A stretch of 64,000 nucleotides of DNA, from assembly GCF_040958695.1 (NCBI RefSeq), contig NZ_CP162599.1, positions 2,762,001-2,826,000 on the forward strand, read 5' to 3'. The first letter of the stretch is position 1, and each line of letters opens with the position of its first letter. Below, one piece after another: positions 1-64,000 of the stretch. Source of the stretch: Ornithinibacillus sp. 4-3 (GTDB lineage Bacteria; Bacillota; Bacilli; Bacillales; Amphibacillaceae). Below the pieces are notes generated by a model. The model was given only the letters and a program-made list of their open reading frames with translations, did not search any database and had not been told where the DNA came from. Position numbers and translations under genes: made by a program.

Positions 1-1574
1 AGCTGCTGGAAAATAGCATTACTTCTTAATTTCTCCGATTTCACACTATAGTACCAGTTTCCTAGTCTACAATTTTCATAAGATCCAGCTTGTTTAATGC
101 CGATTGTTTCTAACCCTAATAGCATATTATAAACTTTCCACTTCCATAATAAATGGTCTGTTTTCGTTATACGAATAATATCTTTTTCCGATAGTTTAAC
201 ATTTGTCGAAAATACTTGATTCCGATGCCCCTCCATTTGCTTACTTAAATCAAAAATAATTTCGGCTGTGTCTAATGCTAGTTTTTGTGAACTATTTGTT
301 TGTTCAAATATTTTCGAGTTACGTTGCGCAATCTCCTCTACTGCAGAAGTTTGCTCTTCTGACATAGCTGCAATTTGTGATGTGGATTGATTTATATTTT
401 GCATCGCTGAAACGATTTTATTTAATGCCTCATCAGCTATTTGAGCATCTGATACGCTTTTAGCAATTAACTTTTCTGTATTTTCCATTTGATTCGTAAC
501 GATACCAGACACATTTTGTAAAGAGGACATGTTTGAAATAATCTGCATCGTTTGATCTTTTGTATGCTCAGCAAGCTTGCGCACTTCATTTGCCACAACA
601 GAGAATCCGCGGCCGTGCTCTCCTGCCCGTGCTGCTTCAATGCTCGCATTTAAAGCTAATAAATTTGTTTGATCTGTAATATCCTGAATAACTTCTACAA
701 TATGCTGTGTTTGATCAATTTCCTGATTCAATTCCTCAACATGTGTTACTACTTGGCGATAGACTTCACCAACTTCTTCTATCTTCCCAAGTGTGCTATT
801 CACAATTTTCCTGCTATCTTCTGCTGATTGTACAGCAGCATCTGTTTCCTCAGCAACACGTACTGCGTAATTAGCTACTTCAAAAATAGATGCATTCATT
901 TCCTCTGTCGCGCTGGATACACTATGACTTTCTTCATTCATCGAGTTCATCTCTGAAATTAGTTGTTTGGATGTATCTAATTGTGTCGTATAATCTAATG
1001 TTTTAGAAATTCCAAATAGGAATGATTTGAATGTCTCTTCCATATATACTTCTACAATAAGCTGCTGATCAAATGCCATTAATTTCTGCATCGATAAAAC
1101 ACATTGCATCATTTGATCTGGATTCTTATACATTTTCTCCATAATAATGGTCGTTAGTAAATGCATTAATAAATGATGTGCAGAAATAAAATGCTCTGCA
1201 GTTAAATTAATGCGGCTATGTACTTGTCCAATCATAATACGATTTCGAATATAATCCCGATCTACATTTGCATCTAGTAGCCGTTGTACGTATTGTTCCA
1301 TTGTCCCTTGTAGACGATCTAATGTAGAGTTCTCAATAATCATCTGATGTAAATGTTTATCTGATGTAATTTGACTATAAAGTTCACTTACAGCCTCTTT
1401 CTTATAAGGGAGTAAAAATTCTGAAGCTTGTTTTACATCTACTAATGTTTGTTCTGAGATTCCTAAATATGCGAGACGCTGTTTTACACGTTCTCCAACA
1501 TCCTTAACATCCGTATCTCCTGTCCGCTCAATATATTCATTCCAAGTTTTTGGCTTTTTAAATAATATTTTCAT
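1..1574 (-). CDS. Globin-coupled chemotaxis receptor (HemAT-like) with C-terminal CZB domain, partial
   Basis: Soluble aerotaxis or redox receptor; its 3' end lies outside the window. The reading frame is open from base 1 to three tandem ATG codons at 1572-1580; I take 1574 because AGGTG lies just upstream. The first ~180 residues resemble the globin sensor of HemAT, and a QVHSRI stretch carries the likely proximal heme histidine. No membrane segment follows. A methyl-accepting signalling domain comes next, with the hairpin tip [20 protein letters not shown]. The last ~60 visible residues ([15 protein letters not shown], then [12 protein letters not shown]) match the start of a chemoreceptor zinc-binding (CZB) domain. 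B. subtilis HemAT has no such tail. Family assignment is firm for the signalling domain and good for globin and CZB. Confidence 0.85.
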
Positions 1575-1611
1575 CATCATCACCTGCTATTTCCTATATT
1601 TAAAAGAAAGT

Positions 1612-3747
1612 CTAACTAAACGAAGCTAAATATTGTTCAAACTTTTCTACGGATAATGGCTTGCTAAAGAAATATCCTTGGCCATTTGTACATTGCTTAT
1701 TTTTTAAGAAATCCCGCTGTTCTTCCGTTTCAATTCCCTCAGCGATTATCACAATTTCTAAGTTTTTTGCTAACGAAATAATTGCTGATACAATTGCTTG
1801 ACTCTCTTCATTCTTATCTATGTCTTGAATAAATGAAGCATCAATTTTTAAAATATCTATTGGTAAATTTTTAATATAACTAAACGAACTGTATCCTGTT
1901 CCAAAATCATCTATGGAAATATGTACACCTAGGTTACGGATTTCTTGTAATGTAGAGAAAACCTCATTATTATCTACTAATACGCTTTCCGTAATTTCTA
2001 GTTCTAACTTTTGTGGATCAAAATCATGCTCTTCTAAAATTTGCTTTAGCTTTCTTAAAAAATGATGGTCTGATAATTGCTTCCCGGATAGGTTTACAGA
2101 AACAATTAGCTGTTCAAATCCATTTGCATGCCATTTTTTGGTCTGTTCACATGCAGTCCTCAATACCCATTCCCCGATACTGATAATTAGTCCGGTTTCT
2201 TCTGCTAAGGGGATAAATTTATTTGGAGGGATTTTCCCTAATTCTGGATGGTCCCACCGTACCAATGCTTCCATCCCCATCACTATATCATGTGTCAAAT
2301 CAATTTTTGGTTGGAAATCAATATAAAATTGTCCTGTTGCTACCGCTTTTTTTAATTCATTTTCTAGCAATGTTCTCTCTAATGATTTTTGTTCCATTTT
2401 TTCATTAAAAAATGCATACGTTCCTTTTTCTTGCTTTTTCACCTCGTATAAAGCTGTATCCGCTTTTGCTAGCATAGCATCAATAGTCTTTCCATGTTGA
2501 GGATACAAAGCTATCCCTGTACTAAATGAAATATTATATTCTCTATCTCCAACAATGATTAATTCTTCAAAGTCCTGTTGAATTTTTTTCACCAGGTTCT
2601 CTACTTCAGATGCACTGGCTATATTGCCAAGTAGCATGGTAAATTCATCCCCACCAAAGCGCGCTATTAGATCGGTAGGCCGCAATGATTTTTGAATCCT
2701 GCTTGCTACCTCTCTTAAAACTCTATCCCCTTGCTCATGTCCCCATGTATCATTAATATTCTTGAATTGATCCATATCTAAGAATAATACAGCAAACATC
2801 GAATCTTTTATTTCTGCAATTTCGATTTCTTCTCTAATTTGTTTCATAAAAAAGCGGCGATTCGGTAATTCCGTTAAAGCATCATGATATGCAAGATGTT
2901 CAATAATTCTTTCTGACTTCTTTCGTTCTGTAATATCACGCATCACCAGCAGGCGATGTTGCTCTTCACTATTGTCAATGGATAATGCATGAACTTTCGT
3001 TTCTACATCAATATATGTATTATTTTTTGTCATTAATTTAAACTCAAGTAATCTAGACCCTGTATCAGGTATCGAATCCTTAATGCTTTGAGCTATATAG
3101 ATACGATCTTTATCCTCGATCCATTCAGATATTTTTTTCTCTGAAATTTCTTCTGGTGTATATCCTATTATCATTTCATGTGATGGGGATACATATTGGA
3201 ATACTCCTTCTCGATCTACAACAGAAATAAGATCTGTAGAGTTTTCTGTAATAAGTCGATACATTTCTTCACTTCGTTTAAGTGCTTTTTCCATTTGTTT
3301 TCGATGGGTAATGTCATTGCGTATCGAAATATATTGATACGGTTTTCCACGCTCATTTAAAAATGGAACAATAGTTGTATCTACCCAATAAATTTCACCA
3401 TCTTTTGCTCGATTACATATTTCACCATGCCAGACATTCCCTGTCCCAATCGTTCTCCACATATCCTTGAAAAAAGCATGTGAATGATGCCCAGAATTAA
3501 TGATTCGATGATTTTTCCCAATTAATTCTTCCGGCTCATATTTTGAAATTTTTAAGAATAGTTCGTTCACATGTAAAATCGTTCCTCTTGAATTTGTTAT
3601 TGCTACAATAGATGATTGGTCTAAGGCGAAGTTAATATCTTGTAAATTCTGTACAACATGTCGTTGTTGCATCACTTTCGCTAAATCCAAGCTGTCACCT
3701 TGAATTCCCGAAATATTTTCTTGTTTTTTGTCTTGGCTATGATCCAT
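1612..3747 (-). CDS. PAS-PAS-GGDEF-EAL cyclic-di-GMP turnover protein
   Basis: Cytoplasmic 711-residue enzyme that probably both makes and degrades c-di-GMP under PAS control. Two PAS domains (about residues 40-150 and 160-275) are each closed by an RNDIT/RDITE motif. The GGDEF domain (about 280-445) has an intact GGDEF at 365-369 and an RxxD product-inhibition site at 356-359. The EAL domain (about 460-705) has EALVRW at 493 plus the later acidic motifs DDFGTGYSS and LKIDASFI and the AEGIET loop, so both catalytic sites look intact. No signal peptide or membrane helix is visible. It lies 37 bp upstream of the globin receptor on the same strand. The leader carries a terminator-like hairpin abutting the ribosome binding site. 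Confidence 0.93.
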   Translation of the reverse strand: MDHSQDKKQENISGIQGDSLDLAKVMQQRHVVQNLQDINFALDQSSIVAITNSRGTILHVNELFLKISKYEPEELIGKNHRIINSGHHSHAFFKDMWRTIGTGNVWHGEICNRAKDGEIYWVDTTIVPFLNERGKPYQYISIRNDITHRKQMEKALKRSEEMYRLITENSTDLISVVDREGVFQYVSPSHEMIIGYTPEEISEKKISEWIEDKDRIYIAQSIKDSIPDTGSRLLEFKLMTKNNTYIDVETKVHALSIDNSEEQHRLLVMRDITERKKSERIIEHLAYHDALTELPNRRFFMKQIREEIEIAEIKDSMFAVLFLDMDQFKNINDTWGHEQGDRVLREVASRIQKSLRPTDLIARFGGDEFTMLLGNIASASEVENLVKKIQQDFEELIIVGDREYNISFSTGIALYPQHGKTIDAMLAKADTALYEVKKQEKGTYAFFNEKMEQKSLERTLLENELKKAVATGQFYIDFQPKIDLTHDIVMGMEALVRWDHPELGKIPPNKFIPLAEETGLIISIGEWVLRTACEQTKKWHANGFEQLIVSVNLSGKQLSDHHFLRKLKQILEEHDFDPQKLELEITESVLVDNNEVFSTLQEIRNLGVHISIDDFGTGYSSFSYIKNLPIDILKIDASFIQDIDKNEESQAIVSAIISLAKNLEIVIIAEGIETEEQRDFLKNKQCTNGQGYFFSKPLSVEKFEQYLASFS

Positions 3748-3764
3748 CTGTGTTTTCTCCTTAC

Positions 3765-3797
3765 GAAAAATAACCGATCTATTTCCAAAGATCGGTC
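3765..3797 (-). promoter_or_regulatory. Terminator-like hairpin in the leader of the GGDEF-EAL gene
   Basis: On the minus strand an 8-bp stem (AGATCGGT/ACCGATCT, plus positions 3789-3796 and 3773-3780) is followed by a run of five U and then directly by the AAGGAG ribosome binding site at 3757-3762. No minus-strand gene ends just upstream that would need this terminator (the nearest is the oxidase, whose stop is at 3979). It may act as an attenuator or hinder translation; I recognise no known riboswitch in front of it. Confidence 0.45.
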
Positions 3798-3978
3798 ATT
3801 TTTACTCTTAAAACGAATAAGTACTAAAGTATCACAACTTTTTAGCATTTGTATACTTTTTAACATTTTCATTTTATTTTGAGTACTTTTGACTACTACT
3901 ATTATAAAGGTTTATAACATTTTCGTCTATTTAATTTCGTCAATTGTCACAGAGTCCTCAATCTTTTATTTTACTTTA

Positions 3979-5136
3979 TCAACCTGGAATATGACGTACT
4001 GTACCTGAATCATCTTTTTTATAAAAATCACGTGTAATAGAGAAAGCATCAATATTAATTTTAGGAGTCTTTCTTTGAGCAACCTGAGCCATCATATCAC
4101 CTATGGCAGGTGATAGTGTAAATCCATGACCACTAAAGCCAGCTGCAATATAATAGCCGTCTACTTCTGGAACCGCGCCTAGGATTGGAATATCATCTAC
4201 ACAATGTGCTTCTGCACCATAGTATGTAAAATCAACTTCATAATCTTTAGCCGCTGGAATAATCTTTAATACCGTATTTCGTTGGTCAAGTAAATCTGCT
4301 TCATTATAACGACCTGTATATTGATCCGGCCCTGGTAATGTCGTATAACCACCACCGGCTCTTAAACGGCCATCAATCGTTTGTTTCAAAGAAATCTTCA
4401 TTCCAATAGCTCCAATTGTTGGTCCAGGTAATAAGGATAATGGAGCAGCATACGTTGCAGACATTTGATGACGATATGGTTTTAATTGCGGCAAGGAAAG
4501 CCCAACTGTTTCATGTAATGTTGGTGACCAAGCACCAGCAGCATTTATAACTGTATCACAAGGAATAAACCCTTCATTTGTCTGTACACCTGTAATCTTT
4601 CCTTTATCTGTCTCAATAGAAAGTACTTCTACCCCTGTTCTTAATTCAGCTCCTAAACGACGAGATTTATTCGTGTAAGCAACTGTAGCCATTAAACCAT
4701 TTCCTTGTCCACCTGCTGGATAGTAAATAGCTCGAGGGATTTCATCCGAAATATTTGGTGTTATTTCTTTTATCTCTTTTCCTTCTAAAATTTTCGCCTC
4801 AATTCCTTTTGCTTCATCTGCTTTTTGCCGCTTGATTAACTCATCCAGTTCATAGCGCTCATCAAATAAATAAAGCTGTCCACCTGGAATATACTCTACA
4901 TTTGCTTCCAACTCTTCTTCTAATGTTTTCCAGCGATTAATACTCTCTTTTGCCAGCTCTAATTCTCGTACATCCCGATTATTTAACCGAATTCCTCCTG
5001 CAGTAGCTCTTGACGCTGCACCTTGATTGGCAACGCTTCCTTTTTCAAGCTGTAAAACGTCCACCCCATCACGAGCTAAATGATATGTGATAGATGAACC
5101 AATAATTCCTCCACCAACAACAATTACATCTGCCAT
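3979..5136 (-). CDS. FAD-dependent glycine/D-amino-acid oxidase family protein (DAO fold)
   Basis: Probable cytosolic flavoenzyme oxidising an amine or amino acid such as sarcosine, glycine or a D-amino acid; the substrate cannot be read from sequence. The N-terminus has the dinucleotide-binding motif VVGGGIIGSS followed by the ELEK-type end of the second strand (LQLEK). The C-terminal part has the family's AEAHCVDDIPILGAVPEVDG and GFSGHGFTLSPAIG segments. Length (385 residues) suits SoxB/ThiO-like oxidases. I start at ATG 5136: GAGGTG lies six bases upstream, whereas the GTG nine bases earlier is part of that ribosome binding site. It follows the variant HPr kinase by 68 bp on the same strand, so the two may be co-transcribed. 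Confidence 0.85.
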   Translation of the reverse strand: MADVIVVGGGIIGSSITYHLARDGVDVLQLEKGSVANQGAASRATAGGIRLNNRDVRELELAKESINRWKTLEEELEANVEYIPGGQLYLFDERYELDELIKRQKADEAKGIEAKILEGKEIKEITPNISDEIPRAIYYPAGGQGNGLMATVAYTNKSRRLGAELRTGVEVLSIETDKGKITGVQTNEGFIPCDTVINAAGAWSPTLHETVGLSLPQLKPYRHQMSATYAAPLSLLPGPTIGAIGMKISLKQTIDGRLRAGGGYTTLPGPDQYTGRYNEADLLDQRNTVLKIIPAAKDYEVDFTYYGAEAHCVDDIPILGAVPEVDGYYIAAGFSGHGFTLSPAIGDMMAQVAQRKTPKINIDAFSITRDFYKKDDSGTVRHIPG

Positions 5137-5204
5137 TTTTATCACCTCAAAATATATTTTAACTCTTCCTCATCTTAGAAAGAATTTCACACAACCACTT
5201 TAAA

Positions 5205-6119
5205 CTAATCTTCCTGCAGGCGTTCCTTAAACTCTTCCATTGCACTATAGCCTTGTTGATTTAAATACCAGTTATTAGCTGCTGCTTCTATTAATCCAGC
5301 AACATCTCGCCCTGGCTGTAACTGTATTTCAATATATGGGACCTTAACTCCCATATATTCTGAGTATTTTGGCTCGAGTTCCAGTTCGTTGTAAAGCTTC
5401 TTATCTTCCCATTTGGTTAATTCAATATCAAGCGCAATACGTGTTTCTTCTTGAAAAGCATTACGACCATACAATCGAACTACATTCATCAACCCGATAC
5501 TACGTAATGCAAGGAATTCTTTATTATTCTCATTATGTGTTCCAAGTAAAGTTTGTGGCCCTAGCTTTTTTAATACAACCATATCATCTGCTACCAACCG
5601 ATGTCCTTTACCAATTAATGTGTGTGCGGTCTCACTTTTCCCTACACCGGATTTCCCACGAAGTAAAATTCCTATCCCAGAAACATTCACACAAACTCCA
5701 TGCATGATTTTCTCTTCTGCAAGTGATTTAGCCATATAGACATCTAATTTCGCAATAAATGAAGCTGTTGATTCTTTTGTAACAAGAAGCGGAATGTTCT
5801 CTTCCTCACAATATTTATTCAAATAGGTTAAGTCTGTTTGATCATCTGTCACGATAAAACATGGCGGATGATAATTAACAATATTACCAATACGCTTTTT
5901 ACGTTCAGCATCTGATAGCTTATGTAAATAAGTTATCTCTTTTCTACCAAGAATTTGTACCCGGTTCATTGGGAAAAAGTCAAAATAACCAACAAACTCT
6001 AACCCTGGACGATGTGCTTTGGCCTGTGTTATCTTGCGATCTAATTCTTTTTCTCCAGTTAATATATTTAAATTAAATTTTTTTACTAATTGTTCTACAG
6101 TAATCGATTTTTCGTCCAT
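5205..6119 (-). CDS. hprK: HPr kinase/phosphorylase-like protein, variant paralogue
   Basis: Homologue of the bifunctional HPr kinase/phosphorylase that modifies HPr or Crh at Ser46 to drive CcpA-mediated catabolite repression. The N-terminal regulatory domain and C-terminal kinase domain are both present, 304 residues in all. The P-loop (GKSGVGKSE), the histidine in MHGVCV and the VADD aspartates are kept. The usual family signature EIRGLGIINV reads ALRSIGLMNV, losing the acidic and glycine residues tied to phosphatase behaviour. The canonical gene normally sits with lgt and ppaX; here the neighbour is an amine oxidase, which suggests a second, specialised copy. ATG 6119 is chosen because GGAG is six bases upstream; the ATG 12 bases earlier has no ribosome binding site. 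Confidence 0.85.
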   Translation of the reverse strand: MDEKSITVEQLVKKFNLNILTGEKELDRKITQAKAHRPGLEFVGYFDFFPMNRVQILGRKEITYLHKLSDAERKKRIGNIVNYHPPCFIVTDDQTDLTYLNKYCEEENIPLLVTKESTASFIAKLDVYMAKSLAEEKIMHGVCVNVSGIGILLRGKSGVGKSETAHTLIGKGHRLVADDMVVLKKLGPQTLLGTHNENNKEFLALRSIGLMNVVRLYGRNAFQEETRIALDIELTKWEDKKLYNELELEPKYSEYMGVKVPYIEIQLQPGRDVAGLIEAAANNWYLNQQGYSAMEEFKERLQED

Positions 6120-6368
6120 TTTTATCTCCATTCTATTAAAAAATTAACCTAATGTTTGTTTCAAATATACCCTATTTATATACTTAATCATAGGTGAACA
6201 AAAAACCTCTTTCCATTCGAAATGTTTTGACTTTTCTAGAAAAATGCTCACCTCTAACATAGTATTAAATCATTGTTATTTCAATATTTTTGACTATTTT
6301 TTTATGAAATAAGTCAACTGTACTACGTCAAAGGTTGATATAATAATTCCTAGGACTTAACATATGTT

Positions 6369-6540
6369 GAACTCCCCCCACTTATCGGCCCCACTGTCTG
6401 ATGGAAGTGGGAGATTCTTGGGAACAGAGTGTACTTGTTGACCTATTTCTTTGTCAACAGCGGTTTCTCTTATGAACCAAGCTATCCCCGTAGTTCCTAC
6501 GGTTCTATAATTCCATTTAAGCGGAGTTTAAGATCCTTAA
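6369..6540 (-). ncRNA. Predicted TnpB omega-RNA (reRNA) scaffold at the right end
   Basis: TnpB nucleases use an RNA made from the 3' end of the gene and the right end of the element. On the minus strand this region, overlapping the last codons of tnpB, holds a nested stem-loop at 6474-6505 (CGTAG/CTACG inside GAAC/GTTC), a GTTGAC/GTCAAC stem at 6437-6458 and the right-end hairpin at 6377-6411. It closes with GAGTTCAAC, resembling the end of known scaffolds such as that of ISDra2. Flanking bases starting ATATGTTAAGTCCTAGG (minus strand, from about 6367 down) would be the current guide. Boundaries are approximate. Confidence 0.55.
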
Positions 6541-7650
6541 GCCTTCAGCTAAGATGTTTTTACTGGCATTGATATCTCTGTCATGCTGTGCATGACAAAC
6601 AGGACAAGTCCATTTTCTAATTTCAAGCGTTTTCTTGCCAGCTAGCTGTCCACAAGCGGAACAGATCTGACTAGACGGAAACCATCTTCTTATTTTTACG
6701 ATGGTTTTACCGTACCATTTCGCTTTGTATTCTAATTTCGATACAAAAGCAGACCATGATACATCAGCGATTGATTTTGCTAACTTGTGATTACGTAACA
6801 TTCCTTTGGTATTCAAGTCTTCGATACAGACAATATCGTGGTTTTTGATGATTTCTGTACTTAACTTGTTAAGGAAATCGTCACGTTGGTTCATTACTCT
6901 TTCGTGTAATTTAGCAACTTTACGTTTTTGCTTTTGATAGTTTTTGGCATCAAGTAGATTCATGCCATTTTTCTTCGCCTGTAATGCACGTCTGGAAAGC
7001 TTTCGCTGTTCACGTTTTAGTTTCTTTTCCATTTTTGATGTGAACTTATGATTGTCTATCTTACGACCATCGGAAAGGATAGCAAAGTCCGTGATGCCTA
7101 AGTCAATACCGATAGATGCATCCGTCTTCTCCAATAATTGCACATGCGTTTCGGCTAGAATGGATACAAAATATTTGCCACTAGGATTTCGTCTAACCGT
7201 AGCACGAAGGATACGACCATATACTTCACGGCTTTTGGCAAAGCGAACAAGACCAAGTTTCGGTAACTTGATTCGATTATCTATAATAGCAATGTTATGA
7301 TTTGTTTCTTTCGTTGTGTAGGATTGTACGTCATTCTTTTTAGACTTGAAGCGTGGTGCTTTATTTTGTTTCTTGAAAAATCGTGTATATGCATCAGCAA
7401 GATTTTTAAGGGAAGATTGAAGGGCAATACTATCCACTTCTTTGAGCCATATTAATTCTTTTTTCAATTTGGTTAATTCAGCAGAACAAGCATGATAAGT
7501 TAAGCCTTTGCCTGTTTCTTTGTATGTTTCGTTCCATTGCTTTAAAAAGTGATTGAATACGAAACGACTGCATCCGATTGTTTTAGCAAGTAGAATTTCC
7601 TGTTTTTTGGTAGGATAGATACGGAATTTGTATGCTTTGTTGACTAACAT
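6517..7650 (-). CDS. tnpB: RNA-guided endonuclease TnpB (IS605 OrfB family)
   Basis: Full-length 377-residue TnpB. The N-terminal OrfB helix-turn-helix region starts with AYKFRIYPTKKQ. RuvC-like catalytic residues are all visible: Asp in GIDLGITDFA, Glu in CIEDLNTKGM and Asp in HDRDINASKN. The zinc finger has CSACG and CPVCH pairs. TnpB proteins cleave DNA next to a transposon-associated motif, guided by an RNA from their own 3' end, and help keep the element after TnpA-driven excision. No tnpA lies nearby, so mobility would need help in trans. The gene looks intact and recent rather than decayed. Confidence 0.93.
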   Translation of the reverse strand: MLVNKAYKFRIYPTKKQEILLAKTIGCSRFVFNHFLKQWNETYKETGKGLTYHACSAELTKLKKELIWLKEVDSIALQSSLKNLADAYTRFFKKQNKAPRFKSKKNDVQSYTTKETNHNIAIIDNRIKLPKLGLVRFAKSREVYGRILRATVRRNPSGKYFVSILAETHVQLLEKTDASIGIDLGITDFAILSDGRKIDNHKFTSKMEKKLKREQRKLSRRALQAKKNGMNLLDAKNYQKQKRKVAKLHERVMNQRDDFLNKLSTEIIKNHDIVCIEDLNTKGMLRNHKLAKSIADVSWSAFVSKLEYKAKWYGKTIVKIRRWFPSSQICSACGQLAGKKTLEIRKWTCPVCHAQHDRDINASKNILAEGLRILNSA

Positions 7651-7918
7651 GACCTCACCTCACATATTGAGAATGTATGTTCCCATTATATCGAAAAGTA
7701 GGTATTTTGTCGATAAACAACCAACATGCATCTTCCACTTATTCACTGAGCTATTGCCTTCTCGTTCTTTGAAGTGGGAGTCTTTTGGTCGAAACATGAT
7801 AAAATAAAGTAAAACTTCAATTAAGTATCTTTATCATTTTATAATTTACTGTGCATTAGATTTCTTTAATGCATAACAAAGCAAAATATTTCATCATATA
7901 GGAAAGAGGTAGTTATAA

Positions 7919-8389
7919 ATGCTGGCAGAAGTCTCGAAAGAAAACAACCACTATCTAGCAACATTCAAAAGAGATATTTCCCATCAAATAGAAGATGTAT
8001 GGGGTTATCTAACTGAAAACAATAAGCTTAAACAATGGTTTCCCGAATTGACAATAGAAGATTTATCAACGAATGGAAAAATCACATTCGATATGCAGGA
8101 TGGAACTTTTAAAATAATGACAATCACAGATTTCAAAGAAAAATCTATTCTAGCATTTACATGGGCAGAGGATCATGTAAATTTCGAACTCTTACCTAAG
8201 CAAGGTGGTTGTCAGCTTATTTTAAAAGAAACAATTTTTCAATTAACAGATCACACTCCAAAGGATCTTGCAGGCTGGCATGTATGCCTTGATGTGATTT
8301 TATCTCTTTTAGATCATAAATCCATTGATCGAAAAGAAAAATGGAAAGAATTATACACAGCCTATCAACAGTTACTTATAACAAATTAA
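7919..8389 (+). CDS. SRPBCC/AHSA1-domain protein
   Basis: A 156-residue protein with the START-like lipid or ligand-binding fold of the AHSA1 family: an early RDISHQIEDVWGYLTENNKL segment with the WFP element just after, a central strand region (DMQDGTFKIMTITDF) and a C-terminal helix with GWHVCLDVILSLL. Such proteins bind hydrophobic ligands or act as Hsp90-type co-chaperones; no ligand can be assigned. GAGGT lies eight bases before the ATG. It is one of few plus-strand genes here and stands alone between the TnpB element and a dispersed repeat. Confidence 0.8.
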   Translation: MLAEVSKENNHYLATFKRDISHQIEDVWGYLTENNKLKQWFPELTIEDLSTNGKITFDMQDGTFKIMTITDFKEKSILAFTWAEDHVNFELLPKQGGCQLILKETIFQLTDHTPKDLAGWHVCLDVILSLLDHKSIDRKEKWKELYTAYQQLLITN

Positions 8390-8422
8390 CCTAGCTCTTC
8401 AGCTTTTAAAATGTTCACCTAC

Positions 8423-8733
8423 GAACGAAAAGCGTAGAGCGCCCTTACAGGCTAAAAGCGTGACGTCACGAGCACAACATCCTGCACTAGCACGTCCTGT
8501 GCGTCGTAAAAACGTAGAGATTGGAGTGGCACAACCGAGATAAAGGAAACATGCCCATTTAGGGGTATCCGACGTTAGGCTTTAGCCTGGTTTTAGTCGG
8601 GCTTCCTTATAAAACAGAACCGATGCTGACTTATTGTAAGGTTGCGACGTGAAATCTTTTAGTTTTTGGCGTTCGGAGCTAGACAGAGCTGACTCCGAAT
8701 AGGAACCAACCTTGGGAAAATTTTATACTTTCC
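8423..8733. repeat. Dispersed structured repeat, copy 1 (full length)
   Basis: About 310 bp of non-coding sequence that recurs at 27018-27323 and, shortened, at 9314-9464. It begins GAACGAAAAGCG and ends near CCAACCTTGGGAAAATTTTA. Internal pairing is visible: a CGTGACGTCACG palindrome, and a CCGAC (8569-8573) / GTCGG (8596-8600) stem around AGGCT/AGCCT. No open reading frame is conserved between copies. Confidence 0.8.
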
Positions 8734-8739
8734 GATGCA

Positions 8740-8784
8740 CTAAATGAAAATCCAAAACATCTCTATGCTTGGATTTTCATTTAG
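8740..8784 (-). terminator. Long inverted repeat after the DUF6508 gene
   Basis: A perfect 16-bp stem (8740-8755 with 8769-8784, arms CTAAATGAAAATCCAA and its complement) begins six bases after the stop codon of the minus-strand gene. There is no strong U run, so it may end transcription weakly or protect the transcript end. Confidence 0.6.
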
Positions 8785-8790
8785 TTAAAC

Positions 8791-9201
8791 TTATGCAATA
8801 CTTGAACCCTCACAAAGTCCTAATTGCTTTAGGCGTAAAAGCACCTTCAAAAACAAATTCTTCTTCATATAAGCAATCCATGCGCCAGCAACAAATCTTT
8901 CTTCACGAATGATTTTCGTTAAAATAGCTTTTAGTAATGGCTCATCAGCTACTTCAACCTTCTCTTCCATACCTTCTACTGAATGAATTTGATGTGCTTC
9001 TAATGTATGTGTATATGAAAAGTCAATAAATTCCACTTCATAACAAGCTTTAGCAAAGTTCATCATTTCACGAGAATAGGAAATATAATAAGGCGTACTC
9101 TCCCTTACATAGGATAATTGCTCTATGTCTTCTACATCCTTTTCCTTTGTTCTTTCCTCAAAATAATCTAAATAACTGCATAATTTTTGATACTGTCCCA
9201 T
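8791..9201 (-). CDS. DUF6508-like small protein
   Basis: A 136-residue soluble, acidic protein of unknown function. The C-terminal TKIIREERFVAGAWIAYM...VLLRL segment fits the DUF6508 pattern (an arginine-rich RxxRF motif, then a helix with a late RL pair), and the middle has the family-like FAKACYE...FIDFSY stretch. No signal peptide, membrane helix or metal-binding cluster is evident. AAGGTGATTAA precedes the ATG. The gene is enclosed by direct copies of the dispersed repeat (copy 1 just downstream, shortened copy 2 just upstream), which suggests it could have been moved or duplicated with them. Confidence 0.6.
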   Translation of the reverse strand: MGQYQKLCSYLDYFEERTKEKDVEDIEQLSYVRESTPYYISYSREMMNFAKACYEVEFIDFSYTHTLEAHQIHSVEGMEEKVEVADEPLLKAILTKIIREERFVAGAWIAYMKKNLFLKVLLRLKQLGLCEGSSIA

Positions 9202-9313
9202 TTAATCACCTTCATAAATCTCATCTGATATTTTTAATACACTGACTTATCCGCTTTCGTACCACCGAAATGTATTCTTAAATTATTATGCAATAAACAA
9301 AAATTTACTCGCT

Positions 9314-9464
9314 GAACGAAAAGCGCAAGTCGTGCCCTTACAGGCTAAAAACGCGACGTCACGAGCACAACATCCTGCACTAGTACGTTCTATACGTCGA
9401 AATCGGAGCTAGACATGGCTATCTCTGTATAAGAATAAATTTGTGCAAATTTTTTATATTTTCT
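9314..9464. repeat. Dispersed repeat, copy 2 (internally deleted)
   Basis: The first ~100 bp match copies 1 and 3 (GAACGAAAAGCGC through CTGCACTAGTACGT). It then jumps to the 3' part (TCGGAGCTAGAC), so roughly 160-200 bp of the middle are missing. This shows that a short form of the repeat persists. Confidence 0.7.
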
Positions 9465-9472
9465 TATCTCTT

Positions 9473-9507
9473 AAAAAAATTGTCGAAAGAATAACTCCTC
9501 CGACAAT
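9473..9507 (-). terminator. Rho-independent terminator, minus strand
   Basis: Stem ATTGTCG/CGACAAT (9479-9485 and 9501-9507) is followed on the minus strand by seven U. The nearest gene upstream on that strand is the PhnA-like gene ending at 9770. Confidence 0.6.
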
Positions 9508-9769
9508 CTCTACCCATATTATATAGTTCTTTAAACTTATTTATTACATATTCTTTCCTATTTAGCTAGATAAACTAACAATTATAGTAGGAACAGTATA
9601 TCTGATCTCCATTTTCCCGGCTTCTTCTTTCACTTTAGGCCTATTATGGAAATCTTAAAGAAAATTTGACAAACTAGGCTTATTAACATCGCGCTATACT
9701 TGCTAGATTTCCACACAATCAATAAAGATTATACAAAATCTCCAGCATATTGCAACCTATCACAACTGC
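9508..9769. other. Intergenic stretch without a supported gene
   Basis: About 260 bp between the terminator and the PhnA-like gene. A minus-strand open stretch ends with the peptide MEIRYTVPTIIVSLSS, but it has no ribosome binding site and matches nothing I know. I see no tRNA, riboswitch or repeat. Confidence 0.4.
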
Positions 9770-10108
9770 TCACGCTTTTTTGACAAATTCGGATTTGAGT
9801 TTCATCGGTCCGATACCTGGAATTTTACAGTCAATATCATGATCTCCGTCTACCAGACGAATACCTTTCACTTTCGTTCCAATCTTTACAACAGATGAAC
9901 TACCCTTGACCTTTAAATCTTTAATTACTGTAACAGTATCTCCATCCTGCAAAATATTTCCATTTGCATCATGAATTACTTTCTCCTCTAAATCGTCCTC
10001 GCTATCAGCTTCAGACCATTCATGTCCGCATTCAGGACATACGAATAAACCTCTATCTTCGTATGTATATTCTGAAAAGCACCTAGGACAGTCAGGTTCG
10101 TGTTGCAT
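9770..10108 (-). CDS. yjdM: PhnA/YjdM zinc-ribbon protein
   Basis: A 112-residue cytosolic protein of the PhnA (YjdM) family, historically named for alkylphosphonate utilisation though its own role is unclear. The N-terminal zinc ribbon has CPRC and CPEC pairs (residues ~8-28). The C-terminal SH3-like domain shows the family's [20 protein letters not shown] and [19 protein letters not shown] segments. AGGAG sits eight bases before the ATG. No phn genes lie nearby; it stands alone downstream of the mqo-cupin pair. Confidence 0.92.
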
Positions 10109-10173
10109 ATATCATGCTCCTATTCTTTAAATGTTTTTATATTAAATTTCACTTTAAAAGCTTATTTAGATAT

Positions 10174-10237
10174 TAGAAATATAGCTCAAATAATTTATTA
10201 GGAATGAGAGCTTTTATCCAATCAAGCTATATTTCTA
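10174..10237. repeat. 13-bp perfect inverted repeat
   Basis: Arms TAGAAATATAGCT (10174-10186) and AGCTATATTTCTA (10225-10237) enclose 38 bases between the cupin gene and the PhnA-like gene. There is no U run after either arm. It could end transcription of the mqo-cupin unit or mark the footprint of a small mobile element. Confidence 0.5.
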
Positions 10238-10281
10238 TTATATTTTACAGATTCCCTATTACAAAGTACTATTTTTTAAGT

Positions 10282-10605
10282 TTATCCATGCATGTCGAAC
10301 ATTACAATTTTTGCTTCTGTATCCCCAGGATTAGAAGAGCGATGTGGAACATCGTCTGGAATAATAAATGCATCTCCAGCAGTCCATTCTACAACATCTT
10401 CTCCTACTTCCATTTTGTATGTACCCTCAATAACATAAATCGAGTGACCTTTATAACATACATGATCCCCTTCGTGGCCTGGTGGGAATGTAATGACACG
10501 CATTCTTGTAGCATCATTCTGCAACCATCTGGAAACCGCTCCATTTGCTGCTTTATCAGGTGTAGATACTGCATTTTTCTTGCTAACAATAAAAGATTCA
10601 ATCAT
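10282..10605 (-). CDS. Small cupin-domain protein
   Basis: A 107-residue single-domain cupin. Motif 1 reads PGHEGDHVCYKGHSIYVIEG and motif 2 GDAFIIPDDVPHRSSNPG, so two or three of the usual metal-binding histidines are present (GDHV, KGHS, VPH). Small cupins bind metals or ligands and often tune nearby enzymes; no substrate can be named. ATG 10605 is chosen because GGAGG is seven bases upstream; the TTG two codons earlier abuts that site. It lies 53 bp downstream of mqo on the same strand and may share its transcript. Confidence 0.8.
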   Translation of the reverse strand: MIESFIVSKKNAVSTPDKAANGAVSRWLQNDATRMRVITFPPGHEGDHVCYKGHSIYVIEGTYKMEVGEDVVEWTAGDAFIIPDDVPHRSSNPGDTEAKIVMFDMHG

Positions 10606-10658
10606 GTGCAATCCTCCTAAGAAAAATATATTTAGTTAATAAATGAGTATCAGGTAAT

Positions 10659-12164
10659 TTATTCAGCAATTTTTTCCTCTTTGTTAGCTAATTGCAATAC
10701 TTCTGCTGCTGTAGCATGAATCTCTTTAATTAAAGCTGGATTATCTAGTAATTTTGTTCCATAGGACGGTATCATTTCTTTGATTTTCGGTTTCCATTTT
10801 TTCATTTGGTCTGGGAAGCATTTTTCAATAACTTCAAGCATAACCTGTGGAGCAGTTGATGCTCCTGGTGAAGCACCAAGTAATGCTGCGACTGATCCAT
10901 CTTCAGCACTTACTACTTCTGTACCAAATTGTAATGTTCCTTTTCCTCCGGCTTCCGTATCTTTAATAACTTGTACACGCTGGCCGGCAACAATTGTGTC
11001 CCAATCTTCACTCTTCGCATTTGGAATAAATTCACGTAATTCTTCCATACGCTGTTCTTTAGAAAGCATTAATTGTTGAATTAAATATTTTGTTAATGCC
11101 ATTTCCTTTGCACCAGCCGCTAACATCGTCAGTAAATTATGCGATTTTACAGATGCTAGTAAATCTAAATAGGATCCTGTTTTTAAGAATTTCGGCGAGA
11201 ATCCTGCAAATGGACCAAATAATAAAGATTTTTCACCATTAATATAACGGGTATCCAAATGTGGTACAGACATTGGTGGTGCTCCGACTTTGGCTTTTCC
11301 ATATACTTTAGCATGATGCTGCTCGATCACTTCTGGATTCTTACATTCGAAGAACAATCCGCTCACTGGGAAGCCCCCAATATGCTTCGCTTCTGGAATC
11401 CCTGTGTCTTGCAATAATTCAATACTTCCTCCACCTGCACCAATAAAGATAAACTTAGCTGTAATCTGCTTTAATTTACATCCATCTATATCATGGACAT
11501 CTATTTCCCATAGTTTATCTTTTCTACGCTTAATATCCATTACTTTGTGCTGGTAATGGATTTTTACACCTTTGCTTGCTAGATGATCAAATAAAACTCT
11601 TGTTAATGCACCAAAATTTACATCGGTGCCTGATTTAACTTTGGTAGCAGCAATTGGTTCATCAGATGTACGTTCATTCATAATAAGTGGCATCCATTCT
11701 TTTAATGTTGCCGGATCCTCTGAAAATTCCATATCTGCAAATAACGGATTTTCTTTCAATGCTTTAAAGCGCTTTCTTAGAAATTCAACATCTTTCTCCC
11801 CTTGTACCATACTCATATGTGGTAGGGGCATAATAAAATCTTGGGGGTTATCAATTAGTTTATGCTTCACTAGATAAGACCAGAACTGTAAAGACACTTG
11901 AAATTGCTCATTAACATTAATTGCTTTGCTAATATCAACTGTTCCGTCTGGCTTCTCCGCTGTATAGTTCAATTCACACAATGCTGCATGACCAGTTCCA
12001 GCATTATTCAATTCATGTGAACTTTCTAGTCCAGCTCCATCTAATTTTTCCAGCACTGTAATTTCCCAATCTGGCTGTACTTCTTTAAGTAATGTACCTA
12101 AAGTAGCACTCATAATTCCAGCACCAATTAAGACAACGTCTGTTTTCATATGTTTATCGCTCAT
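10659..12164 (-). CDS. mqo: Malate:quinone oxidoreductase
   Basis: Membrane-associated FAD enzyme that oxidises malate to oxaloacetate and passes electrons to quinone, bypassing NAD-malate dehydrogenase in the citric acid cycle. The 501-residue length is typical. The N-terminal FAD motif ([13 protein letters not shown]) is followed by the Mqo-specific [20 protein letters not shown] segment; the C-terminal part has the conserved [11 protein letters not shown] loop. GGAAGG precedes the ATG. A long symmetric inverted repeat lies ~80 bp upstream in the shared region with the divergent M20 gene. A small cupin gene follows. Confidence 0.97.
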
Positions 12165-12240
12165 TTCTACCTTCCTTACGCGTCATAATATTGTGGGCGA
12201 AATAATAACTAAAATTCGTCCGTCTTACCTAATCTATGTT

Positions 12241-12271
12241 TACTATAAATAGTGTAACACTATTTATAGTA
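12241..12271. promoter_or_regulatory. 31-bp near-perfect palindrome between mqo and the M20 gene
   Basis: Two 14-bp arms (TACTATAAATAGTG and its complement) flank a central TAA. It lies in the divergent intergenic region, 76 bp upstream of mqo. The symmetry suits a dimeric repressor operator; it does not match cre, Fur, Rex or CodY sites as I know them. Confidence 0.5.
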
Positions 12272-12459
12272 GAATAAAAAAATCTATATCTAATTATACA
12301 ACAAAAGATAGGAAAATTCAGTGCAAAATATTTTCTTCTAAATTTTGTCTAAGAAAAAGAGCTTCTCTAAAACTTTTCTAATTGCTTAATGTTATAATTA
12401 AATTGCGCAAATTTTTAAAAATTATTTTGCGCTCAATAATCATCTTGGAGGTTAGTAAA

Positions 12460-13581
12460 TTGGGCATGAATAAAACAAATCTTGAATCAGCAATCGCTTT
12501 ACGCCGTGAATTACATCAGCATCCAGAGCTTTCAAATGAAGAAGTATGGACAAAACAACATTTAATTGAATTTCTCCAAAAGAATACGACAAACATCGAG
12601 ATTATTGATAAAGGTGAATGGTTTTATGCTGCTTATCGTGTAGGGAAAGACAAGAAAAACATTGCTTTTCGTGCAGATTATGATGCACTACCAATGGATG
12701 AAGTAATTGATATTCCTTGGGGTTCGCAGTTTCCAGGAAAGGCGCATAAATGTGGACATGATGGACATTCAGCTACTCTTGCCGCTTTTGCATTAGAAGT
12801 GGATCAAAAAGGTGCTGAACATAATATTTTCTTCCTTTTCCAGCCAGCAGAAGAAGTGGGTGCTGGTGCCTTAAAATGCTTACCACTCATTGAAGAGGAG
12901 AAAGTTGATGAAATTTATGGCTATCACAATATGAGTGGAATGCCAGCACATTCTATCAACATAATGAAGGGCGTTACACAATGTGCCTCTACAGGAATGA
13001 TTATTAAAATGGTTGGTGCACCTGCACATGCAAGTCAACCAGAAACAGGTGTGAACCCAGCTTTTGCTATTGCTAATATCATCCAGTCTATTCCTGAATT
13101 AACCAAAGAAAGCGATGGTATATTACTATGTACAGTAATTCAAGTAGATATTGGAGAAAGAGCTTTTGGCATGTCTGCATCAAAAGGCGAATTATTATTG
13201 ACACTTCGAGCTTTATACGAAGATGAAATGACCGCATTACGTGATTCTTTAATTGATCTAGCTAATCAAGAAGCAGAGAAGTATGGGCTTACTGTTTCCT
13301 TTGAATATAGTGATACATTTCCTGAAACACGTAACCATGATGAGAGTGTAGATGTCATTATGAATGTAGCTAAAGAAAAAGGCTATGTTGTAAATGAAAT
13401 GGATAAGCCTTTCCGAGGCTCAGAAGACTATGGACATTATACGAAGCTAACAAAAGGAGCTTTTTGTTTTATTGGAAATGGCGAAGACCATCCACCTGTG
13501 CATACATCAGCCTATGATTTTCGTGATGATTTAATTGAAGTAGCTTGTGACCTGTTTAAAGGGATTTCAGGAACAAATTAA
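12460..13581 (+). CDS. M20D-family amidohydrolase (N-acyl-amino-acid / hippurate hydrolase type)
   Basis: Cytosolic dinuclear metal hydrolase that removes an acyl group from an N-acyl amino acid or related amide. Motifs seen: RRELHQHPELS near the start, FRADYDALPM, KCGHDGH (metal-binding Cys/His), QPAEEVGAGA and YGYHNM, plus a late GSEDYGHYT. A lid domain lies in the middle (~residues 160-270). I choose TTG 12460: GGAGG is eight bases upstream; ATG 12466 would also serve. The longer upstream open frame has no ribosome binding site. Length of 373 residues suits the family. It is divergent from mqo and ends at a strong terminator. Confidence 0.88.
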   Translation: MGMNKTNLESAIALRRELHQHPELSNEEVWTKQHLIEFLQKNTTNIEIIDKGEWFYAAYRVGKDKKNIAFRADYDALPMDEVIDIPWGSQFPGKAHKCGHDGHSATLAAFALEVDQKGAEHNIFFLFQPAEEVGAGALKCLPLIEEEKVDEIYGYHNMSGMPAHSINIMKGVTQCASTGMIIKMVGAPAHASQPETGVNPAFAIANIIQSIPELTKESDGILLCTVIQVDIGERAFGMSASKGELLLTLRALYEDEMTALRDSLIDLANQEAEKYGLTVSFEYSDTFPETRNHDESVDVIMNVAKEKGYVVNEMDKPFRGSEDYGHYTKLTKGAFCFIGNGEDHPPVHTSAYDFRDDLIEVACDLFKGISGTN

Positions 13582-13584
13582 CGT

Positions 13585-13631
13585 AAAATAGCCGGATAGA
13601 ATGAGATTATTTCATTCTATCCGGCTATTTT
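13585..13631. terminator. Bidirectional terminator between M20 gene and argG
   Basis: A ~20-bp perfect stem (AAAATAGCCGGATAGAATGA and complement) with A and T runs on both sides serves the convergent plus-strand hydrolase and minus-strand argG. Confidence 0.92.
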
Positions 13632-13660
13632 AATTTTCACCCTATATAAAGAAAAGAATT

Positions 13661-14914
13661 TTACGGATTAACAGCTTCTTTTACCTCTAAATTTACTTTC
13701 TCAATCGAGCTCTTTCCTTGAGGTCCATTCACTGCTGCATGCACCTGTGTAGGCAATCCCCATAGTTTTATAAAACCTAATGCGGCATCATGATCGAACG
13801 CATCGTCTTTATTATAAGTTGCTAAGTCAAAATCATATAAAGAATTCGCAGATTCTCTTCCTACAACTTGCGCCTGTCCTTTATAAAGCTTCACTTTTAC
13901 CTTACCAGAAACATGTTCCTGTGTTTTCTCAATAAAAGCTTGTAATGCTTCCGTTAATGGAGAATACCATAGTCCATAATAAACTGTTTGTGCTAGCTTT
14001 TGTTCAACAATTGGTTTAAATTCCGCCACTTCACGAGGTAATGTTAATGCCTCTAGCTCTTGATGCGCATTAATCAAAGTCATTGCAGCTGGAGCCTCAT
14101 AAACTTCTCTAGATTTAATTCCAACTAAACGATTTTCAACATGATCAATTCTGCCGATACCATGTTTTCCAGTAATATCATTTAATGTTAGGATTAACTC
14201 ATCTAAATCTAATTTTTTACCGTCTAATGAAACCGGCTTTCCTTTTTCAAAAATTATTTCAATGATCTGTGCTTCATCTGGCGCATCCAAAGGATCTACA
14301 GTTAAACCAAATGCATCCTCTGGTGCTTCCATCCATGGATCTTCTAAAATGCCACATTCATTACTTCTTCCCCATAAATTTTGATCAATACTATATGGGC
14401 TATCTAAATTAATTGGAATAGGAATATCATGTTCTTTGGCATATTCAATTTCTTCTTCTCTTGACATTGCCCATTCACGTACCGGTGCAACAATTTTTAA
14501 TTCGGGATTTAATGCGGTAAATGCTACATCAAAACGGACTTGGTCATTTCCTTTACCCGTACAGCCATGGGCTACTGCTACTGCTCCTTCTTCTTCAGCA
14601 ATGTCTACCAATATTTTTGCAATCAATGGGCGGGATAATGCTGAAATTAATGGATATTTCCCTTCATAAAGCAAATTAGCCTGCAATGCCGGAAGAACAT
14701 ACTCTTCCGCATATAATTTCTTTGCATCAATAACATATGATTTTATTGCACCAACATCCAACGCTTTTTGTTTTACAAAATCCAAATCTTTACCTTCCCC
14801 AACATCCAACGCTACAGCAATGACATCATAACCATATTTATCCTGTAACCATTTTATTGCTACAGATGTATCTAATCCACCAGAATAAGCTAGAACTATC
14901 TTATCTTTTACCAC
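13661..14914 (-). CDS. argG: Argininosuccinate synthase
   Basis: ATP-dependent ligation of citrulline and aspartate, the seventh step of arginine synthesis. The 417-residue protein shows the N-type pyrophosphatase P-loop AYSGGLDTS, then [13 protein letters not shown] and [17 protein letters not shown], all family signatures. It starts with GTG, with GAGAGGGG seven bases upstream. argH normally follows argG but is absent; a bidirectional terminator comes directly after. A symmetric ARG-box pair lies upstream, so ArgR/AhrC repression is likely. Confidence 0.97.
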
Positions 14915-14941
14915 AAAAGATCCCCTCTCTTAAAAACCTAG

Positions 14942-14981
14942 TATTGAATTATTATGCATTAAAAAGAATAATAATTCAATA
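14942..14981. promoter_or_regulatory. Tandem ARG boxes (ArgR/AhrC operator) upstream of argG
   Basis: Two sites close to the TGAATWWWWATTCA consensus, each with one mismatch, sit side by side: TGAATTATTATGCA and AGAATAATAATTCA. Together they form an inverted repeat with perfect 14-bp arms (14942-14955 and 14968-14981), 28 bp before the start codon. Confidence 0.72.
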
Positions 14982-15025
14982 GGTGTTTTAAAGTTTTTAG
15001 TGGAGAATCAGAAAAACATGTGCAT

Positions 15026-15520
15026 TTATTTTATAAATTGTTGATAGATCTGTTGATATTCCATTTCATCCACAGCTTGAAAAGTGACTTTTCCTTGCTC
15101 TTGCCAATTGATTATTTCAAATTCAGAGGCCTCCTCATGAAAGCTACCTATAAAATTCACTAAATCCCCATCTATATCCACATAAAATTCGATCATTATT
15201 CCATCTGTAATTCCGTTAATAGGATATGACTTTTCCTCTACAGACTGCTGCTTTGAAATGACCTGTAATTGTCCAGTCCATTCACCTTCACGCAGTGCTT
15301 CATCAATCGTGATGAATAATAACTCAGATTGATCTGCAGTACTGCCGTAGTAGCCATAATAAGACTCAAATGCTGCAAAAAAATCCTCTATTCGTTTATG
15401 AAAGTTGGCTTCTTCCTGATCAGGCAATTTTGTCGATGGCTCCTTCATTCCCTGCCACCAAAACAATGTAATAATAGTACCCAGTACCACAAGAACAATA
15501 ATAACTTTTTCCAGCTTCAT
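15026..15520 (-). CDS. Small membrane-anchored protein of unknown function
   Basis: A 164-residue protein with one N-terminal membrane helix (about residues 5-24, VIIVLVVLGTIITLFWWQG) and an acidic exported domain. The domain has a YYGYYGS segment and several short strands (FITIDEALREG, LQVISKQQ). There is no lipobox cysteine. I do not recognise the family. ATG 15520 has AGGAGG eight bases upstream, whereas the upstream ATG has none. It precedes argG on the same strand, but the ARG boxes in between suggest separate transcription. Confidence 0.7.
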   Translation of the reverse strand: MKLEKVIIVLVVLGTIITLFWWQGMKEPSTKLPDQEEANFHKRIEDFFAAFESYYGYYGSTADQSELLFITIDEALREGEWTGQLQVISKQQSVEEKSYPINGITDGIMIEFYVDIDGDLVNFIGSFHEEASEFEIINWQEQGKVTFQAVDEMEYQQIYQQFIK

Positions 15521-15602
15521 GTGCCCTTCCTCCTGTGATTGATTCATTTTCTATTTTGTAAGCAAATGAATGTAACATCTCAGTTGAATATATATTTCAA
15601 AT

Positions 15603-15665
15603 AAAAAAATCGCCTAATCTTCGCATTAGCACCAATTGCTTTCAGGAGATTAGACGATTTTTCAT
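15603..15665 (-). terminator. Terminator after aspA
   Basis: Stem AAAATCGcCTAATCT pairs with AGATTAGaCGATTTT (one mismatch) and is followed by U-rich sequence on the minus strand, 18 bp after the aspA stop. A runs on the other side may make it work both ways. Confidence 0.85.
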
Positions 15666-15682
15666 TTATTTTCGTTTCTTCA

Positions 15683-17110
15683 TTACTTATGATCTTTTAA
15701 TAATTCTGCACCAGCGATTCCTGGATCTGTCATTTCGAATGGATCAAGAATTAAGTTCAATTCATCTTCTGTTAATACACCGTGACGGATACATAAATCA
15801 CGTACTGGCTCTCCACTAGCGATAGCTTCTGCGGCAATTTGTGCAGCGCGCTCATAACCTATATGTGGATTTACAGCAGTAATAATACCAACACTTTGTT
15901 CCACATAATTACGTAAACGTTCATCATTTGCAGTAATTCCCTTTAAGCAATTTTCTGTAAAGGTACCAAATGCATTATCCATTATACTGATTGATTGTAA
16001 TAGATTAAACACGAGAACTGGTTCCATTACATTTAACTCCATTTGTCCAGCTTCTGATGCTAAACAAATCGTATGGTCATTACCAATAACCTGGAAAGCA
16101 ACCTGGTTAATTAATTCAGCCATTACTGGATTTACTTTTCCTGGCATGATAGAAGATCCTGGCTGTCTTGCTGGCAAATAAATTTCTGCTAATCCTGCTC
16201 TAGGACCAGATGCCATTAACCTTAAATCATTCGCAATTTTTGACATGTTCATCATACACACTTTAAGCGCTGCTGAAACCTCTGTATATGCATCTGTATT
16301 TTGTGTAGCATCTACTAAATGATCTGCGCCAACTAATGGTAAGCCACTAATTTCTGCTAAGTGCTTCACTACTGAAGCAATATAATTAGGATCAGCATTT
16401 AAACCTGTCCCAACCGCAGTTGCTCCCATATTTAAATCATACAAGTGTTGGCGTGATTGCTTAATACGCTTAATATCACGAGTTAGCACACGACTATATG
16501 CTTCAAATTCTTGCCCTAAGCGAATTGGCACTGCATCTTGTAAATGTGTGCGTCCCATTTTAATGACATCACTAAATTCATCTGCCTTCTGATGGAATAC
16601 ATCTCGCATTGTTTCAGTTGTCTTAATTAATTTTTCCATTAATCGAAGCACTGCAATATGAATCGCAGTAGGAAATGCATCATTTGTCGATTGTGACATG
16701 TTTACATGTGTATTTGGACTACAATATGTATAATCACCTTTTGGGTGTCCAAGAATTTCAATTGCACGATTAGCAATAACTTCATTAACGTTCATATTGA
16801 CAGATGTACCCGCTCCACCTTGGATAGGATCGACAATAACTTGATCATGAAATTGTCCTGCTAATAATTCATCTGCTGCTTGAACAATTGCTTCACCAAT
16901 TTCCTTAGATAAAGACTGTACCTCCATATTTGCCAATGCTGCAGATTTTTTTACAATAGCCATCCCATTGATTAATTCTTCATGAATATGGTATCCAGTT
17001 ATTGGAAAGTTTTCTACTGCACGGAGGGTTTGAATCCCGTAATATGCATCTACTGGCACTTCTTTTTCTCCTAAAAAGTCTCTTTCCAAACGCGTCTCTA
17101 TATTTGCCAT
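15683..17110 (-). CDS. aspA: Aspartate ammonia-lyase
   Basis: Cytosolic aspartase that deaminates aspartate to fumarate and ammonia, feeding amino acids into the citric acid cycle. The 475-residue protein has the superfamily signature GSSIMPGKVNP, the TSVNMNVNEVIANRA and SPNTHVNMSQSTND segments, and the aspartase-like QNTDAYTEVSAALK. These fit AspA/AnsB better than fumarase C. AGGAG lies eight bases before the ATG. It is a single-gene unit with its own terminator; no asparaginase gene lies beside it. Confidence 0.95.
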   Translation of the reverse strand: MANIETRLERDFLGEKEVPVDAYYGIQTLRAVENFPITGYHIHEELINGMAIVKKSAALANMEVQSLSKEIGEAIVQAADELLAGQFHDQVIVDPIQGGAGTSVNMNVNEVIANRAIEILGHPKGDYTYCSPNTHVNMSQSTNDAFPTAIHIAVLRLMEKLIKTTETMRDVFHQKADEFSDVIKMGRTHLQDAVPIRLGQEFEAYSRVLTRDIKRIKQSRQHLYDLNMGATAVGTGLNADPNYIASVVKHLAEISGLPLVGADHLVDATQNTDAYTEVSAALKVCMMNMSKIANDLRLMASGPRAGLAEIYLPARQPGSSIMPGKVNPVMAELINQVAFQVIGNDHTICLASEAGQMELNVMEPVLVFNLLQSISIMDNAFGTFTENCLKGITANDERLRNYVEQSVGIITAVNPHIGYERAAQIAAEAIASGEPVRDLCIRHGVLTEDELNLILDPFEMTDPGIAGAELLKDHK

Positions 17111-17308
17111 TAAATTCGCTCTCCTCTACTAACATAATTAATTGGATTAAAGGCGATTCTTCTTTCTTTCAATTAAACAGACCTTCGACGATATTATAAG
17201 ATGTATTATACAAAGGCGCAAGCACTCGAAATGCTTTGTACTCAAGGATTTCTAAGTTTGTATCTCTAGGGAGAACATTTGTATTTCCTCATTGCACTTA
17301 TACATCTC

Positions 17309-17947
17309 CTAAAAAGGGAAATTTCCATCCTTTTCTGTTTTAATTATTTCAATAAAATGCTTTAAAATACGTGCGGTTAGCCCCCAAATCGTATACGTAT
17401 CATAATCATAAAAATACTCTTCTAAAGCTCTGTTTCTCCATTGATAATTTTTTCCATTCATTATTTTTTCAAAAGGAAAATCTTCTGCTGGTTGTGGATG
17501 AATCTCTACTATATGTTTACTTGGTTCACATTGCAGAAGCCAAGGTAAAGGAATAGTAAATACTTTTTCCACTTCATCTTTATTTATTATTATTTTCTTT
17601 TGATCTAATTTTGCAACAAAGGGATATACGACAAAGGATGGGGTTGAGATATAAGGGCTTATTTCTCCAATAACCTCAATATCAGTTGGATCAATTCCTA
17701 ATTCCTCATGTGTTTCACGAATAGCCGCTGCTAAGGGAGTTGAATCTGAGCTATCGATACGCCCACCAGGAAAACTAATATCGCCAGGTTGTTTCCGTAG
17801 CGTTAATGAACGAACTTGAAAAAGCACATGCCATTCGTTATCGACTTCCACTAACGGAACCATGATTGACGCTTGAAAAGCCGTCTCTTCACCAATAAAT
17901 AATCGCTTGTTTCGCTGAAGCTGTTCCTTCAATGATTCAATGAACAT
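17309..17947 (-). CDS. Nudix hydrolase, CoA pyrophosphatase type
   Basis: A 212-residue Nudix enzyme likely to cleave CoA or its oxidised or acyl forms into phosphopantetheine and 3',5'-ADP. The Nudix box runs from GGRIDSSDS to AAIRETHEELGI. Just before it lies the CoA-specific motif, here LTLRKQPGDISFPGG. AGGAGG lies before the ATG. It stands alone between aspA and a terminator. Confidence 0.9.
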   Translation of the reverse strand: MFIESLKEQLQRNKRLFIGEETAFQASIMVPLVEVDNEWHVLFQVRSLTLRKQPGDISFPGGRIDSSDSTPLAAAIRETHEELGIDPTDIEVIGEISPYISTPSFVVYPFVAKLDQKKIIINKDEVEKVFTIPLPWLLQCEPSKHIVEIHPQPAEDFPFEKIMNGKNYQWRNRALEEYFYDYDTYTIWGLTARILKHFIEIIKTEKDGNFPF

Positions 17948-17995
17948 AGAATCTCCCTCCTGTTCCCTTATCGTATCATTGATTACTCACGTAAG

Positions 17996-18031
17996 AAAGC
18001 ATCGACACCTCAAACTGGTATCGATGCTTTT
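17996..18031. terminator. Terminator between Nudix gene and TcaA-like gene
   Basis: Stem AAAGCATCGA/TCGATGCTTT with T on the right and A on the left. It follows the TcaA-like gene (ending at 18054) on the minus strand. Confidence 0.8.
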
Positions 18032-18053
18032 GATTATAGTGAGTATTGCAATC

Positions 18054-19913
18054 TTAGTCTATCGCATTCGTACTCACTAACTCATGTAACTTCCATTCAT
18101 CATCTACTTTTTTTACCAGGTTTACTGTACGGAATTTTGTTTTATTTTCTTCCCCTGGTTTATAAATAATGAATTCTTCAATTGTTGTTACTTCGTATGT
18201 TTCATCATCTTGCTTAGTGTAAGATTCTATTTTTGAAGCTACCAACTCTTGCGTAATTTCATTTGGAATAAGATGATTGGTTAAATAATCTGTTTGTTCT
18301 TTTAGACGGGGACCTTTTGAATCGATATATGGTTCTACAATACTAATATCTTCTTCATTTATTGCTTCTACACTCTTTTCATTATATGTACGGATAAAAG
18401 CATCTAATTCATCATTTAGATCCTCTTCATTCGTATCAGCTGATACCTTTTCTGCCTTTTTATCTGGAGTACCTGAGCCATATAACTCCCGATTACCATC
18501 ATATTTTTTTACCGTAGCATACGAGTCAAACGCATGATAAGAACTGGATTTATCATAGAAAAGCCATTTTTTTTCATTCTGATCATATTCTAAAGTAATT
18601 TGAAAAGCATCGACTTTGTTCTCCAATTTGGGTTCACTATCTGACCAGTAGTAAGCTTGATTGGTATAATAATGTACATCAATATATGCTTTATTAGCAC
18701 TAAGAGATATGGAATTACTATCTATTTCCATATGTTCTATTTCTCCGGTGAAGTTTCGTTCTATATTTTTCATATCTTTTATTACATCTTTAAGGTCGTT
18801 AAATGCCCAGGTTGTTGCATTTTCTACCTTAGATGCATCTAAGCTTGCTAAAGCTTCATAATAGCCTTCCCCATATGCGAGCACCACTTCTGCCAGCTGA
18901 TCAACAAACTCATCATCCACAATAGAAGCATCAATAGAAATGTAGCTATCATCAATGGTTTGTTCTTCTCCTTCTATCGTTCCCCACGGAAACTCAATAA
19001 CAGGCAAATATTTTACTTGTCCATCAATTGGCATTGGTCCTATTGGTTCAAAGGTCAAATCGGCATTCGCTTTGATTTCATTATCACCCATTTTTAGCGT
19101 TATACCTTGAATAGGTAAATCATGATCAATTACTTCAAACATTATATTCGATGCATCTAGTGACACATAATAATTATATGCTCTCCCACTACTATCCCAT
19201 AAGGTCATCTCATCTGCTGAGCTTACTTTTGCATATTCCCCTTCGTAATCATTCTCTATCTGATAAATTCCTGGAGCTAGCGGACCATATGTTGTTATAC
19301 CTTCATTTTCTTCCAGCACTGTAAAAGCTCTTCCATTCAATGTTGTGTTCACATCTGCAAAAGGATATTCAACACCAATATATTGTCCCTGCATAAATAC
19401 ACGATGCTTTGGAATAATCCCTAACCATTTACCATCTTCTCTAATTGTTAGCAATCCATCCTGAAAGCTTCCAGCACGTGCTGCCAAATTACGTAGTTCA
19501 TTGTCTATATAAACTGACTCAGCTTTTGCAAAAGCAAGAAAAGCGTCTATCTCTTCTTTCGTTACTTCATTTCCTGCTGTAACCTTTACCATGCTTAGAA
19601 TCGCTTTTGTATTCTTTTCCTCAACCGCCTTAATAAAACGTTTCTCTACATTTTCAGCTGAATAATAACTATTTGCCCATGCAAATATACCTATAACAAT
19701 CGCAAATAAAATACCGATAATCACAAATAAACTTTTTTGCTTTCTCGACATAGGTTTTTTCGTTGATTGAGCTACAGTGTCTTGTTTTATTTCATTTGTT
19801 TGTTCTTGCTTGGGAGTTAAAGTAGCATCTGCTAATACACTTGTTCCACATTCAGGACAAAATGCGTCCTCTTTGTTTATTTTACTGCCACATTCATGAC
19901 AAAATTTTTCCAT
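18054..19913 (-). CDS. TcaA/YvbJ-like zinc-ribbon membrane protein
   Basis: A 619-residue protein with an N-terminal zinc ribbon (CHECG...CPECG, residues ~5-24), a cytosolic linker, one membrane helix (about 62-82, SLFVIIGILFAIVIGIFAW) and a large extracellular part with repeated beta-rich domains. This matches TcaA of staphylococci, linked to glycopeptide and serum response, and YvbJ of B. subtilis. The exact role here is unknown; a cell-envelope sensing or stabilising role is likely. It is preceded by a second zinc-ribbon membrane gene and a terminator. Confidence 0.82.
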   Translation of the reverse strand: MEKFCHECGSKINKEDAFCPECGTSVLADATLTPKQEQTNEIKQDTVAQSTKKPMSRKQKSLFVIIGILFAIVIGIFAWANSYYSAENVEKRFIKAVEEKNTKAILSMVKVTAGNEVTKEEIDAFLAFAKAESVYIDNELRNLAARAGSFQDGLLTIREDGKWLGIIPKHRVFMQGQYIGVEYPFADVNTTLNGRAFTVLEENEGITTYGPLAPGIYQIENDYEGEYAKVSSADEMTLWDSSGRAYNYYVSLDASNIMFEVIDHDLPIQGITLKMGDNEIKANADLTFEPIGPMPIDGQVKYLPVIEFPWGTIEGEEQTIDDSYISIDASIVDDEFVDQLAEVVLAYGEGYYEALASLDASKVENATTWAFNDLKDVIKDMKNIERNFTGEIEHMEIDSNSISLSANKAYIDVHYYTNQAYYWSDSEPKLENKVDAFQITLEYDQNEKKWLFYDKSSSYHAFDSYATVKKYDGNRELYGSGTPDKKAEKVSADTNEEDLNDELDAFIRTYNEKSVEAINEEDISIVEPYIDSKGPRLKEQTDYLTNHLIPNEITQELVASKIESYTKQDDETYEVTTIEEFIIYKPGEENKTKFRTVNLVKKVDDEWKLHELVSTNAID

Positions 19914-19984
19914 CTTATGACCCTCTTTTCACTCTATAGCCGTAGCTTATTAACTTAATTGATAACCTTTATTTAAGTCAAACA

Positions 19985-20023
19985 AAAAAACTTGACTGGC
20001 ACAACTACCAGCCAAGTTTTTCT
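19985..20023 (-). terminator. Terminator between the two zinc-ribbon genes
   Basis: Stem AACTTGaCTGG/CCAGcCAAGTT with A runs on the plus side (U run on the minus strand) directly after the stop of the 292-residue gene. Confidence 0.85.
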
Positions 20024-20902
20024 TTACAAGAAATTCAAGAACCCTGAGTATTCACCGAGTACTGTATCACTAATCACATATAAGAAAAGTGAGTAGATTA
20101 ATATAAATCCAACGACATATACAACTGAAGCATAGAATGAATCTAGTACCTTAGTTTTCTCCTGCAATGCTTTTCCTAATATGTATAAAGGTATAGCCAA
20201 AATAGCGAAAATAAAAATAATGGTTAGCATCATATTTCCTGCTGTAAATAATCTCACTACAGTTAAGAATAAAGCAACAAGCGTAATCGCAATCATCGGA
20301 ATTAATTTCGTACCATAGATAGTAATTATTTTAGGATACACATAATCTGGTCCGAAAAGCTTAATCACAAGGAATAAACAAAGTGTTGCAATTCCCATCG
20401 TTAATAAAATAAACAATCCTGTATAGAATATCACTGGGAAAAACTTAATCCCTTCGCTACTAAGATAGAATACTTCTGCGCTAAAAAACTTTAAGTAACT
20501 AAATACAGTAAGGGAAATAAAGAAAGTAAAAATAAGTATCGTTATAATTGCACTTAAAAGTTCATGCTGCTTATAATTAAAAACTTTACTTGGCTGTTTC
20601 GCATAATCAACAACATAATTCCAATAATTCATTGTCTTCTCTTTTATTACTTCCATGTTCACATTAGATTGAGCTAGCTGCTCATCTACTGTCTTTTCTT
20701 TAGCAGGTTCTTCTTGCTTAATGGCTACATTTTCTCGTGACATATCAACGGAATCTTGATTTTCTATTATTGAATCTTGAACCTTTTCTTCATTACTTAT
20801 TCCACTTGATGACTGATTTGCTTGATTTTCTGTCAGTGCAGTACCACATTTTCCACAAAACTTGCCTGTTTCCTGTTCATGACCACATGCTGGACATAAC
20901 AT
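20024..20902 (-). CDS. Zinc-ribbon polytopic membrane protein
   Basis: A 292-residue protein with an N-terminal zinc ribbon (CPACG...CGKCG, residues 3-20), a charged, low-complexity linker (~25-90) and six or so membrane helices from about residue 115 to the end. The C-terminal part resembles Yip1-type or DUF-type membrane bundles in Firmicutes (e.g. LSAIITILIFTFFISL). Function unknown; the shared zinc ribbon with the downstream TcaA-like protein suggests a joint envelope-related role. AGGAGG precedes the ATG. Confidence 0.75.
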   Translation of the reverse strand: MLCPACGHEQETGKFCGKCGTALTENQANQSSSGISNEEKVQDSIIENQDSVDMSRENVAIKQEEPAKEKTVDEQLAQSNVNMEVIKEKTMNYWNYVVDYAKQPSKVFNYKQHELLSAIITILIFTFFISLTVFSYLKFFSAEVFYLSSEGIKFFPVIFYTGLFILLTMGIATLCLFLVIKLFGPDYVYPKIITIYGTKLIPMIAITLVALFLTVVRLFTAGNMMLTIIFIFAILAIPLYILGKALQEKTKVLDSFYASVVYVVGFILIYSLFLYVISDTVLGEYSGFLNFL

Positions 20903-21071
20903 AGATCTTCTCCTCCTTTAACATAATATACAGATAATACGCTTCACTACTTGTATATAGCGTACGTTTTTATCCACTTAAAAATTACTATATTTTCCAG
21001 TATAACGGAATCTATTATGATAATGAATCATCTTACATTTATTTTTAATTATTTTTCCAGGGAATTTAATG

Positions 21072-21117
21072 AAAAAAAGACAAGTAGGAGTATTTCATTC
21101 CCCTACTTGTCTAAAAA
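21072..21117 (-). terminator. Terminator after SBP-1
   Basis: Stem AGACAAGTAGG/CCTACTTGTCT followed on the minus strand by a U-rich stretch, just after the SBP-1 stop. Confidence 0.9.
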
Positions 21118-21121
21118 TTAA

Positions 21122-22705
21122 TCATTCATTTTTTGATATATTCCAGTAGACGCCAGAAGTCATGTGGTAAATGAAACCATCTAAATTACTGTTTGTTGCG
21201 ATTAACTGACTGCCATCACCAATTTTTATCACTGGTAAATAATCATAAAATACTTGGTGTAAGTCATCTGTATACTGTGCTGCATTTTCAACTGTTCCTG
21301 CTCGCAATACATCTTCAACTACTTCATTCATTTCCTCGCTATCATGCCAACCATACCAGTTTGGATTCCAGAACAGCGCTTCTGTAATAACAGGGTTATA
21401 GCCTAGAGTACCTAGATACATATCCCATGCATTCTCATCACCAATATCTGTAATAAAGGTAGCCCAATCTGTATTCTCTAGCTTCACATTCATTCCAATA
21501 TTTTTCAGCTGTTCTTGGGCAACAACGGACATATCATATAAATATTTACGCTCTTGACTACTTAATAAAATAATTTCTTCCCCATCATATCCAGCTTCAT
21601 CTAACAATTGTTTAGCAAGCTCAGGATCATAAGTTTCATAAATGTCTTTACCTGCATCAGATAACCAATCTGTTTGTTCAGCAGGTACTAAAGAGTGATT
21701 TAATTCAAAATACTCTTCATTACCATACGCGGCTAGCAATAATGCTTCTTTATCTAATGCAGCATTAACAGCTTGTCTTAGTTTAATGTCTTGGAATTTT
21801 CCTTTTTTATTTAATACGGCATCATCCCAAGGTGTTCTTGTGATTTGGATATCTATATTATCTGCTTGTTCAAGCTGATCTACACTATCATGTGGAATGC
21901 TTGTAGCTACATCATATTCCCCTGATTGGATACCCGCAATACGTGTGGAAATGTCAGGAACAATATGAAAATACAAATCTTTCACTTGTGCTTTCTTCTC
22001 ACCTGCTAAGCCACCAGGCGCTTCTTCGCGTGCTTGATATTCATCATATTTTGTAATATGCACATATTGATCTTGGCGGAACTCTTCTAGTTTATATGGT
22101 CCAGTACCAATTACTTCTTCTATACGATCTTCGCCAACTGCTTCTACAACTTCTTTTGGCATAATTGCTGGGAACTGATTATAGCTTGCAATAACAGCAA
22201 GCGTCATAATACTTGGATTTGGTACATTTGCTACTACTGTGTACTCGTCTACTTCCTCAAAAGTTACATCACTAATATAATTTTTTGCTTGTGTGGACAT
22301 TTTTTGCCATCTATTTAAGCTAGCGACAACATCCTCTGCCTTCATTTCTTTTTCATTATGGAATTTAATACCTTGTCTCAAGTTAAATGTAATTTGCTTA
22401 CCATCTTCACTTTCTTCATAAGACTCTGCCAACATAGGTACAATCTCCATGTCACCATTTACAGCTAATAATCCTTCATAAATATGAATGGATACATCAC
22501 GAACCCCAATATCTGTTGTCATATGTGGATCCAATTGTGGCAAAGTTAGATGAAACGCAATATCTAGCTTCCCTGATGCTTCTGTGTCATCTACTGCTGT
22601 TCCCTGATCAGAGCCATTAGCTTCTTCATCTTTCGAGCTACATCCAATAATGAAAGCGCTTAATATTAGAACCAAAAAAATAAGTAGAAATTTTCTATTA
22701 CGCAT
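21122..22705 (-). CDS. Family-5 ABC transporter solute-binding lipoprotein (SBP-1)
   Basis: Extracellular lipoprotein of the oligopeptide/nickel/glutathione-binding family (SBP_bac_5). A signal peptide ends in the lipobox FIIGC. The mature part has family landmarks: EGLLAVNGDMEIVPMLAESY, ITFNLRQGIKFHNEKEM, AEDVVASLNRW and GTGPYKLEEFRQDQY. About 527 residues. ATG 22705 has GGGGGA six bases upstream; the ATG 15 bases earlier does not. No permease or ATPase gene is near. The upstream genes, nitrilase and RraA, are on the same strand, so an amide or keto-acid-linked ligand is possible, though unproved. Four relatives occur in this window. Confidence 0.92.
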   Translation of the reverse strand: MRNRKFLLIFLVLILSAFIIGCSSKDEEANGSDQGTAVDDTEASGKLDIAFHLTLPQLDPHMTTDIGVRDVSIHIYEGLLAVNGDMEIVPMLAESYEESEDGKQITFNLRQGIKFHNEKEMKAEDVVASLNRWQKMSTQAKNYISDVTFEEVDEYTVVANVPNPSIMTLAVIASYNQFPAIMPKEVVEAVGEDRIEEVIGTGPYKLEEFRQDQYVHITKYDEYQAREEAPGGLAGEKKAQVKDLYFHIVPDISTRIAGIQSGEYDVATSIPHDSVDQLEQADNIDIQITRTPWDDAVLNKKGKFQDIKLRQAVNAALDKEALLLAAYGNEEYFELNHSLVPAEQTDWLSDAGKDIYETYDPELAKQLLDEAGYDGEEIILLSSQERKYLYDMSVVAQEQLKNIGMNVKLENTDWATFITDIGDENAWDMYLGTLGYNPVITEALFWNPNWYGWHDSEEMNEVVEDVLRAGTVENAAQYTDDLHQVFYDYLPVIKIGDGSQLIATNSNLDGFIYHMTSGVYWNISKNE

Positions 22706-22746
22706 AACAAATTCCCCCATACACTTTTAAAATATATTTCAATTAA

Positions 22747-22793
22747 AGAGCATGGATTATTTGTTGTTGTTCGTATGAAATATTCCACGCTCT
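22747..22793 (-). promoter_or_regulatory. Hairpin between nitrilase and SBP-1
   Basis: A 10-bp stem with one G-U pair (AGAGCGTGGA/TCCATGCTCT on the minus strand) followed by UUUAAUU. It looks like a weak terminator that would lower or raise SBP-1 relative to the genes upstream. Confidence 0.5.
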
Positions 22794-22813
22794 AACACAA
22801 TTCCTCATCTTGA

Positions 22814-23629
22814 CTACAACTGATATAACTCCGGTTTACGATGATTATAACAAGGTACATTTTGTCTCGTATGATCAATATCTGCAAAGTCTAAATTCGC
22901 TGTAATAACTCCTTCTCTTTCTGGTGCACGTGCAATAGCAATTCCCCATGGATCAACAACCATACTGCTTCCAAATAATGTCTTTCCATCTGGTGGATAA
23001 GATCCAAATTGACCAGCTGCAACGACGAAGCATTGGTTCTCAATTGCTCTTGCTTTTAATAATGTTTCCCAGTGATGAATACCTGTGTAAAGTGTAAATG
23101 CCGCTGGTATAAATAATACTTTTGCCCCTTGTAGAGCCATCGTACGGAATAATTCCGGAAAACGAAGGTCATAACAAATACTTAAACCAAGCTTACCGAA
23201 TTCCGTATCTACTAAGACTACTTCATCCCCTGGAGTAATCGTATCAGATTCTTTTGCACTTACTTTTCCTTCAATTTCAATATCGAATAGGTGAATCTTA
23301 CGGTATTTGCCAATAATCTTTCCTTCCCTATTGATTACTAAGCTTGTATTATAAATTTTTCCATTTTCCCCTGTTTCACGAATACTTCCTACATGAATAT
23401 AAATTCCATGCTCCTTTGCTTTTTCCGAAAACTTGGAGCTCGCATAACCACCGGGAATATCTTCTGCCACACCAAGCTTCTCTTCGTCACCACCCATGAA
23501 ATCCGTATATTCTGGTAAAGAGACTAGATCTGCTCCTTCTTTTGCAGCCTCATCAATAAAACCTAGAGCTTTTGCAATATTTTTTTCTTTATCAGCTTGC
23601 GGGTTCAATTGTACAACTGAAACTTTCAT
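22814..23629 (-). CDS. Nitrilase-superfamily carbon-nitrogen hydrolase (omega-amidase/Nit2-like)
   Basis: A 271-residue cytosolic amidase. The catalytic triad is visible: Glu in SLPEYTDF, Lys in GKYRKIHLFD and Cys in LGLSICYDLRFPELFR. The HLFDIEI pattern after Lys fits the Nit1/Nit2 branch, which removes ammonia from 2-oxoglutaramate, deaminated glutathione or related amides. GAGGTGG precedes the ATG. It lies 41 bp after the RraA-like gene and 108 bp before SBP-1, so the three may form one transcript. Confidence 0.88.
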   Translation of the reverse strand: MKVSVVQLNPQADKEKNIAKALGFIDEAAKEGADLVSLPEYTDFMGGDEEKLGVAEDIPGGYASSKFSEKAKEHGIYIHVGSIRETGENGKIYNTSLVINREGKIIGKYRKIHLFDIEIEGKVSAKESDTITPGDEVVLVDTEFGKLGLSICYDLRFPELFRTMALQGAKVLFIPAAFTLYTGIHHWETLLKARAIENQCFVVAAGQFGSYPPDGKTLFGSSMVVDPWGIAIARAPEREGVITANLDFADIDHTRQNVPCYNHRKPELYQL

Positions 23630-23670
23630 TCTTTTTCCACCTCATTTATTATTTTTTAAGATTTCTTATT

Positions 23671-24345
23671 TTAGTCAATTAATCCCTGCTCGCGAAGGAA
23701 ACTATCTGCTCTAGTAATTGAAGCAAGAGGTACACCTGAATCTAGCTTCTGTTTTGTATTTGCTTCATTTGCTTCATTTGCTTCCGCACGTGCAATAATC
23801 TCTTCTAAGTCTTCCTTGTCTTTTGGCATAACTAATGCACCATTATCATCAGCAATAATTAAATCTCCAGGATTAACAGTTACACCTCCACATTGTACGG
23901 TTGTGTTAATCTCTCCACTGTTACCAATTAGTTTAGTTGTAATTGGGGATAACCCTGTTGAAAATACTGGGACACCTAATTCACGAATTGCTTGAATATC
24001 TGTAGAAGGACCATCAATAATAATTCCAGCAAGCTTTCTAGCTTTTGCTGCATATACTACCATTTCGCCTACACAAGCATGCTTCGTATCACCACTACGA
24101 TCAATAACTAATACATCACCTTCCTCTGCTAAGCTCACTGCTTTATGTACCATCACTGAATCATAAGAAGTTGTTTTTACTGTAAATGCTTGCCCAACCA
24201 TTTTTACATTATCAAATACTGGGCTAATTTTCGGGTCCATAAATCCAAAGTGTAAATAATGACCAATTGTTGCTGGTTCTACCTCTTCACATCTTGCTTT
24301 TAATTCGTCAGAAATCCATGTCTTTTCTCTTGGCAAAATTTTCAT
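23671..24345 (-). CDS. RraA-family protein (HMG aldolase / oxaloacetate decarboxylase type)
   Basis: A 224-residue RraA-fold protein. The conserved core GEMVVYAAKARKLAGIIIDG and the closing GDLIIADDNGALVMP are clear. In Firmicutes such proteins are usually class II 4-hydroxy-4-methyl-2-oxoglutarate aldolases or oxaloacetate decarboxylases rather than RNase E regulators. The usual VRD triplet after IIDG reads STD (GPSTD), so the catalytic arginine is not where expected and the activity is uncertain. AAGGAG precedes the ATG. First gene of the probable rraA-nitrilase-SBP-1 unit; two palindromes lie ~110-140 bp upstream. Confidence 0.82.
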   Translation of the reverse strand: MKILPREKTWISDELKARCEEVEPATIGHYLHFGFMDPKISPVFDNVKMVGQAFTVKTTSYDSVMVHKAVSLAEEGDVLVIDRSGDTKHACVGEMVVYAAKARKLAGIIIDGPSTDIQAIRELGVPVFSTGLSPITTKLIGNSGEINTTVQCGGVTVNPGDLIIADDNGALVMPKDKEDLEEIIARAEANEANEANTKQKLDSGVPLASITRADSFLREQGLID

Positions 24346-24446
24346 GTAGTATCTCTCCTTTTTAATATCCCCAGATTATTGCCTCTAGAGATTCCGCCTA
24401 AACATCAAGAAATTAACTTTTAAAACCATTATTCCATATAAATAGC

Positions 24447-24464
24447 TTTTGTTAATTAACAAAA
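24447..24464. promoter_or_regulatory. 18-bp perfect palindrome upstream of rraA-like gene
   Basis: TTTTGTTAATTAACAAAA is perfectly symmetric, seven bases from the TTGTATACAA site, about 100 bp before the RraA-like start. A likely operator for a dimeric regulator. Confidence 0.5.
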
Positions 24465-24471
24465 ATACATC

Positions 24472-24481
24472 TTGTATACAA
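24472..24481. promoter_or_regulatory. Candidate GntR-family operator TTGTATACAA
   Basis: Perfect 10-bp palindrome of the form often bound by FadR-subfamily (FCD) GntR regulators. A gene for such a regulator lies 1.9 kb away at 26334-26963. The link is inferred. Confidence 0.45.
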
Positions 24482-24569
24482 CTTGGATATAATTTATCAT
24501 GTTTTCTAATTTTTTGCAAAAGAATAATTAAAACATTTTTTCTGAAATTTTAATTTTGTTATTTTGCAC

Positions 24570-24622
24570 AAAAAAGCTCACTACTTGTAACATCGTATAA
24601 AGATGCCAAGAAGCGAGCTTCT
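24570..24622 (-). terminator. Terminator after the AhpD-like gene
   Basis: Interrupted stem AAGCTCaCTaCTTG/CAAGaAGcGAGCTT with a U run on the minus strand, directly after the stop codon. Confidence 0.75.
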
Positions 24623-24624
24623 AT

Positions 24625-25116
24625 TTAGTCATTTGCACTATTCCCCATCGAAATAGCTAGACGATTCCATGAATTGATTTGATTAATCAGCATTACTAAA
24701 TCAAAGTACTCTTTTTCATTATAATGAGATCGGACTTTATCATAGAGACTGTCATCCACTCTTAACTCCGAAACAAAGGTGATGTGTTCAGCTAGCTCAA
24801 AAGCCACTTTTTCCTTTTCTTCTAAAGCAGTTAATTCCTTCCAATCCATTATATTCTGAAGTATATTTTCATCCGCTTTTAACTTTTTCGCTTCTTTTGT
24901 GTGCATTGCAATACAATAAGAACATCCATTTAATTTAGATACATATACTTTAATCAAAGCTTTTAATCTTCTATCTAGTTTTATTTTTCTCACATATTGT
25001 TCTAAGCTCATCACATGTTCCATCGCTTCTGAACCAACTTTGAAATAATTCATTCGGTTCTTTAAATTCATAAAGCCAGCCCCTTTGACGATTCCTTTGC
25101 TAATCACTTTTCTCAT
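24625..25116 (-). CDS. Carboxymuconolactone decarboxylase (AhpD-like) family protein
   Basis: A 163-residue AhpD-like helical protein with the redox motif CSYCIAMHTKEAKK (CxxC plus a histidine four residues later), suggesting peroxidase or disulfide activity. Relatives commonly begin at the equivalent of the internal MNLKNRMNYFKV (start 25071), which has a fair AAAGGGG site; the first ATG has AAAGGA and I keep it provisionally. It is divergent from a TetR gene with a palindrome between them, so it is probably the repressor's target and answers to oxidants or electrophiles. Confidence 0.85.
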   Translation of the reverse strand: MRKVISKGIVKGAGFMNLKNRMNYFKVGSEAMEHVMSLEQYVRKIKLDRRLKALIKVYVSKLNGCSYCIAMHTKEAKKLKADENILQNIMDWKELTALEEKEKVAFELAEHITFVSELRVDDSLYDKVRSHYNEKEYFDLVMLINQINSWNRLAISMGNSAND

Positions 25117-25131
25117 TTATGATTTCCTTTC

Positions 25132-25147
25132 TGCAACATTTGTTGCA
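25132..25147. promoter_or_regulatory. Candidate TetR operator
   Basis: TGCAACATTTGTTGCA has 6-bp symmetric arms around ATTT between the divergent AhpD-like and tetR genes. A further TGTTGCA half-site occurs at 25224-25230, just before the tetR ribosome binding site. Confidence 0.6.
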
Positions 25148-25242
25148 CTTTTAACTTTATGATACAATGCAGCCAATGATGTATCAATATGCTACGAACA
25201 AACGCTACAGTACCTATAAAAATGTTGCATTGGAGGGGAAAT

Positions 25243-25815
25243 ATGATTTATAACACACAAAATCCAGTTGCATTGCAATCTCAAAAATGGCTAGTAGAAG
25301 CATTATTAGCTTTGATGAGAGAAAAACCTTATCGCGATATTAAAATAAAAGACATTACGAACAAGGCTCAAGTAGATCGTAGTACATTCTATCGAAATTT
25401 TAGTAGTAAGGAAGATATTTTGAACTTACATGTTCGGCAACTTGCTGAAACATATGTAAAAAGACTAAAAGCACATAAAACCTTATCTATGGAAACAGTA
25501 GCACAAATCTTGATTACACTCTGTTTTGAAAACATTCAATTTCTGACCTTGTTGCGAAAAGAAGGTCTCTCTTATTTTGTACTAAATCATTTTAATGAAA
25601 AATTACCAGCGATACAAAAAATATTGGCAGATCGTTTTGACTATCAAATCCATCCTGATTATGTACAATATGCCTTAGCTTTTAATGCGGGAGGAATGTG
25701 GAATATGCTTATGATGTGGATAGATAATGGTATGAAAGAAGATATCTCTTATTTAATTAAAGGTTTTGAAGAGATTGCGAAATTCAATGCCATGAGAGCC
25801 GACAAACGTGAATAG
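25243..25815 (+). CDS. TetR/AcrR-family transcriptional regulator
   Basis: A 190-residue repressor with an N-terminal HTH (IKIKDITNKAQVDRSTFYRNFSSKEDIL, residues ~30-57) and a helical ligand domain. The C-terminal pattern resembles the YcbL/dihydroxyacetone-kinase-regulator-like TetR group. Start ATG 25243 has GGAGGGG immediately upstream; the upstream ATG at 25189 lacks any site. It probably represses itself and the divergent AhpD-like gene through the intergenic palindrome. Its end overlaps the HXXEE gene by eight bases. Confidence 0.88.
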   Translation: MIYNTQNPVALQSQKWLVEALLALMREKPYRDIKIKDITNKAQVDRSTFYRNFSSKEDILNLHVRQLAETYVKRLKAHKTLSMETVAQILITLCFENIQFLTLLRKEGLSYFVLNHFNEKLPAIQKILADRFDYQIHPDYVQYALAFNAGGMWNMLMMWIDNGMKEDISYLIKGFEEIAKFNAMRADKRE

Positions 25816-26269
25816 AGTTATAGTTGCATTATTATTCTGCCTGTCAATTACAATCCATAACAAAGAGGAAGCATTATTTTTACCAGCGTGGACAATCAGT
25901 AATAGTCCGATAACGATATCTAGTACGACATTTCTAATCACCGTAACAATTATCACGATCATCGGCTATGGAACAGCTATTTATTATGTTTTTCAACCAG
26001 GAGCTACAATCAAATATATTTTTATTGGTTATGTCGGAGCGATGTGGATAAATGCTTTTCTTCCACATATCCTATTCAGCTTACTCAGTCTATCTTATAT
26101 GCCAGGGACTATATCAGCCGTTTTGATATTAATACCTATCCACACATATATCATTGGAAAATTTATCTATGTTGATAAGATACCGTTCAACAAAATCATC
26201 TATGCATCTACAACCTGTGGAGGAGTGTTAATATGTCTTATCGCTTTCTTATTTTTCATACTTAGCTAA
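25808..26269 (+). CDS. HXXEE-domain membrane protein
   Basis: A 153-residue polytopic membrane protein with about five helices. The family motif HNKEE lies at residues 17-21 after the first helix, followed by FLPAW. Function of HXXEE proteins is unknown; the conserved His/Glu in the membrane suggest metal binding or catalysis. GTG start overlaps the last codons of tetR, so translation is probably coupled and the protein belongs to the TetR regulon. Confidence 0.8.
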   Translation: MNRVIVALLFCLSITIHNKEEALFLPAWTISNSPITISSTTFLITVTIITIIGYGTAIYYVFQPGATIKYIFIGYVGAMWINAFLPHILFSLLSLSYMPGTISAVLILIPIHTYIIGKFIYVDKIPFNKIIYASTTCGGVLICLIAFLFFILS

Positions 26270-26291
26270 TTAATTATATCTGTAACAATGG

Positions 26292-26321
26292 AAAAACGCC
26301 CCAATACTTTGGCGCGTTTAA
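26292..26321. terminator. Terminator between HXXEE and GntR genes
   Basis: Imperfect stem AAACGCCCCAA/TTTGGCGCGTTT between convergent genes, with A residues on the left and T residues on the right. Confidence 0.65.
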
Positions 26322-26333
26322 TAAAATGAATGG

Positions 26334-26963
26334 TTAGTTTTGAAAATAATTTTCCTTACCTAAAATAATATGCTCTTCTAGTAGTGCCCTTGCTTTTTTA
26401 AAATCACGTTCTTTTAGGGCCTTATTAATTCCAATATGCTCCTTGATAGATTGGATGTTTGTCAGCCCACGCTTACGTGTACGCTTCAATCCATGTAGAT
26501 AGAGACGATCTGTTAAATGATTGAACACCTTGATAAAATGATCATTTCCGAGAATTTTAAAGAAATACTTATGATATTCTAAATCTAGCTGTACAGAGCG
26601 GAATGCATCTCCTTGAATCCGTACTTGCATCTGCTCTTCAGCATTTTTTTCTAAAAAAGCTAAATCCTCATCCGTAAATTTATCGGCTATATGCTCAATA
26701 GTAAATGTCTCGAGCGCCAAACGTAAGTCCAATAAATCATTGGTCTCTTTAATAGATACCTCTTTAATAAAAATTCCTCGATTCGGATAAACTTTAATGA
26801 AATCTTCATTTGTTAGTCGCTTTAGAGCCTCACGGATAGGTGTACGGCTCATATTTAACATTTTGACTAGCTCACCTTCTGAAATACTTTCATTAAAATC
26901 ACCATTTAATAATAATTCTTTAATTCTATCGTAAGCAACATCACTTAGTAGTATTCTTCCCAT
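26334..26963 (-). CDS. GntR-family regulator, FadR/FCD subfamily
   Basis: A 209-residue regulator. The winged HTH is residues ~5-70 with ISEGELVKMLNMSRTPIREALKRL. The helical FCD effector domain follows, with metal-site candidates D106 and H110 (LEYHKYFFKIL region), H157-type and a late H174 (KEHIGINKAL). Such proteins sense organic acids or amino-acid derivatives. A TTGTATACAA site upstream of the RraA-nitrilase-SBP unit fits its expected operator. AAGGGGG precedes the ATG. Confidence 0.9.
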   Translation of the reverse strand: MGRILLSDVAYDRIKELLLNGDFNESISEGELVKMLNMSRTPIREALKRLTNEDFIKVYPNRGIFIKEVSIKETNDLLDLRLALETFTIEHIADKFTDEDLAFLEKNAEEQMQVRIQGDAFRSVQLDLEYHKYFFKILGNDHFIKVFNHLTDRLYLHGLKRTRKRGLTNIQSIKEHIGINKALKERDFKKARALLEEHIILGKENYFQN

Positions 26964-27017
26964 CCTATGTCCCCCTTCACCTTAATATTTATTCAATCAA
27001 TCTTACCGCAAATTTTT

Positions 27018-27323
27018 GAACGAAAAGCGCAGAACGCCCTTACAGGCTAAAAACGTGATTTCCTGTCACAACGCCTGCACTAGCACGTCCTATGCGTCGA
27101 AAAACGTAGAGATTGGAGCGGCACAACCGAGATAAAGGAAACATGCCCCTTTAGGGGTATCCAACGTTAGGCTTTAGCCTGATTTTAGTTGAGTCTCCTT
27201 ATAAAACAGAACCGATGTTGACTTATTGTAGGGTGTGACGTGAAATCTCTTAGTTTTTGGCGCTCGGAGCTAGACAGCGCTAGTTCCAAATAAGAACCAA
27301 CCTTGGGAAATTTTATACTTTCC
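27018..27323. repeat. Dispersed structured repeat, copy 3 (full length)
   Basis: About 305 bp, clearly homologous to 8423-8733 over its whole length. The stem near the middle is CCAAC (27161-27165) with GTTGA (27188-27192). Relative to copy 1, a G-C pair has become A-T on both sides, a compensatory change. The TGACGTCA palindrome of copy 1 is replaced by GTGATTTCCTGTCAC, which still pairs. Confidence 0.8.
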
Positions 27324-27553
27324 TATCCCCCAAGCAAATCTGCTAAACAAGTTAACATACATCTTTTCTCTTTCATAATACAATACACTTTATATGGAAT
27401 TTATCAAAGCTAATATATTACATTAGTCGCCAGTAAGAAAATACTATTACAATAGATTCTAATAGAAAAGATATTTTAAAGTCAGAAAAACCCTGGAGAT
27501 ACTGTATAAAGTGTACCCTTTGTAAAGGACATTTTTAAAAAGACTCTAGGGAA

Positions 27554-28402
27554 TTAAGTAACTTGAAGAAGATGATGACTGTATTGTGCAGGCGTCATCT
27601 TTTTTAAGTTCCATTGACCTCGATAATGATTGTAATAAATCATATAACTCTTAATCTCTCTTTTTACCTCTTCTAATGTTTCACACGATTTAAAGTCTGT
27701 TTCATCTTTAAAATGCCCAAAGAATGATTCTTGAGGGGCATTGTCCCAACAGTTTCCACGGCGGGACATTGACTGACCTAGCCCCATTACCTTCACCTTC
27801 TTTTGAAAATGGGGGTTCGTATAGTGAACTCCTTGATCTGAGTGAATGAATGCGTCTTCAGCCAACTTTATCTTACTGTTTTTTAACTTCTTGACTGTAT
27901 TTAATGCAATATCTAGGGTGATTCTATCAGATGTTTCATAGGCTAAAATTTCATTGGTTTCGGCATCTTTGATAGTGGATAAGTAAGCACGTTTTCCTTT
28001 TCCATAACTCAAGTAGGTAATGTCTGTCAATAATACTTTTCTAGCGATTCCTTGTTTAAATTCACGGTTTAATAGGTTCGGTAGTGTTCTATGTTCTTTC
28101 GTTGCTTTCGCGATTCTTCGATAAGGATTGGCTTTTCGAATGGGACAAATAATTTGAAACTTTTTCATGATACGACGAATGCGTTTCAAGTTATAGGTAA
28201 TGTGATACTGATGTTCTAATGTCATTTTGATTTGACGTGCACCTTTCTTACGACGGCGGAAATTGAACGCTTTTAAAATGATTGCCTTTACTTCTTCATC
28301 TGCTTTATCTCGTGCTTGTCTATTCAGTTGTGCTTCTTCTGAAAAATAACGATAATAACCTGATCTAGAGACGCCAACTAATTCACAAAGATACCTCACC
28401 AT
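27554..28402 (-). CDS. IS3-family transposase OrfB (DDE catalytic part)
   Basis: Integrase-core transposase segment. Catalytic residues: Asp in LLTDITYLSYG, Asp in FIHSDQGVHYTN and Glu in APQESFFGHFKDE. The ATG at 28402 has no ribosome binding site. The frame stays open upstream past 28462 (KEKLTAEQKFQLVQFVIEKYG...), so the working protein is surely OrfAB made by -1 frameshifting from orfA. Looks intact and probably active. Confidence 0.92.
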   Translation of the reverse strand: MVRYLCELVGVSRSGYYRYFSEEAQLNRQARDKADEEVKAIILKAFNFRRRKKGARQIKMTLEHQYHITYNLKRIRRIMKKFQIICPIRKANPYRRIAKATKEHRTLPNLLNREFKQGIARKVLLTDITYLSYGKGKRAYLSTIKDAETNEILAYETSDRITLDIALNTVKKLKNSKIKLAEDAFIHSDQGVHYTNPHFQKKVKVMGLGQSMSRRGNCWDNAPQESFFGHFKDETDFKSCETLEEVKREIKSYMIYYNHYRGQWNLKKMTPAQYSHHLLQVT

Positions 28403-28461
28403 TCGATTTAAACCGTATTTTTCAATGACGAATTGGACTAACTGAAATTTCTGTTCCGCAG

Positions 28462-28887
28462 TTAGTTTTTCTTTTCCTTTATCAACAACCTTTCTGCTAG
28501 ATCGATCTTTTTTAGTAATTCATTTTCTGCGCGTAATAATGCGTTTTGTGCTTCTAATCGAGCATACTTTTCTTCTATACTTAATTCACGCGCAAGAAGA
28601 CGTCTTGAAGAAGAGTTACGTGAATCCTCAAGCCCTTCCAAACCCTTTTCTTGATAGGCAGTACGCCATCTTTTTAAAGCCGATTTAGCGCGTTCAATCC
28701 CAACGATTTCAATATCAAATCCTGCATCTTCAAATATTTGACGAGGAAATTTTCCTTCTCCATATTCTTTAACAGCTATTGCTTTAAATTCATCCGTGTA
28801 TGTAATTGCCTTTTTACTAACCGCTTTTACATAAGGATGTTTCATCAATAAGTACTGTTCTTGATCTGTAAATAATATTTTCGACAT
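28462..28887 (-). CDS. IS3-family OrfA (helix-turn-helix)
   Basis: DNA-binding part of the transposase: HTH region TYTDEFKAIAVKEYGEG...ALKRWRTAYQEKG and a C-terminal leucine-zipper-like coiled coil (EEKYARLEAQNALLRAENEL). It ends in an A-rich stretch (AAAGGAAAAGAAAAAC) where ribosomes can slip -1 into orfB. Start ATG 28887 is inferred from GGGG nine bases upstream; other in-frame ATGs lie just before. Confidence 0.85.
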   Translation of the reverse strand: MSKILFTDQEQYLLMKHPYVKAVSKKAITYTDEFKAIAVKEYGEGKFPRQIFEDAGFDIEIVGIERAKSALKRWRTAYQEKGLEGLEDSRNSSSRRLLARELSIEEKYARLEAQNALLRAENELLKKIDLAERLLIKEKKN

Positions 28888-29006
28888 TTTCATCCGCCCC
28901 ATTCGCAATTTCTTTCATTATAAATAAAAGTACCCCATAAGAGAGACTTTTTAAAGTGTCTATCTTATAGGGTACATTTTAGTAAGCATCCAGAGTTTTT
29001 CTATTT

Positions 29007-30059
29007 TTAAATTGAATTTTTAAACTGAGTTAAGTATTCATTCGTACCATTTAAAAAATCATCGTAATACTTTTCAATATCCAAAGCACTTATCTGTAGC
29101 TGCTCTAATAGCTCTTGATCTAATTCTTCTCCACTAGATTGTTGGTCAATTAATTCTCTTAATAGACTACCATAAGCGTCTATACTTAGTATCATAAAAG
29201 AAAAATTAGATTTTAATAAATAAGCTAGATCAGATGTATCGTGGTTTAATAAGCTAGTTTCTTCAAAATCTGCAAAAGCTTCTTGGAGCTGATCATGCAT
29301 AGTATCAATTGCCGCAAAAGCTTGATCCACATCCACAGACTCTTCATTTTCCAATTGGATAGAAAATTCCTCTACATCATCAAAAGACTCAAACAAGGTA
29401 TTCATCTGATCAATTAATGTAAGCATGTAATCTTGCATTTCTTCCATTTCCACCGGTTCTGTCAATGCTGTTTGGTGCTTTGCATATAAACCGCTCGTAA
29501 TCACCGTTTTCATCTCATTATCAAGCATTATTTTCCACTCATCTTCTTGTTTGACGAGCTTCATCCCCTGCATCAAAGTAGCTTTAGAAGCTTCTTCTCC
29601 AAGCTCAACCATTTTATCAGCTGTGATATCACTATTAGGAAGTTCTCCATCTACTTCTTCGATTGCTTGGTTCAGTAAATCAGGAAGATCATAGTTTGTA
29701 ATTTTCAACATAACGATTGCTTCATTTCTATCAATCGTTATATCACCAAGTTCCACTTCAAAGTCTGTCATTAATGTATGAAATGCTTCAATAATCTTTT
29801 CTGGATAAACATTACGAATAGCAAAGTTTTCTAATTCCATTTGATCATCTACTAGATAAACTTCTGCATCCTCAAACTGCTGATCCTTATACGCTTCAAA
29901 AAATGATTCTACTATTTCCTGCACATTTTCTTTTTCTGCTATTTCTTCTAATTTTTGTGTGTCTTCTTCGGTATCGTTGTCATCTTGTTCCGGTTCATTC
30001 GAGCAACCAACTAATATTACACTCAGTATCAGTAGGATAATGCCCCATTTCTTGACCAT
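29007..30059 (-). CDS. Lipoprotein of unknown function
   Basis: A 350-residue secreted lipoprotein: signal peptide MVKKWGIILLILSVILVGC with lipobox VGC, then a very acidic, mostly helical mature part. No family recognised. ATG 30059 is chosen because AAAGGGG is eight bases upstream and because a TATAAT box at 30096-30101 lies between it and the longer start. It follows the ECF sigma/DUF4179 pair on the same strand, 127 bp later, and an IS element abuts its 3' end five bases past the stop. Confidence 0.8.
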   Translation of the reverse strand: MVKKWGIILLILSVILVGCSNEPEQDDNDTEEDTQKLEEIAEKENVQEIVESFFEAYKDQQFEDAEVYLVDDQMELENFAIRNVYPEKIIEAFHTLMTDFEVELGDITIDRNEAIVMLKITNYDLPDLLNQAIEEVDGELPNSDITADKMVELGEEASKATLMQGMKLVKQEDEWKIMLDNEMKTVITSGLYAKHQTALTEPVEMEEMQDYMLTLIDQMNTLFESFDDVEEFSIQLENEESVDVDQAFAAIDTMHDQLQEAFADFEETSLLNHDTSDLAYLLKSNFSFMILSIDAYGSLLRELIDQQSSGEELDQELLEQLQISALDIEKYYDDFLNGTNEYLTQFKNSI

Positions 30060-30095
30060 CGGAACAACCCCTTTAATCATAAGATATTTTACAAC

Positions 30096-30124
30096 ATTAT
30101 ACCTCACCAGCTCTCTTTTGACTA
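30096..30124 (-). promoter_or_regulatory. SigA-type promoter of the lipoprotein gene
   Basis: Minus strand TAGTCA, 17 bases, then TATAAT. The -10 is perfect and the -35 weak (TTGACA expected). It sits 37 bp before ATG 30059. Confidence 0.5.
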
Positions 30125-30186
30125 TTGATTCAAGCTAATCCAGGTGTGACAATGATTCCTTCATGCGTTAAAACATCAGGAGAAAG

Positions 30187-31188
30187 TTATTTTAACGGAA
30201 TTTGTAGAACACCTAATTCTAGCGGTTGATTTGGATCTTTTCCAATAATCCGAACCTTAGGATGAATCGTAAGTGAGTTTATTGTACCTTCTATGGAGTC
30301 CGTAATAATTGTTCGATTTTTAACAATGACTGAATCTCCATCAACTGTTTTTTCTAAATCTATTCCATCAATCAAACCATAAATCTCATTGCCATTATCA
30401 TCAAAAATAGCTAATGAAGCTTGATTATTTTCCTGATTTTTTGGAAATGTAGCTGTATAATCAATTGCGACTGATGCTTCCCCAATCATAATAGATTCAA
30501 ATTCGATCATAATCTGGTGCTCCTCATCTATCCGCTCTTCTGTTAAAGCTACCTCTTTGTATGGTAATTGTTTGATTGCTACATCAAACTCCCAATTCCC
30601 TTCATGTTTTCCAATTCGTTTAAACGCTAGCGGAATTTCTGCTCCTTCAGGTAGGTCTGTTGCTGGATAGTAATGACGAATATGTCCACTATATCCTTTC
30701 TCATTTTTCTGTAAGTAAACAAGTTCCTGACTATCTGCTATTTCCTCGTCACCATTAAAAATTTCATAAAATCCATCCATTTCTTCCGATTCATCTGTCA
30801 AATCTTCACCTGTAACATCAAAAGTAATTCCAATCATTGCGCCGTCATAATAACCGCTGGTGATTTTGATTTGAATATCTTCTGCTTCAGCAAGCTCATC
30901 TAAAGCTGTTACCAAATCTCTTCCTTCTAAATCTCTACCAACTAAATCATTAAATTGACTATAAACACTTCCGATAATTGGCACGTTTGCTAATGCTTTT
31001 GCCACTGGATTAATGAAAAATGTTAATGCTAATAAACACGCTGCTGCTACAGAAAAAAATATCTTATATGATTTACGGCTTTTCTTCTTTACTGGTCCCT
31101 CTGCCTTTGCTCGCTGAATTCCTTTTCTAATTGCTAAATGGACGTCTGCTTCAGGTACATCTATATCTCTGTTTAACTTATCCTTCAT
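30187..31188 (-). CDS. DUF4179-domain protein, probable anti-sigma factor
   Basis: A 333-residue single-pass membrane protein: short cytosolic N-terminus (residues 1-43), membrane helix (about 45-62, FFSVAAACLLALTFFINP) and an extracellular DUF4179 domain beginning PVAKALANVPIIGSVYSQF. Such proteins are typically encoded right after an ECF sigma factor and hold it inactive. Its start overlaps the sigma gene by 11 bases and GGAGG lies before the ATG, so the two are translationally coupled. Confidence 0.85.
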   Translation of the reverse strand: MKDKLNRDIDVPEADVHLAIRKGIQRAKAEGPVKKKSRKSYKIFFSVAAACLLALTFFINPVAKALANVPIIGSVYSQFNDLVGRDLEGRDLVTALDELAEAEDIQIKITSGYYDGAMIGITFDVTGEDLTDESEEMDGFYEIFNGDEEIADSQELVYLQKNEKGYSGHIRHYYPATDLPEGAEIPLAFKRIGKHEGNWEFDVAIKQLPYKEVALTEERIDEEHQIMIEFESIMIGEASVAIDYTATFPKNQENNQASLAIFDDNGNEIYGLIDGIDLEKTVDGDSVIVKNRTIITDSIEGTINSLTIHPKVRIIGKDPNQPLELGVLQIPLK

Positions 31189-31696
31189 ACACTTGTCCTC
31201 CCTGTAAAATCATTCGTAATTGTTCTCTGCCCCGACGCAGATAGGTTTTCACCGTTCCTTCTGGCATATGGAAGGATGTAGAAATATCTTTAATCGTAAT
31301 ATCGTGAAAATAAAATAGAATAATCACATCTCGATATTTAGCTGGGAGCTCATGAATGGCATGCATTAAATCGAGTTGCTCTATCCTATCCTGTTCAACG
31401 AAAGGAATATCCATTTCTTCTATTGGCGAATCCTTTTGTTTCACTCTTAAATATTCATTTGCTGTATTGATAAGAATTCTTGTCAACCATGTCGTAAAAT
31501 AAGCATTCTCTTTCAATTGAGAGATAGCTTTAAACGCTTTATAGCTCGTTTCTTGAACAACATCTAAAGCATCCTCACGGTTTTGCATATAGATAAAAGC
31601 AGTTCGATAAAGCTGATTACTGCATGCTACTAACAATTGTTCAAATGCCTCTGCATCCCCCATTTTGGCTAGTTTAATTAGCTTACTTTCCTCCAT
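31178..31696 (-). CDS. ECF-family RNA polymerase sigma factor
   Basis: A 172-residue sigma-70 factor with only regions 2 and 4. Region 2: LYRTAFIYMQNREDALDVVQETSYKAF; region 4: LPAKYRDVIILFYFHDITIKDIS...PEGTVKTYLRRGREQL. It resembles the SigV/SigW type of Bacillus, which answer to envelope stress. AGGAGG precedes the ATG. An ECF-type TGAAAC element upstream suggests self-activation. The downstream overlapping DUF4179 gene is the likely anti-sigma factor. Confidence 0.92.
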   Translation of the reverse strand: MEESKLIKLAKMGDAEAFEQLLVACSNQLYRTAFIYMQNREDALDVVQETSYKAFKAISQLKENAYFTTWLTRILINTANEYLRVKQKDSPIEEMDIPFVEQDRIEQLDLMHAIHELPAKYRDVIILFYFHDITIKDISTSFHMPEGTVKTYLRRGREQLRMILQGGQVYEG

Positions 31697-31718
31697 AATC
31701 CCCCTCCTTTTCTGCTCA

Positions 31719-31748
31719 TTAGATGGAAATACCAGTTAAAAAGTTTCA
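31719..31748 (-). promoter_or_regulatory. Candidate ECF autoregulatory promoter
   Basis: Minus strand TGAAAC (31743-31748), 16 bases, then CCATCTAA (31719-31726). The -35 AAC core matches ECF promoters; the -10 departs from CGTC. Confidence 0.5.
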
Positions 31749-31943
31749 ACAATTTTCCTATTATCTGTATTTTTTTATTTGATATTCTGTATCTATCCTA
31801 TTCGGCATTGGTTGATGATTATTGAGATAAATACATCCTAAGTCACTTGAACTCCTTAGTGCTACTATAGTAACATTATTGAGATTACCTAATTTGGTAA
31901 CAATGATATAAAGGAATGCATCTTAGAAAGGAAAAAATTAAAA

Positions 31944-33296
31944 ATGAACGAAAAATTATCTGTTTCAAAATATACAGCAATTGGGGTAATGCTTTTTGCA
32001 TTATTCTTTGGAGCGGGGAATCTGATCTTTCCTGCACAGCTTGGACAGCAAGCTGGATCCAATTTATGGACAGCTATTGCTGGTTTATTAATTACAGGAG
32101 TGGGCTTACCATTTCTAGGAGTACTAGCAATGGGATTTTCAGGGAGTCGTAATTTACAAGATTTAGCAAGTCGGGTTCATCCTGTTTATGCTGTATTCTT
32201 TACTTGTTTACTCTATCTAACAATCGGACCATTCTTTGCCTCTCCTCGTACAGGTACAGTTGCTTATGAAGTGGGGATTGCTCCATTATTAAGTGAGAAT
32301 ATGCAACAATATGGGTTATTTGTTTTCACATTAATTTTCTTTGGACTCACACTTTGGTTTTCATTGAACCCTGCTAAAATCGTTGATCGTGTTGGTAAAT
32401 TTTTAGCTCCAGGAATTGTTATTTTGCTCACTATTTTATTGCTTATGGTTATATTCAATCCAATGGGAGCTATTCAAGCACCTGTGGATGGATATGTAGA
32501 TAGTTCTTTTGTGACAGGATTTCTCGTTGGCTACAACACAATGGATGCTCTTGCTTCTCTGGTGTTTGGTATTATCGTTATTAACGCTGTTCGCAATTAC
32601 GGGGTTACTTCGAAAAAAGGAATCATGAATGCAACAATAAAATCAGGCTTCATTGCAATCGGTATTTTAGGAGCTATCTATGTTGGCGTTGCTTATATGG
32701 GGTTAAGAACAACAGAATCTCTAGGCATCTCAGAGAATGGTGGAGAAGTACTTAGCACTACAGCATCCTACTATTTTGGAACGCTCGGTTTAATCTTCCT
32801 TGCTGTGTTGATTATCTTAGCTTGTTTAACAACTGCGATTGGACTGACTATTGCTTGTGCAGAATATTTTCAAACACTATTTCCTAAAATCGGATATAAA
32901 GCGTTAGTTATCTTTTTTGCGATTATTACTTTTATCTTTGCAAACTTTGGATTAACGAATATTATTACATACTCTGTTCCAGTATTAATGTTCCTCTATC
33001 CATTGGCAATCGTATTAATGCTTTTAACCTTTTTATCACCACTATTCCATCACAGACAGTTTGTTTATATTGCTTCAATTACAGTAACATTTTTGATTAG
33101 TATCTTTGATGGATTGGTTGAACTTTGTAAATCCTTAGCAATTGAAAACTTCCAGTGGATGCAACCAGTACTTAATTTTTATCATAAGTATTTACCACTA
33201 TATGACCAAGGTCTTGGCTGGATTGTTCCTGTAGCTATTGTGTTACTGATTACTGGGATTTTAAGCAGAGTTTCTGGACCAAGGGAAATATCTTAA
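31944..33296 (+). CDS. brnQ: Branched-chain amino acid:cation symporter
   Basis: A 450-residue inner-membrane carrier (LIVCS family) importing leucine, isoleucine and valine with Na+ or H+. The N-terminus has the family signature ALFFGAGNLIFPAQLGQQAG, followed by TGVGLPFLGVLAMG and GPFFASPRTGTVAYEVG. About 12 hydrophobic segments run along the whole length. AAAGGA precedes the ATG. It is a single plus-strand unit with its own terminator. I see no T-box leader upstream, only a short GATTACC/GGTAAC inverted repeat at about 31884-31902. Confidence 0.95.
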   Translation: MNEKLSVSKYTAIGVMLFALFFGAGNLIFPAQLGQQAGSNLWTAIAGLLITGVGLPFLGVLAMGFSGSRNLQDLASRVHPVYAVFFTCLLYLTIGPFFASPRTGTVAYEVGIAPLLSENMQQYGLFVFTLIFFGLTLWFSLNPAKIVDRVGKFLAPGIVILLTILLLMVIFNPMGAIQAPVDGYVDSSFVTGFLVGYNTMDALASLVFGIIVINAVRNYGVTSKKGIMNATIKSGFIAIGILGAIYVGVAYMGLRTTESLGISENGGEVLSTTASYYFGTLGLIFLAVLIILACLTTAIGLTIACAEYFQTLFPKIGYKALVIFFAIITFIFANFGLTNIITYSVPVLMFLYPLAIVLMLLTFLSPLFHHRQFVYIASITVTFLISIFDGLVELCKSLAIENFQWMQPVLNFYHKYLPLYDQGLGWIVPVAIVLLITGILSRVSGPREIS

Positions 33297-33298
33297 CT

Positions 33299-33346
33299 AA
33301 AAAAATGCTATGAAACCAATTAAAATATTGATTTCATAGCATTTTA
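33299..33346. terminator. Bidirectional terminator between brnQ and the antiporter
   Basis: Long stem AAAAATGCTATGAAA.../...TTTCATAGCATTTT flanked by A and T runs, between convergent genes. Confidence 0.92.
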
Positions 33347-33351
33347 AAATT

Positions 33352-35127
33352 TTATTTTATCAAGCCAACAACAAGATGTGGTTCATCTTTAATTTTTTCA
33401 TACGCATCATTTGCATGGAATACTATTTCTTTTCTCTCTGTGATTCCATAGATAATTTGTACATTTGGATTTTCTTTTTTGTAATCATCAATTGTATATA
33501 TTTCAGTGATATTTGTTTGTTTCAAGCTTGCTCCTTCAGCAATAAGCTCATTTAACATATGAATATCTGCACCTTCGCCAATTAAAATTTGACCACCAAA
33601 TTTCGGAGAATAATGTTTTGGATCTGCCTCATGAACAGCTGTTTGATAAATATGCTGTCTACCAAGACTTGGAACAAAATCTGCACAAACAAGAACATTG
33701 TATGCATCATGACTTGTTGCAGCAATCAATTGATTATATGGTGTTAAATCAACATGAAATTCCGTATGTTCACTTAAAATATCTCCCGCTTCCGTATGAA
33801 CACCCATTTGCCTTGCTTCAGCTAGATCCTCCCAATTTCGGTCCATCAATAATACTTCAAAGCCATTTTTTTGTATGGAAGCAGCTAGCTGACTGGTAAA
33901 TGGCGAAGCTCCAATAATAATAATTCCTTCTTTGTTACTAGCTTGTAGCCCTAATTTTTTGGCAAGCCATTCAATACTGAATCCATGAGAAATAACAGTT
34001 GCAAATACTAGAGCTAGAGTTAGAGCCGTTAGTAATTCAGCACTTTGAAAGCCGACATCCTGAAGCGCAGTGGCAAAATAACCCGAAACCGTCAAGGCGA
34101 CAATACCTCTTGGTGCGATCCATCCGATGAGGGTTCGTTCCTGCCAGGTTAAACTTGTATTGATTGTTGCAAGCCAAATCGATAATGGCCGTACAATAAA
34201 TAACATTGCTAGCACAAAGAAGAACATACGCCAATCTAAAATCTGCAATAAGGTATCTGTTGTTAATGAAGCGGTCAACATAATAAAGACGGTAGAAATT
34301 AATAAAACAGAAATATTTTCCTTAAAATGAAGTAATTCATGATGGCTGCTTAGACGCATATTCCCCATCACTAGCCCCATTACAGTAACTGCAAGTAAGC
34401 CTGTTTCATGCATAATTGCGTCACTTAAAGAAAATACAATTAAAACCATAGCAAGCAACATAGATGATTTTAAGAATTCAGGAATGATTCCACGTTCAAA
34501 TGCTTGTCCCATTAAATAACCTACTACCCCACCAAGTAATGCAGCCAATAATGCGGAGATAAAGAATACACTTAGCGATGTACCACCTTCAAGCTGATAG
34601 ACTCCCAACACTACTTGATATGCAAACAATGCGAGAAGCGCTCCAAATGGATCGACTACAATCCCTTCCCATTTCAATACTGCTGCTGGACGTTCTTTTA
34701 ATTTCGCTTGTCGTAACAACGGTAAAATTACGGTAGGTCCAGTAACAACAAATAAGCCCCCAATAACAAAAGCAACAGGCCAAGATAATCCAGCCACATA
34801 ATGTGCTGCAACTGTTCCGGCTATCCATGCGATTGCAGCACCAACAGTAGAAATCCGTAGAATAGAACGTTTAAAATCACGAATTTCTCGAAAATCTAAA
34901 CTAAGGCTACCTTCAAACAAAATTACCGCAACAGCTAAAGAAATAACGGTTTGAAAGATCGGCCCGAATGTCTCACTCGGCTCCACCAATCCTGTAAATG
35001 GACCAATGATTAAGCCGGCAACACTCATAATTACAATAGCTGGCATTCGAAATCTCCATGCAATCCACTGAGAAAATAATCCAATAAAAATAAGAAAAGC
35101 CAATTGAAATAATAGAGTATCAAACAT
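33352..35127 (-). CDS. CPA1-type Na+(K+)/H+ antiporter with C-terminal Rossmann domain
   Basis: A 591-residue membrane antiporter. About 12 helices (residues 1-395) carry the NhaP-like motifs TGPTVILPLLRQ and GIVVDPFGALLA, the Asp of the latter being the transport residue. After residue ~400 comes a TrkA-N-like nucleotide-binding domain (GIIIIGASPFTSQLAASI...VLLMDRNWEDL), suggesting control by NAD(H) or another nucleotide. Likely expels Na+ or K+ for pH and salt balance. AGGTGAT lies before the ATG. Convergent with brnQ. Confidence 0.9.
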   Translation of the reverse strand: MFDTLLFQLAFLIFIGLFSQWIAWRFRMPAIVIMSVAGLIIGPFTGLVEPSETFGPIFQTVISLAVAVILFEGSLSLDFREIRDFKRSILRISTVGAAIAWIAGTVAAHYVAGLSWPVAFVIGGLFVVTGPTVILPLLRQAKLKERPAAVLKWEGIVVDPFGALLALFAYQVVLGVYQLEGGTSLSVFFISALLAALLGGVVGYLMGQAFERGIIPEFLKSSMLLAMVLIVFSLSDAIMHETGLLAVTVMGLVMGNMRLSSHHELLHFKENISVLLISTVFIMLTASLTTDTLLQILDWRMFFFVLAMLFIVRPLSIWLATINTSLTWQERTLIGWIAPRGIVALTVSGYFATALQDVGFQSAELLTALTLALVFATVISHGFSIEWLAKKLGLQASNKEGIIIIGASPFTSQLAASIQKNGFEVLLMDRNWEDLAEARQMGVHTEAGDILSEHTEFHVDLTPYNQLIAATSHDAYNVLVCADFVPSLGRQHIYQTAVHEADPKHYSPKFGGQILIGEGADIHMLNELIAEGASLKQTNITEIYTIDDYKKENPNVQIIYGITERKEIVFHANDAYEKIKDEPHLVVGLIK

Positions 35128-35341
35128 CTATATCACCTGCCTATCCTCTCCCATTAGGAGTTATAAAATATACATAATATAACATATCCATACCACAAAA
35201 TAAAACTTCCTCGTAAAAAGTAATTATGTCTGTCATAATTGCAAATTTATATATACATTTACAAAATAATTCTATAATATGTTAATTATTAAGAAAATTC
35301 CTTTTAGTAAGAAAAAAACACAGGACGGAAAGGGGAAACAA

Positions 35342-36937
35342 ATGAAAAAGGTTAACTTTACACTAATCACATTATTATTTATACTAAGCATCGCCTTGAT
35401 AGGTTGTTCTAGTGGCGATAAGGAAACAGCAAACACCCCTAATGAAGATGCGAATGAAGAAAAAGATGACAACGCAAAATATGGTGGCGACTTACATTTC
35501 GCCTTTAATGCACAGCCACCGAACCTAGATCCACCAACAAACACAAGCCTAGATACTCGTGATATTGGACATCATATATTCGAACCACTTCTTACATTAA
35601 ATACAAAATTTGAAGTGCAACCAATGTTAGCGGAAGATTATGAAGTTAGTGATGATGGAAAAGAAATAACCTTTCATTTACGTCAAGGAATTAAATTTCA
35701 TAATGGCAAAGAAGTTACCTCAGAAGATGTGGTTGCATCAATGGAAAGATGGCAAGAACTGTCTTCGCAAGCGCAGACTTACTTAAACGGAACTACATAT
35801 GAGGCAGTAGATGAACATACAATAGTGGCGCATATACCTAATCCAACTACATTAGATTTATATATTATTGCTGATTTAACTCAGTTCCCAGCAATTATGC
35901 CTAAAGAAATTGTAGAGAAGGCAGGTAAAGAATGGGTGGAAGAATATGTTGGTACTGGTCCATATAAATTAGAGGAATGGAAACAGGATCAATACATTAA
36001 ACTTACCAGATATGAGGATTTTCAATCACGGACAGAGCCTGCGGATGGATTAGCAGGAGAGAAGAAAGCTTATGTAGATAATGTATACTTCCATGTTGTT
36101 CAAGATTTATCAACCCGTGTTTCTGGATTGCAAACAGGAGAATACCATGTTGCGAAAAACATTACACAGGATAGTGCAGAATTAATAGAAGCAGATGACA
36201 ACTTAAAAAATGAATTATATACGACAGGTTTTCCGATTATTCTCTTTAATAAAAAAGAAGGCGTATTTACAGATAATCTAGTTCGTAAAGCAGCTAATGC
36301 AGCAGTTAATGTGGAAGATATTTTAATTGCCACATACGGAAATGAAAAATACTATCAAAAGAATCACTCGCTCGTGAAAGAGGAACAAACAAATTGGTAT
36401 ACAGAAGCAGGAAAAGAGGAATATGAATTATATGATTTAGAATTAGCAAAGGAGCTCTTAGAACAATCAAGCTATAATGGAGAAGAAATTACCATTTTAA
36501 CAACTCGTGATATTATGGAATGGTATAATATGATGGTTGTTGTTCAACAGCAATTAGAACAAATTGGTATGAATGTGAAATTAGATGTAACAGATTCTGC
36601 AACCATATCTGAACGCTTAGATGATCCTTCAGGATGGGATTTATATTCCACCTCATTCGCCTTCCGTCCAATGCCAATTATGTACCACTTCTTAAATCCA
36701 GAATGGTATGGTTGGATCGATAGTGAAGAAATTGATGAGCTCAAAGATAAAATTTTACATGCAGCAACACAAGAAGAAGCTGAAGGTTACAAGGACCAAT
36801 TACATGAAGCGGTGTGGGACTATTTGCCAGCCATTAAAACTGGTGACCAAACAACCATTGTTTCTATGAAAAAAGAAATAGATGGTTATCAGCATGTTGC
36901 TGGTCCAATCATTTGGAATGTATCTTTAAATGAATAA
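35342..36937 (+). CDS. Family-5 ABC transporter solute-binding lipoprotein (SBP-2)
   Basis: A 531-residue lipoprotein, lipobox ALIGC. It is a close relative of SBP-1: ITFHLRQGIKFHNGKEV, SEDVVASMERW, GTGPYKLEEWKQDQY, RTEPADGLAGEKKAYVDNVYF. The ATG at 35342 has AAAGGGG before it; the longer frame starting at 35279 lacks a site. It is the only member of the group on the plus strand and stands alone, with no transport partners or hydrolase next to it; a Dus gene follows after a terminator. Confidence 0.92.
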   Translation: MKKVNFTLITLLFILSIALIGCSSGDKETANTPNEDANEEKDDNAKYGGDLHFAFNAQPPNLDPPTNTSLDTRDIGHHIFEPLLTLNTKFEVQPMLAEDYEVSDDGKEITFHLRQGIKFHNGKEVTSEDVVASMERWQELSSQAQTYLNGTTYEAVDEHTIVAHIPNPTTLDLYIIADLTQFPAIMPKEIVEKAGKEWVEEYVGTGPYKLEEWKQDQYIKLTRYEDFQSRTEPADGLAGEKKAYVDNVYFHVVQDLSTRVSGLQTGEYHVAKNITQDSAELIEADDNLKNELYTTGFPIILFNKKEGVFTDNLVRKAANAAVNVEDILIATYGNEKYYQKNHSLVKEEQTNWYTEAGKEEYELYDLELAKELLEQSSYNGEEITILTTRDIMEWYNMMVVVQQQLEQIGMNVKLDVTDSATISERLDDPSGWDLYSTSFAFRPMPIMYHFLNPEWYGWIDSEEIDELKDKILHAATQEEAEGYKDQLHEAVWDYLPAIKTGDQTTIVSMKKEIDGYQHVAGPIIWNVSLNE

Positions 36938-36944
36938 ATAAACT

Positions 36945-36990
36945 AAAAAAATGTAGTACAAATCGAAAATTGATTTGTACTACTTTTTAT
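36945..36990 (+). terminator. Terminator after SBP-2
   Basis: Stem GTAGTACAAATC/GATTTGTACTAC followed by TTTTT, eight bases after the SBP-2 stop. Confidence 0.92.
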
Positions 36991-37131
36991 TTCTCTATAA
37001 AAAGCAAGCGAATTGATACGCCTAATCTAAAAAATATGGTATCATCTTTTAGTAGAAAACTTAGCTTATTGCTAGTTTCTCTAATAATAATCTATAGATA
37101 AAATGCTTTTTTTAGAGAGGAATAAGTAAGA

Positions 37132-38106
37132 ATGAGTAATAATAATTTTTGGCTTGATTTACCTCGGCCGTTTTTTATATTAGCACCAATGGAAGATGTT
37201 ACAGATGTTGTGTTTCGTCATGTGATTAGTAAAGCAGGTCGGCCAGATGTATTTTTTACCGAATTTGCAAATACAACAAGCTATTGTCATCCTGATGGAA
37301 CAGAAAGTGTACGTGGACGATTAACTTTTACAGAGGACGAGCAACCAATTGTAGCACATATTTGGGGAGATAATCCAGAATACTTCAAACAGATGAGTAT
37401 CGGGATGAGAGAGCTTGGTTTTCGTGGCGTTGACATTAACATGGGCTGCCCCGTACAAAATGTCGCTGCTAAAGGCAGAGGTGCTGGACTTATTCGTCAT
37501 CCTGAAGTAGCCGCAGAAATTATTCAAGCAGCAAAAGCTGGCGGACTACCAGTGAGTGTAAAAACACGACTTGGCTATATCAAAATAGATGAATGGCGTG
37601 ATTGGTTAACACATATTTTCAAGCAAGATATTGCCAATCTATCTATCCATCTTCGTACACGAAAAGAAATGAGTAAAGTAGATGCACATTGGGAGTTAAT
37701 CCCAGAAATTAAAAAACTACGTGATGAAATTGCTCCACAAACTTTATTAACTATCAATGGAGATATTCCAGATCGCGCTACAGGATTAAAATTAGTAGAA
37801 GAGCACGGTGTTGATGGTGTAATGATTGGTCGCGGTGTTTTCACAAATCCATTTGCTTTTGAAAAAGAGCCGAAAGAACATAGTCCAAAAGAATTTCTTG
37901 AGCTATTACATTTACAGCTGGATCTCCACGACAAGCATGCGAGTGAATTAGAAGCACGCCCATTTAAAACCTTACATCGATTCTTTAAAATATATGTTCG
38001 TGGATTCAGAGGTGCAAGTGAATTAAGAAATCAATTGATGAATACTAACTCTACTGATGCTGTTCGAGAATTACTTCAACCATTTATGGAAGCAGAATTA
38101 GATTGA
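37132..38106 (+). CDS. dus: tRNA-dihydrouridine synthase
   Basis: FMN enzyme reducing uridines of tRNA to dihydrouridine with NADPH. The 324-residue protein has [13 protein letters not shown] at the start and the catalytic cysteine at residue 106 in [15 protein letters not shown], with SVKTRLG and the INGDIPD / VDGVMIGRG phosphate-binding segments. It is a DusC/YfjN-like branch rather than the DusB next to lysS. AGAGAGGA precedes the ATG. Single-gene unit. Confidence 0.93.
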
Positions 38107-38112
38107 ACCGCA

Positions 38113-38154
38113 TAGAAAAAACTCCTTGATTAAAAAAACAAGGAGTTTTTTCTA
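38113..38154. terminator. Bidirectional terminator between dus and the PII gene
   Basis: Perfect stem AGAAAAAACTCCTTG/CAAGGAGTTTTTTCT between convergent genes. Confidence 0.93.
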
Positions 38155-38157
38155 TGT

Positions 38158-38835
38158 TTATTTATATAATCCGTATGTGGCATGAACATCTTGGATAAAT
38201 ATAATTCCATTACCAGGCTCATCAATTTTCAGCTTCTTCTTGATTGCTCTAGCAATAGCTTCTGTTGTTTCTTTTTCAGATAAAATCAGGACCATTTCTT
38301 TCTCAGGTTCAATTTCCATAGCAAAGAGCTTACTAGTTTCATGGATTCCTGAACCTCTTGCATTCAAGATTGTTCCACCTTTTGAACCTGCTCCGACCGC
38401 TGCATCAATTACATATTCTGCATTTCCTTTTTCTACAATCACTGAAATTACATGATACATGATCTGCTCCGCTCCTCTATCTTCTTTTAAATAATCATCT
38501 TTTTTATATGTTCCAGCACCAATAATATAACCTACGGATGTAGTAAAAGCTATTCCATGATTAGGCTTGGAAAACTTAAACTTTTTATCTAGCTCTCCAA
38601 TAGCTTTTCGTGCTGTTTCTTTATCAGCAACCATGAAAACAACTTCTTTTCTCACTTCATCTATCGCTAAAAATTCCAAAAGTCGACTTTTGACAGTACC
38701 TTTACCTAGTAATACTGTACCGCCAGAGACCCCACAACTCCTTGCTTTCTGTATAATCTTACTGCCTAATCCATAGTTGACAATAATACAAATACGTTCA
38801 TATTCTTTATCATTAGCATCAGAGCTACTGAACAT
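38158..38835 (-). CDS. Tandem PII-like (GlnB-fold) regulatory protein
   Basis: A 225-residue protein with two PII-like domains in a row, residues ~14-105 and ~127-218. They align with each other: GGTVLLGKGTV with GGTILNARGSG, FLAIDEVRKEVVFMVADKET with FAMEIEPEKEMVLILSEKET, and PNHGIAFTTSV with PGNGIIFIQDV. The T-loop is short and has no tyrosine of the uridylylation type, so control is probably by small-molecule binding. The start overlaps the DUF1538 gene by 11 bases, with GGAAGGA upstream. By analogy to GlnK-AmtB it should regulate the neighbouring transporter. Confidence 0.88.
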   Translation of the reverse strand: MFSSSDANDKEYERICIIVNYGLGSKIIQKARSCGVSGGTVLLGKGTVKSRLLEFLAIDEVRKEVVFMVADKETARKAIGELDKKFKFSKPNHGIAFTTSVGYIIGAGTYKKDDYLKEDRGAEQIMYHVISVIVEKGNAEYVIDAAVGAGSKGGTILNARGSGIHETSKLFAMEIEPEKEMVLILSEKETTEAIARAIKKKLKIDEPGNGIIFIQDVHATYGLYK

Positions 38836-40318
38836 CTCTTGCCATCCTTCCCTTTTTAGACTTCAACTTAAATATTAATCCTAAGACTTGTAAAGCAATT
38901 AAAGGAGTCAGAGCAACCATGGCGATCATTCCAAATCCATCCACAATAACATTTGCTCCTTCAACTGATTCTGCTGCACCCTGGACAAACGCTAATATAA
39001 ACGTAGCAGTCATTGGACCTGACGCAACACCCCCAGAATCAAATGCAATTCCAACAAATAATTTTCCAACAAAGAATGTCATAGCAAGAGCAATTGCATA
39101 ACCAGGCAATAAATAATGCCATAATTGTAGCTCTGGTACGATTATGCGAAGTACGGATAAAGCAATAGCAACTCCTACCCCGATAGATAAGGATAGCATA
39201 ACAACACTACGCTTCACATAACCACTCGTCACTTCTTCAATTTGATTGGTCAATACATATACAGCTGGCTCTGCTAAAATAGTTACTAGCCCTAAAATAA
39301 AGGCTATAATAATAAGATACGCTTTATTGTCTAAAGAAGCAATACTATACCCTACTGAAGCACCTACATCCATAAATCCAGCATTTACACCTACTAAAAA
39401 TAATACTAGTCCAATAAATGTAAATAAGAGTCCTTCTAAAATTTTTCTTACTCCCCTTTTTGACATCTTGAAGCTAAATTTCTGAAAAATGAGGAACATA
39501 ATAATAATTGGTAACAACGCAATAACAATTTCTCCAGATATTATTGGAATTTCGTGTAAAAATGGTCCAAATATAGAAGATGTATCTGCTGTTCTTGTTT
39601 CCAAGCTACCTGACATTTCTTCTGTACCTTTAACAATATTCATAATCATAACTGCAATAATTGCACCTGCTGATGCAATCGCTACTAGACCAAAACTATC
39701 CTCTTCAGAAGCTATACTATTCTTCTTCATAGAGGAAACGCCAAGAGCAAGTGCTAAGATAAATGGCACCGTTAGTGCACCAGTTGTTGCTCCGGAAGCA
39801 TCAAATGAAATCGCAAGAAATTCAGAAGATGTAAAAAGTGCAAGAATAAAGATAATTCCATAAATAACAATAAGCATTTTATGTATAGGAATATTATACA
39901 CAATTCGAACAAGCCCTGTTGAAATCAGTACCCCAATACCGATTGAAACAACTACAACAATACTAAGCTTTGTAATCAAACCTGATGTTACTAGATCAAC
40001 TTGACCTGCTAAAATATGTAAATCCGGCTCCGCAATTGAAATAAAGAATCCAAGTAAAATTCCAACAACAATGATAACCCACATTTTATTTGGTTTAACA
40101 ATCGCTTTCCCCATCGATTCACCTATTGGGGTTACTCCCAAATCTACACCAAATAAAAATATTGTTAGTCCAACAATTATAAATATTGCCCCTATAGCAA
40201 ATTGGATCATTAAGGATGTTTCCAGATGTATGATTGTATAATTCAAAATGAATACAATAATTGTGATTGGTAGAACAGCAAATACTACCTCTTTTAGTTT
40301 AGCACCTAATATATTCAA
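38825..40318 (-). CDS. Duplicated DUF1538 membrane transporter (putative cation/H+ antiporter)
   Basis: A ~497-residue membrane protein made of two homologous DUF1538 halves (about residues 10-220 and 255-490). Internal repeats are plain: AEPDLHILAGQVDLVTSG with AEPAVYVLTNQIEEVTSG, and ISFDASGATTGALTVPFILAL with IAFDSGGVASGPMTATFILAF. Two-gene DUF1538 pairs (UmpAB) have been reported as Na+(Li+,K+)/H+ antiporters in Halomonas; here both halves are fused. I choose TTG 40318, with AAAGGA nine bases upstream; the in-frame TTG at 40336 has no site. It is translationally coupled to the tandem PII gene. Confidence 0.85.
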   Translation of the reverse strand: MNILGAKLKEVVFAVLPITIIVFILNYTIIHLETSLMIQFAIGAIFIIVGLTIFLFGVDLGVTPIGESMGKAIVKPNKMWVIIVVGILLGFFISIAEPDLHILAGQVDLVTSGLITKLSIVVVVSIGIGVLISTGLVRIVYNIPIHKMLIVIYGIIFILALFTSSEFLAISFDASGATTGALTVPFILALALGVSSMKKNSIASEEDSFGLVAIASAGAIIAVMIMNIVKGTEEMSGSLETRTADTSSIFGPFLHEIPIISGEIVIALLPIIIMFLIFQKFSFKMSKRGVRKILEGLLFTFIGLVLFLVGVNAGFMDVGASVGYSIASLDNKAYLIIIAFILGLVTILAEPAVYVLTNQIEEVTSGYVKRSVVMLSLSIGVGVAIALSVLRIIVPELQLWHYLLPGYAIALAMTFFVGKLFVGIAFDSGGVASGPMTATFILAFVQGAAESVEGANVIVDGFGMIAMVALTPLIALQVLGLIFKLKSKKGRMARDVQ

Positions 40319-40424
40319 AAAAACCAATCCTTTCAATAAGAATCGAACAAAAACATAAAGAAAACTTTATGTTGTCAATAATGCTTTGGTATGATTACTC
40401 TCTGATTTTTTAAAATCTTCTTGA

Positions 40425-40560
40425 TAAAAAATAACCTATTTCCTGTAGGTTATGAAATCTGCGATATCCGCCAAAAGCTTTATCTTTGTTCAGTAAACAG
40501 GTGTTTCCTCCCACTGAACAGAAAAAATGTAGCTTCACTCTTCACAGATAGATGTGTGAG
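40425..40560 (-). promoter_or_regulatory. Candidate structured leader RNA of the DUF1538-PII operon
   Basis: On the minus strand: an outer AAGCU/AGCUU pairing encloses a 7-bp GUUCAGU/ACUGAAC stem (plus 40489-40520) with a GGGAGGAAACACCU loop; a GGCGGAUAUCGC segment follows; then an AUAACCU/AGGUUAU stem at 40431-40453 runs into UUUUUU. This is a folded domain ahead of a terminator, about 110 nt before the start codon, as in a riboswitch. It does not match any riboswitch class I can recall. Confidence 0.45.
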
Positions 40561-40994
40561 TTTTCTGCTAATTAAAATAAAAATTTCCTGGAAAAATATC
40601 ATATGGTAATTTAACTAATAATCTTTTTTAAACAAAAGATTAGGATAGTAACTACATAGAAAAAAGTGGGTTAAAGCAATTTTTCAATGTGAGCTTTCGA
40701 TGCATAGGGCATACTAACGTATAAGATGGTTGGTATAGATAGGTTTGATACAAATTTAATCTTCATTCATTTAAGTATTGCAACAGGGCACTGATCATTT
40801 AGTCTACTCTCCTATTATAGGATAGTTATAGCGATCAAGCTAATATTTACTTTTACATTATCCCTAGAATTTCTAAGCGAAGGAATATCTTACTATTAAA
40901 CTAAGAAAATTAATGTACTCTTATTTTATCATGTTTTTCAGTAATTAATAATCACTATTTTCAAAAATTTAATACGAAAACAAACATTACATAA
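40561..40994. other. Long intergenic stretch, nothing recognised
   Basis: About 430 bp of AT-rich sequence between the DUF1538 leader and SBP-3's terminator. It probably holds the promoter of the DUF1538 operon. No open frame with a ribosome binding site, no tRNA and no repeat was found. Confidence 0.5.
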
Positions 40995-40995
40995 A

Positions 40996-41045
40996 TAAAA
41001 AAGTAGCATAAAACCTGGTTATTGGCCTTATACTACTCTATTTAT
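40996..41045 (-). terminator. Terminator after SBP-3
   Basis: Stem AGTAGcATAA/TTATaCTACT with a U run on the minus strand, just after the SBP-3 stop. Confidence 0.85.
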
Positions 41046-41057
41046 CTCTTGCTTAAA

Positions 41058-42632
41058 TTATTCTGTAACACTTACATTCCAATAAACTGGACCTGAAGTT
41101 GTAGTAAGCCCTTCTACATTTGTGCCATATCCATATAGGTAATGGTAAACACCGTTTTGAATAACAGGTAGAAGTTCTTCCCAAGCATAAAGCTGTAATT
41201 CATCCCAAATTGCTTTTGCTTCTTCAGTAGTAGGAGCAACTTCGATTTGTTTCATCATTTCCCCTACTTTATCATCATTCACTCCACCAGCATAGCTATC
41301 ACTTAACGCAAGTAACTGCGGTGGTGTACTCACAACAGAGAATGAGTTTACGACAGCATCCCATTCATCTTGATTATTCTCAATTTTATCAACCATTGTT
41401 GGCCAATCATACACCTCTAGTTGTGCATTAATTCCCATTTGTTTTAATTGTTCTTGAATTGCAATTCCAGCATTGTAAAATTCAATATAATCACGTGTTG
41501 TTAGAATAGTAAATTCTTCCCCAGCATAACCCATTTCATCTAACATTTCTTTAGCTTTTTCTGGATCATTCTGATTATAATATTCACTTCCTGCATCACT
41601 TGCCCATGTTTCAATTTCTCTATCCATATAACTTGAATCAATTGTGAATAGATCCTCATTTGGGAAAGCAGCCATTAAAATATCTTCATGATTTAATCCA
41701 ACATTGATAGCTTGTCTCATTTTTATGTCAGAAGAAAGCCCTTCAACATTATTCATGATTAACACTTGATTTCCTTCTTTAGCCATAATCGTTTCAATAT
41801 TTGGATCTTCTTTAAAATCATTATACATATCATATGGTAAACCATGGACTATATCATATTCACCTGTTTGTAATCCTGTTAATCTAGTTGTAGGATCTGT
41901 AACAATGTGTAGATAGATTTCATCTACTAATGCTTCTTTTTTTCCTGCTAAACCATCTGGTTCACCAGAAACAGGTTGGTAATCTTCAAATTTTTCATAA
42001 CGAATATACTGGTCTTGTCTCCATTCCGCAAATTTAAAAGGACCTGTTCCAATATATTCTTGTACTCCTTCTGCTGGAGCAGATTCGACAATCTCTTTTG
42101 GCATAATACCTGCCGCTTGTTTAGAAGATGCAATAGTATCTAATACAAGTGCAGATGCTTCTTCCAATTCAAGTACAACTGTATAATCATCTTCTGCTGT
42201 CCATGTTGCATCTTCAAAGATATTTCCTGTAACAGAGGATTTTTCCATCCAACGTTCCATTGAAGCAACAACATCCTCTGCTGTCATTTCTTCTCCGTTA
42301 TGGAACTTAATTCCTTCTCTTAAATGGAATGTATATGTCTTATTATCTTCTGTATCAATAGACTCTGCTAACATTGGTTGCGGATTAAATTTGGAATCTG
42401 TAACTACTAAACTTTCAAAAATTGGTCTCGCTGCATCACGTGTAGCCGTAGCTGAAACTGCTGGCTGATCTAGTGATGGCGGAGCTCCATCAATCGCAAT
42501 GTTTAATGTACCCCCACTATTTTCACCACTTGCATCAGAATCATTGTTACCTGAAGATGAATCTGACCCACAAGCTGCAACGATAAATAGCATAGCTGTA
42601 AGTATCGTTATTAACAATAAATTTCGCTTCAT
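41058..42632 (-). CDS. Family-5 ABC transporter solute-binding lipoprotein (SBP-3)
   Basis: A 524-residue lipoprotein, lipobox VAAC, with a Ser/Gly/Asp-rich linker. The same subfamily as SBP-1: YTFHLREGIKFHNGEEM, AEDVVASMERW, GTGPFKFAEWRQDQY, GEPDGLAGKKEALVDEIYLHIV. AAAGGGG precedes the ATG. A cre site lies ~100 bp upstream, so CcpA control is likely. Upstream on the same strand are a small cupin and a homocysteine S-methyltransferase, separated by 371 bp. No permease or ATPase is present. Confidence 0.92.
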   Translation of the reverse strand: MKRNLLLITILTAMLFIVAACGSDSSSGNNDSDASGENSGGTLNIAIDGAPPSLDQPAVSATATRDAARPIFESLVVTDSKFNPQPMLAESIDTEDNKTYTFHLREGIKFHNGEEMTAEDVVASMERWMEKSSVTGNIFEDATWTAEDDYTVVLELEEASALVLDTIASSKQAAGIMPKEIVESAPAEGVQEYIGTGPFKFAEWRQDQYIRYEKFEDYQPVSGEPDGLAGKKEALVDEIYLHIVTDPTTRLTGLQTGEYDIVHGLPYDMYNDFKEDPNIETIMAKEGNQVLIMNNVEGLSSDIKMRQAINVGLNHEDILMAAFPNEDLFTIDSSYMDREIETWASDAGSEYYNQNDPEKAKEMLDEMGYAGEEFTILTTRDYIEFYNAGIAIQEQLKQMGINAQLEVYDWPTMVDKIENNQDEWDAVVNSFSVVSTPPQLLALSDSYAGGVNDDKVGEMMKQIEVAPTTEEAKAIWDELQLYAWEELLPVIQNGVYHYLYGYGTNVEGLTTTSGPVYWNVSVTE

Positions 42633-42729
42633 TCGATAAATTCCCCTTTTGTCTTATTATGTACTAGCAAAATGATGTTTGAGCATATTTATACCTGGCA
42701 ACCTAATTTATTTAATCTATGGTAACCAT

Positions 42730-42744
42730 TTGTAAACGCTCTCT
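42730..42744. promoter_or_regulatory. cre (CcpA) site upstream of SBP-3
   Basis: TTGTAAACGCTCTCT fits the consensus WTGNAANCGNWNNCW at every fixed position, ~100 bp before the start codon. Confidence 0.65.
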
Positions 42745-43003
42745 TCTTCTAGATAAAAAAACTCCTCATAACAATGAATCATCATTTTTTCCTCACTTAT
42801 ACCACTATATATTGTTTCGGCACACTAAACAAAGTGGGAAAAGCCGGATAATAAGCGGTTATTCAGGGGTAAAACATTATTAAGCTAGATAGCCATGACT
42901 ATACTTAGTTATTCTTCCGTATACGTGCCTATCCTCGTAAATAAGTATATTTAATTATTAAAATTTATCTGTGATATAGCCTTAAATAGCTGTCATGAAG
43001 CGA

Positions 43004-43348
43004 TTATTCTTCTGTTAATATTCTATCACCTCTACTATTAGGCTGAGACACTACTAAAAATTCTACCTCTTCATCAGATTTATTCATCATCTGATGTGGG
43101 ATAAGTGGAGGTATTTCTACCCCTTCCTTGGCATGTAAAGTAATATATTCTCCTTCCATTTCCATTGTTGCAGTACCTGATAGAATAAAGAAAAATTGAC
43201 GTGCGCGATTATGATAATGTCTAACTTCCGTAGTATGAGCTGGCATTCGTTCATGTATGATACTTAATTCTTTATTTTTCACTAAATGCCAACCATCACA
43301 CTGATTTCCCCATAAGTAGTGTTCTGCGTTATCTTTACTTATTTTCAA
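43004..43348 (-). CDS. Cupin-domain protein
   Basis: A 114-residue single-domain cupin with a full metal site: HYHNRARQFFFILSG (motif 1) and GVEIPPLIPHQMMN (motif 2), giving three histidines. Small cupins of this type act as isomerases, dioxygenases or sensors; substrate unknown. Translation starts at TTG with GAGG 11 bases upstream. It lies 78 bp downstream of the homocysteine methyltransferase, probably in the same transcript. Confidence 0.82.
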   Translation of the reverse strand: MKISKDNAEHYLWGNQCDGWHLVKNKELSIIHERMPAHTTEVRHYHNRARQFFFILSGTATMEMEGEYITLHAKEGVEIPPLIPHQMMNKSDEEVEFLVVSQPNSRGDRILTEE

Positions 43349-43426
43349 TTTGTACCCATCCTCTCTATAAAATGAAATACCCTAACTCACTGCATTTTGA
43401 ATACTAGGTTATTTCAATCCAAATTA

Positions 43427-44368
43427 TTATTTCTCTTCTCTCACCCAGCTTGCAACCTCTTTGATATGTGCTGGGCTAGTACGACAACATCCACCTATTA
43501 AAGTAGCTCCTAGACCGAACCATTGCTTGGAAAGTTGTTTGTAATCCATTTTAATAGAGCCAGATTCCCATGTCTTATCATCCGGATTATACTTCTCACC
43601 TGAATTTGGATAGACTGATATTGGCTTATTTGTGTGACGCTTCATTTCAGCAATTAATGATGGAATATATTCTAGCGCTGTACAGTTAACTCCAATAGAT
43701 GCTACTTGATCCTGATCATTAAGCCACGTCATACAGTCTGCAATTTTTTCACCATCACTTATATGTAATTCATCTTTTGCACTAAAACTAAGCAATGCAT
43801 ATACTGTCGGGAATTCTTTTAACAATCTTGCAATAGCTTTTGCTTCCTTCAAGCAAGGGATTGTTTCACACACTAAGATATCTGCACCTGCTTCAACTAA
43901 GATTTTCATTCGATCTCTATGAAAATCCATTAACTGTTCTTCAGTTAAATCATAATCTCCTGTATACTCCGAACCATCTGCAAGAAAAGCACCATAAGGA
44001 CCAATGGATCCAGCCACAAGTGGCTTCGGACGATTCACATGATTTTTCTCATCTGCCCAAAACTCATCTCGAGCTTCTGCTGCAATTTGAACGGACTTTC
44101 CAATCAATTCTTCAGCCTCTTCTTTACTCAAACCGCGAGACATAAAACCTGCAATGGTTGCCTGATAGCTTGCTGTCATTGCACAATCTGCACCCGCTTC
44201 AAAATAATCAAGATGTACCTTCTTAATTAATTCTGGGTTTTCAATCAACACTTTTGCTGACCATAAACTATCATTCAGATCACATTCATATTTTTCAAGC
44301 TCTGTAGCCATTGCCCCGTCAAGAATCATTACAGGGAAAGAATTAAGTACATTTTCAATTGGATTCAT
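43427..44368 (-). CDS. mmuM: Homocysteine S-methyltransferase family protein
   Basis: A 313-residue zinc enzyme moving a methyl group from S-methylmethionine, SAM or a similar donor to homocysteine to make methionine. Zinc ligands are visible: Cys in SIGVNCTALEY and the Cys pair in GGCCRTSP. Other landmarks are ILDGAMATELE and AGADCAMTASYQATIAGF. It fits the MmuM/YbgG group, so gene symbol is by family. GAGG precedes the ATG. The usual S-methylmethionine permease is missing; SBP-3 lies downstream instead. Confidence 0.88.
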   Translation of the reverse strand: MNPIENVLNSFPVMILDGAMATELEKYECDLNDSLWSAKVLIENPELIKKVHLDYFEAGADCAMTASYQATIAGFMSRGLSKEEAEELIGKSVQIAAEARDEFWADEKNHVNRPKPLVAGSIGPYGAFLADGSEYTGDYDLTEEQLMDFHRDRMKILVEAGADILVCETIPCLKEAKAIARLLKEFPTVYALLSFSAKDELHISDGEKIADCMTWLNDQDQVASIGVNCTALEYIPSLIAEMKRHTNKPISVYPNSGEKYNPDDKTWESGSIKMDYKQLSKQWFGLGATLIGGCCRTSPAHIKEVASWVREEK

Positions 44369-44394
44369 GTTAGTGCTTTCCTCTCTATCTATAT

Positions 44395-44817
44395 TTATTC
44401 ACGGTTATCTTTTATTTTTATTACGAAATTGTCACTCCGGATGTGTTTCTTTATTAGCATATTGAATTCTTGCTTCTAAAATATTTTCTTGTCCAAAGTA
44501 AAGCAATTTGCTTAATAGTGCATTCTTGTCTTTCGGTCATAACCTATTTTTCTTGTTTGATAATAAATAGCAACTGCTTCTGGATCACACAGGTTATCGG
44601 CTTCTGAAAGTAACTCTACTGGTTTACCCAATGTGAACTCATCAATTACATCTAGTCCATCGTAATAAGCAAATCCGGCAATATGAAAATCCATTAAATG
44701 CCTACTTTTCTCATATGCATGTGCTTTTAATGATTTAATAAAGTTTTTGGTCTTCAGTCCATTACCATATTTGAATGCTCGTAACTTAACTCTAGTTATA
44801 TAAGTATAAGCCCACAA
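44395..44817 (-). pseudogene. HIRAN-domain protein, degraded
   Basis: The open part encodes a HIRAN domain: DFHIAGFAYYDGLDVI...GKPVELLSEADNLCDPEAVAIYY...KIGY. One base is missing near 44537. In the next frame the expected continuation follows, PKDKNALLSKLLYFGQENI then LEARIQYANKETHPE. A TGA at 44432-44434 interrupts it, and after another one-base shift the tail IKIKDNRE and a stop follow, ending at 44395. Three lesions make a true pseudogene more likely than sequencing error. HIRAN domains bind damaged or 3'-end DNA. Confidence 0.75.
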
Positions 44818-44844
44818 ACGTTAATTGTGAATCATTCCTTACTT

Positions 44845-45917
44845 TTATTTGATAAGGTTATTTCTAAGCACATCATCATATAGATGCATTTTCTACTTTG
44901 TTAGATTCATAACAACAGAAAAAACTGTAATTGTTTGTTGGTGACGAGGAGCTGTTTTATTTAAATATCGATTAATAGAGCCTGGCTTATTAAAATCATC
45001 TGCAAACCAACGTTTATATGTTTCTATTGTTATTTCTTCTTTATCATAAATAGATTTCTCTACCATTTGCTCAGCACGCCTTAAGCGAATCATTGAATCA
45101 CTATACCTTAAAATGTTTTGATCTTCGAGATGCTGTTTTAGTTCTGCAGAACATATATGATTAGTATGTACGCCATAGCTATTTATTTCATTTATATAAG
45201 CAATACCAAAGGGAGAAACCTCTGTTTGAAGTATCATTCCTTTAGGTTCACCTTGGCTACATCCTATCAGAAAATTAGCAGTAGAAGCTATTTGTCCATT
45301 ATGCACTTTCTTTATAGCTTCTTGTATGGAAATAGAATCTAGAACTCCTCGAAGCCCTAAATGAATTGATACCCCATCTGTTTTTTTATTTGTCATTAAA
45401 GCATTTAAGCAAACACCTACACCATGGTTATTAAAACCGATTTTTCCAATTATACCTGCTTCTGTATCCATCATAATATTTGGTTTATCTTCTCTTTCTA
45501 TTTTAAGCAAAAGTAAATTTTCTTTTTGTTCTTCTTTCCAATCCCAATTTTCTTCAATAATTGTATCTACCGTTAAAGGTGATGCAGTTCCGATACTTGT
45601 ACATCCGTCTGCAAAGGATGTACTTTCATTTCCAGTAAGTGCAATTTCACTTCTTGCATTTAAGGCAAGGATATCTTCAAAATCTACTCCTGCTCCTTTT
45701 GCAACTCCATGCATTTCTTCTAGGAGAGTTTCATCATAAGCTTCAATAGCAGGAATATGTAACTTTGCTTGTTCTCTTACAGCTTTCCAATTAATATTTT
45801 GAAATCCATAAAATAGTTGCTCATAATTTGTTATGCATCGTAAAATCTCTTGTTTCCTTTTTCACCATGTTGTTTTCCTATCTCTTTCGCATTGCCGTTC
45901 AAAGTTAGGACTCTCAT
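44845..45917 (-). pseudogene. C45-family acyltransferase/peptidase, degraded
   Basis: Homologue of acyl-CoA:6-aminopenicillanic acid acyltransferase-type enzymes. The central frame keeps the autocatalytic cysteine (FADGCTSIG), ENWDW and GKIGFNNHGVGVCLNAL. The N-terminus (ATG 45917, MRVLTLNGNAKEIGKQHGE) is separated from the rest by loss of one A in the A-run at 45858-45862. A TAG at 44893-44895 cuts the C-terminus, after which the frame continues KMHLYDDVLRNN. An intact relative lies at 57847-58926. Confidence 0.75.
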
Positions 45918-46012
45918 TTCCCCTTTACACTCCCTCTTTTATCGGATCATTACAAATCTAAAGCCTGAAACGATTGAGTTCCAGACTTTAAACTATTACG
46001 ATTAATTATATT

Positions 46013-47090
46013 TTAGTCTTCCATTCCGATATTCCATAAAATCATTCCTTCAAATGTATAGAAGTTCGAAATTTTATTGTTTATTGCATAAATATCTTTA
46101 AAATTACCAAGCTTAATACCAGCTACATAATCAATTAATAAGATTTCATGCAACTCATCATAATATTTTTGTAATTCATCATCAGATACAGCACCTTTTA
46201 TATTACTAATAATAGTATCTAAAGAAGGATCTTTAGTCCATCCAGGTGAACCTTCATTGAAAATGATGTTTTCTGCTGGAGTAATCCAAGTAGTATACCC
46301 GGTTACTTCCATATGCCAGCTATCTGGATCATTCTCTAAATCTAAAAATGTTGGCCAATCATAAATTTCCAACTTCACATTTAAACCAATATTTTGTAGT
46401 TGTTCTAAAATAATGGTTGCCGCTTGATAATAATAGTCATAGTCACGTGAAGCCATTAGCACGATTTCTTCATTATTGTAACCCGCTTCTTCTAGGAGTT
46501 CCCGAGCTCTCTCTTCATTCTTTTGATTATAATTTTCTTTTCCAACTGTGGAATACATTTGTTGATCTTGTTTCATAAAACCTGAATAAATACTGTATAA
46601 ATCTTCATCACCAAACGCTCCGTACATAATACTATCTAAATCCAAACCAGCTGCTATTGCTTGCCTAATTTTCTCATCTGTTAGAGGACCTTGTTTTTTA
46701 TTAAAATTTAATATTGCATATGTTCGCTCATCAGTGTCAACATTTAAATTAGCATCTTCTTGTACTTGGCTATAATGCTCTAGTGATATATTCATCGCAA
46801 TATCATACATTTCTGTAGTTATCCCAGTTTGTCTCGTTGATGCATCTGATACGATATCAAAATATAAATTTTCTACATGGGGGTTTTTACTTCCTGGCAT
46901 TCCGTCAGCAGGATCACTCACACTGACATAATCATCAAATTTAGAAAAATGAATATATTGATCTTGTCTCCATTCCTCAAATTGATAAGGACCTGTACCA
47001 ATAAACTCTGTAATATTCCCAGAATCATCAACAGATTCTATCACTTCTTTAGGATAAATAGCTGCAAGCTGCTTCGGAGTAGCTATTACA
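46013..47090 (-). pseudogene. Family-5 solute-binding protein, 5'-truncated (SBP-4)
   Basis: C-terminal two thirds of an SBP of the same subfamily (GTGPYQFEEWRQDQYIHFSKFDD, DPADGMPGSKNPHVENLYF, ending EGMILWNIGMED). Homology begins near IATPKQLAAIYPKEVIE. About 170 residues, including the signal peptide, the ribosome binding site and the promoter, are gone, and the upstream DNA runs straight into the MscS terminator. It sits upstream of the broken C45 gene, mirroring the intact SBP-5/C45 order. Confidence 0.85.
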
Positions 47091-47232
47091 ATTATTAACA
47101 AGTAGACTGCATAGCGACATACAGTCGACAGGATAAAACAATTTAAACACAAATTATTCTGATATGTCAATGTTATTTGAAATTTTCTGTTTATTTATAT
47201 CGAAGTTTTCTTATTCCTCTTAAATCTCATTT

Positions 47233-47273
47233 AAAAGAGACAAAATGCTATCAAAAGCTGCATTCTGTCTCTA
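47233..47273 (-). terminator. Terminator after the MscS gene
   Basis: Stem AGAGACAgAATGC/GCATTTTGTCTCT on the minus strand followed by UUUU. Confidence 0.88.
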
Positions 47274-47277
47274 AACA

Positions 47278-48120
47278 TTAAATATTTTCTTCTTTCTCTG
47301 GCATATAAGAAACCTTCTGAATAGGTAAATCAATACCATTCTTCACAAATTCCTTCTGAGCTTCATGCTTAATTTGTCTAATAACACCCCAATGTGTATA
47401 CGGCAAACACTCTACATATAGCCTTATAGTATAGCTCGATGGATTTAAAGAATTTACACCCATCATACCAATTTCTCCTACCACATTTTCATCTTCTGCT
47501 GCTACTCTTAAAGCCACTCGATGAATAATGTCAATTGCTAGATCTGTGTCTGTGTTATAACCTACCTCAATCATAACGTCTGCAATCGAATTTTCCTGTG
47601 AATAGTTAATCACCTGTGTAATTTGTCCATTAGGGATATACTTCATTTCACCAGTCCAATTTTGTAAAACTGTCAAACGAAGACTTACATCTCGTACTTG
47701 CCCCCACTCTCCATTAATAACAACATGATCATCTACACCATATTGATCTTCCAATAAAATAAAAAAACCATTAAAGAAATCTTTCAAGAGATTTTGTGCA
47801 CCAAAACCAATTGCAATTCCAACAACACCAGCACCCGCTAATAATGCTGCAATATTTATTCCAAACATCGGTAAAATAGTTAATATTAAAATGAAATAGG
47901 CAATGAATCGAATCATATTCGACAATAATTTCGCTAATGCATTTTGTCTTCGTTCATCAATTTTCCCTTGAGAATGTAGAAAATGCCTAATTAATTTGTT
48001 GAGCAGTACAACTGCAAATCGAATAACAACAAATAAGAGAATTATTTTTACAATAGTCCACCCTATGTTTTCAAATGTGTCGAAATGTCTGATGAAAAAA
48101 TTTTTTATTTGCTCCAACAC
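47278..48120 (-). CDS. MscS-family mechanosensitive channel
   Basis: A 280-residue small-conductance channel. The third, pore-lining helix and the beta domain entry are clear: LLAGAGVVGIAIGFGAQNLLKDFFNGFFILLEDQYGVDD. Two further helices precede it (~20-45 and 65-90). It releases solutes at low osmolarity. GTG 48120 is chosen because AAGGAG lies just upstream; a longer open frame has no site and would add a hydrophilic tail. Length matches B. subtilis YkuT. Confidence 0.92.
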   Translation of the reverse strand: MLEQIKNFFIRHFDTFENIGWTIVKIILLFVVIRFAVVLLNKLIRHFLHSQGKIDERRQNALAKLLSNMIRFIAYFILILTILPMFGINIAALLAGAGVVGIAIGFGAQNLLKDFFNGFFILLEDQYGVDDHVVINGEWGQVRDVSLRLTVLQNWTGEMKYIPNGQITQVINYSQENSIADVMIEVGYNTDTDLAIDIIHRVALRVAAEDENVVGEIGMMGVNSLNPSSYTIRLYVECLPYTHWGVIRQIKHEAQKEFVKNGIDLPIQKVSYMPEKEENI

Positions 48121-48154
48121 GCTCTCTCCTTCGCTTACGTTCAATATAAATAAA

Positions 48155-48196
48155 ACAATCCAAGCATCAGAAGCGAACTTCTTTGACTTGGATTGT
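48155..48196 (-). terminator. Terminator after the DnaA_N-type gene
   Basis: Stem ACAATCCAAG/CTTGGATTGT with U-rich sequence following on the minus strand (plus ATAAA to its left), between the DnaA_N and MscS genes. Confidence 0.7.
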
Positions 48197-48249
48197 ATTC
48201 TTAAATTAACTGTTATTTTATTTAATTGCAAATGATTCGATGTGCTTTA

Positions 48250-48696
48250 TCAATTTAGTTTATTTGCTTCTAGCTTAGCTTCTAAAGGTGTGTGTGTTTG
48301 GAATAGAGAGAGCATAGTCAGATAAAGTTCCTTTGTCTGATCAGTAGATAAATCCACCTGCTTACTCGCCAGTAGCATGTAAGCTAGAGCTTCTTCTTTA
48401 TCTATATTGCTTTCTACATAAGAAGTTTCCTGCACATCATAAATAATTTCTATTTCAAATTTAACCCCTGTTAATCCCAACAAAACATCATAAAACAAAA
48501 GTTTATATTTCCCTTCTAACCAATCACGAGAAAATGCACTATCTGCTGTAATCACCAATATGTTTTCTTCTTTTAGTTCACCAACTGCAGGTGCAATCCA
48601 GGTGTTGAAGGAAGATTTTGGGATTCTTAGCGAGATTTCTTTTACAATTTTTCTCCACAGATTTTGTGAAGTAGTATCTAAAACTGGATGGTTCAT
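48250..48696 (-). CDS. Stand-alone DnaA N-terminal-domain (domain I) protein
   Basis: A 148-residue protein whose residues ~12-85 match DnaA domain I: LWRKIVKEISLRIPKSSFNT, WIAPAVGELKEENILVITA, then FSRDWLEGKYKLLFYDVL and a closing FEIEIIY strand. The AAA+ ATPase and the DNA-binding domain IV are absent; the last 60 residues are acidic and helical and unrecognised. Domain I mediates DnaA self-assembly and helicase loading, so a free copy could alter initiation. ATG 48696 has GGAGG seven bases upstream. It lies 27 bp after a chemoreceptor gene. Confidence 0.82.
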   Translation of the reverse strand: MNHPVLDTTSQNLWRKIVKEISLRIPKSSFNTWIAPAVGELKEENILVITADSAFSRDWLEGKYKLLFYDVLLGLTGVKFEIEIIYDVQETSYVESNIDKEEALAYMLLASKQVDLSTDQTKELYLTMLSLFQTHTPLEAKLEANKLN

Positions 48697-48723
48697 TGTT
48701 TTTCCTCCAACCATTATCATTCA

Positions 48724-50475
48724 TCACACTTTAAAACGATTTACCGCTTGGTTTAATTCTTCTGCAAGTTCACTTAAATGTTCAGCTGCATTTGATACTT
48801 CTTCCATAGAAGCAAGCTGCTCCTCTGATGCGGCGGCCACATTTTGAGAATTTGATGAAGCTTCTACTGCTGTACTATTTAATTCTTCTAAGGAAGCCGC
48901 TATTTCTTCACTACTTGCTGACATTTGCTCTGTTGCAGCAGAGACATCCTGCACTTGATTGGAAACCTCTTGAATCGATTTCAAAATGGCGCGGAATGAT
49001 TCTCCTGATTTATTTGCTAAGGTTGTACCTTCACGAACTTCATTTGCTGAGCTTTCTAATGACTGAGAAACCATATCTGAACGTTCGCTTATTTCTCGTA
49101 AAATTGTTGTGATTTCCTCTGATGATTCTTGGGAGCGTTCTGCTAATTTACGAATTTCTTGTGCAACAACAGCAAAACCTTTTCCATGCTCTCCTGCACG
49201 TGCTGCTTCAATGGAAGCATTTAACGCTAGTAAATTTGTTTGGTTCGCAATTTCTGCGATATGTGCTAGTATTGTTCCAATTTGCTCACTAGAATTATTT
49301 AATTCGCGCATAGCAACTGTCGCTTGCTGAACATGTCCTTCAATTGTATGCATTTGTTGCTCTGTTTTTTCCATTACTCCTTCACCAGACTGGGCTAAAT
49401 CTGCTGTATCTATAGCTAGCTCACTAACGACCATGGAGGATTCCGTCACTTTTTGGATTCCAATGGCCATTTCTGTCATCGCTTGCTGGCTTTCATCCGC
49501 ACTTACTTGTTGTGATTCTGCACCGCTTGCAACCTCAGTAATCGCCTCAGCTATTTCATTTGTCACCTGTACATTTTGACTTGCTGTTTCTCTTAATTGT
49601 GTTGATGAATTTGTTACATTACTTGATGTTTGCATAATTTGTGCCGCAAGCGTTCTTAAATTCATAATCATTTCATTAAATGCACTTGATACCTGTCCAA
49701 TCTCATTTTTTGATCGAATAGGAACTTGAACTGTAAAATCACCGGCCGCTGCTTCTTCTGATTTTTCCGCAAGTACTTTTAATGGTTTTAATGACATTCT
49801 CAGTAAAAAGACAATCAGTAACAGGCTTAACAGTACTGCTGCAATACCTATTACAGATATTTTTGTAATAAGCCCATTTAAACGTTCCTTTACTGTGTCA
49901 TACTTAAAATCTATTCCATATACAGCAATCACATTTTCATCCTCATCATAAATCGGTCCCAAATATGTAAGCCAGCTATTATGTTCATCTTCATATACAT
50001 CGGTTATACCGCTTTCACCTTTATTAACAGTGTTTTTAAATACTTCACTGAACGCTCCATTATCTTCATATGTACTTCCTCCATAAAATCCCATCTCATA
50101 CATGGAGTCACTTGTTTGTAAATATTTGAAAATATTAGTTCCATTTGCTTCTTCATATTCTGGCAATAAGTAGAAAGTATTCACTGCCAACTTTTCATCT
50201 GATGCACTATTCACTACAGTTCTTAAAGTGTCCATTTGTTCTTTTGGTGGCATTTGACCCACTTGCATTGCAGGGGCTGTTTCCTGTATTAAAGACGATG
50301 TCGCTCTCGCTGCGTCTGCTAATTTTTCACCTACATGTAAAAACTGACGATAAACTTCATCTTTTGTAGCATTATACATCGTAACTGAAATAACTCCGAT
50401 AATTGCAATTAATAAAATAGATAGCATAATTGAAATACTTACAATTAAGCTTTTCCCCCTAAACAGTTTGTTCAT
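48724..50475 (-). CDS. Membrane methyl-accepting chemotaxis protein
   Basis: A ~583-residue chemoreceptor: membrane helix 1 (about 10-30), an extracellular sensor of ~170 residues of Cache-like type ([18 protein letters not shown]... [20 protein letters not shown]), membrane helix 2 (about 200-222), a HAMP domain ([20 protein letters not shown]) and a long signalling coiled coil with the tip [20 protein letters not shown]. It signals to CheA/CheW. ATG 50475 is preceded by AGGAG at a rather long 11 bases. The DnaA_N-type gene follows. Confidence 0.92.
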
Positions 50476-50903
50476 TTCTTCAAGCTCTCCTATCACTCAT
50501 ATTATAGTCCGATAGACCCCCTCGGATAAGTCATTATACTTATATATCGACTAAAAACATGTAGAATTTAGAAAAAATTCATATTTATTTAAAATGATTA
50601 ATAGGATAAAAGTCTGCTTCGAAATCAGAACTAACTTATATTCCTGATATAAAGAGGCTTTTAACAAATCTAATACTTATAAATTTTATTAAAAGTTCAT
50701 TCTTTTAAGATTGTTTATTATGTTGTCATATAATTTTCTCTTACTATTTTCCTACTTTTATATTTACAACCGAAAATACATATTAAAGTTGATGAGTTGT
50801 TCTAAATAAATCAATGCCTCACACTTGAAATTTTGTCAAAGTGTGAGGCATCTAAAAGTCCAACATATTTTTCTATTTTCATAGATTTTTTACAAACTTA
50901 GCA
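50476..50903. other. Intergenic region with the MarR-gene terminator
   Basis: About 430 bp. A strong stem ATGCCTCACACTT/AAGTGTGAGGCAT (50814-50826, 50839-50851) ends the marR transcript on the minus strand. The remaining AT-rich part presumably carries the chemoreceptor promoter. No gene seen. Confidence 0.65.
50814..50851 (-). terminator. Terminator after marR
   Basis: Perfect 13-bp stem with a 12-base loop downstream of the minus-strand marR gene; U-poor tail on the minus strand. Confidence 0.75.
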
Positions 50904-51317
50904 TCATGAATTCAATTTTTCATATAATGCTAGTAATTGCGCTCTTTCTTCCTCAGTTAATTTTAAGAACATTTCCCGACGTAGAACTTGTCCTTCTATA
51001 TTCGCTCGTTTTAATACTTCTTTTCCTTTTTCTGTAATAACCAAGTAAATGATACGGCGATCGGAATCATCCAGCACTCGCTCAACTAACTCTTTCTTTA
51101 CTAATTTCTCTACTAAATGAGTCACTGTTGGAGGTGTTAACCCCAATTTTTTCGAAATATCAGAGGGGCGGGCTTTTTTATTGTTATTAATAAAGCCTAG
51201 CGTTAAAACATTCGACACACCTAAATCTTCATTAAACATCTTATTCCATTTAATCATCACGCTATTTGTAAATGTATCCATCTGGTGTAAAATATCAAAT
51301 ATTGTTTTTTCAGACAC
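50904..51317 (-). CDS. MarR-family transcriptional regulator
   Basis: A 137-residue winged-helix regulator: recognition region KKARPSDISKKLGLTPPTVTHLVEKLVKKELV and the wing RVLDDSDRRIIYLVITEKGKEVL. It starts with GTG, GAAAGGA upstream. It lies downstream of the SDR/MFS cluster beyond a terminator, and probably regulates it. The ruined remains of a second copy lie at 56535-56645, at the far end of the cluster. Confidence 0.92.
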   Translation of the reverse strand: MSEKTIFDILHQMDTFTNSVMIKWNKMFNEDLGVSNVLTLGFINNNKKARPSDISKKLGLTPPTVTHLVEKLVKKELVERVLDDSDRRIIYLVITEKGKEVLKRANIEGQVLRREMFLKLTEEERAQLLALYEKLNS

Positions 51318-51366
51318 AAAATTCTTCCTTTCTCTTTCGCTCTCCTTATATTTTATCGTACAAAAG

Positions 51367-51406
51367 AAAAAAGTACAGCATCGTTGAACTGATACTGTAC
51401 TTTATC
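51367..51406 (-). terminator. Terminator after SDR-A
   Basis: Stem AAAGTACAGcATC/GATaCTGTACTTT with a U run on the minus strand, between SDR-A and marR. Confidence 0.85.
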
Positions 51407-51410
51407 TTAC

Positions 51411-52145
51411 TTATTGGGCTGTTAATCCGCCATCAATTACAAATTCAGAACCAGTTGAATAACTTGACTCATCAGAAGCTAGATAAAGAACTAGGTTTGA
51501 TACCTCTTCAGGCTTTGCTACCCTTTTCATTGGAATATGTTTTGAAAACTCTTTAATTACTTCAACAGCATCTCCTTGTGTTACCATCGGAGTTTCAATA
51601 ACACCAGGATGTACCGAATTTACGCGAATGCCTAAATGTCCTAATTGTATTGCAGCAGCTTTTGTGATACCACGTACTGCAAATTTTGTATCCGTGTAAC
51701 CAACTGCCCCGCCAACTAAACCATTCATAGAAGAAATATTAACGATAGAACCTTTCCCAGCTTTTGTCATTGCAGGAACGACAGCTTTCATTCCAAGGAA
51801 AACAGAAATTTGATTAATATCTACAATTTTTCGATATTCACTTTCTGTCATTTCTAATAGTGACTTACTCATACTAATTCCTGCATTGTTTACTAAAATA
51901 TCAATTGCACCAAATGATGCTTCTGTTTTTTCTACAACATTTTGCCAGTCAGATTCATTGGTCACATCTTGTTTCACAAATTTAACATTTTCCCCTAATT
52001 CCGTTTCTAATGCACTTCCCAGTTTTTCATTTATATCTGTGAAAACCACTTTTGCTCCTTCTTCAGCAAAAAGTTTCACATGAGAAGCGCCCATTCCTTG
52101 TGCTCCACCTGTAATAATTGCAACTTTTCCATCTAGTCTTTTCAT
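51411..52145 (-). CDS. Short-chain dehydrogenase/reductase (SDR-A)
   Basis: A 244-residue classical SDR. Cofactor motif TGGAQGMG with an acidic residue after strand 2 (FTDINE), implying NAD(H). NNAG is kept, catalytic Ser is in NISSMNG and the Tyr/Lys pair in YTDTKFA. Relatives include 3-hydroxysteroid, glucose and cyclic-alcohol dehydrogenases; the substrate is unknown. AGGAGG precedes the ATG. Last gene of the SDR-SDR-MFS-MFS-SDR run. Confidence 0.88.
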   Translation of the reverse strand: MKRLDGKVAIITGGAQGMGASHVKLFAEEGAKVVFTDINEKLGSALETELGENVKFVKQDVTNESDWQNVVEKTEASFGAIDILVNNAGISMSKSLLEMTESEYRKIVDINQISVFLGMKAVVPAMTKAGKGSIVNISSMNGLVGGAVGYTDTKFAVRGITKAAAIQLGHLGIRVNSVHPGVIETPMVTQGDAVEVIKEFSKHIPMKRVAKPEEVSNLVLYLASDESSYSTGSEFVIDGGLTAQ

Positions 52146-52167
52146 GATAAATTCCTCCTAAAGTTTT

Positions 52168-53433
52168 TTAATTCCATAAACCTGCTTGTACTAATTTTTT
52201 CTTGCCATTATAAGCAAGCACAACTGCAATAATGTTAATAACAAGCATGACTAAGATTGCATATAAACCGCCTGAGTAACTACCAGTAAATTGGAAAATA
52301 TATCCGTATGCTGGAAGTGTAACAATAGAGGCTACTGCCAATCCCAAGGAAATGGTTGAATAAATTTGGCTGTATTCTCTATTTCCAAATAAACTTGAAG
52401 TAAGCGCTGGCGCAATAATTCCAATTCCGCTTGTAACAAAGGCAAAAAGAATAAGAGCGATGACAATCATGACAGCGCTAGATGCTGCATACAACATGAT
52501 AACTACAGAAACAATCCCCAAAATCATAGATAAGATTGTTGTATTTTTAGTTCCCAATTTGTCATTTAAAACTCCATTAATTAAAGAAGCAGCTACCACA
52601 CCTAACATATAAATCCCCATTGCATTACCCGCAAATTCCTGTGTAAGTCCCTTATCAACAATATAAGTAGGAATATGCATCATGAAACTCGCAATAGCAG
52701 TTATCAAGAAAAAAAAGATCATCAATGCATAAAAAGGAGAAGATTTTCTTGCAACAGCCAGTGTTACACCAGCTTCTTGAGAAGCTTGATTGGAGGCTTC
52801 ATCAGAATCCTCACTTTTGGTTTCCACGTCTTTAGCAGAGTCTTTTTCTTTGGACGCTTTTTTAATAAATAAAATGGTTGCAAGAATAACAAGTACTATA
52901 CCTGCAACTCCCATTGCTACATACGAAAATCTCCAACCATTATTAACAATTAACTTTCCGATGACTGGTTGAGCAATAGCTCCTAAAATTCCCCCAGTTG
53001 CTGCTAAAATCCCAAGTGCTAAACCATTGCTCTTTTTAAACCATTGGTTAATTAAAACTGGACCTAAAATAACTGTAAGGAAAGTTCCACCGACTGCAAG
53101 TGGGATTGCGAAAACATACCAGCCCCATACAGAATTCATAAAACTAAATGCAATATAAGCTCCTGCCTGTAAAATAATCGAAGCAATAATTAACATACGA
53201 ATATCATGTTTTGCTACGAGCTTACCAGCGAATGGTAAAAATAATAATGTCACAACAGCAGAGACACTTAGGTATAAAGTTAAGTTCCCCATTCCAATAC
53301 CTAGCTCTTGCGAAATAGGATTTAAGAAAAGACTTGCAGAGTTATTTAATACACCTTTTCCAACCCCAACGATAATACATAGTCCAACAAGAATCCACCA
53401 TGCTTGATGGATTTTAGATTTTGTTTTTTCCAT
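52168..53433 (-). CDS. MFS transporter, oxalate/formate antiporter-like (MFS-2)
   Basis: A 421-residue, 12-helix carrier close to the OFA group: FLNPISQELGIGMGNLTLYL after helix 1, GPVLINQWFKKSNGLALGI between helices 4 and 5, and an acidic central loop (KDVETKSEDSDEASNQ). It probably moves an organic acid used by the adjacent dehydrogenases. ATG 53433 has GGGAG upstream. It is a tandem duplicate of MFS-1 (same landmark segments, ~60-70% identical by eye), 26 bp away. Confidence 0.88.
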   Translation of the reverse strand: MEKTKSKIHQAWWILVGLCIIVGVGKGVLNNSASLFLNPISQELGIGMGNLTLYLSVSAVVTLLFLPFAGKLVAKHDIRMLIIASIILQAGAYIAFSFMNSVWGWYVFAIPLAVGGTFLTVILGPVLINQWFKKSNGLALGILAATGGILGAIAQPVIGKLIVNNGWRFSYVAMGVAGIVLVILATILFIKKASKEKDSAKDVETKSEDSDEASNQASQEAGVTLAVARKSSPFYALMIFFFLITAIASFMMHIPTYIVDKGLTQEFAGNAMGIYMLGVVAASLINGVLNDKLGTKNTTILSMILGIVSVVIMLYAASSAVMIVIALILFAFVTSGIGIIAPALTSSLFGNREYSQIYSTISLGLAVASIVTLPAYGYIFQFTGSYSGGLYAILVMLVINIIAVVLAYNGKKKLVQAGLWN

Positions 53434-53459
53434 TTTTATTCTCCCTTTGAGGGTTATGT

Positions 53460-54761
53460 CTAACTCCATAATCCCGACTTTTCTAATTTTGTTTTACCTC
53501 TAAATGCAAAAATCACAGCAAATATATTAATAACGAGCATTATTAAAATCGTATATAATCCACCTGAATAGCTTCCCGTAAATTGAAAAATATAGCCATA
53601 GGCTGGAAGTGCAACAATAGCAGCGGTAGCTAAACCTAAAGAAGCAGTTGAATAAATCCTGCTATATTCTTTAATTCCAAATAAGCTTAGTGCAAGCGAT
53701 GGTCCAAGGGTTCCAATCCCAGATGTTACAAACGCAAATAGAATTAATGCAATATAAATTACGATAGCGCTAGAACTTGCAAATAATAGCAATGAAACAG
53801 AAATTATCCCAGAAACCATTGATAGTATGGTTGCATTTTTTGAACCAAATTTATCATTAATCAATCCAATCACGATAGCACCCAAAACAACTCCTAACAT
53901 GTAGATGCCCATTGCGTTACCAGCAAATGTTTGCTCATATCCACTATCAATTAAGTACCGTGGGATATGTATTGAAAAACTTGAAATAGATGTTAGGAAA
54001 AATAAGAAGATCATCAGTGCATAAAAAGCAGAATTTTTTTTCGCAACGGCCATCGATACACCTGTATTTTGAATATTTTCATTCGCTTCTTGACGATTCT
54101 GTTCACTTTCTGTTAGACAATATGGATAAAGTCCCTTCGCAGGGTTTACCTTTTTAATAAATAAGAGAATAATCGGCACAGCTATTACAATTGCTGTGAG
54201 TCCTATTGCCACATAAGCAAATCTCCACCCTTGATGTACGATTATATTTCCGACAATGGGTTGCGAGATGGCACCAAACAATCCACCTGTTGCCGTCAGA
54301 ATTCCAAGAGCTAGTCCATTATTTCTTTTAAACCATTGACTAATTAAAACAGGACCAGCAATAACAGTAATGAACACACCACCAAATGCCAAAGGAACCG
54401 CAAATAGATACCAGCCCCATACAGCATTCATAAAGCTAAATGCAATATAAGCTCCTGCTTCACAAATGATGGAAATAATTAATATGAAGCGGATATTGTA
54501 TTTCTCCAACATTCTTCCGCTAAAAGGAAGATAAAGCATTGTTATAATTGCCGATATACTAAAATATAAAGTTAAATCTCCCATTCCAATGCCAAGTTCA
54601 TTAGAAATAGGTGGTAGAAAAAGACCAGCAGAATTGTTTAATGTTCCTTTTCCGAGCCCGACAATAATACATAGACCAAGAAGTATCCACCAAGCGCTAT
54701 GAATTTTAAATTTATTATGGGCTTGTCCATTTCCTACATTTATAACAACCCCTGACTTCAT
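53460..54761 (-). CDS. MFS transporter, oxalate/formate antiporter-like (MFS-1)
   Basis: A 433-residue, 12-helix carrier, paralogue of MFS-2: LPPISNELGIGMGDLTLYFS, GPVLISQWFKRNNGLALGIL, and the identical stretch AFAGNAMGIYMLGVV in mid-protein (TFAGNAMGIYMLGVV here). The start overlaps the SDR-B stop by ATGA, so translation is coupled. Uptake or exchange of the substrate or product of SDR-B is the simplest role. Confidence 0.88.
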   Translation of the reverse strand: MKSGVVINVGNGQAHNKFKIHSAWWILLGLCIIVGLGKGTLNNSAGLFLPPISNELGIGMGDLTLYFSISAIITMLYLPFSGRMLEKYNIRFILIISIICEAGAYIAFSFMNAVWGWYLFAVPLAFGGVFITVIAGPVLISQWFKRNNGLALGILTATGGLFGAISQPIVGNIIVHQGWRFAYVAIGLTAIVIAVPIILLFIKKVNPAKGLYPYCLTESEQNRQEANENIQNTGVSMAVAKKNSAFYALMIFLFFLTSISSFSIHIPRYLIDSGYEQTFAGNAMGIYMLGVVLGAIVIGLINDKFGSKNATILSMVSGIISVSLLLFASSSAIVIYIALILFAFVTSGIGTLGPSLALSLFGIKEYSRIYSTASLGLATAAIVALPAYGYIFQFTGSYSGGLYTILIMLVINIFAVIFAFRGKTKLEKSGLWS

Positions 54762-55558
54762 GATTGTTTCATCATTTCTCTAAAATCTGGGATCGTCGGA
54801 TTACTTAAATAATGTCCCCCTTCTACCTGAATAGTTTGTCCTGTTATGAACTTTGATTCATCCGAAGCTAAAAATAAGACCGTATGACCTATATCTTCTG
54901 GCTCTCCATGATAAGGAAGTTGATTATATTTCCCAAAAACATCTAATAATTCTTGAGACATATTATTTTTTGCTGCAGGTGTTAAAATAAGACCAGGCGC
55001 AACAGCATTACAGCGAATATTCTCCTTCCCATATTGTGTTGCAATATATTTAGTCAAATTAATGACCCCAGCTTTCGAAGCACCATAAGCAGCACGGATA
55101 GAATCGCCTGCGAAACCAGCCATGGATGCCGTATTGATAATAGAACCTCCACCATTTTCTATCATGTAAGGAATCGCGAATCGGCTTCCTAATAACACAC
55201 TTTTTAAATTTAAATTCATTAATCGATCCCATTCTTCAAGATCCATATTTACAACATCTAAGTCTTTCTTTAAATTTGTGGAGCCGACATTATTAAATAA
55301 AACTGTTATTTTTCCATACTGCTTCACTGTAAATTCCACAGCTTCTTTAATGGATTCTTCATTTCCTGCATCTAGGAAAATACCTACTGCTTCTCCGCCA
55401 TTTGCTTTAATATCTTCTGCTACTTTCTTTGCTCCATCAACATTGTAATCAGCGACAACAACTTTTGCTCCTTCTTTTGCTAAAAGTGCTGATGATGAAA
55501 GACCGATCCCTGAAGCCCCCCCTGTTACTAGTGCAACTTTGTTTTTTACTCTATCCAT
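54758..55558 (-). CDS. Short-chain dehydrogenase/reductase (SDR-B)
   Basis: A 266-residue classical SDR: TGGASGIG cofactor motif, VVADYN (Asp after strand 2, NAD preference), NNVG in place of NNAG, catalytic Ser in NTASMAG and YGASKAG. ATG 55558 has AAGGGG upstream; a longer open frame is unsupported. It is translationally coupled to MFS-1. Confidence 0.88.
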   Translation of the reverse strand: MDRVKNKVALVTGGASGIGLSSSALLAKEGAKVVVADYNVDGAKKVAEDIKANGGEAVGIFLDAGNEESIKEAVEFTVKQYGKITVLFNNVGSTNLKKDLDVVNMDLEEWDRLMNLNLKSVLLGSRFAIPYMIENGGGSIINTASMAGFAGDSIRAAYGASKAGVINLTKYIATQYGKENIRCNAVAPGLILTPAAKNNMSQELLDVFGKYNQLPYHGEPEDIGHTVLFLASDESKFITGQTIQVEGGHYLSNPTIPDFREMMKQS

Positions 55559-55677
55559 TTTAAAAATCCCCTTTTTTATGATTATTAATGAAAGCTTTAT
55601 ATCCTTGGCATAGTAATATAGGTAGGTTCTCTTCATTGTTTCTTCCTACCTATTGAACTAAATTGAAAAATACATTT

Positions 55678-56427
55678 TTATCGTAATTTTGTAGAACCAC
55701 CATCAACCATAATTGTTTGTCCAGTAATGTAATCTGAGTCGCTGCTTGATAAGAATACAGCTACTCTTCCAATATCTCCCTCAGGATCTCCCATTCTTCT
55801 AAGTGGGATGCTATTAATCATTGCTTCGTATAATTCGGGTGAAGATTCACTCCACTGTTCAACACCAGAAGTTAATGCAATTGGTGAGATGATATTGACA
55901 TTAATCCCTTCAGGTCCCCATTCATTTGATGCCACACGTGAAATAGCTCGAATTGCTTCTTTCGCAGCTGCATAAGAAGTTTGAGTTGCTTGACCGTTCA
56001 GTCCCGCACCAGAAGCAAAGTTAATCACCTTCCCCTTTGTTTTCTTTAGTTCTGGATAAGCGACTTGCATAAAGTTGAAGGTTGGATAAAAGCCTGTTCC
56101 GAATGATAAATCAAACATTTCTTGTGTTGTATCAGTAAATAATGCTTGTTTCGAAGCATGAGCATTGTTTATTAGAATATCTAATTTGCCAAATTTATCT
56201 ATTACAGCGCTTACAATTTCTTCCACATTTTCTCTCTTTGAAATATCTTTAATAAATAGCATGCCCTCATTGTATTCATTAATTTTAGCTAATGTTTTTT
56301 GTCCCATTTCTTCATTGATATCTACGATTGCAATATGTGCTCCTTCTTTTGCTAAAGCAAGAGCCATGCCTCTGCCAATACCTGATGCACTCCCAGTGAT
56401 AATTGCTACTTTTCCTTCTAATCTCAT
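55678..56427 (-). CDS. Short-chain dehydrogenase/reductase (SDR-C)
   Basis: A 249-residue classical SDR: TGSASGIGRG, IVDIN, NNAHAS in place of NNAG, catalytic Ser in NFASGAG and Tyr/Lys in YAAAKEA. AAGGAG precedes the ATG. First gene of the cluster; 119 bp separate it from SDR-B. It differs from SDR-A and SDR-B enough to suggest a different substrate in the same pathway. Confidence 0.88.
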   Translation of the reverse strand: MRLEGKVAIITGSASGIGRGMALALAKEGAHIAIVDINEEMGQKTLAKINEYNEGMLFIKDISKRENVEEIVSAVIDKFGKLDILINNAHASKQALFTDTTQEMFDLSFGTGFYPTFNFMQVAYPELKKTKGKVINFASGAGLNGQATQTSYAAAKEAIRAISRVASNEWGPEGINVNIISPIALTSGVEQWSESSPELYEAMINSIPLRRMGDPEGDIGRVAVFLSSSDSDYITGQTIMVDGGSTKLR

Positions 56428-56534
56428 GTGAAGTTCTCCTTTTCTGTTTGTAATAATTATTTAAGACTTTCCGATTTTTAATCTTTATTTCTCTATGCTT
56501 CACAGCTAAAAGGTGAAAAGGGAATAAATTACTT

Positions 56535-56645
56535 TTTAGTTATCCTCTTTCTTCCTCAACTCATTTTAAGAACATTGATTGACGTAAAGACTAGCCAACT
56601 TTATTTAATTCACTCGTTCTAATACTTCTTTCGATATCTCCTTTC
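56535..56645 (-). pseudogene. Remnant of a second marR gene
   Basis: About 100 bp matches the 3' part of marR at 50904-51317 (CTCTTTCTTCCTCA, TTTTAAGAACATT, CTCGTTNTAATACTTCTTT in both). Read on the minus strand it gives KEVLERVN and NELRKKEDN-like pieces broken by stops. The 5' part is gone. It marks the other edge of a duplicated cassette. Confidence 0.7.
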
Positions 56646-56796
56646 TAATTTATTTCGTATTTAATTGTTAGATATCTAAATATTTATAAGTAAATAATAT
56701 TAATTTGTGACGAAAAAAGCAAATTTTTTGCACAAAGTTGTGAAGCTTCACATATTTGGAGTATCAAGAACTGTTTATGAATAATAATCGAAAAAA

Positions 56797-56840
56797 ATAA
56801 AAAGTAGGTAGACAATTATCGTCTCCTACTTTTTATTTAT
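56797..56840 (-). terminator. Terminator after LysR-1
   Basis: Stem ATAAAAAGTAGG/CCTACTTTTTAT with U-rich flanks just after the minus-strand LysR stop. Confidence 0.85.
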
Positions 56841-56846
56841 ATAATA

Positions 56847-57707
56847 TTATCTATAAAACTCTTTCACAGCAGTGATAAACTCATTCACTAGCTTTAATTT
56901 CAAGGATGATTTTCTAACTAAAACCCAAGTATCTAATATGATTTCTTTACCATCTTTATAAAATAAATTCGTTGAATGTAAACCATCCTCTTCACTTAAG
57001 AAAATCTTTGGAACTACTGCATATCCAAGTCCATTTTTCACCATCTCTTTACAGGCAATATAATCATTAATTTCCATTCCAATTGATGGTGGCTTATCAA
57101 AGCGCTCATACCACCAGTCATTTATTAAATGATTTAAATATGTAGAAGTTTTATATTGTATTCTTGATAAGTTTGGCAAATTATCTATATCCATCTCATG
57201 ATTTGAAATCAAACATATATTCTCTCGATTGATAAAATATTTTGTTTCTGACCAGATATAATCTCCTCTCACTAAGCCTATTTGAATATCTCCCTTTTGC
57301 AGCAAATCATAAATTTCATCACTATAGCCTGTATAAATTTCTGTATTGACGTTGGGATATTTTTCGTTGAATTCCTTTAAAATCAATGGAAGCTTTTCAG
57401 TAGCAGTGATTCTAGATACACCAATTTTTAACTTCCCTCGAATTTGACCACTCATATTAAGGATATTATTTTTTATATTGCTCCATCTACGTAATTGTTC
57501 AACTGCACAATCAACTAAATATTCACCTTCTGATGTAATTTCAATATTTCTTCCTTTTTTAACAAAAATTTTCACTCCTAATTTTTTCTCCATTTCCCTG
57601 ATTCGATAAGTTAATGCAGAGGGAGTAAAATAAAGCCGTTCGGCTGCCTTGGTTAAATTACCTTCCCTAGAAATATACTTGAGTATTAAACAATCCTTCT
57701 CATCCAT
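56847..57707 (-). CDS. LysR-family transcriptional regulator (LysR-1)
   Basis: A 286-residue regulator with an N-terminal winged HTH (NLTKAAERLYFTPSALTYRIREMEKKLGVKIF) and a two-lobed effector domain starting about residue 90. It lies downstream of the SBP-5/C45 unit, separated by a strong terminator, and upstream of the SDR/MFS cluster, so either could be its target. The effector is unknown. Confidence 0.9.
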   Translation of the reverse strand: MDEKDCLILKYISREGNLTKAAERLYFTPSALTYRIREMEKKLGVKIFVKKGRNIEITSEGEYLVDCAVEQLRRWSNIKNNILNMSGQIRGKLKIGVSRITATEKLPLILKEFNEKYPNVNTEIYTGYSDEIYDLLQKGDIQIGLVRGDYIWSETKYFINRENICLISNHEMDIDNLPNLSRIQYKTSTYLNHLINDWWYERFDKPPSIGMEINDYIACKEMVKNGLGYAVVPKIFLSEEDGLHSTNLFYKDGKEIILDTWVLVRKSSLKLKLVNEFITAVKEFYR

Positions 57708-57752
57708 GATAGCCCTCCAGAAAGTAAAGCTGTTTTTTCTATTATATAGAAA

Positions 57753-57807
57753 GAAGACCTTTTCTGAATAAATGAAGTACTAGGTACAACTTTCAGAAAA
57801 GGTCTTC
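57753..57807 (-). terminator. Terminator after the C45 gene
   Basis: Perfect 16-bp stem GAAGACCTTTTCTGAA with its complement (57753-57768, 57792-57807) between the C45 gene and LysR-1. Confidence 0.85.
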
Positions 57808-57846
57808 TCTATAAATGATGTTACTGCAAATAGTAATATAGTCTAG

Positions 57847-58926
57847 TTAGCAAAAAGTAAAACATTTGTATTCATATTTATTCGGAGGCCCCATTGCAAC
57901 CCAGATACTTCCTTTACTCGGCTGAGCAATTACTGACGCAAAGGTGATCGTATCTGATCTACCATCAGTGACCTCACGACATAATGCATGTGGATATGTT
58001 TCACGATCCCTTAAAATAGACATCATCGTATTTGCATCCAAATCGCCATGATGATTGCTTAAAAGCTCTGTCATTCGCTTGAACCGAGCATGTGTATTTT
58101 CTAGATAGCGATCTGTTGCTCTTTCCTCCTCTAATAATTCATCTGCAACATAGTGATTAGCATGTGCCAAAAGCCCATTTTCGGCTTTAATCGGATAATC
58201 TCTTGTTGGTGTTGTTTCTAGATCAACTGCATTTCCTTTAGAGTCTAGCATAATTAAGTTACGTGAGGATGCTCTGGGCACACTTCGAACAGCAGCAATC
58301 GCCTTATCAACTGAATCATATTGTAAAGCTAAACGCGATAACATATATCTAGGAAAACCTACTCTCCAACCATCACATTTGAGGAAATTAGCAAATACAC
58401 CTAACCCTTTATCATTAATACCTATATAAGAAACCTGTCCTGCTGGTGTTAGCATAAGCACAGAGGAGCCATTCTCTGGAATAATTTCAACAATTACTCC
58501 TATTTCTGAATATAGCTCTGGTAAATCAGCATTTTGACCAACTAAAGGCACTCCATCCTTAGTAGCTTCAGGTAAAACAGCAAATGTCGTACACTCATCA
58601 TTTTCCTCTAAGTCACGATAAACTTCCGCTCTTAATTGCAGAAAATACGCCTCAGCTAAAGTAATATTTGCAGCTTCAGCTATTCCAGTAATCTCTTCAT
58701 CTAAAAACTTAGCATGCTCTAAAACATATGGTCTATACTTAATTACAGCATCCATGATCTCTTCATAAGATACATCTAGCTTAGAAGTGATCCGATCTAA
58801 AGCTAATTTTAAATGTTTTTTGATTAAATCACGAAAAGCCTCACCATGCTGTAATCCAATTTCATAGTGTGATCCCTTTAACTGACAAAAGGGAAATATC
58901 TCTGATGATCTTTCTTGAGTTTTCAT
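57847..58926 (-). CDS. C45-family autoproteolytic acyltransferase/hydrolase
   Basis: A 359-residue Ntn-hydrolase of the acyl-CoA:6-aminopenicillanic acid acyltransferase group. It should self-cleave before Cys112 (NDECTTFAV), exposing it as nucleophile. Other landmarks: GSHYEIGLQHGEAFRDLI near the start, GVPLVGQNADL after the cysteine, GINDKGLGVFANFL and a late SDTITFASVI. No signal peptide, so it acts in the cytosol. Likely cleaves or transfers an acyl group on an amide. Its gene follows SBP-5 by 68 bp, and a broken twin of this pair lies at 44845-47090. Confidence 0.9.
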   Translation of the reverse strand: MKTQERSSEIFPFCQLKGSHYEIGLQHGEAFRDLIKKHLKLALDRITSKLDVSYEEIMDAVIKYRPYVLEHAKFLDEEITGIAEAANITLAEAYFLQLRAEVYRDLEENDECTTFAVLPEATKDGVPLVGQNADLPELYSEIGVIVEIIPENGSSVLMLTPAGQVSYIGINDKGLGVFANFLKCDGWRVGFPRYMLSRLALQYDSVDKAIAAVRSVPRASSRNLIMLDSKGNAVDLETTPTRDYPIKAENGLLAHANHYVADELLEEERATDRYLENTHARFKRMTELLSNHHGDLDANTMMSILRDRETYPHALCREVTDGRSDTITFASVIAQPSKGSIWVAMGPPNKYEYKCFTFC

Positions 58927-58994
58927 TGTAAAATCTCCTATCTTTGTATGTGATATATAATGAAAAGAAACAAAATCCGTTAAATTATTGTATG

Positions 58995-60572
58995 TTAATC
59001 TTCTTTATAAACATTCCATAAGACAAAACCTCTATAGAATTCCAAACCATGGACATTATTATTTACGCCATGAATATTATTGGATTCCCCAATTTTCACA
59101 ATTGGTTTATAATCTACAAACCATTGCTGCAGATGATCAAAATAAGCCTCAGCTTCTTCTAAGGATGTCTGACTTTCGAATTCCTCTTTTAATTCTTCTA
59201 ATTCAGGACTATCTGTCCAGCCAGCATAACTATTATTTAAATAGTTTGTCGTTAATGGCTCTGGAACAGCTGTATTTACTACAGTGAATATATCCCATGC
59301 GTCCTCATTATCTCGATAATCTAAAAATGTCGGCCAATCATAAACTGCTAAATCTATATTCATACCAATTTCCTCAAGCTGGCGCTGAACCACGATAGAT
59401 GCTTCATATTGATCTGGGTAATCACGAGTTGTTAATAAAGTAAGCTGTTCCCCATCATAATCACTTTCCTCTAACATTTTCTTCGCCTTTTCAGGATCCC
59501 AACCCATGTACTCCTCTTCTCCAATACTAGAATTCCATTGCTGTGTTTGATATTTCATCATAAAATTATGATTCATTTCATAAAATTTTTCATCTGCATA
59601 AGTAGCTGTTAAAATTGCTTCTTTATCTAACGCCATTTCAACAATTTCTCTCATTTTCAAATCCTTAAAGATACTATTCTTCTTATTAAAATGCACATTC
59701 AAAGAACCTGATAGCTCTATAATAGTCGAAGAATTAGGTTCATCTTCAATTTGATTTACACTATCTGCGGGAATACTGTGAATTAAGTCGTACTCACCAG
59801 ACTGCAAGCCGGCAACTCTTGTAAATGTATCACTGACAAAATGAAAATATAATTCATCTACTAATGCTTCCTTCTTCCCAGCTAAACCATCTGCAGGCTC
59901 ACTTCTAGATTGATAATCTTCATTCTTAACAAGCTTCAAATATTGATCCTGTCTCCATTCTTCATATTTAAAAGGACCTGTTCCTATATATTCCTTAATG
60001 CCCTCTTCCCCAGCTTCGTTAATCACTTCCTCTGGCATAATAGCTGGATAATTATGAACACGTGATAAGGAAACAAGAGCCGTTGATAAAGGATTATCTA
60101 AAGTTATTTGAACCGTGTATTCATCTATTTCCTCAAAGACCGCTTCATCAAAAGCTTTACCACTACTAGAATTCTTCAGCCAATTATTCATGGATGCAAC
60201 AACATCCCCAGCCTTCATTTCTTTACCATTGTGAAAATAAACTCCCTCTCTTAAAACGAAGGTTAATGTTTTCCCATCCTCACTTTGTTCGAAGGATTCT
60301 GCTAGCATTGGCTGCACAGCCTCATTTGAATCCTTTACAACCAATGTTTCAAAAATATTTCGAGTTACGATGGTATTAGCAGATTCAGAGGATAGATGTG
60401 GATCTAATGAATTTGGTTGTGTACTATAGCCAATATTTAAAGCACCACCAGTTTTCATTTCTCCCTCTTCAGCTCCAGCTGTAGGTTCATCTGTTTCCCC
60501 AGCAGAACAACCTATAATAAATAAAATAATACTGAAAATCATCAGTCGTCCAAAACCTTTTAAAAATTTCAT
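58995..60572 (-). CDS. Family-5 ABC transporter solute-binding lipoprotein (SBP-5)
   Basis: A 525-residue lipoprotein, lipobox IIGC. Same subfamily: LTFVLREGVYFHNGKEM, AGDVVASMNNW, GTGPFKYEEWRQDQY, RSEPADGLAGKKEALVDELYF. GGGGAGG precedes the ATG. Upstream lie a 9-bp inverted repeat and a cre site. It is co-directional with the C45 gene, so it probably delivers that enzyme's amide substrate, borrowing a permease encoded elsewhere. Confidence 0.92.
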   Translation of the reverse strand: MKFLKGFGRLMIFSIILFIIGCSAGETDEPTAGAEEGEMKTGGALNIGYSTQPNSLDPHLSSESANTIVTRNIFETLVVKDSNEAVQPMLAESFEQSEDGKTLTFVLREGVYFHNGKEMKAGDVVASMNNWLKNSSSGKAFDEAVFEEIDEYTVQITLDNPLSTALVSLSRVHNYPAIMPEEVINEAGEEGIKEYIGTGPFKYEEWRQDQYLKLVKNEDYQSRSEPADGLAGKKEALVDELYFHFVSDTFTRVAGLQSGEYDLIHSIPADSVNQIEDEPNSSTIIELSGSLNVHFNKKNSIFKDLKMREIVEMALDKEAILTATYADEKFYEMNHNFMMKYQTQQWNSSIGEEEYMGWDPEKAKKMLEESDYDGEQLTLLTTRDYPDQYEASIVVQRQLEEIGMNIDLAVYDWPTFLDYRDNEDAWDIFTVVNTAVPEPLTTNYLNNSYAGWTDSPELEELKEEFESQTSLEEAEAYFDHLQQWFVDYKPIVKIGESNNIHGVNNNVHGLEFYRGFVLWNVYKED

Positions 60573-60595
60573 CGTTTAAATACCTCCCCATTTAT

Positions 60596-60632
60596 AAAAC
60601 CTATATATAAGCTCTTCATAGCAATAGGTTTT
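60596..60632 (-). promoter_or_regulatory. Inverted repeat in the SBP-5 leader
   Basis: Perfect 9-bp arms AAAACCTAT/ATAGGTTTT with a 19-base spacer, just ahead of the GGGGAGG ribosome binding site. It may be an operator or an attenuating hairpin. Confidence 0.45.
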
Positions 60633-60670
60633 AGTAAACCATTCCTTTTTCTCTGTAAAATCTACTCTGA

Positions 60671-60685
60671 CTGTAAGCGCATACA
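60671..60685. promoter_or_regulatory. cre (CcpA) site upstream of SBP-5
   Basis: CTGTAAGCGCATACA fits WTGNAANCGNWNNCW except at the first base, ~100 bp before the SBP-5 start, the same spacing as the SBP-3 site. Confidence 0.6.
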
Positions 60686-60913
60686 TGACGAACAGCATTT
60701 AATATCCTTCTTCCAACTAAAAAGACAACCCTCCAATCTAATTCAAATTTTTCACATATGCATATTTTAATTTTGTTTATCAACAGAATAGTTAGACTAT
60801 TAACTCTTAAATAAATGCTAGCAATAATTATTGTTTAAATCCATTTAATTTATTTTCATATAAACGTTTAAATTTTTTTAACATTTAATTCAGGAGAAAC
60901 TCTTATACCAAAC

Positions 60914-60956
60914 AAAAACAGAGGAAAAAGCAGAAATACACTCTTTCCTCTGTTTG
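60914..60956 (-). terminator. Terminator after the GNAT gene
   Basis: Perfect stem AAACAGAGGAAA/TTTCCTCTGTTT downstream of the minus-strand acetyltransferase gene. Confidence 0.85.
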
Positions 60957-60980
60957 TATGTATTTATATGATGATAACCA

Positions 60981-61412
60981 TCAATCCAATTTTAGTTGAT
61001 AACAAAATGCACATTTTTCAAAGCCATAAATTTCATAAAAACGATGCGCCTCTTCTCTAGCAAGACCAGTATCTAAGAACATTGCAGTACACCCAATATC
61101 TTCAGCTAACTTTTTAGCATGATCCATCAGCCTACGTCCATAACCTTTTCCCCGATCCTCTTCATTAGAAATAATACTAGATACATAACATGATTTCCCC
61201 GAATGCCAAAACGTGTTGAAGTAAGTACCATGACAGAAGCCTCTGACCTTTCCTTCATCGTAAAGGAAAAACGCGAAGACATTTTTATCCTCTACAACTT
61301 CTTGATAGACCTTTCGAATCGTTTCCTTGTCATAATCATTGGACGCCCATAGCTTCTCAATGTAGTCAAACGCAATATCAAACTCTTCCATTGTCGCATT
61401 CTTAATTTCCAA
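60981..61412 (-). CDS. GNAT-family N-acetyltransferase
   Basis: A 143-residue acetyl-CoA-dependent acetyltransferase. Motif A is VSSIISNEEDRGKGYGRRLM (acetyl-CoA pyrophosphate loop RGKGYG) and motif B is AHRFYEIYGFEKC. The acceptor cannot be predicted. It begins with TTG; a GAGTGAGGAA stretch upstream serves as ribosome binding site. Stands alone between LysR-2 and SBP-5. Confidence 0.88.
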   Translation of the reverse strand: MEIKNATMEEFDIAFDYIEKLWASNDYDKETIRKVYQEVVEDKNVFAFFLYDEGKVRGFCHGTYFNTFWHSGKSCYVSSIISNEEDRGKGYGRRLMDHAKKLAEDIGCTAMFLDTGLAREEAHRFYEIYGFEKCAFCYQLKLD

Positions 61413-61575
61413 TTCCTCACTCTTTTCTGATTGAATTTGTTTACTACAAATATAATGGTTGAATTTTCAAACTTTTATTAGTTATTTTAGCATATTATTG
61501 GGTTGGTGTTTGTTTACTTCTTCCTTACTTTTTAATTTTCCTGCTTTGTGAACTTTTCCAGTAAAATAAAAACCT

Positions 61576-62463
61576 TTACTCAAAGAATTTTTTTACTAAT
61601 GTAATCAAATCATGAGTGGCAGGAGTTAAGTACCTTTGTTTATGGAAACTGATATAAACACTCCTTGTAGGTGTTGGGTCCTTGATACGGGTGTATGATA
61701 ATTTTTCTAGCTTTTGTGGTGCATATTTAAAATAGCTTTCAGGCATAAGAGCAATACCTAACTCATTTTCCACTAAACTACAAACTGCATCAAAATCATT
61801 CACTTCATATATACTTTTTGGGTTAAAACCAGCTTCTAAGCAAAGCTTCAGAAAATCCTCTCGAATTTGAAATCCTTTAGAGAAATTAATAAAAATTTCA
61901 TCCTTTAAATCATTAAAAGCAACTGCTCTTTTTTTTGATAGATGGTGTGTTTCTGGAAGTAAGATAATCAATTCATCTTGATAAAGTTCATAGTGCACCA
62001 AGTTCGGGTTATTTGTTTGATGGTTTGTGATAGCGAAATGAATATCATAGTTTAATAACGCCTTTTCAACATCCTCCCAAAAGATAATATTTTTAAAGTT
62101 TATCTTCAATTCCCGATATTTTTCAGCAAACGTTTTAATTACCTTAGGTAGCCAAAAATTGGAGGATTCTAAAACTGCAATTGTAATTTTTCCCTTCCCT
62201 ACAAATTTTATTTCTTCCATCTCTTTTAAGGTTAAATCATATACCTGCATGATGTTCTGCGTATGCTTATAAAATAGTTCCCCTGACTCTGTTAGTGAAA
62301 TTTCTCTAGTCGTTCGTTCAAATAACTTAAATCCTAACTCTTTCTCTAATTTTTTAATCATATTTGTTAAAGATGGCTGGGAAATAAAAAGTTCTTCCGC
62401 AGCTTTTGTAAACTTTTTATTTCTAACAAGACTATCAAAGTATTTTAACTGACGAATATCCAT
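61576..62463 (-). CDS. LysR-family transcriptional regulator (LysR-2)
   Basis: A 295-residue regulator: HTH KFTKAAEELFISQPSLTNMIKKLEKELGFKLF and an effector domain starting about residue 90 (KITIAVLESSNFWLPKVI), of the CynR/YybE kind. ATG 62463 is chosen because AGAGG is nine bases upstream; the ATG three codons earlier abuts that site. It is divergent from a gene start (62589) that has been cut short, evidently its former target. Confidence 0.9.
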   Translation of the reverse strand: MDIRQLKYFDSLVRNKKFTKAAEELFISQPSLTNMIKKLEKELGFKLFERTTREISLTESGELFYKHTQNIMQVYDLTLKEMEEIKFVGKGKITIAVLESSNFWLPKVIKTFAEKYRELKINFKNIIFWEDVEKALLNYDIHFAITNHQTNNPNLVHYELYQDELIILLPETHHLSKKRAVAFNDLKDEIFINFSKGFQIREDFLKLCLEAGFNPKSIYEVNDFDAVCSLVENELGIALMPESYFKYAPQKLEKLSYTRIKDPTPTRSVYISFHKQRYLTPATHDLITLVKKFFE

Positions 62464-62588
62464 AGCACACATCCTCTTTATAGTTAAAAACTATAACTTT
62501 ATTCTAAAATTGTATTTTACATTATAAAAGAGATTACTTAATATATCAATATATACAGAAAATTCAATGAAAAAGGAGGGTAAATGTT

Positions 62589-62651
62589 ATGCCAGACTAT
62601 AAAATTAATGAAAAAAGATTATTACCTGAATTATTCATAGAAAATCGATAA
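62589..62651 (+). pseudogene. Truncated start of the gene divergent from LysR-2
   Basis: A strong AAAGGAGG site and ATG begin a 20-residue peptide, MPDYKINEKRLLPELFIENR, ending in TAA 14 bases before the IS1380 end. The INEKRLL pattern resembles the start of M20-type Zn-dependent amidohydrolases (hydantoinase/carbamoylase group), but this is only a guess. The rest is missing or lies past the window. Confidence 0.5.
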
Positions 62652-62664
62652 TAAACTGTTATCG

Positions 62665-64000
62665 CCTGTTTAATCAGCTTTTTTGCTAAAGATCTACTCA
62701 TCTAAAAAGTGAAAAAAGAATCCATTTCTGCTAAGGTTAAAGCGCGAACAAATAACCAACAGAAAGGATTCTTATAATGGCTACTTTATCGCAATTAACG
62801 CTTGATTTCAATCACCAGATTAAATTGTCAAATAATGGAGGTTCCCTTTCTTCCGATACAGGTGAATTCCTCTTTAGAGAATTCGATGAAAGGATCGGTT
62901 TTTCAAAAACATTAGCGCAACATCTCCATTTGAAAGACGAGAGACTTTACTATGTTCATTCAAACGAAAATTTGCTCCGTCAAAAGATCTATCAAATCAT
63001 TGCTGGATATTCTGAAGATGATGCTGCTGACCAATTGACAAAAGATCCTGTGTTTACTCAAGTGATTGGAACGGATGCGCTAGCTTCTCAACCAAGTTTA
63101 TCCCGTTTTTTCAAACGGTTTGATCATCAATCGGTCGAACAATTAAATCAGGCCAACCAAGAACTTATGGACAAAATGCATCAATTCAGAGATTCAAAGG
63201 CACTTATCTTTGATTTGGATTCTACTCATTCAGATACCTATGGTAATCAAGAATCTGCGGCTTATAATGCCCATTATGGAACAATCGGTTTCCACCCACT
63301 GGTTGCTTTCGATGGGGTAACTGGTGACTTTATCAAAGCGAAGCTGCGTCCTGGAAATGTCTATACGTCAAATGGTGTGGTGGATTTTATTCAGCCACTT
63401 CTTGAACATTACAATGAAAAATTCCCAGAGACGACACCATTTGTTCGTGGTGACAGTGGTTTTGCAGTTCCAGCACTATATGATCTGTGTGAAAAAGAGT
63501 CCGTTTATTATGTGATCCGGCTCAAATCAAATGCGAACCTGCAACGATTGGCGGATGAACTCTATCCTTCATCTGTACCTTCTGATGTTACGAAGACGGA
63601 ATGTTATTATGAAGAAACTGTTTATCAAGCAAAATCATGGTCAAAACCTAGAAAAGTGATTATAAAGTCCGTACGCCCTGCAGGTGAATTATTTTTTAAC
63701 CATTCGTTCATGGTGACTAATTTAGTAGATGCCTTTTCTCCAAAGGATATCGTCCTTGCTTACCAAAAAAGAGGCACAATGGAGAACTACATCAAGGAAG
63801 CGAAGAATGGTTTTGGCCTAGATAAAATGAATAGCCATTCTTTCCAAGTAAACGAAGTAAGAATGATGTTGAGTTTACTCGCCTATAACTTAACCAACTG
63901 GTTGCGTACGCTTTGTTTTCCAAAAGAACAAAAAAAGATGCAAATAGAAACCATACGAACACGGATCATTAAAGTTGCCAGTAAATTAGTAAAATCAGGG
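62665..64000 (+). mobile_element. IS1380-family insertion sequence, right end outside window
   Basis: Left end placed at CCTGTTTAATCAGCTTTTTT (62665), the type of terminal repeat seen in IS1380 elements. A 112-bp leader precedes the transposase gene. The element was inserted just after the truncated gene start next to LysR-2. Confidence 0.7.
62777..64000 (+). CDS. IS1380-family transposase, partial at window end
   Basis: DDE transposase, 408 residues visible, open to the window edge. Catalytic acids: Asp in IFDLDSTHSDTYGNQ, Asp in FVRGDSGFAVP and Glu in GTMENYIKEAKNGFGLD. The N-terminus ISLSNNGG-like segment (IKLSNNGGSLSSDTGEFLF) is typical of the family. GAAAGGA precedes the ATG. No lesion seen, so probably functional. 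Confidence 0.92.
   Translation, partial: MATLSQLTLDFNHQIKLSNNGGSLSSDTGEFLFREFDERIGFSKTLAQHLHLKDERLYYVHSNENLLRQKIYQIIAGYSEDDAADQLTKDPVFTQVIGTDALASQPSLSRFFKRFDHQSVEQLNQANQELMDKMHQFRDSKALIFDLDSTHSDTYGNQESAAYNAHYGTIGFHPLVAFDGVTGDFIKAKLRPGNVYTSNGVVDFIQPLLEHYNEKFPETTPFVRGDSGFAVPALYDLCEKESVYYVIRLKSNANLQRLADELYPSSVPSDVTKTECYYEETVYQAKSWSKPRKVIIKSVRPAGELFFNHSFMVTNLVDAFSPKDIVLAYQKRGTMENYIKEAKNGFGLDKMNSHSFQVNEVRMMLSLLAYNLTNWLRTLCFPKEQKKMQIETIRTRIIKVASKLVKSG

Follow-up and report, generated by a model that had tools for sequence, protein, structure and literature searches.

PII signalling is best known from nitrogen and carbon control. Canonical GlnB and GlnK proteins have a long T-loop with Tyr51, and in Escherichia coli the PII gene glnK lies beside that of its membrane target (glnK-amtB). 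The PII-like protein SbtB accompanies the cyanobacterial bicarbonate transporter SbtA, which belongs to a transporter family different from DUF1538. The only characterised DUF1538 proteins that we found are UmpAB, a pair from Halomonas zhaodongensis for which Na+(Li+,K+)/H+ antiport has been reported (PMC5484666). For UmpAB to function in E. coli, a 4.2-kb clone with four open reading frames and no PII was enough (PMC5484666); PII is thus not needed for transport, as expected of a regulator. There is no mention of PII in the main text of that paper, in two cable-bacteria papers that mention UmpAB, or in the available text of PMC13255231, which lists DUF1538 among key pH-adaptation Pfams. Neither a link between DUF1538 and PII nor an alkali-cation/H+ antiporter as a PII target was found in the literature searched, most subscription journals lying outside it.

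Here, we analyzed a stretch of 64,000 nucleotides of Ornithinibacillus sp. 4-3 (hereafter, the window), in which a fused two-unit DUF1538 gene overlaps the gene of a tandem PII protein. The locus resembles UmpAB in having two homologous DUF1538 units, but these are fused in one chain and accompanied by a PII partner. As in glnK-amtB, a gene for a protein of the PII fold adjoins that of a membrane protein; however, the PII gene is downstream here, its product is tandem, and the T-loop is shorter and lacks Tyr51. Compared with SbtB-SbtA, the locus is distinguished by two different PII domains in one chain. The features that the locus was found to share with the known PII-gated carriers are gene pairing and the PII fold; binding and gating are putative.

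The overlapping DUF1538 and PII genes

The DUF1538 gene (38825..40318, minus strand) encodes a membrane protein of 497 amino acids from a TTG start codon (40316-40318). A Shine-Dalgarno-like AAAGGA at 40328-40333, 9 bases upstream of this codon, favours the 497-residue form over the longer open reading frame. The stop codon of the frame (38825-38827) lies inside the gene of the tandem PII protein (38158..38835, minus strand; 225 amino acids), whose ATG start is at 38833-38835, giving an overlap of 11 bases (38825..38835, minus strand). Both genes were found in place and overlapping, as in the original prediction. A hairpin with T-runs on both strands, read from the sequence at 38116..38151, is a probable terminator common to the PII gene and a convergent dihydrouridine synthase gene; its loop of 10 bases exceeds the limit of the hairpin scan, which did not list it. 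Upstream of the DUF1538 gene, at 40487-40520, an inverted repeat (TGTTCAGT...ACTGAACA), a candidate operator or terminator, was likewise read from the sequence, and no Rfam match covers it.

Other genes of the region were also noted. A second, unrelated cation/proton antiporter (PF00999 plus a TrkA_N domain) is encoded about 3 kb from the module (33352-35127, minus strand), with a nucleotide-binding-type domain within the same chain. The region has a gene for a family-5 solute-binding protein (SBP_bac_5) on either side, the two being on opposite strands (35279-36937, plus; 41058-42632, minus), and no ABC permease was seen among the six neighbours scanned around the module.

The internal duplication that had been claimed for both partners was borne out. 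A Pfam scan placed the membrane protein in PF07556 (DUF1538) with 454 bits against a cut-off of 22.6, in two stretches of one chain, and its halves align with each other at 29% identity (E 6e-29). This is the single DUF1538 locus of the window genome. The N half (39635..40267, minus strand) is an UmpA-like A unit, predicted to be N-in by its Lys/Arg bias, and the C half (38873..39508, minus strand) is an UmpB-like B unit, predicted from the bias of B units to be inverted with respect to the N half. Their nearest NCBIfam models were UmpA (178.2 bits; curated cut-off 490; NF041627) and UmpB (142.6 bits; curated cut-off 500; NF041628), respectively, so that the A unit precedes the B unit as in UmpAB; as both scores are far below the cut-offs, neither half is assigned to the equivalog, and the transport substrate is not assured.

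The AlphaFold2 model of this protein (mean pLDDT 86.2, pTM 0.86) has ten helical pieces per half, which we read as probably seven crossings; in the model, breaks at E97-P98 and around D173-G180 interrupt two of these. A comparison of the model with the PDB returned no clear match. E97, D173, E350, and D427 were invariant in 61/61 aligned sequences, which fits the needs of a cation/proton antiporter.

The PII protein scored 53.4 bits with PF00543 (cut-off 25) in two stretches and belongs to the PII superfamily by score and fold. Its halves align at 32% identity over 91 residues (E 3e-13), and the AlphaFold2 model has a mean pLDDT of 87.9. PII-N (residues 12-101; 38533..38802, minus strand) has a short T-loop predicted as a helix (51-55), and PII-C (residues 127-221; 38173..38457, minus strand) contains the conserved ARGSGIHE...IEPEKE. 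Aligned with E. coli GlnK, PII-C has a 6-residue gap in the T-loop region and no Tyr51, and the original prediction of a short T-loop without a modification tyrosine was thus correct. At the places of GlnK R38, K90, R101, and R103, which we take to be phosphate-contact residues, PII-C has Ile, Ile, Gly, and Tyr, and it does not qualify as a canonical GlnB or GlnK. These replacements argue against a classical ATP/2-oxoglutarate sensor but do not name the ligand. In a Pfam scan at E up to 1, the protein matched P-II and two sub-threshold families only, and not the PstA/DarA family of c-di-AMP receptors.

Distribution and architecture of the gene pair

A survey of genomes was the check proposed with the original prediction, and it showed that the pairing is conserved. 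From the window's phylum, 398 genomes were drawn, of which 139 had DUF1538, and the DUF1538 regions of 134 were fetched; these 134 leave out the window genome (G000) and four genomes (G153, G107, G254, and G282) whose DUF1538 matches are found at a contig start or no more than about 400 bases from it. In 130 of the 134, a PII gene adjoins DUF1538 on the same strand, and a PII gene is thus kept beside the transporter gene, as is expected of a PII-gated transporter. In two of the others (G313 and G304), the contigs end 135 and 49 bases after the DUF1538 domain. G056 carries a DUF1538 pseudogene with internal stops and has no PF00543 match anywhere in the genome, and G218 has a fused DUF1538 gene without an adjacent PII gene, its tandem PII, which is N-C in type like that of the module, lying on another contig.

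Over all sets, with 11 duplicates removed, PII was present in 239/249 clusters with DUF1538. Five of the ten clusters without it are contig ends (L187, L040, L246, L115, and L277), one (L038) is a fragment from a region where an intact locus is also present, and two are the G056 pseudogene (L276) and the G218 gene (L087). The two real exceptions are L168, for which 4 kb of downstream sequence was examined, and L288 in G735; both have intact DUF1538 without a module PII beside it. In G735, whose intact DUF1538 pair (L288, L208) has no module PII, the sole PF00543 match scores like a canonical PII, and this genome is a natural test of transport without the PII switch.

Outside the phylum sample, the module is found on two Alphaproteobacteria plasmids (Methylocystis and Chelativorans), whose annotation names DUF1538 proteins and a P-II family nitrogen regulator, and, among the matches listed, in one locus each of Chloroflexota and Mobiluncus and in three of Spirochaetes. 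This named scan kept 80 matches, the best of a larger number, and is weighted towards fused proteins; prevalence was therefore taken from the phylum sample only. The Met start of PII, set by rule of thumb from mechanically assigned open reading frame starts, overlaps the DUF1538 stop in 137/206 scored loci. No other conserved neighbour was detected: the commonest cluster of flanking open reading frames is a generic ABC ATPase, in all orientations, at 23/223 loci. The module profile found one PII outside the DUF1538 clusters in 1.81 Mb of flanking sequence, a lone N-type domain of 26.9 bits in L259 (289-600, minus strand), with a fused module locus some 4 kb away. As this profile could miss canonical PII proteins, the flanking sequence was also searched with E. 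coli GlnK; all 25 matches were module PII genes, and none lay outside the module.

To compare architectures, we denote a DUF1538 unit as D, a PII domain as P, and membership of one chain by a hyphen. The deduplicated clusters of all sets comprised 126 of D-D with P-P, 33 of D D with P, 29 of D D with P-P, 16 of D with P, 14 of D D with P P, 5 of D-D with P P, and 3 of P-P with D-D-P; the remaining architectures have one or two clusters each, apart from the PII-less clusters and three cut ones. All simple fused-transporter clusters with PII contained at least two PII domains (135/135, excluding the irregular fused clusters L172, L074, L093, L106, L110, and L243). One PII was found in 15/15 uncut stand-alone D clusters, a count that leaves aside L293 and three D P-P clusters, all cut at a contig edge. 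In Mobiluncus porci (L172, 2385-6566), two fused DUF1538 genes follow one another; behind the first comes a tandem PII, behind the second a single C-type PII.

The PII domains were typed with N and C profiles built from two-domain chains, of which only the typing of single PII genes is independent. These single genes were C-type in 33/33 D D P and 16/16 D P clusters. In each of the 177 simple clusters with two PII units (D-D P-P, D D P-P, D D P P, D-D P P, and the three cut D P-P), the second PII domain or gene was of the C type. The first was N-type in 131/131 clusters with fused transporters and in only 27/43 with split transporters (21/29 and 6/14), so the division into N and C is sharp only with fused transporters. 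In a PII tree of few columns, the sampled PII-N domains formed one side of a branch (60 rows, support 95).

For the DUF1538 tree, 35 fused and 35 split loci were drawn at random, and the stand-alone loci were added, as for the PII tree. Stand-alone, A, and B units each fell on one side of a branch, and the 35 sampled fused loci formed one group both in A and in B. The expectation that fused transporters co-occur with tandem PII holds as a count, but the rule probably rests on one fusion event, and tandem PII also occurs with unfused pairs (29 clusters). The two forms, stand-alone D-P and fused D-D P-P, occur together in two genomes (G040, L105/L259; G082, L077/L242). Taken as a series, these architectures suggest that PII probably rose alongside the transporter, from single to pair to tandem.

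In three loci, a PII domain is joined covalently to the transporter. The D-D-P chains of L204, a Spirochaetaceae metagenome-assembled genome, and of L245 and L255, from two genomes of the window's phylum, have 600, 618, and 626 residues, respectively, and a tandem PII gene lies directly upstream of each. The welded domain has modest scores of 42.5 to 58.2 bits with the module profile but is at the same place in the three genomes; that of L204 was not listed by Pfam at E 0.01. Such fused chains lend indirect support to the putative binding and gating of the transporter by PII. Judged from sequence, the DUF1538 protein and its adjacent PII very probably work as one regulated unit grown by duplication and fusion.

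Charge bias of the DUF1538 units

The orientation of the DUF1538 units was assessed by a bias calculated from Lys plus Arg counts in alternate loops. Mean values were +5.51 for fused A units (n=130), +3.43 for split A units (n=74), -4.86 for fused B units (n=132), and -3.35 for split B units (n=75), with mean totals of counted charges of 6.3 to 9.1. The bias was positive in 203/204 A units and negative in 200/207 B units, the pattern of an antiparallel two-domain protein; the loops were drawn from the helices of the window's AlphaFold2 model and partly with the charges of alignment A4 in view, and the A versus B contrast is to that extent post hoc. The stand-alone DUF1538 proteins, which lie outside A4, had a mean of -0.13 (range -2 to 2, n=15, loops only). 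The ranking was unchanged under three other loop definitions, the narrowest of which shrank B to -1.5 and -0.9 and kept the signs of A and B. The tails of A and B carry opposite charges; with tails counted, split A units reached +4.5 and split B units -7.1, and the stand-alone forms were less clean at +0.93 (range -3 to 5).

For comparison, a mini-review (PMC3962082) gives -2 to 1 for five candidate dual-topology proteins and absolute values of 6 to 7 for members of antiparallel pairs. EmrE, DUF606, and YdgQ/YdgL likewise include small-bias stand-alone forms, oppositely biased pairs, and fused two-unit forms (cf. PMC3962082), but the DUF1538 module differs in its attached soluble regulator, and a DUF1538 unit has about 230 residues and probably 7 crossings, against 3-4 crossings for the dual-topology proteins in the table of that review. 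Seven spans were also predicted for each UmpAB subunit (PMC5484666), as in our reading of the AlphaFold2 helices.

The opposite charge bias of the DUF1538 halves is new here, and it indicates that the halves are very probably inverted. Judged from the charge pattern, the fused protein probably arose from a dual-topology ancestor as an inverted repeat, and the stand-alone forms may be dual-topology. In the modelled topology, the C-terminus of the fused protein would be inside, where a welded PII must be. The idea of one PII domain docking on either half of the transporter is weakened, as inverted halves would present different, non-equivalent surfaces to the cytoplasm and, in 33 clusters, two DUF1538 genes go with a single PII gene.

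A putative PII-gated antiporter

The reading that we favour, and consider fairly probable, is that the locus is one regulated module, an UmpAB-type alkali-cation/H+ antiporter gated by a dedicated PII; we infer direct binding, gating, the ligand, and antiport by the window protein. The transporter would be an inverted repeat of two 7-crossing DUF1538 units, one UmpA-like and one UmpB-like, probably from a dual-topology ancestor. Its activity would probably be alkali-cation/proton exchange, which has been reported for Halomonas UmpAB. The dedicated PII would probably sit on the cytoplasmic face of the transporter and open or shut it in response to a small ligand bound in PII-C, probably an adenine nucleotide. 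PII-N would be a later copy that arrived with the paired transporter.

A PII-gated carrier of another solute, such as bicarbonate, ammonium, or an organic ion, with the Na+/H+ antiport of UmpAB as a side activity or a speciality of that branch, seems rather unlikely. The only characterised relatives found are antiporters (PMC5484666), DUF1538 stands in the pH-adaptation list of PMC13255231, and the invariant Glu and Asp residues in broken helices fit cation/proton coupling. It is improbable, furthermore, that the PII makes no contact with the transporter and, being co-expressed, signals elsewhere, for example as the general PII of the cell. The tandem PII is indeed the only PF00543 match in the window genome, and three genomes of the same family (G554, G655, and G717) have one such match each; a PF00543 protein was present in 13/14 control genomes, including Bacillus subtilis. 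However, genomes with a canonical-scoring PII also carry the module PII (G048, G203, and G386), and the three covalent fusions, the pairing across phyla, the frequent gene overlap, and the joint absence in G056 all argue against a role apart from the transporter.

The inversion of the halves has its own alternative, namely that they are parallel and that the charge difference marks PII docking surfaces. The 7-crossing count is our own reading of AlphaFold2 helices and the charges had some part in the choice of loops, both of which leave this explanation some room, but the charge difference is seen in the loop groups as summed and in both tails, for A and B units whether fused or split, and 7 spans per subunit were predicted for UmpAB as well (PMC5484666). 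We give parallel halves only a slim chance.

Returning to the gated antiporter, a fuller scenario can be proposed tentatively, as a whole at somewhat less than even chances. DUF1538 would be a dual-topology transporter family (about 230 residues, 7 crossings) with a soluble switch evolving in step. A stand-alone D with one PII would have given rise to an antiparallel pair; PII would then have been duplicated into unlike N and C forms and fused, the transporter fused in turn, and a third PII welded on in one branch. PII-C would be an adenine-nucleotide sensor without the classical ATP/2-oxoglutarate chemistry, and by gating an alkali-cation/H+ antiporter it would set the pH or Na+ of the cytoplasm.

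If this is true, DUF1538, a domain of unknown function, would become a testable regulated antiporter. The family would represent a dual-topology lineage with living intermediates (single, pair, and fused), in which the duplication of the soluble partner could be compared with that of the membrane protein, and in many Bacillota and some other phyla the homeostasis of ions and pH would come under PII signalling as well, by way of a partner already annotated in genomes.
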